Virus record (IMG/VR): IMGVR_UViG_3300009419_000032
Location: 1 to 40,396 of that record
Reading direction: 5' to 3' (one strand)
Source: a virus
Length of the DNA stretch: 40,396 nt
Numbering within the stretch: the first letter of the stretch is position 1; each line of letters opens with the position of its first letter. The notes beneath the pieces were generated by a model. It did not search any database, was not told where the DNA came from, and saw only the letters and a list, made by a program, of their open reading frames with translations. Position numbers and translations under genes: made by a program. Of this stretch, positions 1 to 40,396 are shown piece after piece.

Positions 1-14
1 ATAGAGTCCTCTTA

Positions 15-1571
15 ATGAGGAAATCAGATTTTGATATCTATCAAGACAAAAAACTTAAAACGCCTACTAAAGTAGCACCTACCGTAAAGGGCCCCGGAGG
101 AGAAACAAAATCCTACGAGGTAGAAATCGGCAATAACAAGTCAACATATTTCTTCACCGACAAGCAGGCTGAAGATAGAATGGCCAACCCATCTAAATAC
201 GGCATAAAAAGCATTACACCGCTATCTAAACCAGGAGAAGGTGGAATTAAGAAGGCCTCTACAGGTGAAATCAAACCTAAATATAGTACGAGAAGCTCAA
301 GCGAGACATTGCCAGACAAGAAGTTCTATTCAAAATATCCTGGATCCCCTGGTGGAACAGTAGTTAGGACTGGGGGATTACAACTGACTCCAATAAAAGA
401 CTACGAGAACAATAGATGGTTCGTAGTAGATAACAACAATAATCGCGTAGATGATAAATCTTATCCAACAAGGGAGAAGGCGAAGGAAGTAGCCAAACCA
501 GGAGAAAAGACTATCATAGGAATGCAGCTGAAGGCTATCGAGCAGAAGAGGTTAGCAGAAGCAGGAATGGCATCCAAATTTCAAAGTGTGATTGACACAG
601 TGAGAGACATGTTTTCTAGTCAATCATCAGAGGTTAATTCATTGAAAGGCAAGGGGATATCTCTCACACTATCTCCAAAAGGGGTAGCCGATAACCCAAA
701 TAATCAGTGGGACATAGTTGGTACTATAAGCAGTGTAAAGTATAACGAATCTAAAAACGACCTTATAGTAGGATTTAAAGGTCCGGATAACATTAAAATG
801 GGAGATCCTGGAAAGAAGGGCTCTCTGCACATTTACTTGAAGAAGGATGGACAGCCTGACATGACCTATTTTGAACAAACCATTGATAACCAGAGAGGAA
901 CTCCTTATAAAGTATTAGACTTATCATCCAAAGAACTACAAGACATTCTGAACGCCAAATACCCTGCTAAAGAGCAAAACAGCGACAGTGTATTAGAGGC
1001 CTATATCCGTAAAAGAATCGTAAAGGCGATACGTGAAGGTGAAGAAGGTCAATACATAGGAGTAGTAGGCCCTGATGTTAAGAAGAAGAAGCTAGAGGAC
1101 TACATGAAGAGGTACAATTGGGGATACCAAAATAGTAGCGACCCTGCTGTAAAGAGCATAGGTGGTGAGTACAATGGTATCGTATCCAAGCTGATATTTG
1201 AGTTAGGACCTGATGGACTGAAAGTGTACAACACCTACGCACCAGACGAGTACAAGATATCAGATGTAAGCCAGTTAGGAGGCTATACTGCTAATGCAAA
1301 TAGCGGACTGCCTAACGACGGCATATACAACCCTGAGAAGCTGATGGGAAGAGGCGGAAGGATGGCAGAAGGAGAGTTCAGTGACATAAACATGAAGAGC
1401 TCAATGTCAAGAATAGAAGATCTGAGTAAGCAAAGTTACATAAAAGACTACCTGGATATAAAGCTTATTCAAGACGCTATGAAATATTTTGATAAGCAGA
1501 TGAGGAAAGGTAAGATTACCAAAATCCCTGATAGCGTAATAAAGGCGAACATGAAAATTAAAAAGCCCTAA
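15..1571 (+). CDS. Unknown 518-aa protein upstream of prohead protease
   Basis: I do not recognise this protein. It is 518 aa, highly charged and Lys/Gly/Asn-rich, with no clear membrane segment or signal peptide. It starts at the first ATG in the window and ends 5 bases before the protease gene, so the two are probably co-transcribed. In T4 this position is taken by the portal (gp20) and core proteins gp67/gp68, but I see no portal-like sequence here. The middle (about residues 180-190) has an L-A-E followed by A, which fits the gp21-type cleavage consensus, so an internal head protein is one possibility. That role is inference from position only. Its Arg and Ile codons are mostly AGA/AGG and ATA, like most neighbours. 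Confidence 0.75.
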   Translation: MRKSDFDIYQDKKLKTPTKVAPTVKGPGGETKSYEVEIGNNKSTYFFTDKQAEDRMANPSKYGIKSITPLSKPGEGGIKKASTGEIKPKYSTRSSSETLPDKKFYSKYPGSPGGTVVRTGGLQLTPIKDYENNRWFVVDNNNNRVDDKSYPTREKAKEVAKPGEKTIIGMQLKAIEQKRLAEAGMASKFQSVIDTVRDMFSSQSSEVNSLKGKGISLTLSPKGVADNPNNQWDIVGTISSVKYNESKNDLIVGFKGPDNIKMGDPGKKGSLHIYLKKDGQPDMTYFEQTIDNQRGTPYKVLDLSSKELQDILNAKYPAKEQNSDSVLEAYIRKRIVKAIREGEEGQYIGVVGPDVKKKKLEDYMKRYNWGYQNSSDPAVKSIGGEYNGIVSKLIFELGPDGLKVYNTYAPDEYKISDVSQLGGYTANANSGLPNDGIYNPEKLMGRGGRMAEGEFSDINMKSSMSRIEDLSKQSYIKDYLDIKLIQDAMKYFDKQMRKGKITKIPDSVIKANMKIKKP

Positions 1572-1576
1572 TAAAA

Positions 1577-2203
1577 ATGGCAGACTTACTATTAGAATAC
1601 TACCAGCTCGTTCTAGACAAACAGCAACTGAACGAAGCAGTGAATACTGCTTCAGGAAGTCCTATGATTATAAGAGGAGCTGTTATACAAAGAGCCAATG
1701 CTAAGAATCGTAACGGTAGGGTGTATCCCATGGATATACTGAGAAGAGAGATCGATAGATATACAGACGACCTGGTAAACCATAACAGAGCGCTAGGAGA
1801 ATTAGACCACGCATCAGATAATGTGGTCAATCTCAAAAACGTATCTCACAACATAAAAAAAATCTACTGGGATGGGGATGATGTGAAAGCCGATATAGAG
1901 ATATTGGACGGACCAGAGTTCCCATCCGGAAGGATAGCTGCAGGACTGCTTAGAAGGAAAATCCCACTAGGCATAAGCTCAAGGGGCATGGGTAGCGTAG
2001 ATGAGGCCCGTGATGGCTCAGTAACTGTCAATGACGACTTCAACCTACTGACATTTGACCTAGTGTCTTTTGAGAGCACTCAAGGGGCTAATTTCTCTCT
2101 GAATGAGGGAGTATCTACGGCACCGGTGTATAAGCAGAGCAGGCTAGATAGCATAATCAGAGACCTGATTTGTAACAATGCTGGGTATTGTCCTTGTGAA
2201 TAA
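1577..2203 (+). CDS. Prohead core protease, T4 gp21-like
   Basis: This 208-aa serine protease would mature the prohead by digesting the scaffold and trimming the capsid protein. The family signature is visible: an N-terminal 'RNGRVYP' block (about 45-51), the catalytic-His region GELDH (His78), a 'VSHNIKKIYWDGD' strand pair, the catalytic-Ser region 'GISSRGMGS' (Ser134/135), and a following 'FDLVSFES' strand. Length matches T4 gp21 (about 212 aa). It directly precedes an acidic scaffold and the major capsid gene, the same 21-22-23 order as T4. The ATG follows 5 bases after the previous stop with no Shine-Dalgarno. An L-N-E followed by A at residues 18-21 could be a self-cleavage site. The C-terminal tail has an odd Cys cluster (CNNAGYCPC). 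Confidence 0.93.
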   Translation: MADLLLEYYQLVLDKQQLNEAVNTASGSPMIIRGAVIQRANAKNRNGRVYPMDILRREIDRYTDDLVNHNRALGELDHASDNVVNLKNVSHNIKKIYWDGDDVKADIEILDGPEFPSGRIAAGLLRRKIPLGISSRGMGSVDEARDGSVTVNDDFNLLTFDLVSFESTQGANFSLNEGVSTAPVYKQSRLDSIIRDLICNNAGYCPCE

Positions 2204-2257
2204 TCTAAAAAATTTAGCCGAATGTGCTAAAAAAATTAGTTTTAGTCATAGGCTTGC

Positions 2258-2266
2258 ATATTTATT
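2258..2266 (+). promoter_or_regulatory. Candidate late-promoter motif before scaffold gene
   Basis: The sequence ATATTTATT is one base off the ATATTTATA motif found before many genes here. It lies 111 bases before the scaffold ATG, farther than the other copies, in the 174-base gap between protease and scaffold. Assignment is by motif similarity only. Confidence 0.4.
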
Positions 2267-2285
2267 GTAGAATTAAGCACTGAAT

Positions 2286-2308
2286 ACTCTTTAAGCTCTA
2301 TAAAGAGT
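2286..2308 (+). other. Hairpin in scaffold 5' leader
   Basis: ACTCTTTA pairs with TAAAGAGT as a perfect 8-bp stem with a 7-base loop. No T-tract follows, so it does not look like an intrinsic terminator. It would lie in the leader of the scaffold mRNA if transcription starts near 2266, and could be a processing or stability element. Confidence 0.35.
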
Positions 2309-2377
2309 CGCATAATAAAATCTAATTATACCTGATAAATAGGTGTAAATCCCATAATAAAATTTAAGGAAAAAAAC

Positions 2378-3406
2378 ATGAAAACTGATTTGCTAAAAGA
2401 AGCAATCGCAGATGCGGATGCTATCAAAAAACTGGCTATCGAAAACGCCAAAGCTTCCCTAAACGAAGCCTTCGATTCTAAAATCAAATCAATGCTCGCT
2501 GCCAAGCTGCAGGAAGCTGACGATGAAGATTCTTATGACGAAGGTAAAGATTACGAAGAGACTGAAGAGCCTAAAAAGCCTAAAAAGCCTAAAGAGACCG
2601 AAGAAGAGGAAGAAGAGCCTACAGACGAATCTTTCGATTTAGACGAAATCTTAGCTGAAATGGAAGGCGAAGAAGATCACGATGACGAAGACGACGAAAA
2701 AGGTGAAGAAGAAGGAGATATGGAAGAAGCAAAGAAAGAAGAAGAAACTGAAGAAGAAGGCGAAGAAGAAGGCGACGAAGATATGGACGAAGAGTTAGAC
2801 TTGGAAGCCCTTCTTGCTGAAATCTCCGATTCTGAAGCAGACTATTCAAACTTAGAAGAAGAGGAAGAAGAGACAGACGAAGCATACGAAGCTAAAGAAG
2901 GTGAGCTAGACGAAGCCGGAGGCGATGCTACTGCAAAATTCATGGCCACTTTGAAAAAAGCTATGAAAGCGTTTGAAACTGCCGAAACTCCTGAAGCCCC
3001 TAAAGCTGAAGCACCTAAAAAAGAAGCCCCTAAAGCAGAATCTCAAGAACTCCAGGAAATTAAGCGTCAAGCTAAGCAACTGGCTCAGAAAGTAAATGAG
3101 ACTAACTTAATCAACGCAAAGCTTCTCTATCTGAATAAGATTCTTCATAACAATAACTTAAACGAAGGCCAAAAAGTAAAGGTACTTTCTGCATTCGATA
3201 GGGCTACTTCAGTAAAAGAAGCCAAAATCGTGTATGAGTCCCTGAGCGAAGCATTCAGTGTAAAAACAACAAAAACCAAAAACAACTTAAAAGAATCTTT
3301 CGGATTCGCATCTAAAGCTGCTGGTACCTCAACTAAGCGTGATATCATCACCGAAGCTGATCAGCAAGTTAACAGATGGCAAAAATTAGCTGGAATCATT
3401 AAATAA
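2378..3406 (+). CDS. Prohead scaffold (core) protein, T4 gp22-like
   Basis: This 342-aa protein is the probable internal scaffold around which the capsid shell assembles before proteolysis. The N-terminal 35 residues form a charged helix, residues about 45-180 are extremely Glu/Asp-rich, and the C-terminal half is Lys/Ala-rich and predicted helical, ending in 'VNRWQKLAGIIK'. The call rests on composition plus the position between protease and capsid genes. Many [L/I]-x-E sites followed by A, G or S are present (for example LNE-A near 28-31, LNE-G, LSE-A, LKE-S, ITE-A), as expected for a gp21-type substrate. AAGGA lies 6-10 bases before the ATG, one of the few Shine-Dalgarno-like sequences here. 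GAA-rich codons reflect the poly-Glu tract. Confidence 0.85.
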   Translation: MKTDLLKEAIADADAIKKLAIENAKASLNEAFDSKIKSMLAAKLQEADDEDSYDEGKDYEETEEPKKPKKPKETEEEEEEPTDESFDLDEILAEMEGEEDHDDEDDEKGEEEGDMEEAKKEEETEEEGEEEGDEDMDEELDLEALLAEISDSEADYSNLEEEEEETDEAYEAKEGELDEAGGDATAKFMATLKKAMKAFETAETPEAPKAEAPKKEAPKAESQELQEIKRQAKQLAQKVNETNLINAKLLYLNKILHNNNLNEGQKVKVLSAFDRATSVKEAKIVYESLSEAFSVKTTKTKNNLKESFGFASKAAGTSTKRDIITEADQQVNRWQKLAGIIK

Positions 3407-3427
3407 TAAATACAAAACAATTAATAA

Positions 3428-5074
3428 ATGAACGTACAATCTCTATTGGAATCTGCCAATCCATACGCTTCTATGATGACTGAGGCACAGCGCCTTGTCA
3501 AGAAGTGGGGCAAGACAGGTTTACTCGCAGGCAAAGACCTGGAGAAATCTGCATATGGTCAAGAAAGGATGGCAATCATCCTTGAAAACCAAGCTAAGCA
3601 GCTTGTAATTGAAGGATCTCAAACAGGTACCGGCGGTACTTTCGTAGCAGGTCAAGGTGAGCAGTGGGCCGGTGTTGCACTCCCATTAGTTCGTAAGATC
3701 TTCGCTGAGATTTCTTCTAAAGAATTCGTTAGCGTACAGCCTATGACTCTCCCTGCAGGACTTGTGTTCTTCTTAGAATTCAAGTATGGTAACAACCAAC
3801 CTGAAGGCATGAACGGCGGTGCTCGTTTCGCTACCGGTGCTAGCATGTACGGTACTACCAATGTAAAAGATACCGATCCTTTCGGTGGTCTGTATGGCGC
3901 TGGTCGTTTCGGATATAGCATCAATGAGTATAGCGGTGCTGCTGCAATGGCAATCACTACTGCATCTTATGCTGACGTTAACTTCAAAGCTAACTTTAGT
4001 GCATCTGCAGCTGCTGACAAACTGCGTAAGATTAGCCTTGTAAACGCTTCTGTAATTCTTCCTAGCCTTGACACTAACGGTGTACGTGCTTTCTTGATTA
4101 CTGGTAGCGGTTTCAACGAGTCTAACGTATTCGCTGAGTTCACTACTTACAATGCTACTTCTGACATCCTTACTTTCGTTGCTAGCGGCTCTGGCGGTTT
4201 CGCAACTAGCTCTAGCCTGTCTGCTTCTGTTTACTATCAGAAACAACCTAAAGACAACGATCGTGGTGACTTCGAAGATACCAACACTCGTCCATTAACT
4301 GGATCTGCTGCTATCCCTGAAATCAACGTAGAGCTTCGCTCTGAGCCCGTTGTTGCTAAAACTCGTAAACTGAAAGCTAAATGGACTCCGGAATTCAGCC
4401 AAGACCTGAATGCTTACCAGTCTATGGATGCTGAAGCTGAGTTGACTTCAACCCTTTCTGAGTACATCTCTTTGGAGATTGATCTTGAGATTATCGACAT
4501 GCTGTTGTCTAATGCAAACACTACCGATGTATGGTCTGCACAGTCTAACACATTCTACAATAAGAGCACCAACACTTGGAGCGTATTATCTGCTGGTTCT
4601 ACTGGCGGTTACTACAACACACAAGGTCAGTGGTTCGCTACATTGGGTACTAAAATCCAAAGCGTAGCTCGTACCATTCATAAGAAGACCTTACGTGGCC
4701 AAGCTAACGTAATCATGGTAGGCCCTAGCGTTGCAACCATTATCGAGTCTATCCCTGGATATGCTGCTGATACCGATGGTAGCCGCGAAGAGTTTGCAAT
4801 GGGCTCTCATAAAGCTGGTCAGTTAAACAGCCGTTACAAAGTGTATGTTAACCCATACATGGATGAGAACACTGTACTGTTGGCCTTCAAAGGTAGCCAG
4901 TTCCTTGAGACCGGTGCTGCTTTCTGCCCTTACATTCCCTTGATCATGACCCCTCTGTTGTATGATCCCGAAACTTTCACCCCACGTAAAGGCTTACTTA
5001 GCCGTTACGCAAAGAAGATGCTCAGAAGTGAGTTCTTCGGTAAAGTATTCGTAGCTGATTTGGACAAAATCTAG
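3428..5074 (+). CDS. Major capsid protein, T4 gp23-like
   Basis: This 548-aa protein forms the hexamer lattice of the head. Family blocks are clear: 'FVSVQPMTLPAGLVFFLEF' (about 100-118, the T4 'VQPM..P.GL.F' block), 'VVAKTRKLKAKWTPEFSQDL' (about 308-327), 'AEAELTSTLSEYISLEIDLE', 'NVIMVGPSVATIIE', and the C-terminal 'YIPLIMTPLLYDPETFTPRKG' region (about 500-520). Length is close to T4 gp23 (521 aa). A cleavage site is likely after Glu62 (VIE before G), near the T4 processing site at residue 65, so the mature form would lack about 62 residues. Codon use is unlike most neighbours (CGT, GGT, CTT, GCT rather than AGG and ATA), as expected for very high expression. A strong terminator follows. Confidence 0.97.
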   Translation: MNVQSLLESANPYASMMTEAQRLVKKWGKTGLLAGKDLEKSAYGQERMAIILENQAKQLVIEGSQTGTGGTFVAGQGEQWAGVALPLVRKIFAEISSKEFVSVQPMTLPAGLVFFLEFKYGNNQPEGMNGGARFATGASMYGTTNVKDTDPFGGLYGAGRFGYSINEYSGAAAMAITTASYADVNFKANFSASAAADKLRKISLVNASVILPSLDTNGVRAFLITGSGFNESNVFAEFTTYNATSDILTFVASGSGGFATSSSLSASVYYQKQPKDNDRGDFEDTNTRPLTGSAAIPEINVELRSEPVVAKTRKLKAKWTPEFSQDLNAYQSMDAEAELTSTLSEYISLEIDLEIIDMLLSNANTTDVWSAQSNTFYNKSTNTWSVLSAGSTGGYYNTQGQWFATLGTKIQSVARTIHKKTLRGQANVIMVGPSVATIIESIPGYAADTDGSREEFAMGSHKAGQLNSRYKVYVNPYMDENTVLLAFKGSQFLETGAAFCPYIPLIMTPLLYDPETFTPRKGLLSRYAKKMLRSEFFGKVFVADLDKI

Positions 5075-5098
5075 TTGATTACCAACACTTTATAAACT

Positions 5099-5124
5099 AG
5101 CCGGGAGAAATCCCGGCTTTTTTT
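5099..5124 (+). terminator. Rho-independent terminator after capsid gene
   Basis: AGCCGGGA pairs perfectly with TCCCGGCT around a GAAA tetraloop, followed by a run of seven T (5118-5124). It starts 25 bases after the capsid stop codon and separates capsid transcription from the endonuclease gene. Confidence 0.93.
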
Positions 5125-5188
5125 GTTTGCCTTATGCGAAAAATGCATACATTTGGAACATTAAATAAACCCTAAACAGGAGTAAAAG

Positions 5189-6748
5189 ATGGCTGAAGAT
5201 AAAAAGTGCTTGGAGTGTGGTACAGAATTGTCAAAGAGGCAGAAGATGTTTTGCTCCAACAAGTGCAAACTATCCAATAAGGACAACATAGCTATCAGAA
5301 CCAAGGCAAAGGATAAGCAGGATGATGGCCTCATAGCCGTTTGTAAATCTACCGGAAAGGTATACAAAGACCACAAGAATTACTCAGGAGTCTTAACCCG
5401 TCATGTACGATCTATGGGCCATGAAATGACCTCCGTAGCTGACTACTTCGATGTAATACTCAACCCAAAATCTCCCAAACCCAAATACCACTGCAAATAC
5501 TGTCAGTGGAGCACTGTAGATGTAAAGAACCTATCAGGATGCATAACCTCGCACCTAAAGAAAGAGCATAGCATAGAGACCTCAGACCACGTCATAAAGT
5601 ATCCTGACGAGAGCATCCTATTCTCACACAACAACAAAGACTCCAACAGACAAGCAGTATTCAATACCAGGGAGGCTTCATACACAACCTGTGAGATATG
5701 TAAAAAGAGATATGAAAAGCTGACTGAGACTCACATGAACACCCATGGTATAACCCTAATCCAGTATAGGGATAAATACCCCAACAGCAAAACCCTGTCT
5801 AAAGACCAAGTAGACATCCATAGAAAGCAGTATGAGCTTAACAGAGTCGCTATAAACAAGATAAAGAAGGTAAGCAACAAGGAGAATGAGCTGAGAGACT
5901 TCTTAAAGTCCTTAGGAGTGTCCTATAAGCAATCAGATAGAACCGTTATAAACCCAATGGAGCTAGACTTCTATATTGCAGACCATAAACTAGCTATAGA
6001 GTATAACGGGCTAGCCTGGCATTCTGAGAAATTCGGTAAAAAGGATAAATGGTATCACCTGTCTAAGCTAGAGAAGTGTGAGGAAGCCGGAGTTAGGCTC
6101 ATTACTATATTCGAAGATGACTGGATAAACAAAAAAGACATCGTAAAGAACAAGATAGTCAATGCTCTAAGGCTAAACAAAGACCGGATATACGCTAGGA
6201 AGTGCGTCGTGAGCGAGATAAATCTATCTGACAAAAATAATTTCCTGGATATCCATCACATACAAGCGAAGGACACCTCTCCAATATGCCTAGGACTGCA
6301 CTACAACGGCGTATTAGTATCAGTGATGACATTCGGACGTCCCAAGATAACAATGGGCGACAAGGGCAAGCTAAATGGGTCGTATGAGCTGTCTAGATTC
6401 GCATCATCTACTAATGTGGTGGGAGCGGCCTCAAAACTGCTATCGTATTTCATAAAGACCTACAGCCCGAAATCAATATTCAGCTTCGCAGATAGGAGGT
6501 ACACCACGACTCTAGGGGAAACCGTGTATGATAAGATTGGGTTCAAAAAGGACAAGATAAACCCTCCTACATACTGGGTATTGAAAAACCACAGACAGCG
6601 CTATCACAGATTCACATTCAACAAAAAAAGAATCGTTAAATATCTAGGAGGAGATCCAAAGAAAACTGAGATTCAGAATCTATACGACCTAGGATACGAT
6701 AGGATATGGGACTGTGGAGCCATAAAATATGTTATGACTCTTACATAA
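5189..6748 (+). CDS. Free-standing homing endonuclease, zinc fingers + Vsr-like nuclease
   Basis: This 519-aa protein has several Cys/His modules followed by a nuclease core. Residues 7-26 hold CxxC...CxxxC. Residues 48-90 and 168-200 resemble MucR/Ros-type fingers (CEIC...THMNTHG...YRDKYP). Residues 102-127 hold CKYC...H-x4-H. The core at about 230-325 carries 'MELDFYI', 'LAIEYNGLAWHSE', 'LEKCEEAGVRLITIFEDDW', the pattern of Vsr-fold (EDxHD-like) phage homing endonucleases, with Asp260, Glu271 and His278 as likely active-site residues. The C-terminal 340-519 region (VSVMTFGRP, ELSRFAS, FSFADRRYT) is a domain often attached to such nucleases. It sits right after the capsid gene, a classic homing position. 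AGGAG lies 7 bases before the ATG. Family identification is from recall of motifs; specificity is unknown. Confidence 0.85.
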   Translation: MAEDKKCLECGTELSKRQKMFCSNKCKLSNKDNIAIRTKAKDKQDDGLIAVCKSTGKVYKDHKNYSGVLTRHVRSMGHEMTSVADYFDVILNPKSPKPKYHCKYCQWSTVDVKNLSGCITSHLKKEHSIETSDHVIKYPDESILFSHNNKDSNRQAVFNTREASYTTCEICKKRYEKLTETHMNTHGITLIQYRDKYPNSKTLSKDQVDIHRKQYELNRVAINKIKKVSNKENELRDFLKSLGVSYKQSDRTVINPMELDFYIADHKLAIEYNGLAWHSEKFGKKDKWYHLSKLEKCEEAGVRLITIFEDDWINKKDIVKNKIVNALRLNKDRIYARKCVVSEINLSDKNNFLDIHHIQAKDTSPICLGLHYNGVLVSVMTFGRPKITMGDKGKLNGSYELSRFASSTNVVGAASKLLSYFIKTYSPKSIFSFADRRYTTTLGETVYDKIGFKKDKINPPTYWVLKNHRQRYHRFTFNKKRIVKYLGGDPKKTEIQNLYDLGYDRIWDCGAIKYVMTLT

Positions 6749-6799
6749 TTGTCTTCATAGAGAATAGAGATGCTTGAGATATTAGGAAGGGGTAGAGTT

Positions 6800-7291
6800 C
6801 TATTTCTTTAGCATGTTCAATATCTGATTCATATTGCTAACAGACATGCTTAAACTAACACTGTCTTCTGGTTTTAGCCTCTTTGCAATAGACTCTATAC
6901 CGTCTAACTCCATTTTTAAATCTTGTTGCAGTTTAGAAACCAGACCAGATTTTAATCCTTGAAGTTGTCTTTCATATTTATTTTCAATATATTCAAGGCG
7001 ATCTTGCGCCTTTTGCAAATCAGCCCTCAACTCAGCTATCAACTTGTCCTTATCAACAGCCTGTTCTGATAGTTTAGATTCTGCATCTCCCTTCTTTGAG
7101 AACCTCTTAACATCGACTCCCATATCTTTCATCTCAGTAAGCAAAAACATTTTATCATCTTTAGAAACCTTGGGATTCTTCAAAAAAGATTTTACCTTAG
7201 ATTCCAACATTATATTTAAATTCCTATTTGGACCGCCCCCTTTAATAGATTCAGATGAATTTTCGGATGTTAAATTCTTGTATGATTTCAT
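6800..7291 (-). CDS. Unknown coiled-coil protein, only minus-strand gene
   Basis: This 163-aa protein is not recognised. It is charged and helical: residues about 75-130 (DKLIAELRADLQKAQDRLEY and onward) look like a coiled coil, and the C-terminus 'SMSVSNMNQILNMLKK' is amphipathic. It has no membrane segment. It is the only gene on the minus strand, convergent with the upstream endonuclease gene (51-base gap) and divergent from the PhoH-like gene. It has its own copy of the ATATTTATA motif in its own orientation 24 bases before the ATG, so it is probably transcribed independently. The plus-strand frame opposite it (7044-7343) looks like a shadow. Function unknown. Confidence 0.72.
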   Translation of the reverse strand: MKSYKNLTSENSSESIKGGGPNRNLNIMLESKVKSFLKNPKVSKDDKMFLLTEMKDMGVDVKRFSKKGDAESKLSEQAVDKDKLIAELRADLQKAQDRLEYIENKYERQLQGLKSGLVSKLQQDLKMELDGIESIAKRLKPEDSVSLSMSVSNMNQILNMLKK

Positions 7292-7315
7292 TGCTAAATT
7301 ATGTAAATATTCATG

Positions 7316-7324
7316 TATAAATAT
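7316..7324 (-). promoter_or_regulatory. Candidate promoter motif for minus-strand gene
   Basis: On the minus strand the sequence reads ATATTTATA, 24 bases before the ATG at 7291. It is the only copy on this strand and it faces the only minus-strand gene, which supports the motif being directional. Confidence 0.6.
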
Positions 7325-7345
7325 GGTACAGGGTCATATATAATC

Positions 7346-7354
7346 ATATTTATA
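7346..7354 (+). promoter_or_regulatory. Candidate promoter motif before PhoH-like gene
   Basis: ATATTTATA lies 55 bases before the PhoH-like ATG. With the minus-strand copy at 7316-7324 it makes a divergent promoter pair about 20 bases apart. Confidence 0.6.
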
Positions 7355-7358
7355 TCCG

Positions 7359-7374
7359 AATGCCGGTAGGCATT
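7359..7374 (+). other. Small hairpin in PhoH-like gene leader
   Basis: AATGCC pairs with GGCATT across a GGTA loop, a perfect 6-bp stem between the promoter motif and the ATG. No T-tract follows, so it is not a terminator. A role in mRNA stability or translation is possible but unproven. Confidence 0.3.
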
Positions 7375-7409
7375 GTAATATTGTCTATGCATAATAAAAC
7401 AATCAAAAC

Positions 7410-8084
7410 ATGACGTCTAATCATCACAACGACACAGTCTACAACCAGAAAAAGGTTCCTAAGAGCCCAATTAAGTTCAATCTCCAGCTCAACGAAGAGC
7501 AGAAGATTGTAAAACAGTTAATCTATGAGAAAGATGTAAACATCATATTGGGCAGTTGGGGTACTGGAAAGACGGCCTCCGCTTGTCAAATAGCATTGGA
7601 CCTGCTATTCAAGAAACATAACGGCATAGATAAGATATACATATCTAGGCCCATAGACTTCACAGCTACAGGGTACCTGAAGGGGACCATAAGTGAGAAG
7701 CTGAGCCTGCACGTTATGCCGATAGTCCAGAATATGTATGCTTGTTACAACAGAGAGAAGATAGACAAGCTATTTTCAGATAACGTTATACAGATCATAC
7801 CTATAGATTACATGAAAGGTATGAACCAGGCTACTAGCGTCACTATAATAGACGAGTTTGAGGACATCAACTACCATGACTTCAAACTGATTCTAACAAG
7901 GCTGTGTAAAGGCAGTAAACTCATATTCACAGGATCCGAAGAACAGATAGATGTGAAAGACTCTTGCCTAAGCAAGGTAAGACTCCTTAAGGATTCTGGT
8001 CTAGTTGGGTATAGCACTCTAACCATCAACCATAGAAATGAGGATATTGATAAGATAATAAATTACATAGAAAGCAAAAAATAG
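7410..8084 (+). CDS. PhoH-like P-loop ATPase
   Basis: This 224-aa protein belongs to the PhoH family of P-loop NTPases related to superfamily I helicases and common in aquatic phages. The Walker A motif is GSWGTGKT (48-55) and the Walker B motif is TIIDEFED (145-152, Asp148/Glu149). The PhoH-specific block 'ISRPIDFTATGYLKGTISEK' (78-97) and the region 'LTRLCKGSKLIFTGSEEQID' (162-181) are present. Length fits the short phage form. Its exact role in infection is not settled for the family; RNA handling or host phosphate physiology has been proposed. It is transcribed away from the minus-strand gene and followed by another homing-type gene. Confidence 0.88.
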   Translation: MTSNHHNDTVYNQKKVPKSPIKFNLQLNEEQKIVKQLIYEKDVNIILGSWGTGKTASACQIALDLLFKKHNGIDKIYISRPIDFTATGYLKGTISEKLSLHVMPIVQNMYACYNREKIDKLFSDNVIQIIPIDYMKGMNQATSVTIIDEFEDINYHDFKLILTRLCKGSKLIFTGSEEQIDVKDSCLSKVRLLKDSGLVGYSTLTINHRNEDIDKIINYIESKK

Positions 8085-8107
8085 TGGGGGATAATTTTAA
8101 AATTCGT

Positions 8108-8116
8108 ATATTTATA
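8108..8116 (+). promoter_or_regulatory. Candidate promoter motif before repeat/GIY-YIG gene
   Basis: ATATTTATA with a leading T (TATATTTATA) ends 17 bases before the ATG at 8134. The same 17-base spacing recurs before the genes at 9359 and 35193. Confidence 0.6.
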
Positions 8117-8133
8117 TCAAATGATATCATATA

Positions 8134-9330
8134 ATGGCAGTTAAAATTACCCAAAAAGATTTTATATGTAGAGCAGTATCCGTGCATGGAGATCTTTACG
8201 ACTACTCAAAATCAGTATACAAAAACTATAGAACCAAAGTATGTATACAATGCAAAGTCCATGGGGAGTTTTACCAGACCCCTCATGACCATATTTCAGG
8301 TAAGTATGGGTGTAGATTTTGTGGTAAGGAGAGCGCATCTTCGAAGAGAATGAAAAGCAAGGAGGAATTTAAAAAGGAAATAGAGAATTTATATCCTGGA
8401 ATTTTTAATATTGATAGCCTTGTATACTCTGGGATGAATAGTCCTGTGAGGATAACACATATTAATTTCGGAGAGTTTGAAATATGTCCCAAAAAACTAT
8501 TGTATCAAAACCCAAAGAGAGGCGACATGTTTCACACAGTAGACTTTCTTAAAAAAGAGAAGCAGGTAAAGATAGAAAACTTCCTAAAAAGAGCTGAAGA
8601 AGTGCACGGAGATAAGTTTACATACGACATGGTCAATTATAATGGTCATGAATCTAGTATATCAATATATTGCAAGGAACATAAAAAACACTTTACTCAA
8701 AAAACAAAGCATCATCTAAAAAGTAATGGAGGATGTCCTGATTGTAAGTCAGATAGCATATCCAGAGCCGCATCACAGGACTTACCATCATTTATTAAAA
8801 AAGCCGTAGAAATTTGGGGAGATTCCTTAGATTTTTCCAAAACAGTATATAAAAACAATAAAACTAAAAGTGTATTTGTTTGCAGAAAGCATGGAGAATT
8901 TACAAAAACTCCCAACGATATTATAGGAGGGCATGGATGTAAACTTTGTGGGACTTCTAAGTTGGGTAAGTACAATGTGAAAAATTCAAAGAACAGAGAA
9001 TCTTTGTATAAGGAGCAAACGGCTATTTTATATCTCATGAAAATTCACAACAGTGAAGAGACTTTCTATAAAGTGGGAATATCTATCAGCCTGTTTGATC
9101 GGATATCTAACATAAAAAGTTTATCAAAGTGTGAAGTAGAAGTAATACATTCTGTGAATATGACATTATTCGAAGCAGTTAACAGAGAGCATACTATTTT
9201 AGACCAGTTAAGCAAGTATTCATACCTACCTAAAAAAAGGTTTTCTGGGTATAGAGAGTGTTTATCTGTTGACTGCTTAGAAGAAGTCAATAAAGCCTTC
9301 ACACAGATATACGACAATTACAAGGACTGA
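8134..9330 (+). CDS. Putative homing endonuclease: Zn-ribbon repeats + GIY-YIG-like domain
   Basis: This 398-aa protein has four tandem modules of about 50 residues with the pattern 'F..A...HGD.YDYS...Y.N...KV.I.C..HGEF.Q.P..H..G.GC..C'. They lie at about 10-63, 79-130, 150-204 and 220-272. The second has lost its Cys pair. The repeats resemble DUF723-type DNA-binding modules of phage and bacterial nucleases. The C-terminal region 297-385 looks like a divergent GIY-YIG (Mug113/T5orf172-like) nuclease: 'ILYLMKI' then 'FYKVGIS', Arg323 in 'DRI', and a late Glu in 'FSGYREC'. It lies between the PhoH-like and neck genes. Its AT-rich codon choice (AAA, TTT, ATT) differs from the structural genes, which fits a mobile origin. 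Confidence 0.8.
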   Translation: MAVKITQKDFICRAVSVHGDLYDYSKSVYKNYRTKVCIQCKVHGEFYQTPHDHISGKYGCRFCGKESASSKRMKSKEEFKKEIENLYPGIFNIDSLVYSGMNSPVRITHINFGEFEICPKKLLYQNPKRGDMFHTVDFLKKEKQVKIENFLKRAEEVHGDKFTYDMVNYNGHESSISIYCKEHKKHFTQKTKHHLKSNGGCPDCKSDSISRAASQDLPSFIKKAVEIWGDSLDFSKTVYKNNKTKSVFVCRKHGEFTKTPNDIIGGHGCKLCGTSKLGKYNVKNSKNRESLYKEQTAILYLMKIHNSEETFYKVGISISLFDRISNIKSLSKCEVEVIHSVNMTLFEAVNREHTILDQLSKYSYLPKKRFSGYRECLSVDCLEEVNKAFTQIYDNYKD

Positions 9331-9332
9331 TG

Positions 9333-9341
9333 ATATTTATA
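9333..9341 (+). promoter_or_regulatory. Candidate promoter motif before neck gene
   Basis: ATATTTATA lies immediately after the previous stop codon and ends 17 bases before the neck-protein ATG. It would start the neck/tail-terminator operon. Confidence 0.6.
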
Positions 9342-9358
9342 TCAGTAAACACATATAA

Positions 9359-10525
9359 ATGGCAGGTCAAATAGAGATACAATATTACGATGCATCAGTA
9401 CCGTTAGTGGCTGTTAGTGGGTCGACACCTTTCGGCTACTACGATACTGATGCAATGTTCGTAAGCGATGCTCCCAAGTTCGTAAAATTCGCAGCACAGA
9501 GACTCGGATATCCTATCATGGAAGTCGAGCTACAGGATATAAACTTCTATGCATCTTTAGAAGATGCTGTTACCGTGTACGGCAAAGAGCTGTATGAGTA
9601 TAAGATCCGTGAGAACTACATGTCCATGGAAGGCAATACTACCGGAAGCCAACTGAACAACACCCTAATCCAACCTAACTTCGGCAACATGCTGAGGATA
9701 GCTACTGACTACGGTTCTGAAGTGGGTAGTGGCGGTAACGTTCATCTATATACCGGGTCTATACCAATGGTAGCCAACCAACAGTATTATGATTTGGATG
9801 CCTGGGCGAGTTCATCCATAAGCCTGGCTCCTGGAGATAGAATAGAAATCAAAAAGGTGTTTTATGAGGCTCCTCCGGCCATTGTTAGATACTTTGACCC
9901 ATATGCAGGAACAGGTACCGGATTGCAGTCTCTTATGGAAACCTTCGGCTTTGGTCAATTCTCACCCGGTATAAACTTTATGCTGATGCCGGTGTACTTC
10001 GACGTGCTTAAGATACAGGCCATTGAGTTCAATGACCAGATAAGAAAATCCGCATACACCTTTGAATTGATTGACAACAAGCTGAGGATATTCCCAATAC
10101 CAACATTCGATAGAAACCTGTTCTTCAACTACATAAAGAAGTCTGAGAGGAACAGTGTAATCCGGGATAGCAGATCCAATCTGATAACCAATGTCAGCAA
10201 TGTGCCATATGGAACTACCACATACTCACAAGTAAACTCCGTGTACAAGAAGTGGATATTCGATTACGCATTAGCGCTCTGTAAAGAGACTCTAGGCAAC
10301 ATTAGAGGAGTGTACCAATCAATACCCATTCCAGGCGCTGAAACGACCTTAAATGGCCAAATGCTGATAGATCAGGCTAACAATGAGAAGACTGCTTTGA
10401 TAGAACAGCTCAGAGCTACCTTAGATGACACATCTAGGCAGAAGCAATTAGAGAAGAAAGCTGATGAATCTGCGAAGATGAGAGACACATTTGTTAACTT
10501 TCCAATGCCTATTTACATATTATGA
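9359..10525 (+). CDS. Neck protein, T4 gp13-like
   Basis: This 388-aa protein probably forms the head-tail connector ring. Residues 41-85 ('FVKFAAQRLGYPIMEVELQD' followed by an Asp/Glu-rich helix) match the N-terminal block of gp13-like proteins, and 'WIFDYALALCKETLGNIRG' (about 298-316) matches the conserved C-terminal helix of marine T4-like homologues. It is longer than T4 gp13 (309 aa) because of a Gly/Ser-rich middle. It heads a tight operon: the next ORF overlaps by 4 bases, then gp14- and gp15-like genes follow, which is the T4 order. Identification is from motif memory plus synteny. Confidence 0.72.
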   Translation: MAGQIEIQYYDASVPLVAVSGSTPFGYYDTDAMFVSDAPKFVKFAAQRLGYPIMEVELQDINFYASLEDAVTVYGKELYEYKIRENYMSMEGNTTGSQLNNTLIQPNFGNMLRIATDYGSEVGSGGNVHLYTGSIPMVANQQYYDLDAWASSSISLAPGDRIEIKKVFYEAPPAIVRYFDPYAGTGTGLQSLMETFGFGQFSPGINFMLMPVYFDVLKIQAIEFNDQIRKSAYTFELIDNKLRIFPIPTFDRNLFFNYIKKSERNSVIRDSRSNLITNVSNVPYGTTTYSQVNSVYKKWIFDYALALCKETLGNIRGVYQSIPIPGAETTLNGQMLIDQANNEKTALIEQLRATLDDTSRQKQLEKKADESAKMRDTFVNFPMPIYIL

Positions 10526-10920
10526 TAAAGCTAGTAGACATATTAATGAATGAGGATCAGTATGATTATGATAGAAAGGAGACGATAAAGCATACTTTCC
10601 ATACATACTCATGCTATTACCTCGTCAAATTCAAAAAATCCATTAATAGAACGGAGGCTGTAGAGAGAATACGAGGTATAAAAAGTGTCACTATTGTGGA
10701 TTTGAGAGGAGATGAGAAACTGAATAAGATAAACAGGAGCCTGGCAGACTTTGAATACAGCACTGTCGAGTTAAAATTCGTAACGAATGAGGAACCTTCT
10801 AAGCAAGTGGAGTACATTCGTAAGGCCATGGTAGGCTCAGACAAGGCCAAAGGCATAGATTTCATACCGGGGATAGTCGCTGCTAAGGCAAAAGAGGACA
10901 CCTTAATAAAACTAGATTAA
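10522..10920 (+). CDS. Small unknown protein in neck operon
   Basis: This 132-aa protein is not recognised. Its start overlaps the gp13-like stop (ATGA), implying translational coupling, and it ends 2 bases before the gp14-like start. Residues 30-65 ('YYLVKFKKSINRTEAVERI', then 'GIKSVTIVDL') and 75-105 read as alternating strands and helices, possibly a ferredoxin-like alpha/beta fold. No membrane segment, Cys or nuclease motif is seen. Its location suggests a role in neck assembly, but this is inference. Confidence 0.75.
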   Translation: MIKLVDILMNEDQYDYDRKETIKHTFHTYSCYYLVKFKKSINRTEAVERIRGIKSVTIVDLRGDEKLNKINRSLADFEYSTVELKFVTNEEPSKQVEYIRKAMVGSDKAKGIDFIPGIVAAKAKEDTLIKLD

Positions 10921-10922
10921 AA

Positions 10923-11411
10923 ATGGCCCTTTTTGGAAGCGTTAGAGCTAGATCTCTATTCAGACATCACAGTAGACAGTTGCTAGCTAGGATAGTAGCT
11001 GAGGAAGTGCTATACTATAAGCTGTCACTCAAGGAAACCTCGTACAATCTGTACGGTGAGTCCAAGAGTAAGGTGTATTTTCAGCCTGTACTGATGACAT
11101 GCCTGTATCAAGTTACCGATCAGGCGTCTGAAGACGCAGAATACGGAAAGAGCCGGTCTCAGCAGGTAGACTTCAAGTTCCTTAGGGACGATTTAGTAAT
11201 CGCAGGACTGCTTCCGGAGGCTGGAGACATCATATCTTGGCAAGAATCCTACTACGAGGTGGATCTAATCATTGAGAATCAGAGAGTGATGGGTAAGAAC
11301 CCTGAATATGCCTTAGAAACTGGATTAGCTAAGTACGGAGAGTCCTGGTCCATGATATGCAAGAGCCATTTGACAAACATTAATAAACTGAATATCGCAA
11401 AATCGAAATAA
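10923..11411 (+). CDS. Neck protein, T4 gp14-like
   Basis: This 162-aa protein matches the gp14-like neck family: 'ETSYNLYGESKSKVYFQPV' (about 38-56), 'VDFKFLRDDL' (about 80-89), and 'EAGDIISWQESYYEVDLIIE' (about 99-118) followed by 'NQRVMGKNPEY'. T4 gp14 is larger (256 aa), but short forms like this are usual in marine T4-like phages as I recall them. It sits between a gp13-like and a gp15-like gene, as in T4. The ATG follows the previous stop by 2 bases with no Shine-Dalgarno. Confidence 0.75.
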   Translation: MALFGSVRARSLFRHHSRQLLARIVAEEVLYYKLSLKETSYNLYGESKSKVYFQPVLMTCLYQVTDQASEDAEYGKSRSQQVDFKFLRDDLVIAGLLPEAGDIISWQESYYEVDLIIENQRVMGKNPEYALETGLAKYGESWSMICKSHLTNINKLNIAKSK

Positions 11412-11412
11412 A

Positions 11413-12663
11413 TTGCCTACTCAAAAAAGAACCATAAAGAATCGTCCCAAAAATGAAGCTGAAAAGCTGAATGATGCGCTCAACGTCTTTACAGAAGGGG
11501 TTGCCAAACCGTCTATACATACGTATAAGAGGGGCGATGATACGAGCGTGAGAGGGGATGATATAAAAAGCGTATCAGTAGGGATTGAAGACATTGATGA
11601 GGCCGTTATATACTATTTTAAAGAGGTGATACGGCCCTACGTAGTCAGCGAGGGGTCTACTGTGAGCATACCAGTGATGTACGCAGACCCTGAGAAGTGG
11701 AAATCTGCTCAGAAGGATGGATACTACAGGGATAAAGAGGGGAGAGCACTATTTCCCGTTATAACGGTGAGACGTGATAACATGGAGAAGCGTAGAGACT
11801 TGACAAATAAGCTCGACGGTAATAAAGCTAACGTCTACCAGGTGTATGAGAAGAAGTACACTCAGAAGAACCAATATGACAACTTCGGAATACTCACCAA
11901 TAGGGTTCCGGTGAAGGAGTTCTACAATGTGGTGGTACCGGATTACTATACTGTGACGTACTCATGCGCCATCTACGTATCCTACCAACAGGATCTGAAC
12001 AAGCTGATAGAGTCAATAGGCTTCCGGTCTGATTCCTATTGGGGAGTGCCGAATAAGTTCCAATTCAAAGCCACCATAGATAGCTTCCCGGTAACCACGG
12101 CAGTGTCTGACGGTGAGGACAGGAAGATTAGCTGCATATTCACCCTGACATTGAACGGGTATCTGACCCCTAACAACATAGACAAGCAGTTAGCTGCCAA
12201 CTCTTTAAAAAGCCGGAGCAAGACTCAAGTAATATTCACCATGGAAGCGATTAGTGGTGACCTAAACAAAACAGCATTACCTATGAGAAAGAACGTGTCG
12301 CTAGCGGCAACATCATTTATACCAGAAGGGGTAACGGTGTACAACACATTCCAGTACCCGGCATTGAATACCGATATTCTGTCATATATCAATACCAATA
12401 CGCCTAAGAAAGCTGACGTGATGACTGTAGATACTGCGACATTCAACAACACATCGTTTAAGGTACCACCCACTTCTGCAGGATTGCCTCCAACTTCGGT
12501 AACGGATTTCAGCTTCTTCGCAAATGGGGTATTTGTACCTGGTCAGCATATAATATCTTTCGCAGAATCCGGAAGCAGTACCGTACTTACAATAAACCCA
12601 ACAACGCTTGGGTATGGATTTGACAGCATTGATGAAATAATAGGAGTAGGAAAATTCGCATAA
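11413..12663 (+). CDS. Tail sheath stabiliser / tail terminator, T4 gp15-like, with C-terminal extension
   Basis: This 416-aa protein probably caps the finished tail and binds the neck. T4 gp15 landmarks are visible: 'VSIPVMYADPEKW' (84-96; T4 'IRVPITYASKEHF'), 'TVTYSCAIYVSYQQDLNKLI' (about 181-200) and 'DRKISCIFTLTLNGYLTPNN' (about 237-256). The start is a TTG one base after the gp14-like stop; no in-frame ATG occurs before residue 89, so TTG is favoured. It is much longer than T4 gp15 (272 aa). The last 60 residues ('FFANGVFVPGQHIISF' to the end) look like a separate small beta domain fused on. It is the last gene of the neck operon before the fibre region. Confidence 0.74.
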   Translation: MPTQKRTIKNRPKNEAEKLNDALNVFTEGVAKPSIHTYKRGDDTSVRGDDIKSVSVGIEDIDEAVIYYFKEVIRPYVVSEGSTVSIPVMYADPEKWKSAQKDGYYRDKEGRALFPVITVRRDNMEKRRDLTNKLDGNKANVYQVYEKKYTQKNQYDNFGILTNRVPVKEFYNVVVPDYYTVTYSCAIYVSYQQDLNKLIESIGFRSDSYWGVPNKFQFKATIDSFPVTTAVSDGEDRKISCIFTLTLNGYLTPNNIDKQLAANSLKSRSKTQVIFTMEAISGDLNKTALPMRKNVSLAATSFIPEGVTVYNTFQYPALNTDILSYINTNTPKKADVMTVDTATFNNTSFKVPPTSAGLPPTSVTDFSFFANGVFVPGQHIISFAESGSSTVLTINPTTLGYGFDSIDEIIGVGKFA

Positions 12664-12664
12664 G

Positions 12665-12913
12665 ATGGCACTAATAAGATTTAAGCAAATAGAGAAAAAC
12701 TGGTCTGGGGATGTTAGCATCACAGGCTCACTGTCAGTATATGGAAGTGGTACATTCGTACAATCATCCTCCATACCTGCCTTGATAGTGTCAGGATCAC
12801 AGTCTGTAGTAGCTACAAGTACTCGCAGTGGCTCAGTATACATACAAGGTCTTGGAACGCTGGCAGATACTGGTAGCAACCAGACTGTAGACTTAGGAGA
12901 TAATTCATATTAA
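12665..12913 (+). CDS. Short fibre-like protein
   Basis: This 82-aa protein has the Ser/Gly/Val composition of the neighbouring fibres, with 'DVSITGSLSVYGSGTFVQ' as a typical beta-repeat of trimeric tail fibres. The N-terminal 'MALIRFKQIEKNW' may be an attachment peptide. It lies 1 base after the gp15-like stop and 12 bases before the 1956-aa fibre gene. It could be an adaptor between baseplate and fibre, or the remnant of a longer fibre. Function is inferred from composition and context. Confidence 0.65.
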   Translation: MALIRFKQIEKNWSGDVSITGSLSVYGSGTFVQSSSIPALIVSGSQSVVATSTRSGSVYIQGLGTLADTGSNQTVDLGDNSY

Positions 12914-12925
12914 AAAGTTATATAA

Positions 12926-15900
12926 ATGGCGCAATGGAAAAAGATACCTAGAGAAGGTGGGGATGTAACGTTTAACACCGTTATAGTGTATGGAGACTTC
13001 TCAGGCTCCGCAACCGGGGCATTCGGTATAACATCATCAAACATAGTAGGGGACTTCTCAAGGATCGCCACCGGGAGCGTGATTGCTACGGTTAGCGTAA
13101 ACGATAATGCCTTCGTGTTAGAGAGAAGTGGGAGCAGTCTTATAAACGTAAGCAGTAGTGGTAACGTCGGTATAAACACAGCACCAACCGGGTATAAGCT
13201 AGATGTGTTAGGCACTCAAAGAGTACAAGGCAAGCTGACTGTGAGCCAGACAGGAGCTGATATAACAGGCAGCCTGGCAGTAAGCGGATCATCCACACTA
13301 TCAGGCAGCCTGCAGTCTAGCGGATCAAACACCTTTATAGGATTAAACAACCTAGCAGGGGTATCATCCCTGACAGGCATTACAACTCTCTCAGGAAGTG
13401 TATATTTATCAGGGTCTAGAAATACGAACCCCACTATAAAAATAAACGGAGATATCGAGCATACAGGGATTACTAAAATGATTCCGATAAGCGCTAGCAT
13501 AGATAGCTCAATATCAGCATCATACGTATATGTAGACCAGTCTACAAATGACCTGTACTTTGAACAGAATGGTAACGGGTATGCTAACAGGACTAGGCTG
13601 AGATGGCTAGAGGGCAACATGTACACCGGCCTACTTCATGGAGGGCTATTATCAGTAACACCTGGAGCTACAACCTACAACATGAGCTCTGGAAGCGGTA
13701 TAGTAGTGACCTTGAACGCATCTATAGCAGATGATCCATACCCAACGGTAAGATATGTAAAGTGGGATAATTATGTGAGCCAGTCACTGACCTTCCTCAC
13801 TGCATCCATCCAAACCTTTGTAGGAATAGACCCAACAGGAAGCATAATACAAAGCAACACTCCATGGACTGATGGCCAATACAACACTAGCATATCAATA
13901 GGAACGGTCCTACACCAAAACAAAGCTACGGTAAATTCGGCTATATCTTACCCAAATGTGGCATATGGATATAAGCAACGTACCTACGATTTCATAAAAG
14001 CCTTCGGACCTCTAAAGCTGTCAGGATTCACTCTATACCCATCTAGCTCACTAGGGCTGACTGTGGGCGGTGGAACAGCGTTCTCCGATGGACGTAACTA
14101 CCAAAACGATCCCAACAACCCTAGCTATATTACAGACTTAGGTACTACAGTATCTAAGATATTCCGGTATTATCAATCAGGATCAGAGTTTGTATTGGAT
14201 ACTAGCGGTAGCCTAGGATATACCGTGATAGACCCCGTAAACTACAATAACAACGGAACGCTTACTCCGGTACCAGGCACGGGTGCTAACAGACAGTGGT
14301 CCATTCAAAGGGTATTCTGGTATCCAAATAGTGCCACTAAAGGGATAGTGGTGTACTACGGAAACGCTACATATGAGACGAGAACCGATGCTATCGCTAA
14401 CATAGAATTTGAAACCTTCAATGAGGTAGCGAATACTCAACAGAATGCTATATATCTAGCAGCCGTAGTCATAAGGAATGACGGAATCTTCACAGACGCA
14501 GAGACCTATTCAATAAGACCAGGAGGCATATTCAGAAGTGTCGGTGGATCGGGAGGCGGTGGCTCAGCAGCTACCACTAGGCTGATAGACCTGACCGATA
14601 CTGCTATACTTACCCCAACTAGCGGTCAGGCATTGGTGTACAATTCAACCCTGTTGAAGTGGGTGAATTCATCATACATGTCAGCTTCCATATCTGGAAA
14701 TGCTGATACCGCTACCTCATCATCGTATGCTCTGACGGCTTCGTATGCTGCTAATGCTGTTTCTAGCTCCTATTCGTCTAACAGTTGGACTCTGACAGGT
14801 AATAGTGGAACTAACCCTTCAACCAACTATGTAGGAACCTCAGACTCTAGCAGCCTAAGTATCAGGACTAATGGAGTGGAGAGGATGAGTATATCATCAT
14901 CAGGAAGGATAATGATGTTCCCTAATGGGAGACAACCCCTTAGCCTATTCCATATGAACGATAGTACCGGTGGAGTATTCACCACTGTCAACTATAATGG
15001 GACCGCATCAGCAGGATATGGCTATATTAGAAGTGGGTATTATGATGGAAATACAAACACCTGGAATATATCTACGGGGTATGTGGGAGGGTCAAATCAA
15101 ACCACAAGTGGTCTTAGGCTAGTGGGAACAGATGATGCCGGGGGACAACATTCAATAACTCTAGGCCTGTCATCAGACTTAGGAACAAACAGGAGTGTAA
15201 CTTTCAAAGGGAGTAACACATTCTCAGGGGGAAACACGACCGAGTTTAGATTTGTAGGAAGCATTACTAACCAGCTAGGGGCAACCGGAACAGGACTAGG
15301 ATTATACCAAACTTTCGGAAGCAGTATAACAGACGGTAAGCATGAGGCGTTGAGAATAAGCCCCTATATCTCAAACACAGGAGCCACGCTACTAATTAAC
15401 ATGGGAACCAACTCTGCAGCTGAGAACACCGGAACGCATACGGCAAGGTTCACAGTAGACAGCCTAGGAAATACTTCCATAGGTAGCGGTACTATAGATA
15501 GCAGCTCCATTCTAACTATGAACAGCACTTCTAGCGGCTTCCTAATCCCTCGTCTCACATCAACACAAAAGAATGCTATTTCTAGCCCCGCTACGGGGCT
15601 CATGGTCTATGACACTACAGACAGTAGATTCTACGCATATAGCTCATCCTGGAGAGGCCTAGCCTACATGAATGACATATCATCATCAGGACTGATATAC
15701 ACAGGAGACACTACTAGGAACTACCTATCATACGGAGCAGGCAGCGGAAGCATGTTAGGAACAGCTAGCAATGGTAGAAACATCGCTATTGGAGAGTCTT
15801 CAATGGCTAGCATCACTAGCGGAATTGCCAATATAGGCCTAGGCTATGCTACGTTAAGAGATGTTACGGTAGGTAGTTATAACACCTCTATCGGCTATCA

Positions 15901-18796
15901 AGCACTCATCGCAAACGGTAATTACACTACTGCAATAGGTTACAATGCGGGAACTTTAGGTGGTCAGAATAGTGTAATGGTGGGGGCTGGTGCCGGTTAT
16001 TATGGCGGTACGGAAAACACTGCAGTAGGGCAAGCGGCTTTAGGGGCTTCCCAAAATAGTGGATATAATACAGCTGTTGGTTACGGGAGCTTATACTATA
16101 TGCAAACAGGCGGAAGTTATAATACAGCAATAGGCCATTCAGCAGGGTATACGAGCCAAACAGGAAGCTATAATGTAGTAATAGGTGCTGGTACAAGATT
16201 GCCATCAATAACAGGCAGTAATCAACTTCAAATCGGTTCAAGCACCGTTAACTGGATTTCAAAATTTACCGGCAACAACTTTCTGATAAACGCAGGTGGC
16301 GCTACAATATCAACAGCTACTCCATCAGCAGCTCTAGAAATCTACAGTGTGTCAGGAGGTCTGTTGATACCAAGACTTACCACTACACAGAAGAATGCTA
16401 TAAGCAGCCCCGCTACAGGTCTGATACTGTACGATACTACTGACAGTAGGTTCTATGCGTATAGCGGTAGTTGGAGGGGAGTAGCGTATGTTGATGACAT
16501 AGCAGCTAGTAGCTCTATAGCCACATCAGGAACAACTTTGTATTCGACCAAACCTGGGACAGCGAATTTTAGCACATCGAACGGTATATTTTTTGGGGAA
16601 TCAGCAGGAACAAGCGCGACCAATGCAAACAATTCAAACTTCTTTGGGAACAATGCGGGACAGTTTGCAACCAATGCGGCCTACTCAAATTTCTTTGGTT
16701 TAAATTCGGGATTCCTTGCCGGTAGTGCAGCCTACTCAAATTTTTTCGGAGCAAGGGCTGGGCAATATGCAGGAGGAGCGACCTACTCAAATTTATTAGG
16801 CCCATATTCAGGATACAATGCAACATCAGCTTCCTACTCAAATCTGTTTGGCTACAACGTAGGGTATACAAGTAATACAACAGCCAGTATAGGAACCAAC
16901 AACATAATCATAGGTACAAACATAAGCCTACCTGCAGCTACCACAAATAGTATAAACTTAGGCGGAGTGTTGTTTGGAGTAAATACCTATTCAACATCAT
17001 CTGGTAATCCGAGCATAACGGCTCAGGAAAGCGGAAGGATAGGAATAAGAACGGTAGTACCAGACGCAAGTTCGGCTCTAGAGATAGGAGGGACTACTGG
17101 AGGGTTGTTAATGCCTAGACTGACTACCATACAAAAGAATGCTATTTCTAGCCCCGCTACGGGGCTCATGGTATTTGATAGTACTGATAGTAGATTCTAC
17201 GCTTATAGCAGCAGTTGGAAAGGTCTAGCATATGTTAGTGAGCTAGGAGCTAGTAGCTCAATAGCAACCTTCGGCACCGCCTTATACTCAACAAACCCCT
17301 CTACATCTAACTTCGGACCTGGCGGCATATTTCTAGGACCCAATGCAGGTAGAGATGCTTCATCAGCCAATAACTCAATATTCCTAGGATATGAAGCCGG
17401 GTACAATGGCGTAGACGCAGGAGAGAGCATATTCTTGGGATATAGAGCTGGTAGAGATGCTGAAAGTGCCAATGAATCAAACTTCATAGGCTATGAAGCA
17501 GGCATAGGGGCCACCACTGCCTACGACTCAAACTTCATAGGACTGCAGGCAGGCTATAGCGCCTCATCAGCAAACAGTTCAAACTTCCTCGGGTACCAGG
17601 CAGGGTACTCCGCATCAAACGCCTCATTCTCAAATCTAATCGGATATAAGGCCGGAACTACCTTTGCCGGAAATTCCATAGGGCCCAATAACATTGTGAT
17701 AGGCACCAACATCAGCCTACCGAACTCAGCCTCAGATAGCATAAACATTGGTGGTGTGCTGTTTGGAGTCAACACGTATTCTACAGCATCTGGTAGCCCT
17801 AGCATTGCAGCACAAGCCAACGGCAGGATTGGTATAAGAACCGTCACTCCACACTCTAGCTCAGCTCTAGAGATAGGAGGTACGACTGGTGGTATACTGA
17901 TACCAAGACTGACTACGACTCAGAAGAATGCTATAAGCGGACCGGCTACAGGACTCATGGTATTTGATAGCACTGATAGTAGGTTCTATGCTTATAGCGG
18001 ATCAGCCTGGAGAGGCCTAGCCTATAGCGATGAAAACAGCTCAATGATCTCAGCAAGCAGTGTGACAGCATCAACATTCACTGGTAACACTTTCATATCT
18101 AGCGGGTCGTATGGCACTGCAACTATGAATGCTGGGAATAACCCATCAATGATGGTCTTCAGCGGTAGCAATACTATTGGAGGTTCCGGGTACATCGACT
18201 TTATAAAAGTCACTAACAACTCCTCCGGTTCTACAAACCCTAATAAAACCCTTAGGCTGAATAATGCCGGTGGATTTGAAATCGTAAACAGTGCTTATAA
18301 CGGAGTAGCGCTAACGCTATCGGACTCCGGTAACCTGTCTATAGGAGGCTACCTAAATCCGACTACGTGGACTGCTGGACAGGTGATAAAAGATATCATG
18401 CTATCCAATACTGAAGTAACCGTCAGCGCCACCACTGTCGGTACCAGTACCTCCGATACGGACTTCGTAACCTATAGCTATACCCCGGTAAGCTCTAACA
18501 GCTATCTTATGATCCACTACCATTTATCTGATTACACTTTTGAGAGTGGAACCGGTAACGACTCCTACTTCTCTAGAATAAAAGTAGACGGGAATGAGAT
18601 TACATATTCAAACCAGAGTACGGTCAATGGTTCCCGCTCAGGAGTGCTATTCCCATTAACAGGAAGGTACACCAATTCTAACACAACCGCTAAATCAATA
18701 GTCATAGCATGTCGTAGAGATAGTGCAGATGATAGCATCACTATAGCAAACACAGCCACCTCAATGTGGTTGAGGATAACGGAAGTCGCTAGATAA
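12926..18796 (+). CDS. Giant modular tail fibre / adhesin (1956 aa)
   Basis: This is a large repetitive fibre, probably trimeric. Residues 1-170 carry 'GSLxVSGSS' beta-repeats. Residues about 180-540 form a non-repetitive region with many aromatic residues, probably globular. A Gly/Ser linker and 'SSYALTASYA' repeats follow near 545-620. Four copies of a 45-residue module ('PRLTxTQKNAISxPATGL', then 'DSRFYAYSxSWRGLAY') start at about 870, 1142, 1391 and 1653. Between them lie arrays of 'SNFFGxxAG'-type 15-16-residue repeats resembling YadA/Hia-like head repeats. The last 150 residues are non-repetitive and probably the receptor-binding tip. No S74 self-cleaving chaperone is visible. DNA between about 15,950 and 16,260 has different codon use from its flanks, suggesting acquisition. 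Confidence 0.88.
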   Translation: MAQWKKIPREGGDVTFNTVIVYGDFSGSATGAFGITSSNIVGDFSRIATGSVIATVSVNDNAFVLERSGSSLINVSSSGNVGINTAPTGYKLDVLGTQRVQGKLTVSQTGADITGSLAVSGSSTLSGSLQSSGSNTFIGLNNLAGVSSLTGITTLSGSVYLSGSRNTNPTIKINGDIEHTGITKMIPISASIDSSISASYVYVDQSTNDLYFEQNGNGYANRTRLRWLEGNMYTGLLHGGLLSVTPGATTYNMSSGSGIVVTLNASIADDPYPTVRYVKWDNYVSQSLTFLTASIQTFVGIDPTGSIIQSNTPWTDGQYNTSISIGTVLHQNKATVNSAISYPNVAYGYKQRTYDFIKAFGPLKLSGFTLYPSSSLGLTVGGGTAFSDGRNYQNDPNNPSYITDLGTTVSKIFRYYQSGSEFVLDTSGSLGYTVIDPVNYNNNGTLTPVPGTGANRQWSIQRVFWYPNSATKGIVVYYGNATYETRTDAIANIEFETFNEVANTQQNAIYLAAVVIRNDGIFTDAETYSIRPGGIFRSVGGSGGGGSAATTRLIDLTDTAILTPTSGQALVYNSTLLKWVNSSYMSASISGNADTATSSSYALTASYAANAVSSSYSSNSWTLTGNSGTNPSTNYVGTSDSSSLSIRTNGVERMSISSSGRIMMFPNGRQPLSLFHMNDSTGGVFTTVNYNGTASAGYGYIRSGYYDGNTNTWNISTGYVGGSNQTTSGLRLVGTDDAGGQHSITLGLSSDLGTNRSVTFKGSNTFSGGNTTEFRFVGSITNQLGATGTGLGLYQTFGSSITDGKHEALRISPYISNTGATLLINMGTNSAAENTGTHTARFTVDSLGNTSIGSGTIDSSSILTMNSTSSGFLIPRLTSTQKNAISSPATGLMVYDTTDSRFYAYSSSWRGLAYMNDISSSGLIYTGDTTRNYLSYGAGSGSMLGTASNGRNIAIGESSMASITSGIANIGLGYATLRDVTVGSYNTSIGYQALIANGNYTTAIGYNAGTLGGQNSVMVGAGAGYYGGTENTAVGQAALGASQNSGYNTAVGYGSLYYMQTGGSYNTAIGHSAGYTSQTGSYNVVIGAGTRLPSITGSNQLQIGSSTVNWISKFTGNNFLINAGGATISTATPSAALEIYSVSGGLLIPRLTTTQKNAISSPATGLILYDTTDSRFYAYSGSWRGVAYVDDIAASSSIATSGTTLYSTKPGTANFSTSNGIFFGESAGTSATNANNSNFFGNNAGQFATNAAYSNFFGLNSGFLAGSAAYSNFFGARAGQYAGGATYSNLLGPYSGYNATSASYSNLFGYNVGYTSNTTASIGTNNIIIGTNISLPAATTNSINLGGVLFGVNTYSTSSGNPSITAQESGRIGIRTVVPDASSALEIGGTTGGLLMPRLTTIQKNAISSPATGLMVFDSTDSRFYAYSSSWKGLAYVSELGASSSIATFGTALYSTNPSTSNFGPGGIFLGPNAGRDASSANNSIFLGYEAGYNGVDAGESIFLGYRAGRDAESANESNFIGYEAGIGATTAYDSNFIGLQAGYSASSANSSNFLGYQAGYSASNASFSNLIGYKAGTTFAGNSIGPNNIVIGTNISLPNSASDSINIGGVLFGVNTYSTASGSPSIAAQANGRIGIRTVTPHSSSALEIGGTTGGILIPRLTTTQKNAISGPATGLMVFDSTDSRFYAYSGSAWRGLAYSDENSSMISASSVTASTFTGNTFISSGSYGTATMNAGNNPSMMVFSGSNTIGGSGYIDFIKVTNNSSGSTNPNKTLRLNNAGGFEIVNSAYNGVALTLSDSGNLSIGGYLNPTTWTAGQVIKDIMLSNTEVTVSATTVGTSTSDTDFVTYSYTPVSSNSYLMIHYHLSDYTFESGTGNDSYFSRIKVDGNEITYSNQSTVNGSRSGVLFPLTGRYTNSNTTAKSIVIACRRDSADDSITIANTATSMWLRITEVAR
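15536..15660 (+). repeat. 'RLTxTQKNAI' module, copy 1
   Basis: First of four related coding modules in the giant fibre; the others start near 16353, 17099 and 17887. It contains a perfect inverted repeat, AGCCCCG-CTA-CGGGGCT, at 15584-15600, found again only in copy 3. Confidence 0.7.
16353..16480 (+). repeat. 'RLTxTQKNAI' module, copy 2
   Basis: Second copy of the module. The inverted repeat of copies 1 and 3 is degraded here (CAGCCCCGCTACAGGTCTG). Confidence 0.7.
16590..16875 (+). repeat. 'SNFFGxxAG' repeat array 1
   Basis: Tandem coding repeats of about 16-21 residues (SNFFGNNAG, SNFFGLNSG, SNFFGARAG, SNLLGPYSG, SNLFGYNVG). They resemble the head-repeat class of trimeric autotransporter adhesins. 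Confidence 0.7.
17099..17230 (+). repeat. 'RLTxTQKNAI' module, copy 3
   Basis: Third copy. It shares a 37-base identical stretch with copy 1 that includes the perfect hairpin at 17150-17166. Confidence 0.7.
17310..17665 (+). repeat. 'SNFxGYxAG' repeat array 2
   Basis: Second array of the same class (IFLGYEAG, IFLGYRAG, NFIGYEAG, NFIGLQAG, NFLGYQAG, NLIGYKAG). It is followed by the same 'NNIVIGTNISLPxxxxxSIN' strand as array 1, so array plus module appears duplicated as a unit of about 780 bases. Confidence 0.7.
17887..18020 (+). repeat. 'RLTxTQKNAI' module, copy 4
   Basis: Fourth copy, directly before the unique C-terminal region of the fibre. Its hairpin is not preserved. Confidence 0.7.
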
Positions 18797-18839
18797 TGAT
18801 AACGGTAAAAAGACATACTCATCTAAACCTAAAACTGCT

Positions 18840-18848
18840 ATATTTATA
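18840..18848 (+). promoter_or_regulatory. Candidate promoter motif before 832-aa fibre
   Basis: ATATTTATA with a leading T lies 34 bases before the ATG at 18883, in an 86-base gap after the giant fibre gene. Confidence 0.55.
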
Positions 18849-18882
18849 GAAGCCTAGATAGGCGTAAAACGATATCATATAT

Positions 18883-21381
18883 ATGAGCCAAACTCTAAAA
18901 CTACGCAGGAGCTCAGTTCCTGGTAAAGTACCTACTACATCTTCAATAGAGATTGGAGAAATAGCTCTCAATACCTATGACGGGCTAATCTATATGAAGA
19001 AATCCGGGTCTGGGGGTGAAGAGGTGGTCGCTATCGGAAGAACGAGCGGATCATTCTCAGGCTCATTCAGTGGAAATTTCTCTGGATCACTGCAGGGAAC
19101 TGCCTCATATGCACAAACATCCTCCTACTCTGAGAATATTAAGGGAGGCAAAGCTACGTATTTACCGTATTTCAATACGAATACGACGTTAGCTACTAGT
19201 TCCATATACCAATCCGGGTCCACAAGCATAATAATAAACCAGGCTAACAACACTGAGGCTAACCCAGAAGCCTTATATGTATGGCAACCCCATCCGACAT
19301 CCATAAACGTGATAAGCGGAAAGGGTAATCTCAACAACTACCTTCAGCTGAACATCCACAACACTAATCAGGGAGGTAACTCCTCATCAGATGTGGTGGC
19401 TACAGCAGATAACGGTAATGAGACCGTGAACTACATAGACATGGGTATCAACGGAGAGAACTTCTCCGGGTCCATAGGAGGTCCGAACGATGCTTACCTG
19501 TATTCAGCAGGAAAGGATCTGCACATCGGTAACGTATCCAACTATGCTGTTCAGATATTCGCTGGAGGAGTTGACGTAGAAAGCAATAAAAAGCTGATCC
19601 TTAACCCAAACAACAGTCATGAGCTGACAGGATCATTGAAGATATCAGAGGCGCTGACAGTAGTGGGAGGCATTACAGCCTCATTACAGGGCACTTCTAG
19701 CTATGCTCTCAATGCTAAAAATGCTATCACCTCATCATACTCATACACGGCCTCATATGCCCTTAATGCGGGTGTGAGCATAGATACTGCATCATTAGCT
19801 ACCACTGGGTCTAATATGTTCTATGGCAATCAGACCATATCAGGGTCTAATGATCCCACTACCGTATTCACCATACATCAACCTAGTGATGATCCATGGG
19901 CCTTCGGCATATACAACGATAGCTACAGCCCTAGCCAATTCGTAATAGCTGGATATGTTGAGAATAGCGGCAGAGCCCTCATAGGTACTGAGATTGACAC
20001 TCCGTTAGAGTTCTACGTCAATGCTAATTACGGTAGCCCGACCTTGGCAATATCAAGCTCAGCAATCACAGTAAACGGTGATATTCACATACCGGAGACC
20101 TCTGAGATGTTCGGCACAGCCTCGTATGCTAGGAACGCAGACGCTAGCACGAGCTCATCATATGCTGAGGAGGCTAACAATGCTCAGACTGCCTCATATG
20201 CGCCATTATACCTGCCATTAACAGGCGGAAGCCTATCTGGAGACCTCACAGTATCACAGAACCTATATGTGGTCGGGACGGCCTCTATAAACGTCATACA
20301 GTACGTATCCCAATCCACACTGAACATCGGTACCAATATAATTACCGTAAACACCTCAACCCCTGCTACTAGATTCGGAGGGATAGCGGTGTATGACTCA
20401 GGCTCCACTGCTACAGGACTTACAGGATCCCTCTTATGGGACTCTGAGAACAATCATTGGGTGTATTCTAACCCATCAGGGTCTGAGTATGACGGAGCTA
20501 TGCTGATATCCGGCCCTAAGAACACATCAGGGCTGGGGAATGAGACTGGGCTAACATTAAACTACCTCACCGTAGCTGTTGGAGAGGATCACATCGGCCC
20601 AAGCAGCATCTACCATTCCGGCTCTATAACCGTAGTAACCGGCTCTCTCACTGTAACCCAGGGAGTAACCGGATCATTACTCGGAACCTCATCATACGCA
20701 CTGAACAGCAGTAACGCTACAAGTGCTAGCTATTCAAATGTTGCATTGAGCTCATCAAATGCGCTTAGCTCTAGTTATTCTAACCTGTCACAGACTTCTT
20801 CATATGCCTTAACGGCATCTTATGCAATGAACGGTGGCGGAGGAGGAACAGGGGCCGGATTCCCTTTTACGGGGAGCGCAATAATAACCGGAAGCCTGAT
20901 AGTGACCGGTTCGATAACCTCCACAGGGGGGGTATCTGGAAGCCTCTTTGGAACAGCTAGCTGGGCTAGTAATGCAATCACCTCATCATATGTATTAGGC
21001 ACCGTAGATAACGCTGTAAATGCACAGAGCGGGTCTAACTTCGTAGTGACTAGCACTCTGAGGGTTGATGGAGCACTAATGGACTACTCCACCGTAAATT
21101 CTACGATAGTAGGGTCTAACAACATGTTCACTATTGCTACCGGGTCTTACACATCAGCCTTTGTAAAATACACGGTGGCTAAGACTACAAGTGCGAGGTC
21201 TGGTGAGATTACGGTGGTATGGAACGGTACAACCGCTATGTACACTGATACCTCTACGACAGACATCGGCAATACCGCTGATGTGGTGATGTCAGCTGCT
21301 GTAGTGGGAACGGATATTCAGGTGAATGCCGCTACCGGAACTTCAGGCTGGAAAATAAAATCTTTCGCAACATTCATGTAA
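18883..21381 (+). CDS. Tail fibre with Mtd-like N-terminal attachment domain
   Basis: This 832-aa fibre begins with 'MSQTLKLRRSSVPGKVPTT' then 'GEIALNTYDGLIYMKK', a start shared by many phage fibres and resembling the N-terminal domain of major tropism determinants; it probably anchors the fibre to the baseplate. The rest alternates 'GSLxGTASYA' and 'SSYA' repeats (about 60-85, 260-300, 405-430, 595-650, 680-710) with non-repetitive beta-rich blocks (about 90-255, 305-400, 435-590). The last 125 residues ('STLRVDGALMDYSTVNS' to 'WKIKSFATFM') form a unique C-terminal domain, the likely receptor tip. No S74 chaperone or lectin domain is recognisable. A paralogous start occurs in the 233-aa fibre at 24477. 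Confidence 0.85.
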   Translation: MSQTLKLRRSSVPGKVPTTSSIEIGEIALNTYDGLIYMKKSGSGGEEVVAIGRTSGSFSGSFSGNFSGSLQGTASYAQTSSYSENIKGGKATYLPYFNTNTTLATSSIYQSGSTSIIINQANNTEANPEALYVWQPHPTSINVISGKGNLNNYLQLNIHNTNQGGNSSSDVVATADNGNETVNYIDMGINGENFSGSIGGPNDAYLYSAGKDLHIGNVSNYAVQIFAGGVDVESNKKLILNPNNSHELTGSLKISEALTVVGGITASLQGTSSYALNAKNAITSSYSYTASYALNAGVSIDTASLATTGSNMFYGNQTISGSNDPTTVFTIHQPSDDPWAFGIYNDSYSPSQFVIAGYVENSGRALIGTEIDTPLEFYVNANYGSPTLAISSSAITVNGDIHIPETSEMFGTASYARNADASTSSSYAEEANNAQTASYAPLYLPLTGGSLSGDLTVSQNLYVVGTASINVIQYVSQSTLNIGTNIITVNTSTPATRFGGIAVYDSGSTATGLTGSLLWDSENNHWVYSNPSGSEYDGAMLISGPKNTSGLGNETGLTLNYLTVAVGEDHIGPSSIYHSGSITVVTGSLTVTQGVTGSLLGTSSYALNSSNATSASYSNVALSSSNALSSSYSNLSQTSSYALTASYAMNGGGGGTGAGFPFTGSAIITGSLIVTGSITSTGGVSGSLFGTASWASNAITSSYVLGTVDNAVNAQSGSNFVVTSTLRVDGALMDYSTVNSTIVGSNNMFTIATGSYTSAFVKYTVAKTTSARSGEITVVWNGTTAMYTDTSTTDIGNTADVVMSAAVVGTDIQVNAATGTSGWKIKSFATFM

Positions 21382-21395
21382 TGCCTTACATTTGC

Positions 21396-21404
21396 ATATT
21401 TATA
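21396..21404 (+). promoter_or_regulatory. Candidate promoter motif before fibre cassette 1
   Basis: ATATTTATA lies 57 bases before the ATG at 21462. The 5' leader between them contains GTCTGGGGGACAGTG, with no clear terminator. Confidence 0.55.
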
Positions 21405-21461
21405 TAGAGTAAGACATAATTAAACCCACGTCTGGGGGACAGTGAACCTAGACAGCATATA

Positions 21462-21716
21462 ATGAGTCAAGAATTTGTAATCAGGAACGGGCTTATAGCC
21501 CAGAACAACTCTACAGTAACCGGATCCCTCACCGTGACTGCCGGTATAACCGGGTCATTGTTTGGTACTGCTAGTCAAGCGGTATCAAGCTCATACTCAC
21601 TATCATCATCTTTTGCTAGCACAGCGACATCTAGCTCGTATGCGTTCAATGCTACCTCAGCATCATACGCTCTTAGCTCATCATATTCATTAAACGTAGA
21701 CGGAGGGACTTACTAG
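21462..21716 (+). CDS. Short SSYA-repeat fibre (cassette 1)
   Basis: This 84-aa protein has a 'GSLTVTAGITGSLFGTASQA' segment followed by about six Ser-Ser-Tyr-x repeats and ends 'NVDGGTY'. It looks like only the stalk portion of a fibre. It ends 1 base before the GH54-like gene, so the two are coupled; together they could form a stalk-plus-lectin fibre made as two chains. It lacks the Mtd-like N-terminus of its larger relatives, so an alternative is a truncated fibre. Confidence 0.7.
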   Translation: MSQEFVIRNGLIAQNNSTVTGSLTVTAGITGSLFGTASQAVSSSYSLSSSFASTATSSSYAFNATSASYALSSSYSLNVDGGTY

Positions 21717-21717
21717 T

Positions 21718-22602
21718 ATGGGTATAACAATAGCCAATAAGGGGTTTGGAGGTAAAGTTACCTTTACTAACAGGAACGCAGGAGGTATATTCAGAATGAA
21801 ATACAGCCTGGCCTTGTTATTGGATACCTATTCCGGTGCTGCAGCGGCCTATTCACTAAGAAAACTGAGGACTGCTTATAGTGGTGCGGCTATTAGAGTG
21901 AGAAGATCGTCGGATAATGTGGAGACTGATATAGGATTTACTAGTAGTGGAGCATTGGATGAAACAGCTCTAACTACTTTTGTAGGTGCTAATAGTGGAT
22001 TTGTTACTACTTGGTATGATCAAAGTGGAAATGCAAGAAATGCAACGCAGACAACGGCGGCAAATCAGCCAAGGATTGTTAGTGCGGGGGTGGTGGATAA
22101 GTTGAATTCAAGACCTGCTGTTAAATTTTTAGCTGGCAACTTTATGATTTCATCTACTAATACTGGAACAGGGAATGGCATTAAATTTAATTTTGCTTTT
22201 ATACCTTATTCTTTTTCTCAAATAACAACAGTAAATTATTTACTATATGAAGCAGGGACAGGATATGGGATACTTGCTGGAGGTAATTATGATGCGACAA
22301 TCACCGGATTTCAATCAGTCTACAATAATGGATCTGCATCAACTGATGAAATTATTAATACACCTAAATTAGGAACGGCAATGCTTTATAATACTACTGC
22401 CGTTTGGGTAAATTCAAGTTTAAAGAATACTAATGCTGGAAGTAGTTTAAACGCTTCGTTCATGTCAATAGGTGGCGGCATATTTGGCTCAACGCAATCA
22501 TCATATTCAACTATGCCGGAAATAATTTTTTATGCATCCGACCAAACAGCAACCCGAACCAAAATAGAACAAAACATAAACAGCTACTATGCAATATATT
22601 AA
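21718..22602 (+). CDS. GH54/AbfB-like lectin-fold receptor-binding protein, copy A
   Basis: This 294-aa protein starts with 'MGITIANKGFGGKVTF' and then has the block 'AAAAYSLRKLRTAYSGAAIR', 'DIGFTSSGALDETALTTFVG', 'GFVTTWYDQSGNARNATQ' (about 38-112). This pattern resembles the N-terminal part of GH54 alpha-L-arabinofuranosidase B catalytic domains (SGALYQVRRSSD...YDQSG), which have a concanavalin-like beta-sandwich. I cannot place the catalytic Glu/Asp of GH54, so glycan binding rather than hydrolysis is the safer inference. The C-terminus 'QNINSYYAIY' is shared with copies B and C. The 5' half is well conserved among copies, while the 3' half is divergent and more AT-rich. It overlaps the next gene by 14 bases. 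Confidence 0.75.
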   Translation: MGITIANKGFGGKVTFTNRNAGGIFRMKYSLALLLDTYSGAAAAYSLRKLRTAYSGAAIRVRRSSDNVETDIGFTSSGALDETALTTFVGANSGFVTTWYDQSGNARNATQTTAANQPRIVSAGVVDKLNSRPAVKFLAGNFMISSTNTGTGNGIKFNFAFIPYSFSQITTVNYLLYEAGTGYGILAGGNYDATITGFQSVYNNGSASTDEIINTPKLGTAMLYNTTAVWVNSSLKNTNAGSSLNASFMSIGGGIFGSTQSSYSTMPEIIFYASDQTATRTKIEQNINSYYAIY

Positions 22603-22984
22603 AGTCACATCCTTAGGCGAATACACATCAGAATTCCGCTGCAAATTATTCTCCCAAGAACTGTTTAAAATCAGTCGTCCGGTCTCAGCACCGGAGGACA
22701 TGACATCTTACCTGTTCGGTTGGGTGAACAAAGAAGACGAGTACGCACTACAGGTAGACCTGGACTACCAAATCTACGTCCATCCTGAAAAGAACCTACA
22801 ATATATTGTAGCCATGCTATCAGAAATGACGACACCTGAAGAGGTGGCGAACATCACAGCTATGATAGACCAAGCGACTCACATCCGCTTCGGGGACATC
22901 ATCCCAAGCTATGTACCCATCAGCACTAGAGAGGAGTTAGAAGCCGAAGGCTGGTTTCCAACACCAGAAATGCCGCAAAACTAA
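22589..22984 (+). CDS. Small protein overlapping GH54-like gene; possible fibre chaperone
   Basis: This 131-aa acidic protein starts inside the last codons of copy A (the DNA for 'YYAIY' also encodes 'MQYIK'). It is not recognised with certainty. Its size, acidic composition (many Glu/Asp in 'MTTPEEVANITAMIDQA' and 'TREELEAEGWFPTPE') and position right after a receptor-binding gene suggest a fibre-assembly chaperone. A 26-codon truncated relative follows copy C at 26480. No such gene follows copy B. Confidence 0.7.
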   Translation: MQYIKVTSLGEYTSEFRCKLFSQELFKISRPVSAPEDMTSYLFGWVNKEDEYALQVDLDYQIYVHPEKNLQYIVAMLSEMTTPEEVANITAMIDQATHIRFGDIIPSYVPISTREELEAEGWFPTPEMPQN

Positions 22985-23002
22985 AACATAGAAAGAGTAG
23001 AA

Positions 23003-23305
23003 ATGGGTATAACTATCACAAATAACGGATTAGGGGGTCTGATAACATTCAGAAGTACCGGGCTAGGCGGAGCTATGAAAAGCTGGTACCGGCCACTATA
23101 CCTGTTAGATAACTACCCAGGTGCTGCTGCAGCCTACTCTCTTAGAAGGCTTAACAGCTCATACAGCGGTGCGGCTATTAGAGTGAGGCGAGATTCTGAT
23201 AACGCAGAATCGGACATAGGATTTACTAGTGCCGGAGCATTGGATGAAACTGCATTAATGACTGCTGTAAAGTACGAAACTATTGTACGTATTCTGAAGA
23301 TCTAG
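23003..23305 (+). CDS. GH54-like receptor-binding protein, copy B, 5' part (frameshifted)
   Basis: This 100-aa frame holds the conserved start of the family: 'MGITITNNGLGGLITF', 'AAAAYSLRRLNSSYSGAAIR', 'DIGFTSAGALDETAL'. It then runs into 'MTAVKYETIVRILKI' and stops. The homology resumes in the -1 frame, which is open from 23248, so the full protein would span 23003-24456 (about 484 aa). A one-base deletion between about 23248 and 23280 explains the break. It could be a sequencing or assembly error, a real mutation, or a recoding site; I see no classic slippery heptamer. Confidence 0.65.
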   Translation: MGITITNNGLGGLITFRSTGLGGAMKSWYRPLYLLDNYPGAAAAYSLRRLNSSYSGAAIRVRRDSDNAESDIGFTSAGALDETALMTAVKYETIVRILKI

Positions 23306-23445
23306 GGTCATCATTTGGCCTGTTCTTTTCGTCCATAACTGCTAATTCTACAACAGCTCCAGATGGAGCAACTACAGCGAACAAAGTAGCAGAGACAGCT
23401 AATACAGGGCAGCATAGTATTAACAGGACTAACAGCACGTTTAAT

Positions 23446-24456
23446 TTGACAACACAGTACACGTTTAGCGTATATGTAAAAGCAGCTGAACGAAACTATG
23501 TTATATTAAAATGGAGCTATAGCACTTCATCAGCGTATGCATGTTTTGATTTAACAACAGGATTAATAACCCAGAGCGGTATATTCGGCACTGCTCAATT
23601 GATAAATACCGGTGCAACTAGTGTAGGCAATGGATGGTGGAGATTGAGTATAACTGGATATGCGATTAGAGACTGTAGTATTGTAATATCCAATTCTGGA
23701 ACATTTTCAACAACGGATGGTTCATATTCGTATGCTGGCACTCTTGGGAGTGGGATATACGCATGGGGGGCTCAACTTAATCTTACTAGTATTAAGACTT
23801 ACCAAAAAACCACTAATGTGGCATATAATGGGAATGGCTATGTGACAACATGGTATGACCAGTCAGGAAACACCGGTAGGAATGCAACACAGACAACGGC
23901 TACAAATCAGCCAAGAATTGTTAGTGCTGGGGTGGTGGATAGAATAAATAATAAGCCTTCTGCATACTATAATGGCTCTAGTACTTTTTTAAATATTGTA
24001 AATATTGATTTATCTATTTCATTTGTTTTTGGTGTAGGCATTGCCACCGCAAACGTAAGTGGATTTAATGCCCACACTATTTTTTCTAAAAATTCAATAT
24101 CAAATTTTGATCGAGAGTCGACACTTTATATTGATAGAACAGGATCCCAGATTATTTTTCAAAAAGTTATTAGCGCAAGTAGCGCAGCCGTAAAGGCAAT
24201 GGATATTTCCAAAATAAATTTATTTACTGGCGTATATTATACTAATATCTTAGCTTATGTTAATGGTGTTTCGGGTACGTCAGTCGCATTAAGGGCTGGA
24301 ACTTTAACAAATCCAAAATGCACGATTGGGAGTAGTGGAATAGGCGCGTTATTTTTATTGGGTTATATCCCTGAAATTGTAGTGTACAATTCCGACCAAA
24401 CCACCAACCGAACCCAAATAGAACAAAACATAAACCAATACTACACAATATACTAA
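23446..24456 (+). CDS. GH54-like receptor-binding protein, copy B, 3' part with inserted CBM-like domain
   Basis: The frame is open from 23248; the TTG at 23446 is only the first possible start codon and really encodes a Leu inside a domain. From 23281 it encodes 'YCTYSEDLGSSFG', 'SSITANSTTAPDGATTANKV', 'YTFSVYVKAAERNYVILKW', 'VGNGWWRLSITG', 'SGIYAWGAQLNL', a carbohydrate-binding-like beta-sandwich common in phage fibres. It is inserted in the GH54-like fold just before 'GYVTTWYDQSGNTGRNATQ'. The usual C-terminus 'QNINQYYTIY' follows. Copies A and C lack this insert. With the 5' part restored the gene would be about 484 aa. Its 3' part is AT-rich like the 3' halves of copies A and C. Confidence 0.65.
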   Translation: MTTQYTFSVYVKAAERNYVILKWSYSTSSAYACFDLTTGLITQSGIFGTAQLINTGATSVGNGWWRLSITGYAIRDCSIVISNSGTFSTTDGSYSYAGTLGSGIYAWGAQLNLTSIKTYQKTTNVAYNGNGYVTTWYDQSGNTGRNATQTTATNQPRIVSAGVVDRINNKPSAYYNGSSTFLNIVNIDLSISFVFGVGIATANVSGFNAHTIFSKNSISNFDRESTLYIDRTGSQIIFQKVISASSAAVKAMDISKINLFTGVYYTNILAYVNGVSGTSVALRAGTLTNPKCTIGSSGIGALFLLGYIPEIVVYNSDQTTNRTQIEQNINQYYTIY

Positions 24457-24476
24457 GACACTCATATAACTAAACC

Positions 24477-25178
24477 ATGCCAATACTACAGAAAAGAAGT
24501 CTTGTAACCGGGTCAATACCCACAACAGCGTCCCTATCTCCAGGGGAGCTGGCAATGAACGTACCTGATGGCAAGGTGTACCTTAGAAAATCCGGTAGCG
24601 GATCAGACACGATACAATCAGCCATCACAACAGGAGCTAGCAACTCCGGAAGCGTAGTACTGACCGGCTCATTAGCAGTGTCAGGCTCAGGCACGATACT
24701 AACCGCTAATGGTGACGTCCTGGAATTCAATGCCGATACCTTCGAACTGACCGGTAGCCTGGCAGTATACGGTAGCTCACTGTACTCAGGAAGCATGGTA
24801 TTAACCGGATCATTAACGGCTACTCAAGGAGTTACCGCATCACTGTTCGGGACATCAAGCTGGTCTGTGACTAGCTCATACTCACTGAACAATCTGAGCT
24901 CATCATACGCACTGACTGCTAGATCATCGTCATACGCATTGAGCTCATCATACTCTGATAACTCTTTATCTAGCTCGTATGCTGCTAATAGCCTTAGCTC
25001 TTCATATGCTGCTAACAGCTTGAGCTCATCATACTCCGCTAATGCATTGTCTAGCTCATACTCACTAAGCTCTAGCAATGCCCTTACTGCGTCATATGCA
25101 TTGGCTAGTGCGGGAGGTGGGGTAGGAAACAACATCACAGCAGCAACAAGTCTATATTTATACAATAACGCATACTAA
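24477..25178 (+). CDS. Fibre stalk with attachment domain and SSYA repeats (cassette 3)
   Basis: This 233-aa protein begins 'MPILQKRSLVTGSIPTTASL', 'SPGELAMNVPDGKVYLRKSG', the same type of baseplate-attachment start as the 832-aa fibre. 'GSLAVSGSG' strands follow at about 60-120, then a dense array of 'SSSYAxNSL' repeats (about 126-215), ending 'LYLYNNAY'. It lies 11 bases before the 139-aa gene and heads cassette 3. It probably gives the stalk for the following GH54-like protein. Within its last codons is another ATATTTATA copy (25154-25162). Confidence 0.8.
   Translation: MPILQKRSLVTGSIPTTASLSPGELAMNVPDGKVYLRKSGSGSDTIQSAITTGASNSGSVVLTGSLAVSGSGTILTANGDVLEFNADTFELTGSLAVYGSSLYSGSMVLTGSLTATQGVTASLFGTSSWSVTSSYSLNNLSSSYALTARSSSYALSSSYSDNSLSSSYAANSLSSSYAANSLSSSYSANALSSSYSLSSSNALTASYALASAGGGVGNNITAATSLYLYNNAY
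24854..25111 (+). repeat. SSYA coding repeat array
   Basis: About eleven near-tandem units of 'SSSYAxNSL' type, encoded by variants of AGCTCATCATAC(G/T)C. Synonymous codons vary between units, so the protein repeat is better kept than the DNA. Similar shorter arrays lie at about 20680-20830 and 21590-21700. Confidence 0.75.
25154..25162 (+). promoter_or_regulatory. Candidate promoter motif inside end of 233-aa fibre gene
   Basis: TATATTTATA occurs 27 bases before the ATG at 25190, inside the coding end of the previous gene (encoding LYLY). It could be chance, but its distance and orientation fit the other copies. Confidence 0.4.
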
Positions 25179-25189
25179 ATCAATAACAA

Positions 25190-25609
25190 ATGCCAGCAAA
25201 TACATTACCCATATTCACATTAGTACCCGACATTGGTTTCGGGAGAATGGTAGCAGCCAATACCGGTTCTGACGGATCCGGAACGCTCTATACCGTTTTT
25301 ACAGCCGGAGTCAATGGCTCAAGAGTGGACTCCATCACATTTACTAACTCACAAGCAACATATGCGGCATCTAGTGCCATGGTAGCTAGAGTGTTTGTTA
25401 CAGACATTACTGGATCAAATCCAAGACTATTGTCTGAGATTGCACTACCAGCTGCTACAAGAACTGCCGCTGTTGTAGGACAAACACAGGTAATTACATA
25501 CCTAAACGGATTGATACTCCCTAGCGGATCTCTAGTAAGGACATGCCAGAGTGTGTATGCAGGAGTTCAGGATCAAGTAGATGTAGTAGTAAGAGGAGGG
25601 GACTTCTAA
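25190..25609 (+). CDS. Small beta-rich structural protein
   Basis: This 139-aa protein begins 'MPANTLPIFTLVPDIGFGRM' and has alternating strands with 'GSGTLYTVFTAGVNGSRVDS' and 'VARVFVTDITG', ending 'VDVVVRGGDF'. It resembles small beta-sandwich virion proteins seen in many tailed phages, possibly a fibre or decoration component, though I cannot name a family. It lies between a stalk gene and a GH54-like gene and overlaps the latter by one base (TAATG), so it is probably part of the same fibre complex. Confidence 0.72.
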   Translation: MPANTLPIFTLVPDIGFGRMVAANTGSDGSGTLYTVFTAGVNGSRVDSITFTNSQATYAASSAMVARVFVTDITGSNPRLLSEIALPAATRTAAVVGQTQVITYLNGLILPSGSLVRTCQSVYAGVQDQVDVVVRGGDF

Positions 25610-26493
25610 TGACATCAGCAGAATCAGCATATGGATTTCCATTGCCTGTATCTACTAATATGGGTTATGGATTTCCTAGTATAAAGAATCTATTGCTAGA
25701 TACCTATAGTGGTGCTGCTGCAGCGTATTCACTAAGAAAACTGAGAACTGCCTACACTGGAGCTGCTATTAGAGTGAGGAGATCATCGGATAGCGTAGAA
25801 AGTGATATAGGGTTCACTAGTACTGGGGCATTGGATGAAACATCTCTTACTACGTTTATAGGGGCTAACAGCGGGTTTGTGACAACGTGGTATGATCAAT
25901 CAGGTAACACCGGTAGAAATGCCGCACAGACAACAGCAGCAAGTCAACCGAGAATTGTGAATGCAGGGGTAATTGAGCGGCGTAATGGTAAGCCAGCGTT
26001 AAGGTTTCCTGCAAATATGCCTGCATATAAATTTGATGCACCAAATACAAATTGGATATATTTTGGCATTGTTTCTTATGATAATGCGGCTGGACTTCGA
26101 CAGTGTTATGGTTATAATGGGGGAGGTTATCAGACAAGTGGTATCTATATGATTGGCCCAAACACAACATTTAATAGGGCTGGGGGCACTTCGGGAATAG
26201 GTGCTACTGGTAGCTATGTAAGCAATTCATTATTACTATTTGGCACTCAATACTTATCTAATAACACTGGCATAGGATTTCTAAACGCAAATACATCAGC
26301 TCCTGCAAGTGCACTTATCAACGGATCACCATACACAAGCGGAGGTGGGTTTGGTTTTGGCGTATATGGGGCATCAGCCGGAACATTTTCACTAGACGGG
26401 CATATTGCAGAACACATAGCATATCAGGTAGATAACACCGCAAATATTAATAATATAAAAATAAACATAAACAGTTATTATGCAATATATTAA
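25609..26493 (+). CDS. GH54/AbfB-like lectin-fold receptor-binding protein, copy C
   Basis: I choose the ATG at 25609, which overlaps the previous stop by one base; the open frame extends upstream but only inside the preceding gene. The protein is 294 aa, the same length as copy A. The conserved block is 'AAAAYSLRKLRTAYTGAAIR', 'DIGFTSTGALDETSLTTFIG', 'GFVTTWYDQSGNTGRNAAQ'. The N-terminus 'MTSAESAYGFPLPVSTNMGY' replaces the 'MGITI' start of copies A and B. The 3' half is unrelated in detail to those of A and B until the shared C-terminus 'ININSYYAIY'. As with copy A, enzymatic activity cannot be judged. It overlaps a truncated 26-codon frame. Confidence 0.75.
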   Translation: MTSAESAYGFPLPVSTNMGYGFPSIKNLLLDTYSGAAAAYSLRKLRTAYTGAAIRVRRSSDSVESDIGFTSTGALDETSLTTFIGANSGFVTTWYDQSGNTGRNAAQTTAASQPRIVNAGVIERRNGKPALRFPANMPAYKFDAPNTNWIYFGIVSYDNAAGLRQCYGYNGGGYQTSGIYMIGPNTTFNRAGGTSGIGATGSYVSNSLLLFGTQYLSNNTGIGFLNANTSAPASALINGSPYTSGGGFGFGVYGASAGTFSLDGHIAEHIAYQVDNTANINNIKININSYYAIY

Positions 26494-26560
26494 AGTCACT
26501 TCATTAGGCGGTTATTCATCAGAATTTCGCTGCAAACCATCCCAACAAAATCTAAAATAA
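26480..26560 (+). pseudogene. Truncated copy of the 131-aa fibre-associated gene
   Basis: The 26-codon frame reads MQYIKVTSLGGYSSEFRCK before diverging, against MQYIKVTSLGEYTSEFRCK in the 131-aa protein at 22589. It uses the same overlap with the upstream 'YYAIY' codons. After residue 19 the homology ends and a stop follows. It looks like a remnant left by duplication of the cassette followed by deletion, or a short peptide kept for the overlap. Confidence 0.7.
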
Positions 26561-26565
26561 GCTAT

Positions 26566-28902
26566 ATGATACAAACCATTATCACGTCTATGAAGACTCA
26601 GTTAGACGACCTCCAAACGATTATAACCAATCAGGAGAGTCTGATAACAAGTCAAAGCAACTCAGCCACCGAGCTAGAGAAGTACAAACAGCAGAACAGT
26701 ACGCTAATAACCGGAGTGCTAGAAGACTTCAAAGTCTTCAAACAGCAAACCACTGCTACGTTTTTAAACTATCAGAAGGAGCTAGAAAAGCTAGATGCTA
26801 GGATAAACAGCATCTCAACACTAGTAATCCCTACTACCACTCCTGCTCCCGTAGTAGTGACCACTCCGGCCCCAATAGTGATAACTACCCCTGCACCTAC
26901 GCAGACAGTAACGCCTATAACAACACCAGCACCGGTAATCAATACTCCTACTCCCACTCAGTCGATTACACCAGCGCCTACAGTACCGACTACAGCAGTA
27001 CCGGTATCAGAGTCTATCTCTGTAAAAGGGCAGGCCCAATCAACCCATTTCTCATCTTACATAAAGTGGGATGAGGTGCCGGGAGCTGAGTATTACATCG
27101 TAAATAAGAACGGAATAGAGCTCACCGTAGTAAACGGAAACGACACCTGGGATGTTGAATACACGCAGAACTCAGAAGTGACGTACACCGTACAGCCCAT
27201 GTCAACCACCGCTGACAAGTTCGATCCTATAAAGATAGTAGCTAAGACTGCTACCGCACCTGTCATAGACAGCAAGTCTGTTGGAGACTACAAAGACCTG
27301 ACGAATGTATCCTTAAAAGGCTCCGTAGTAAGCGGGTATAAGTTCGCAGCATCCGACGTAGGCAAGGTCATAAGCCTGAGCGCTACCAGGAAAGCCTCAT
27401 GGTATAGAGAGGCTCCTATGTGGTCACATACCTTCATCAAAGAGGTGACGGCTAGTGGAGATGCCATCATAGAGACAAAGGTCTATAAGAACATCCCATT
27501 GGGAACACCGGCAGCGGAGCTAGTAGACAGCCCAAGCACCTTCGGATACTTCGCTACCAATAACTTCGATACCCTGAAGATAGAGCTCTCATCATCCACT
27601 CCATCTACTGTAAAGCTGACAGGAGACGTGTACGCAGACCCATCAAGGACAGAGTGGTACGTAGACAACATTGTGGAGAAGCAAGGGAACTCCGTAGGCA
27701 TGATTAAGGTGAACAACCCTGCTCTGCTAGTAACAGGCAATATCATATTCGGTGGTGAAGACCTCCTGGGTCATAGAGAGAACAACGTCATCATCCCCTA
27801 TACTGAATGGTACCCATACAACATCTTCCACCATAAGGGAGGCCTATTCGCATGGAGAGGTAATGTAAGAGGATGTCAGACCGTGTGCATCATGAACAGG
27901 ACAGGACAGAGCCGATTCAAATTCTATCAGAAAGATATCGAAACAGTACCTAACTGCCAATTCATATACTCAGGAACATTCGGAGACAGGTTGAACTACC
28001 AAACAGGGTTCACTAACATAGCGGATAGTCAGCGTGGTAAGGCTACAGCAGGGAAAGACCTGGTAGCATGTATTAATGCCAACCTGTATGTCTCTGAGCC
28101 CTTCGTAGTAAGGCCTTATACTCCTCAAGCACCTCCTACCGACAAAGTAAGCCTTACGTTTGGTAAGCGGTTCCTGATGAGGAACACCACAGTGAACGGC
28201 TCCGCATTCTCAAAACCTTCAATCCCTGTGGATGCAGTGATAGAAGATCTAAAAGACGGCACAGCTAAGATAACAGTAGACAAAACCAAGTACCCAACAT
28301 TCTCATTCTACAGCAATGTAGGCATTTGGTCAAGACTGCCATTGATATTCAAATCACCGGATACAGCAGCAGGTAGTATTAATGCCTTCCAGAACTCAGT
28401 AGGAAAGTATGTAAGCAAGATAAACAACGCCTACGAAGTGTTGGTAAAGGTAGAAGGAGATCCAATACCGGGAATCGTCAATAAGCCTATGATATTCGGA
28501 AACGTGCGACTGATAACCTGCCAGGATATGCAACCTACAATCCCATGGGAAGGACATGTACTGTACACTAGCAGCCTAGTGGAGATTGAGATCTACAATG
28601 TTCATCTTATGGGTCTGTTGAGCTTCCTGTTGAGGGCTAACAACTCCGATAACTACTCTGGGTACTTCAATCAGTTTAGCATGTCTAAGATAACCTATAC
28701 ATCGCCTAGCAAAACAAACCCTAGATTTGATGACATTAAAGAGTTCGGAGGCTATGTGCAATTCGCAGAATGGCCTGGACCACCATACATACAGGCAACC
28801 GTACAAGGGTTCAACCCCAATAAAAAAGCTCTGATGTACAAATGTCAAGAGCCTAATGCGGTGAATCAGAATGGAGGAATGCCATTCCTAGTAGTGAAGT
28901 AA
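26566..28902 (+). CDS. Tail spike-like protein: coiled coil, Pro/Thr linker, Fn3-like and beta-helix-like regions
   Basis: This 778-aa protein has a clear order of parts. Residues 1-88 form a coiled coil that could trimerise. Residues about 88-150 are a Pro/Thr linker with repeats of 'TTPAP' and 'TPTQ'. Residues about 150-230 resemble an Fn3-type beta sandwich ('SSYIKWDEVPGAEYYIVNKN'). From about 255, 'KFAASDVGKVISLS' resembles the entry of pectate-lyase-like beta-helix tailspikes, and the rest is beta-rich with many aromatic residues. It lies last in the fibre region. A glycan-degrading or glycan-binding spike is the best inference; no catalytic motif was recognised. The gene is GC-richer and free of the AT-rich 3' halves seen in the lectin genes. 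Confidence 0.75.
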   Translation: MIQTIITSMKTQLDDLQTIITNQESLITSQSNSATELEKYKQQNSTLITGVLEDFKVFKQQTTATFLNYQKELEKLDARINSISTLVIPTTTPAPVVVTTPAPIVITTPAPTQTVTPITTPAPVINTPTPTQSITPAPTVPTTAVPVSESISVKGQAQSTHFSSYIKWDEVPGAEYYIVNKNGIELTVVNGNDTWDVEYTQNSEVTYTVQPMSTTADKFDPIKIVAKTATAPVIDSKSVGDYKDLTNVSLKGSVVSGYKFAASDVGKVISLSATRKASWYREAPMWSHTFIKEVTASGDAIIETKVYKNIPLGTPAAELVDSPSTFGYFATNNFDTLKIELSSSTPSTVKLTGDVYADPSRTEWYVDNIVEKQGNSVGMIKVNNPALLVTGNIIFGGEDLLGHRENNVIIPYTEWYPYNIFHHKGGLFAWRGNVRGCQTVCIMNRTGQSRFKFYQKDIETVPNCQFIYSGTFGDRLNYQTGFTNIADSQRGKATAGKDLVACINANLYVSEPFVVRPYTPQAPPTDKVSLTFGKRFLMRNTTVNGSAFSKPSIPVDAVIEDLKDGTAKITVDKTKYPTFSFYSNVGIWSRLPLIFKSPDTAAGSINAFQNSVGKYVSKINNAYEVLVKVEGDPIPGIVNKPMIFGNVRLITCQDMQPTIPWEGHVLYTSSLVEIEIYNVHLMGLLSFLLRANNSDNYSGYFNQFSMSKITYTSPSKTNPRFDDIKEFGGYVQFAEWPGPPYIQATVQGFNPNKKALMYKCQEPNAVNQNGGMPFLVVK

Positions 28903-28942
28903 AAAAAGTTTCAATAAAATCCATTTTTAGTATAAACCGTAT

Positions 28943-28951
28943 ATATTTATA
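28943..28951 (+). promoter_or_regulatory. Candidate promoter motif before small-gene cluster
   Basis: ATATTTATA in the longer palindromic context TATATATTTATATA ends 23 bases before the ATG at 28975. Confidence 0.6.
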
Positions 28952-28974
28952 TACAGATAAAACAAAAGAAAAGC

Positions 28975-29313
28975 ATGTTCCTAATCATTACCGCCCTATG
29001 TATTGTAATTCTTATCGCAATACTGCAAAACAGAAAAGTAGCAGAAACAAAAAGCAATCCTAATAACGTCTATGGAGCTCCCAAAGAGCCCGTAGAAGAT
29101 AACGGAGGCGACGTTCTTCACAAGCCTGAGCCTGTGGAAAAAGTAGTAGAAGAGGTAAAGCCTGTAGAAGTAATCAAACCAGCAGAAGTAACTGTTAAGG
29201 TACTAGTAGAAGCCCAGGAAGCTCCTGTAAAGAAGACAGCTCCGGTAAAAAAGACTACAGCTAAGCCAAAGCCTGTTCATAATAACAAAAAGCCTTTAAA
29301 GGGTGGTAAGTAA
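28975..29313 (+). CDS. Membrane-anchored Pro/Lys/Glu-rich protein
   Basis: This 112-aa protein has one N-terminal membrane segment (about residues 2-18, 'FLIITALCIVILIAILQ') followed by an extended, soluble Pro/Glu/Val/Lys-rich region ('EPVEKVVEEVKPVEVIKPAE') and a Lys/Pro-rich basic end. The layout resembles TonB-like periplasm-spanning linkers; a spanin-like role is also possible, but no lipobox or partner gene is seen. Its end overlaps the next gene by 11 bases. Function is unknown. Confidence 0.7.
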   Translation: MFLIITALCIVILIAILQNRKVAETKSNPNNVYGAPKEPVEDNGGDVLHKPEPVEKVVEEVKPVEVIKPAEVTVKVLVEAQEAPVKKTAPVKKTTAKPKPVHNNKKPLKGGK

Positions 29314-29539
29314 GATAGCGGATATCGTCTCTTCATGGGCCATCTCAATAAACCCTACAAAGGAACAGCAAGAGATAGCCAACCACAGACTAGCAATTTG
29401 CGATAAGTGTGCATCCGCAAGATATAAAAAATCCATAGATCTCCACTACTGTGGGGAGTGCGGATGCCCACTTAGCAAAAAAGTATTTTCAAAACTTCCC
29501 GGAAGAGCGGCTTGCCCTCTAGAAAAATGGGATAAATAA
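29303..29539 (+). CDS. Small zinc-ribbon protein
   Basis: This 78-aa protein has six Cys: C33-x2-C36, C50-x2-C53-x-C55 and C71, in 'CDKC', 'CGECGCPL' and 'CPLEKW', a zinc-ribbon pattern seen in small proteins of several tailed phages. The start is a GTG overlapping the previous gene by 11 bases; no in-frame ATG is available before the Cys residues except inside the domain. Role unknown; a structural metal site or nucleic-acid contact is possible. Confidence 0.72.
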   Translation: MVSKIADIVSSWAISINPTKEQQEIANHRLAICDKCASARYKKSIDLHYCGECGCPLSKKVFSKLPGRAACPLEKWDK

Positions 29540-29548
29540 AAAACCGTT

Positions 29549-29821
29549 ATGGATACCAACAAAGAATTGACCAAAGAAGAACTCGAAAGCCTGAAAGAAG
29601 TAAACACTCGCTACAACAACCTGCTGGTTAGCGTAGGCGAATTAGAAATCTCCTTAGAAGATGCAAACGCTAGAGTGACTGCTATAAAAGCCGAGAAGGT
29701 AAATCTTATGGCGGACTACAGCAGTCTTAAGACAAAGAGCGAAGAGCTCTCGAATAAACTAGTAGAAAAGTATGGCCCAGGCAGGATCGACATAGAGACT
29801 GGGAAAATAGAGTCTATCTAG
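29549..29821 (+). CDS. Small coiled-coil protein
   Basis: This 90-aa protein is almost entirely helical, with heptad-like spacing over residues 8-72 ('LTKEELESLKEVNTRYNNLL' and onward) and a C-terminal 'KYGPGRIDIETGKIES' strand pair. Similar small proteins with an ending of the type 'YG.G.id...G' occur in phages of Bacteroidota as I recall. It ends just before the promoter of the sheath gene. Function unknown. Confidence 0.72.
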   Translation: MDTNKELTKEELESLKEVNTRYNNLLVSVGELEISLEDANARVTAIKAEKVNLMADYSSLKTKSEELSNKLVEKYGPGRIDIETGKIESI

Positions 29822-29855
29822 AGTCTTCCATATGGTGTTTTGAGAATTATTTTAG

Positions 29856-29864
29856 ATATTTATT
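29856..29864 (+). promoter_or_regulatory. Candidate promoter motif before tail sheath gene
   Basis: ATATTTATT lies 40 bases before the sheath ATG in an 83-base gap. The last base differs from the consensus, as it does before the tube gene. Confidence 0.5.
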
Positions 29865-29904
29865 GTTGTATCGAGTTATATTATTCTTTTAAACATCATA
29901 TAAA

Positions 29905-32556
29905 ATGACAGAACAAATATCAAGCGCCGGAGTGTATGCGTATGAAAACGACCAATCGTTTTACACTCAGGGCAATTCTACTACCGGATTAGCGGTAGTC
30001 GGGCCAACCGAAAAAGGTGCGGCATTCGTTCCTACAGACATTACTAGTTATTCAGAGTTCACAGCCGTTTTCGGAGCTGACACTAAGGCTAGCTACACTG
30101 CACAGACTGCCTATAACTATCTGCAGGCTGGTAGCACTGTAAAGGTAACTCGTGTGTTAGGAAATGGCGGATGGTCTTATAGCTCGACTAATAAGTTAGC
30201 TGCTATTATAAAGCCCTCTACTGTAACTAGTACTGGGTCTTTTGCGAACACTACAGTTGACACAGGTTCAATCGTTCCATGGCAGTCAGGCCCAACCTAT
30301 TATTTCAAATTAGTTGGCAGCGCCGACGTATACTTCTCAGGATATTCAGGAGCTCCTGATGGAGAAGGTCTCGGCGGTGTTCAATATTTCAACGCTACCG
30401 GATCATTAGCTAACACAATAGGAAATCTCGTACTTGCTATAAACCGTACAACTGCCAATACAAAAGTAACCGCAAGTTACACAGGAGGTGCTAATATCAC
30501 ACTTACTGCTACTCAAGTAGGAGCTCAAGGAAACGATTATAATTTCTCTCGTGTTCAGCCTGATGGTGAGGACATTGGAATAGACTTCCCATTTGCAAAC
30601 GGCACAGGTGTAACATTTGCTACCGCCCCACAAATCCTTACGGTATTATACCCTACTCAAAACGATACAGTAAACACAGGATTGAACGGAGCAACTGTAA
30701 CAGGAACTCACAACCAATTCAAATTAACCCTTAGCGGATCAACCTTCACTCAACCAGCTGTAAGCTCGTCTTTAAACCCTACATCAGATATCTACCTGAC
30801 TAAGGTATTAGGTACAGATGCTACTTACAAGACTGGATCAGTATTCCCTTACTTACTGTTCGGCAATGCTGTAACAAATAGTGGAGTTATCACTGGAAGC
30901 GCTAACATCACCGGCTCATTAATATTCACCACTACCGCTTGCACATTCACTAGCTCTAACGCTAGCGGATATGATCATGCTAAGACCCCATGGGTACTTT
31001 CAGATAGTGGAGAGCGCTTGTTCACATTCCATCATGTATCTGACGGATTCAAGACTAACAAAGACGTAAAAGTTGCTATTGCCAATATCAACAAAGGCGA
31101 TACTGATGTAGACTACTCAACATTCGATGTAATCGTAAGAGCTTACAACGATACTGACAAATACCCCTCTATCATAGAGCAGTATATCGGAGTGACCTTA
31201 GATCCTAACTCTGCCAACTTTATCGGCAGCATGATTGGTGATAAGTACAGCGCATACGATGAACTGCAAGAGAAGGTAATAGAGAACGGAGACTATATGA
31301 ACATCTCAAAATACATTCGTGTAGAGATGACAAACGGTGTTAGCAACGGTATGACTCACCCACAGCTTATTCCTAACGGATATGAGGCAATATATGAGCC
31401 TATCGCAGGATTCAACGGGTACAATCTACCAGCTGCTGCTGTCGTGTTAAGCAACTCAAGCTCATTCGTATACTCAGGATTCGATTACAGCAATGCAGAC
31501 AACATGAACTACCTTAACCCTACCCCAGTAGAAGCCGGAGTAGGTGCTAACGTAAACTTCACAAAACCTTCAAACGAGTCTAAATTCATACTGCCATTCC
31601 AAGGTGGAACAGATGGTATGAACTACACCACAATCAAGAAGATTGGAGCTGCCATTGAAGCAGATGGTTCAAACGTATTCGGATTTGATTTATCAGATAG
31701 CTCAGCCCCCGGCTACGGAGCATATGCGAAGGCCTTAAACATCCTAAGCAACAACGAAGAGTATGTATTTGATCTCTTAGCTCTGCCAGGAGTACTCGAA
31801 CAGTACCACGGAGCAGTAACAGCATACGCACAGAGCATTGTAGAAGAGCGTACAGACGCAGTATACATCAGGGACCTTACAGGACTTAACGCTAACGTAG
31901 CTACAGCAGTATCTACAGTAGCAGGACTTGACTCTAGCTATTGCGCAACCTACTACCCATGGGTAAAGGTAAACGACCTGGGAAGCTCAAAAGACATCTT
32001 AGTACCACCTTCAGTAGTAGTACCAGAGGTATATGCGTACAGCGATAGAGTATCTGCTGAGTGGTTCGCACCTGCAGGACTTTCAAGAGGTATCATAGGA
32101 GCCATCGACACTAGAACAAGGCTTAGCAAGAAGGACAGAGATGCTCTGTACAAAGCAAGAATCAACCCAATCGCTAAATTCCCTAACACCGGTGTAGTAG
32201 TATGGGGACAGAAGACCTTACAAGTAAAAGATACAGCGCTTAACCGAATCAATGTTCGCAGACTGTTGATCAACCTGAGAGGCTTCATCTCTGACATCTC
32301 TAAGAACTTCGTATTCGATAACAATACTACTCAGACTAGAAATAACCTGATTAGCGAAATCGTACCGTACATGGAGAGTGTTCAATCTCGCCAGGGACTG
32401 TATGCCTTCAGAGTACAGATTGACGAAACATTGAACACCAATGACGCAATCGACCGTAATCAGCTAGTTGGTAAAATATACGTATCTCCTGCTAAATCAA
32501 TAGAGTTCATCCTCTTAGAGTTCAACGTGACGGCTACCGGGGGAATAACTATGTAA
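29905..32556 (+). CDS. Contractile tail sheath protein, T4 gp18-like
   Basis: This 883-aa protein forms the contractile sheath. The N-terminus 'ISSAGVYAYENDQS', then 'GLAVVGPTEKGAAFVPTDIT' and 'LQAGSTVKVTRVLG' match the sheath start. The C-terminal sheath domain is clear at about 725-883: 'ALYKARINPIAKFPNTGVVV', 'WGQKTLQ', 'INVRRLLINLRGFISDISK', 'FVFDNNTTQTRNNL', 'GLYAFRVQIDETLNTNDAID', 'VGKIYVSPAKSIEFILLEF'. It is longer than T4 gp18 (659 aa), with the extra length in the surface-exposed middle (about 110-330). Codon use (GCT, GGA, CGT) is partly shifted toward that of the capsid gene, as expected for an abundant protein. It is followed by the tube gene as in T4. Confidence 0.95.
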   Translation: MTEQISSAGVYAYENDQSFYTQGNSTTGLAVVGPTEKGAAFVPTDITSYSEFTAVFGADTKASYTAQTAYNYLQAGSTVKVTRVLGNGGWSYSSTNKLAAIIKPSTVTSTGSFANTTVDTGSIVPWQSGPTYYFKLVGSADVYFSGYSGAPDGEGLGGVQYFNATGSLANTIGNLVLAINRTTANTKVTASYTGGANITLTATQVGAQGNDYNFSRVQPDGEDIGIDFPFANGTGVTFATAPQILTVLYPTQNDTVNTGLNGATVTGTHNQFKLTLSGSTFTQPAVSSSLNPTSDIYLTKVLGTDATYKTGSVFPYLLFGNAVTNSGVITGSANITGSLIFTTTACTFTSSNASGYDHAKTPWVLSDSGERLFTFHHVSDGFKTNKDVKVAIANINKGDTDVDYSTFDVIVRAYNDTDKYPSIIEQYIGVTLDPNSANFIGSMIGDKYSAYDELQEKVIENGDYMNISKYIRVEMTNGVSNGMTHPQLIPNGYEAIYEPIAGFNGYNLPAAAVVLSNSSSFVYSGFDYSNADNMNYLNPTPVEAGVGANVNFTKPSNESKFILPFQGGTDGMNYTTIKKIGAAIEADGSNVFGFDLSDSSAPGYGAYAKALNILSNNEEYVFDLLALPGVLEQYHGAVTAYAQSIVEERTDAVYIRDLTGLNANVATAVSTVAGLDSSYCATYYPWVKVNDLGSSKDILVPPSVVVPEVYAYSDRVSAEWFAPAGLSRGIIGAIDTRTRLSKKDRDALYKARINPIAKFPNTGVVVWGQKTLQVKDTALNRINVRRLLINLRGFISDISKNFVFDNNTTQTRNNLISEIVPYMESVQSRQGLYAFRVQIDETLNTNDAIDRNQLVGKIYVSPAKSIEFILLEFNVTATGGITM

Positions 32557-32572
32557 AAAGTAGTTGAGAGAG

Positions 32573-32581
32573 ATATTTATT
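32573..32581 (+). promoter_or_regulatory. Candidate promoter motif before tail tube gene
   Basis: ATATTTATT ends 25 bases before the tube ATG, so the tube can be transcribed separately from the sheath. Confidence 0.5.
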
Positions 32582-32606
32582 AATAGAAATAAAACTAATA
32601 TAGAAA

Positions 32607-32831
32607 ATGCCAATACTGAATACGAATGACATGCTCGGTACAATGTTTGAACCGATACTACAGCATAGATTCTTAATGTCGATCAATGGTATCCCATCCT
32701 TCCTAATCAAGAAGGTGGATGGTATCGGATTCGACGATGGAGAAGTAACCATAGACCACATCAACAGCTACGTTAAATTCCGTGGTAAGCGTAAGTGGAA
32801 CGATCTCACCCTAGCCTCTATAACCCTGTAA
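32607..32831 (+). CDS. Tail tube protein, T4 gp19-like, 5' part (frameshifted)
   Basis: This 74-aa frame encodes the first half of the tube monomer: 'FEPILQHRFLMSINGIPSFL', 'KKVDGIGFDDGEV', 'YVKFRGKRKWNDLTL'. It ends at a TAA at 32829. The rest of the protein continues in the -1 frame. One missing base near 32814-32818 (for example a lost C in GCC-CTC) joins the two halves into a 162-aa protein, the same size as T4 gp19 (163 aa). Tube protein is essential, so a sequence error is the simplest explanation; a real lesion or recoding is possible. No slippery heptamer is seen. Confidence 0.85.
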   Translation: MPILNTNDMLGTMFEPILQHRFLMSINGIPSFLIKKVDGIGFDDGEVTIDHINSYVKFRGKRKWNDLTLASITL

Positions 32832-33094
32832 GCCCTAGTGGGGCACAGGCAGTAATGGAGTGGGCTAGGCTTGGATACGAAACTGTGACAGGCCGAGCTG
32901 GCTATTTAGACTTCTATGCAAAAGATATCACCTTTAACGCACTAGACCCGGTAGGTAACTTAGTCAATGAATGGGTGATTAAGAAGGCCTTCATAAAGAG
33001 CGTATCCAACTTTGGAAGCTGGGATTGGGCCGCTAGTGAATATACTACAATTGATATGGTTTTGGGAAATTCGGGGATGATTTTGAACTATTGA
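32795..33094 (+). CDS. Tail tube protein, T4 gp19-like, 3' part (frameshifted)
   Basis: The true continuation begins near 32816 with 'LYNPVSPSGAQAVMEWARLG', then 'ETVTGRAGYLDFYAKDITFN', 'EWVIKKAFIKSVSNFGSWDW' and 'MVLGNSGMILNY', all typical of gp19-like tubes. The GTG at 32795 and the first 15 residues in this frame are an artefact of reading the other frame's sequence. Together with the 5' part it makes a full-length tube. A terminator follows at 33123. Confidence 0.85.
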   Translation: MERSHPSLYNPVSPSGAQAVMEWARLGYETVTGRAGYLDFYAKDITFNALDPVGNLVNEWVIKKAFIKSVSNFGSWDWAASEYTTIDMVLGNSGMILNY

Positions 33095-33122
33095 TTTAAC
33101 AATTTGTTAACATACAGAAAAA

Positions 33123-33149
33123 CCCCAACCTTTGTGTTGGGGGTTTTTT
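33123..33149 (+). terminator. Rho-independent terminator after tail tube gene
   Basis: CCCCAAC pairs with GTTGGGG around a 6-base loop (CTTTGT), followed, after one extra G, by six T (33144-33149). It lies 28 bases after the tube stop and just before the HNH gene's ATG. Confidence 0.88.
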
Positions 33150-33157
33150 ATATTATT

Positions 33158-33853
33158 ATGGAAAAGACGTGCTCAAAATGCAGTATTGAAAAGGATGTAA
33201 TCCTGTTTAGAAAGGACTGCAGACGCGATAATGCGTATAGATCCATATGCAAAGAGTGTGAGCGTAAAAAAGAAGCTGAATATAGAAAGGCTAACCTAGA
33301 TAAATTTGCAAAAAAATCCCGTGAGTATAGGAAAAACAATCCTGATAAAGCCAGAGATTATGATAAGAGGGCCTATGTAAAAAGTGCAGACAGAATAAAA
33401 GAATATGAAGCTAGTAAAGAGAGGAAAGAATCTAAAAAGAGGGCTATAGACAGACTTAAAGAGAAGGATCCAGAATACTTTGCCAGATATAATAGAAATA
33501 AAAGAATAACAGATAAGAACTACACTATAGCTCAAAATTTAAGGAATAGGGTTAATAAGGCTTTAAAAGGGGTTGTTAAAAGCGCCAAAACCAAACAACT
33601 TTTAGGATGCACTATCTCAGAACTTAAAATCCATCTAGAATCCAAGTTCCTACCTACCATGTCATGGGAAAATTATGGCCCTTTATGGCATATAGATCAT
33701 ATCATCCCATGCGCACACTTTGATCTTATCGATCCTACTCAACAGGAAAAGTGTTTTCATTATAGCAATTTACAGCCATTATTCGCTAGGACTACTATAA
33801 TAGACGGGACTACCTATATAGGAAACCTAGAAAAAAGGGATTCTATTATTTGA
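33158..33853 (+). CDS. HNH homing endonuclease
   Basis: I take the ATG at 33158 (231 aa); the frame opens earlier at a TTG, but that region contains the tube terminator. Residues 4-35 hold a CxxC...CxxC finger ('CSKCSIEKD...ICKEC') typical of phage HNH nucleases. A long basic helical linker follows (about 36-135). The HNH core is 'WENYGPLWHIDHIIPCAHFD' (about 182-201) with the His-Asp-His triad and a downstream 'HYSNLQPLFA' containing the conserved Asn. It sits directly after the tube gene, a typical site for a free-standing homing gene. Codons are more AT-rich than those of the tail genes. Confidence 0.9.
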   Translation: MEKTCSKCSIEKDVILFRKDCRRDNAYRSICKECERKKEAEYRKANLDKFAKKSREYRKNNPDKARDYDKRAYVKSADRIKEYEASKERKESKKRAIDRLKEKDPEYFARYNRNKRITDKNYTIAQNLRNRVNKALKGVVKSAKTKQLLGCTISELKIHLESKFLPTMSWENYGPLWHIDHIIPCAHFDLIDPTQQEKCFHYSNLQPLFARTTIIDGTTYIGNLEKRDSII

Positions 33854-33861
33854 TAGATAAC

Positions 33862-33870
33862 ATATTTATA
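33862..33870 (+). promoter_or_regulatory. Candidate promoter motif before 363-aa gene
   Basis: ATATTTATA ends 19 bases before the ATG at 33890, just after the HNH stop codon. Confidence 0.6.
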
Positions 33871-33889
33871 TATACAATTTACATTAAAC

Positions 33890-34981
33890 ATGACACAATC
33901 ACAAAAGATAGACGAACTTATAAAAAGAATATTGAAGGAAGAGTTGGATAACAAATCTAAATCAGACTCAGTAGTGAAAGAATCCGACGTAGAGCTAGTA
34001 ACTCCTACAGGCACCGCAGCTAGCGCAACTCCAGACCAAAAGAGAGCTAAATCAAAGTATAAGCCAGGCACCAATATAACCTACACGAAAGCAGGTACTA
34101 TAGCGGAAACTGAAGAACCCACAGAAGACTCCATACAAAAACCAGGCGCATCAGAAATCGCAGGACAACTATCAGAACTGATGGATAAGCTTAAAGCCCT
34201 ATCAGAGGCTACAGAAGACCGTAAAGTTGAGAACCTGTCAGGTAGGGCTATGAAGCAATTAGAGGCCGTTAAAACCACCTTAGAATCCCTTACAGCACAT
34301 GAGGCTGCTATCCTAGAGAAAGCTAACGCATACAGCCTTAAAGAGGCCGGTAAACGTCGTAAAACAATCGAGAAGCATCTTCGTAAGCGGGTTAAGATGG
34401 ATGGCGTGGTTGAGAAGCTGATGAAGAAGCTGCCTGATGAGAAGATAGCTGAGATGATGAAGAAAGCTAAAAACGGTATGCTGGATGAAGAAAAGGTTGC
34501 CGAAGCCATGGTAAAGCTTTCATTGAAAGAAGGATATGATATAGTAGGAAATAGATCAATGACTATTAGCGAGAGAAGGATTAACGAGCTATCACCTAAT
34601 ACCTTCAAAAGTGCTATAAATGTATCTAAAGAAAGAGGTACAGATAATAGAACTCGTAAACTAGGACAACTGTATTTTAATGAATTCGTAGGCAAGCCTA
34701 TATTAGGAGGCAAGATAACAGATATTACTGTCAATAATCCTTCGCAAGGTAATTATAGGACAGTATCAGTAGAAGTTGAAATTCCTAGTGATTCAAACAA
34801 AACGTCAAAAAAGAAAGAATATATTTATTATGATATAGATAAGGACATATGGGATCACGACGAAGCTAAAGCAGATATTGAAAGAAAGGATGCTGTAGTA
34901 CTGTCTAAAATAGCTATGAAAATTAACCCTGACACAAAATACAAAGAGACCGGTAAATACTTTAAAATAAAAGGATACTAG
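33890..34981 (+). CDS. Unknown helical protein, possible processed internal head protein
   Basis: This 363-aa protein is not recognised. The N-terminus 'KIDELIKRILKEELDNKSKS' is a charged helix. Residues about 90-215 are helical and Lys/Glu-rich, and residues about 240-363 look like a small alpha/beta domain. Several sites match the gp21-type cleavage consensus, [L/I]-x-E before A or G ('LSE-A', 'LKE-A', 'LKE-G'), as in the scaffold. This suggests, but does not prove, packaging in the prohead core. It has its own promoter motif and is followed by a 211-base gap with a strong terminator, so it forms a single-gene unit. Codon use shifts to more AT-rich after about 34,540. Confidence 0.75.
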   Translation: MTQSQKIDELIKRILKEELDNKSKSDSVVKESDVELVTPTGTAASATPDQKRAKSKYKPGTNITYTKAGTIAETEEPTEDSIQKPGASEIAGQLSELMDKLKALSEATEDRKVENLSGRAMKQLEAVKTTLESLTAHEAAILEKANAYSLKEAGKRRKTIEKHLRKRVKMDGVVEKLMKKLPDEKIAEMMKKAKNGMLDEEKVAEAMVKLSLKEGYDIVGNRSMTISERRINELSPNTFKSAINVSKERGTDNRTRKLGQLYFNEFVGKPILGGKITDITVNNPSQGNYRTVSVEVEIPSDSNKTSKKKEYIYYDIDKDIWDHDEAKADIERKDAVVLSKIAMKINPDTKYKETGKYFKIKGY

Positions 34982-35111
34982 TTTCAACACACAAAATGAC
35001 ATCCTGACTACTAAATTAAAATATTGAGTTACTAACCAATATTTGTAAGCACAACAAACTCAAACTAACAAGACAATAAAAATCTTCCTGCTACCTTAGG
35101 AAAAACCCAAA

Positions 35112-35145
35112 AGTCACATCTTTAGACCGGATGTGGCTTTTTTTT
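35112..35145 (+). terminator. Rho-independent terminator in the 34982-35192 gap
   Basis: AGTCACATC pairs with GATGTGGCT (one G-T pair) around a 9-base loop, followed by T at 35138-35145. It would end transcription of the 363-aa gene. The rest of the 211-base gap holds only the next promoter motif; no RNA gene was recognised. Confidence 0.88.
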
Positions 35146-35166
35146 ATCTCAAACCCCACTCCGTAT

Positions 35167-35175
35167 ATATTTATA
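35167..35175 (+). promoter_or_regulatory. Candidate promoter motif before baseplate gene
   Basis: ATATTTATA in the context TATATATTTATATA ends 17 bases before the ATG at 35193, just after a strong terminator. This clean isolation makes it one of the most convincing copies. Confidence 0.65.
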
Positions 35176-35192
35176 TACACAAATCAAAGTTT

Positions 35193-35957
35193 ATGTCAGA
35201 CAACCAAGTATTTAAAACCCCAACGCAGCCATTAGATCTGCCATCGAAAGGATTCTTATATCCAGAATCGAATCCCCTTAGCTCAGGACAAGTAGAGCTA
35301 AACATGCCATCTGCTAAAGATGAAGACATCCTGACCAACAGAAACTACATCGAACAGAATATCGTGCTAGATAAGTTTCTGCAGTCAATCATTGCTAGTA
35401 AAATCGACTACGATGACCTGTTAGTAGGAGACAAGAATGCCATTCTGGTAGCTGCCAGGATATTAGCCTACGGCTCACAGTACACATTCAACTATACCGA
35501 CCCGGTAACAAGGGTAGCTGAGCCCGTTACTATCGATCTAGGAGACATCAAGGACAAGGAAATCGACTGGTCTAAGTTTACCAAGGGGGTAAATGAGCTA
35601 GACATCAAATTGCCTACTACCGGAGCTACCATCACCGTAAAGCTGATGACTCACAGAGATGAGATGGCTATAGAAGCTGAGATTAAGGCCATGAAGAAGT
35701 TCAACAAGAACGCTTCAATAGAGGTCACTAGCAGGCTGAATCAGACCATTTTAGCCGTTAACGGGGATAGGACAACGGCAACCATCAGAAACTTCGTAAA
35801 AAGCATGCCTATGCGCGATACAAAGGAGATGAAGAAGGTGCTAGCGCTGTCTACTCCAGACCTAGAGATGAAATTTGATTTTACACGAAGCAACGGAGAG
35901 GTAGTGGAGGGCCTGACTATACCGATGACGGTCGATTTCTTTTGGCCTGAGTCCTGA
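35193..35957 (+). CDS. Baseplate hub protein, T4 gp26-like
   Basis: I choose the ATG at 35193 (254 aa); the frame opens at 35133, but that stretch contains the terminator and promoter. The N-terminal signature 'LDLPSKGFLYPESNPLSSGQ', 'MPSAKDEDILTNRNYIEQNI', 'LDKFLQSIIASKIDYDDLL', 'GDKNAILVAARILAYGSQY' is that of the T4 baseplate (gp26-like) family, which helps build the baseplate hub. It is slightly longer than T4 gp26 (208 aa). The end reads 'VDFFWPES' then TGA, and the next ORF is in the +1 frame with its open frame overlapping this end, raising possible recoding (TCC TGA G). Confidence 0.82.
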   Translation: MSDNQVFKTPTQPLDLPSKGFLYPESNPLSSGQVELNMPSAKDEDILTNRNYIEQNIVLDKFLQSIIASKIDYDDLLVGDKNAILVAARILAYGSQYTFNYTDPVTRVAEPVTIDLGDIKDKEIDWSKFTKGVNELDIKLPTTGATITVKLMTHRDEMAIEAEIKAMKKFNKNASIEVTSRLNQTILAVNGDRTTATIRNFVKSMPMRDTKEMKKVLALSTPDLEMKFDFTRSNGEVVEGLTIPMTVDFFWPES

Positions 35958-35970
35958 GTATAGGAAGAGT

Positions 35971-36213
35971 ATGCTTGAGGAAGTGCTATGGCTAGCTATG
36001 AACTCCGAAGGCGGTATAAGCTATACGGAGGCATACAACATGCCAATATCCTATCGCATATTCAACATCCGTAGAATATCAGAAATAAACAAAGAGAATA
36101 ATGAGGCTATGGCAAAGGCTAATGGTAAGGGAAATTCCATGAGTATGGAAGACCTGGCTAGGCCTAAGCTTGAATCTCCAGATATTGTAACAAAGAGGGC
36201 CGCTAAAAAATAG
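35971..36213 (+). CDS. Small partner of gp26-like gene, possible hub chaperone
   Basis: This 80-aa protein starts 'MLEEVLWLAMNSEGGISYTE' and continues 'AYNMPISYRIFNIRRI', a pattern found in small ORFs, or C-terminal extensions, just after gp26-like genes in other phages as I recall. It may be an assembly chaperone like lambda G/GT. AGGAAG lies 4 bases before the ATG, so independent translation is possible. The open frame extends upstream to 35929 and continues sensibly ('SPEYRKSMLEE'), which also allows a +1-frameshift fusion with the gp26-like protein. Confidence 0.7.
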   Translation: MLEEVLWLAMNSEGGISYTEAYNMPISYRIFNIRRISEINKENNEAMAKANGKGNSMSMEDLARPKLESPDIVTKRAAKK

Positions 36214-36221
36214 CGGCTTTC
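36199..36221 (+). terminator. Hairpin terminator at the end of the hub pair
   Basis: GCCGCTA pairs perfectly with TAGCGGC around five A, followed by TTTCTCT. The stop codon lies inside the stem. The short T-tract makes it a weak or partial terminator, and a promoter motif follows at once. Confidence 0.7.
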
Positions 36222-36222
36222 T

Positions 36223-36231
36223 CTATTTATA
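36223..36231 (+). promoter_or_regulatory. Candidate promoter motif before tape measure gene
   Basis: CTATTTATA (first base differs from the consensus A) ends 14 bases before the ATG at 36246, right after a hairpin terminator. Confidence 0.5.
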
Positions 36232-36245
36232 TACAAAGACAGAAT

Positions 36246-38579
36246 ATGGCAAAAAGCAAGACTAGTGTCGGATCTAAGGGAGATATAGATTTAAAAAACC
36301 TACAGGCGACTTTAGATGCAGTCACTGAGATGGAAAAATTAACAGACCCAATTAGAAAAGAGATGGTATCCATAGCTTCTCTATTTGCCGAACAAGTTAA
36401 TTATGCTAAGACTCTGACTCAAGAAATGAGGAATCAGGCCGTCAATATGAGAGAAGTAGCTAAAGTGTCTACTAATATCAAGAAATTAGAAGAGGAGATT
36501 TTATCGATAAACTCTAGGATGGGTCTTGAGACCATCAGCAACGAAAGAATGCAGAAGCTGATTAATGATCAGAAGACTATAGGGGCTAGACTAGATTTAG
36601 AGGCGATAAAAGCTGCTAAAGAACTTAAAACGGCTAGAGAAGATTTGAGAGGCTTAGCAGAAAGTGCAAGCGAAAAGGCTAAATTAGAAAAAAATCAAGC
36701 TACTTCGGAAGCAAAGGACTTAGTGGAGACTATAAAGAAAAATATAAAAGCTAATCAGGCTTTAGGAATCGTATTAAATAAGCAGAAAGATCTTATAGCA
36801 GCTAAAAATGCTTTAGAGAAGACTTCTGTAGAAGATGAAAAAAGAAAGGTTGAACATGCCAAGAAGTATGCGGATATATATAGTATGATAGCCAAAATAC
36901 CTATAATAGGATCTAGATTAAAACCACTAGAGCTTCTAGGTGCAGCTAGACAAGGTCCAATGGCGGCGTATAATGAAGCCAAAGCTCAATTAAAAGGATT
37001 GGATCCTGCTGCTAAACTTGGACTGAGTTTAGACATTATGTCTAAAGTAGTAGGCATCTTCAAAAAGCTGGCAGAGGTGATGTTCGCAATGGACACCAAC
37101 ATAACTGCTGTAGCAAACGGGCTAGCCATATCCAAGAAATTCGCATTAGACCTAACCTACAGCATCTCAAAGGCCGACAGCGTAAGTCAAGAGCTAGTAG
37201 GAACCTTCGATCAAAGCTTCGCAAGCATCTCCAACGTTGCAAAAGCAATAACAGACCTGCAGGAAGCCTTTGGAACCAATACAATGTACTCCAAATCCAT
37301 GGTGGAGAGTCAGATATTGCTGACTAAGCAAATGGGTCTGACGAATGATGAAGCAGCAGGTATCCAAAAGCTCACCTACCTAACCGGATTAAGGACTAAA
37401 GAGATATTAGATATCAGCCTGAAGCAGGGCAAATCTAACATGTCGTATAAGAAAGTCCTTCTAGAGCTCAGCAAAGTAAACTCAGAGATATCCACATCGT
37501 ATAACAACCAGGCAGGAGCTCTTACAAAAGCCATAAAGCTAGCCGGTGAGTATGGCATGACTCTAGACGACACCAGAAAGGTTGCAGATAGCCTCCTTAG
37601 CTTCGAAAGCTCAATAGAAAATGAATTGAAAGCCGAACTGTTATTAGGAAAGCAGCTTAACTTCGAGAAGGCAAGAGCCCTAGCACTAGATGGAAAGTCA
37701 GCTGAAGCTGCTGCCGAAGTGGTAAAACAGTTCGGAGGAGTAAACGGACTAGCTAGGGAGAACGTAATAGTGAGAAGGGCTGCTGCTGAATCTATTGGAT
37801 TGAGTTCAGAAGAATTGACTAAGTTTGCCCAGCAGCAAGAGCTATTAAATAAGATGGGAGTGGATGATAAACAGATATTGCAAGATAGGTTGACCGCCTT
37901 AAGATTAGCCGGAAAGCATCAGGAGGCCTTGAATTATGAACAGGAGATAGCTAGAAGGACTGGAAGCGATATATTAGCTCAAGACATAGCCAAGGCTAGC
38001 CTAAATGCTAGGTATGAAGCGTCTGTAAACAGGATTAAAGAGATATTTGCGAGCACATTATCAGGCCCTCTTACAGGAGCCCTCAACGCATTAGCTAATC
38101 TATTACAGCATACAACCCTTCTTAAAGTTGTATTCTACAGTCTCATAGGAATTCTTACGACACTATCCGTTCTGATGGCGGGTATTGCTATTAGTTCAGC
38201 GTTAGCTTCAGGAGGAGGTACATGGCTAGCTGCAGGGGCTGTAATTGCAGGCATAGCGCTACCAGTAGCAATAGGATTGGCATCCGGTCCTAGTAGCGGA
38301 TACGGAGCAGGAATGTCTCCAATACCACAAATGACCGAAGGTACATCCGCTGCCGGACAAGCAATACCAACCCCACAAGGGGCTACATCAAGGATCAATA
38401 GAGGCAGCACAGGTGTATCAGGTGCCACTGCTGGTGGGATGTCGACCGGTGATGGTAGCTCAGACGTAGTATCTGAACTGAGAGCCTTAAGAAATGATAT
38501 GAAGAGAGGCAGCTCTGTAAACATCGACAGTGTAAGATCTGGCGTAGCTTACGGAATGTCTCGTACAGGTTTTGCATAA
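36246..38579 (+). CDS. Tail tape measure protein (T4 gp29 position)
   Basis: This 777-aa protein sets tail length and occupies the tube lumen. Residues about 20-215 are coiled-coil and charged; 216-620 are mostly alpha-helical and Ala/Leu-rich; residues about 621-678 hold two strongly hydrophobic segments ('VVFYSLIGILTTLSVLMAGI' and 'LAAGAVIAGIALPVAIGLA'), typical of tape measures that contact the membrane. The last 100 residues are Gly/Ser-rich with a short helix ('VSELRALRNDMKRG'). T4 gp29 is 590 aa. It is followed by a small gene and a tube-cap-like gene, like 29-48 in T4. No peptidoglycan hydrolase motif is seen. Confidence 0.82.
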   Translation: MAKSKTSVGSKGDIDLKNLQATLDAVTEMEKLTDPIRKEMVSIASLFAEQVNYAKTLTQEMRNQAVNMREVAKVSTNIKKLEEEILSINSRMGLETISNERMQKLINDQKTIGARLDLEAIKAAKELKTAREDLRGLAESASEKAKLEKNQATSEAKDLVETIKKNIKANQALGIVLNKQKDLIAAKNALEKTSVEDEKRKVEHAKKYADIYSMIAKIPIIGSRLKPLELLGAARQGPMAAYNEAKAQLKGLDPAAKLGLSLDIMSKVVGIFKKLAEVMFAMDTNITAVANGLAISKKFALDLTYSISKADSVSQELVGTFDQSFASISNVAKAITDLQEAFGTNTMYSKSMVESQILLTKQMGLTNDEAAGIQKLTYLTGLRTKEILDISLKQGKSNMSYKKVLLELSKVNSEISTSYNNQAGALTKAIKLAGEYGMTLDDTRKVADSLLSFESSIENELKAELLLGKQLNFEKARALALDGKSAEAAAEVVKQFGGVNGLARENVIVRRAAAESIGLSSEELTKFAQQQELLNKMGVDDKQILQDRLTALRLAGKHQEALNYEQEIARRTGSDILAQDIAKASLNARYEASVNRIKEIFASTLSGPLTGALNALANLLQHTTLLKVVFYSLIGILTTLSVLMAGIAISSALASGGGTWLAAGAVIAGIALPVAIGLASGPSSGYGAGMSPIPQMTEGTSAAGQAIPTPQGATSRINRGSTGVSGATAGGMSTGDGSSDVVSELRALRNDMKRGSSVNIDSVRSGVAYGMSRTGFA

Positions 38580-38584
38580 TTCCT

Positions 38585-38593
38585 ATATTTATA
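38585..38593 (+). promoter_or_regulatory. Candidate promoter motif before 73-aa gene
   Basis: TATATTTATA ends 14 bases before the ATG at 38608 and begins just after the tape measure stop. Confidence 0.6.
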
Positions 38594-38607
38594 CTAAACA
38601 AATCAAT

Positions 38608-38829
38608 ATGTCACTAAGAAACATGCAATCAAAACTCGGCTACCCTAGCGGTAGGCCTGATGGGTTTGACCTAGGAAGGGGATCAACCCTGCATAATGAA
38701 TCATCTACAATCAACAGCCCAGCATTCAGCACATACGTAAGTCCGTATCTAAGAACGCTAAAGCCTGTAGATAAAGCCTATCTGTTCCCTAAGAACCCTT
38801 CCAAGTATCTAGATAACCTCCCAGGATAA
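38608..38829 (+). CDS. Small baseplate-region protein
   Basis: I choose the ATG at 38608 (73 aa). The in-frame ATG at 38572 lies inside the tape measure gene and upstream of the promoter motif, so it is unlikely. The protein is 'MSLRNMQSKLGYPSGRPDGF' followed by a short Ser-rich part and a Pro/Lys/Tyr-rich end. It is not recognised. Its stop overlaps the next start by one base (TAATG), implying coupling with the tube-cap-like gene, so a structural or chaperone role in the baseplate is likely. Confidence 0.65.
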   Translation: MSLRNMQSKLGYPSGRPDGFDLGRGSTLHNESSTINSPAFSTYVSPYLRTLKPVDKAYLFPKNPSKYLDNLPG

Positions 38830-40396
38830 TGCCATCATTAAAAGACCTTTCCACAAACCTAAAGAACTTCACTTATTACTCCGGTAGGGGAAACTTTACC
38901 GGAGATAAGGTGGGGTATGGAGGTAACAAACCGCTGATAACAACCCCTCCTGGATTCAGGTGGAGTCCATCTAACGTAGATGATGGGTTCATGCAGTTCG
39001 GTACGGTTACCGCTGCGACAAGGTCTGCATATGATACAGCTCGTATAACTAAATTCCTGTTAGGGTCTATAAAAGGTCCGCTATTTGTGTTGAAGCAAAC
39101 AGCGCTACAAAGAACTAACGTTGCATTAGAGTACAGTGGAGAGAATACTAGGAAGTCGGAGATATCATCTGGAAAGGTTAGAAACCTATTGAACAAGCTA
39201 TCCAACGACTTTGGCCCGACCCGTCAGTATACTCCTTGGCCAATGCTAGCACAAGTGGCTACAAATGCTTTCGGAGCTAAGCTGATGAGGCATGGTAGAG
39301 TACCAGCAGAATCGAATTCAACGTCGTATGAGAGGTATATATTAGAGAAGGATACTACGCCATCTATCAACAGGCTGAATAAGCTATTGAGTTATTTTAG
39401 CGAGGATACCAATAATAAGGTCATAGCGAACTATAAAGGAGGCCCAGAATCTTCATTCGGAGTAGGTAGGACAAAGGTACTTGCCATAACTAGAAGGTCG
39501 ATGGATCAGAATCTAGTAGGACTGAAAAGTATGAAAGGGTTCACTTCGATCCCACTAAACACCCTATTAGAGATAACTGAACTAAGGACACTTGAGACAG
39601 GATCTTTAGCTTATTTGAATGTATTAATAAAAGATCCTAAAGACTACTTTAACTTTACATCTTCAATAAAATTCAGCGATAAGTACGACTACAGGAATTT
39701 CAAAAACACTGTAAACGGTAAGCAGCCTGGATATGTCCCAATAGCAGCCTCGAACTACGCAAAATACAATCTAGAAACTAGGATAGGCGTAGCTAGAGAT
39801 AGAGGTAATGATAGATCTAATTATGCAACTGGGTCAAATACATACGACAAAGTAAACGCACTTAGCCTAATACAAGGACCCGGTCAGCCTAAAACCTTAG
39901 CCGACAGCAATAAAGTATTCGACTATAACGGAAACCCTCTTGTATACACGCCCACTAACCGTAAAGACGAGGTAGCTGCTAGGGACATGGTGAAGTTCAG
40001 AATCAAGTCTATCAATAACGACAAGCCTACCGAAGGAGTATTCATCATATTCAGGTCGTATATAACAAGCATAAAGAGAACCGTCAATGCTAAATGGGAT
40101 CCCTACAATTACGTGGGAAGGGGAGAATCCTTCTATCTATACGATGGACATACTGAAGCTATCAGCGTAGCATTCACTATAGCGGCATCAAGCCGGTATG
40201 AGATGAGACCTCTATATCAGAAACTCAACTACCTGATATCTACCTTCGCACCTGACTACAAAAACGGTAAGATGAGAGGTAACCTATCAGAACTGACGAT
40301 AGGAGACTTCTTACTGTACCAGCCAGGGATAATCACATCATTAGACATGACCATAGATGAGGACACGAACTGGGAGATAGCTATTGATGAGGTTGA
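38829..40396 (+). CDS. Probable baseplate tube-cap / tube-initiator protein, partial
   Basis: The frame starts with 'MPSLKDLSTNLKNFTYYSGR' and stays open to the window edge (522 codons so far, no stop). The region 'VKFRIKSINNDKPTEGVFII', 'WDPYNYVGRGESFYLYDGHT', 'RPLYQKLNYLISTFAPDY' and the final 'ITSLDMTIDEDTNWEIAIDE' has the look of tube-like baseplate proteins (T4 gp48/gp54 group), which start tube polymerisation. Position right after the tape measure agrees with T4 29-48-54 order. It is longer than T4 gp48 (364 aa), so extra domains are present. The assignment is moderate; the 3' end is missing. Confidence 0.75.
   Translation, partial: MPSLKDLSTNLKNFTYYSGRGNFTGDKVGYGGNKPLITTPPGFRWSPSNVDDGFMQFGTVTAATRSAYDTARITKFLLGSIKGPLFVLKQTALQRTNVALEYSGENTRKSEISSGKVRNLLNKLSNDFGPTRQYTPWPMLAQVATNAFGAKLMRHGRVPAESNSTSYERYILEKDTTPSINRLNKLLSYFSEDTNNKVIANYKGGPESSFGVGRTKVLAITRRSMDQNLVGLKSMKGFTSIPLNTLLEITELRTLETGSLAYLNVLIKDPKDYFNFTSSIKFSDKYDYRNFKNTVNGKQPGYVPIAASNYAKYNLETRIGVARDRGNDRSNYATGSNTYDKVNALSLIQGPGQPKTLADSNKVFDYNGNPLVYTPTNRKDEVAARDMVKFRIKSINNDKPTEGVFIIFRSYITSIKRTVNAKWDPYNYVGRGESFYLYDGHTEAISVAFTIAASSRYEMRPLYQKLNYLISTFAPDYKNGKMRGNLSELTIGDFLLYQPGIITSLDMTIDEDTNWEIAIDEV

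Follow-up and report, generated by a model that had tools for sequence, protein, structure and literature searches.

A one-base frame break in the tail tube gene of an uncultured phage contig: most likely a consensus error or a dead genome

T4-type phages cannot do without their tail tube protein. In the contig investigated here, the gene that should encode it is found in two different reading frames, and the locus thereby raises the question of whether the virus lost a base, whether its ribosomes change frame, or whether a base is absent only from the recorded sequence. The window, that is the whole stretch of DNA analysed, is the entire IMG/VR virus record IMGVR_UViG_3300009419_000032 (40,396 bases). 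The most likely reading of the break is an error of sequencing or assembly, or else a dead genome, and a novel mode of gene expression is unlikely.

The window is probably a piece of a larger genome, the immuto relatives being approximately 160 kb. The source is an uncultured phage akin to Flavobacterium phage immuto, with a contractile tail composed of a T4-type sheath and tube. The nearest deposited genomes were those of the Flavobacterium phages vB_FspM_immuto (Immutovirus), in which the order of sheath, tube and baseplate-hub genes is identical to that of the window. The window carries a block of structural genes that includes the following and others, and it contained no RNA families or tRNAs.

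3428-5074: major head protein
29905-32556, + strand: tail sheath gene, intact, directly upstream of the tube (PHROG 23, E 2.3e-67; Pfam Phage_sheath_1 and Phage_sheath_1C)
32607-33094: the tube locus
35133-35957: T4_baseplate/hub gene

The split tail tube gene

The tube gene, which adjoins the tail sheath gene, has no single continuous frame of approximately 160 codons. The earlier note had described it as a gp19-like tube split by a −1 frameshift, and this description held: the two open reading frames (74 and 99 amino acids) differ in frame, the second being −1 relative to the first, and the two halves align, in register, with adjoining parts of the PHROG 4542 (tail tube) profile.

32607-32831, + strand: the tube's N-terminal half; a premature TAA closes the frame after 74 aa, and homology extends to about residue 69 (PHROG 4542, E 4.7e-07, profile 16-87; 72-80% identity to the intact tubes of the closest relatives)
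32795-33094, + strand: open frame that includes the tube's C-terminal half, with homology starting at 32813 (PHROG 4542, E 8.3e-06, profile 95-173; 80-87% identity to the closest relatives)
32811-32813, + strand: site at which the frame changes by −1, a single base being absent in comparison with intact relatives, with base 32813 shared by the aligned halves (tblastn junctions; codon comparison with relatives L001-L012)

When the intact tubes of relatives were searched by tblastn, each matched the window as two abutting pieces in separate frames that met at 32813, the first covering residues 1 to 69/70 and the second residue 70/71 to the end. On sequence comparison such a two-piece match exceeds chance by far. 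The span of 488 nt falls 1 nt short of the tube gene of immuto_2-6A, which has 489 nt (162 aa). The identity of the gene and the options previously listed for it (error, defective genome or recoding) were sound; the position and the residue implied by the repair were slightly wrong. An added base at 32814-32818, as proposed in the earlier note, lies a few bases too far downstream and would give T-L-A-L-Y-N-P, whereas all twelve closest relatives read T-L-S-L-Y-N-P, which places the frame change at 32811-32813.

The halves of the window gave no match to the Pfam family Phage_T4_gp19 (PF06841). Intact relatives matched nearly the full model weakly, with 18-25 bits, and since these scores lie under the curated cut-off of 28.2, the tube family of the window is a distant branch of the T4 gp19 family. 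A search of solved structures with a profile made from the tube alignment yielded no match at E 0.01. Another open reading frame of 162 aa (10923-11411) was considered as the tube and had no PHROG or Pfam match. An intron or intein was ruled out, as nothing is inserted and the gene is instead one base shorter than expected.

A terminator-like hairpin with a T run (33117-33150) was found immediately after the tube gene; its position is kept in relatives, but its sequence is not, the hairpin of the relatives being a different one. A free-standing HNH (endonuclease VII-like) gene (33159-33853) begins 65 nt after the tube gene ends. Among the matches listed, it was absent in the closest relatives having sequence there, and it therefore looks like a recent homing-endonuclease insertion. 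Three endonuclease genes were noticed in the 40 kb in total, the other two being homing endonuclease-like genes (5189-6748 and 8134-9330) that bracket a PhoH-like gene in the interval from the major head protein gene to the head-tail adaptor gene.

Intact relatives and selection on both halves

Among the 80 best IMG/VR relatives of a larger set, 79 carried the tube as an intact single open reading frame of 161-163 aa, and the remaining one (L053) was cut by the end of its contig; the break was thus absent from all 79 relatives spanning the site. This count includes L034, which was missed by the motif test and found to have a 161-aa open reading frame by another analysis. In each of 11 related records searched, including the complete 160 kb genome of immuto_2-6A, a single tube copy without a stop was found, and no second, compensating copy was present in these records or in the window. 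Exact and degenerate DNA searches revealed no same-species IMG/VR contig carrying the tube site, and the GTDB genome collection yielded one relative only (56%).

Compared with ten close relatives, synonymous differences were near saturation, while nonsynonymous differences were approximately 0.12-0.18 for the N-terminal half and 0.09-0.16 for the C-terminal one. An excess at the third codon position was also present in each half, in its own frame. Both halves are under strong purifying selection, and the sequence around the break has not decayed. The break is therefore either very recent or absent from the virus.

The closest IMG/VR relatives (L001-L012, e.g. IMGVR_UViG_3300042691_019974) have tubes 72-87% identical to that of the window and a similar surrounding gene order, but their reading frame is intact and no HNH gene lies downstream. 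In Flavobacterium phage vB_FspM_immuto_2-6A the tube gene (KNV73_gp040, YP_010114643.1) likewise follows directly after the tail sheath gene, and its product has the length expected here (162 aa) and 56% identity over the C-terminal half of the tube; it differs in being one intact open reading frame with no endonuclease gene after it. The fit to PHROG 4542 likewise joins the window to the T4 gp19 family (PF06841, PHROG 4542), the difference being its broken frame.

Recoding signals at the break and a second frame break

In E. coli, −1 frameshifting needs a Z_ZZN tetramer or an X_XXZ_ZZN heptamer (PMC4066793). The previously reported lack of a slippery heptamer was borne out for the overlap 32795-32828, where no Z_ZZN tetramer was found either, and re-pairing in the P-site would be poor at every position of the overlap. 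A Shine-Dalgarno-like motif was not found in 32780-32830. The frame change is not conserved, no site-spanning relative among the matches listed having one. The following fold was, however, detected next to the break.

32817-32917, + strand: stable fold of RNA or DNA (−37.2 kcal/mol) that adjoins the tube lesion on its 3′ side and was absent from eight intact relatives

Few 101-nt stretches of the contig fold more stably. The test was made post hoc, with the site already seen, and is moderately significant only (z −2.23; as stable in 6 of 200 shuffles and in 4 of 500 synonymous resamplings), and the stretch has a G+C content of 50% against 42%. In the eight intact relatives z ranged from −1.30 to +0.49. 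With no slippery motif next to it, this hairpin would not make a recoding signal. It may be there by chance, or it may have caused the deletion locally, and we infer that such a hairpin may provoke a deletion during amplification or sequencing.

A six-frame reading revealed a second gene in which the frame shifts, also by −1, near 23270-23284.

23003-23305, + strand: first part of the second frame-broken gene, a virion structural protein paralog
23284-24456, + strand: rest of the gene, in the −1 frame (coding-potential frame switch at about 23286; PHROG 10356; relatives L098 and L099)

The first part matched PHROG 10356 at 322-386 (weakly, E 0.0073) and the remainder at 386-624. In L098 and L099, relatives of matching architecture, both parts were uninterrupted within one 1088-aa open reading frame, a comparison that draws on more distant relatives (31-56% identity) than in the case of the tube. 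The two paralogs of this gene in the window (21718-22602 and 25543-26493) are both intact. The second site contains one A_AAG tetramer (23269-23272), which was judged unremarkable for an overlap of 18 codons. A scan of coding frame and alignments gave no further breaks, the loci compared covering much of 1-29,500 thinly or not at all.

The three paralogous structural genes (21718-22602, 23003-24456 and 25543-26493) were noticed to have a common motif, LLDTYSGAAAAYSLRKLRTAYSGAAIRVRRSSDN...VTTWYDQSGN, and may constitute an expanded fiber-like family. The product of 23003-24456 resembles a carbohydrate-binding/LamG-like fiber component.

Origin of the break

The origin of the break may be depicted as follows: The tail tube gene would be an ordinary single-copy gene of approximately 162 codons, and a one-base deletion would have entered the consensus at 32811-32813 at the stage of sequencing, amplification or assembly. 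Most likely the gene is intact in the virus itself, which would make a single full-length tube protein; we infer that the virus has the base and that the consensus lacks it. A loss of one base from the consensus is the probable explanation of the break, and it is favoured because the relatives are intact, no recoding motif is present and the contig contains another break of this type. The tube break is isolated in an otherwise selected gene, and consensus errors best account for the loss of a single base from each of two structural genes that are otherwise clean, both in one metagenomic contig. Antonov et al., who surveyed 1106 genomes, expect frame transitions that are unclustered and supported by homology (BLASTp) to be sequencing errors and not genuine indels (PMC3711429). 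Viral metagenome assemblies have shown fewer than 2 consensus indels per 100 kb for short reads scaffolded with long reads, 22.8 for polished long reads and 474 for unpolished long reads (PMC6487183), and two indels in 40 kb are compatible with this published range. Counter to an error, the tube lesion is outside any long homopolymer, and with just two breaks seen the contig is not grossly error-ridden.

Ranked after a consensus error is a recent genuine deletion, by which the sampled genome or strain variant would be defective and form particles only by complementation from an intact phage in the same cell. This is rather unlikely, although the lesion is clean, with the rest of the tube gene as pristine as a very recent mutation would leave it, two structural genes are broken, and the homing endonuclease-like gene 65 nt downstream may mark a recombinationally active locus. 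A genome with two broken structural genes, one of them for the essential tube, should be rare, yet this one was assembled as the consensus, and its tube gene bears no further decay. Recoding comes as a distant third. Ribosomes would shift by −1 within 32795-32828, stimulated by the downstream hairpin, and so make the full tube; the direction is the right one and the fold is unusually stable and missing in intact relatives. The mandatory Z_ZZN or X_XXZ_ZZN motif is missing, however, the hairpin test has the post hoc character given above, and the shift, used by no relative among the matches listed, would have to be near-quantitative for a main structural protein needed in very many copies. All this makes recoding very improbable, and hardly any weight is left for its variant in which a real deletion is offset by a −1 shift driven by the strong hairpin without a known slippery motif. 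Equally far-fetched would be a tube assembled from two separately translated polypeptides. The second frame does offer a GTG at 32795; this codon lies inside the overlap without a Shine-Dalgarno-like motif, the first six residues after it are unlike any relative, with matches starting at residue 7, and no relative among the matches listed has a split tube.

A tail tube gene that changes frame is known from SPP1, whose tube protein gains a C-terminal domain by a programmed +1 shift (gp17.1/gp17.1*; PMC9022992). The break in the window would instead cut the core fold mid-way, and it has no motif. If recoding were nevertheless true, the production of a major structural protein via near-quantitative, motif-free frameshifting would be remarkable. 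The consensus error favoured here carries a caution: contigs in viral databases can hold single-base consensus losses that mimic split essential genes, and such losses are exposed by comparing relatives and the remainder of the same contig.
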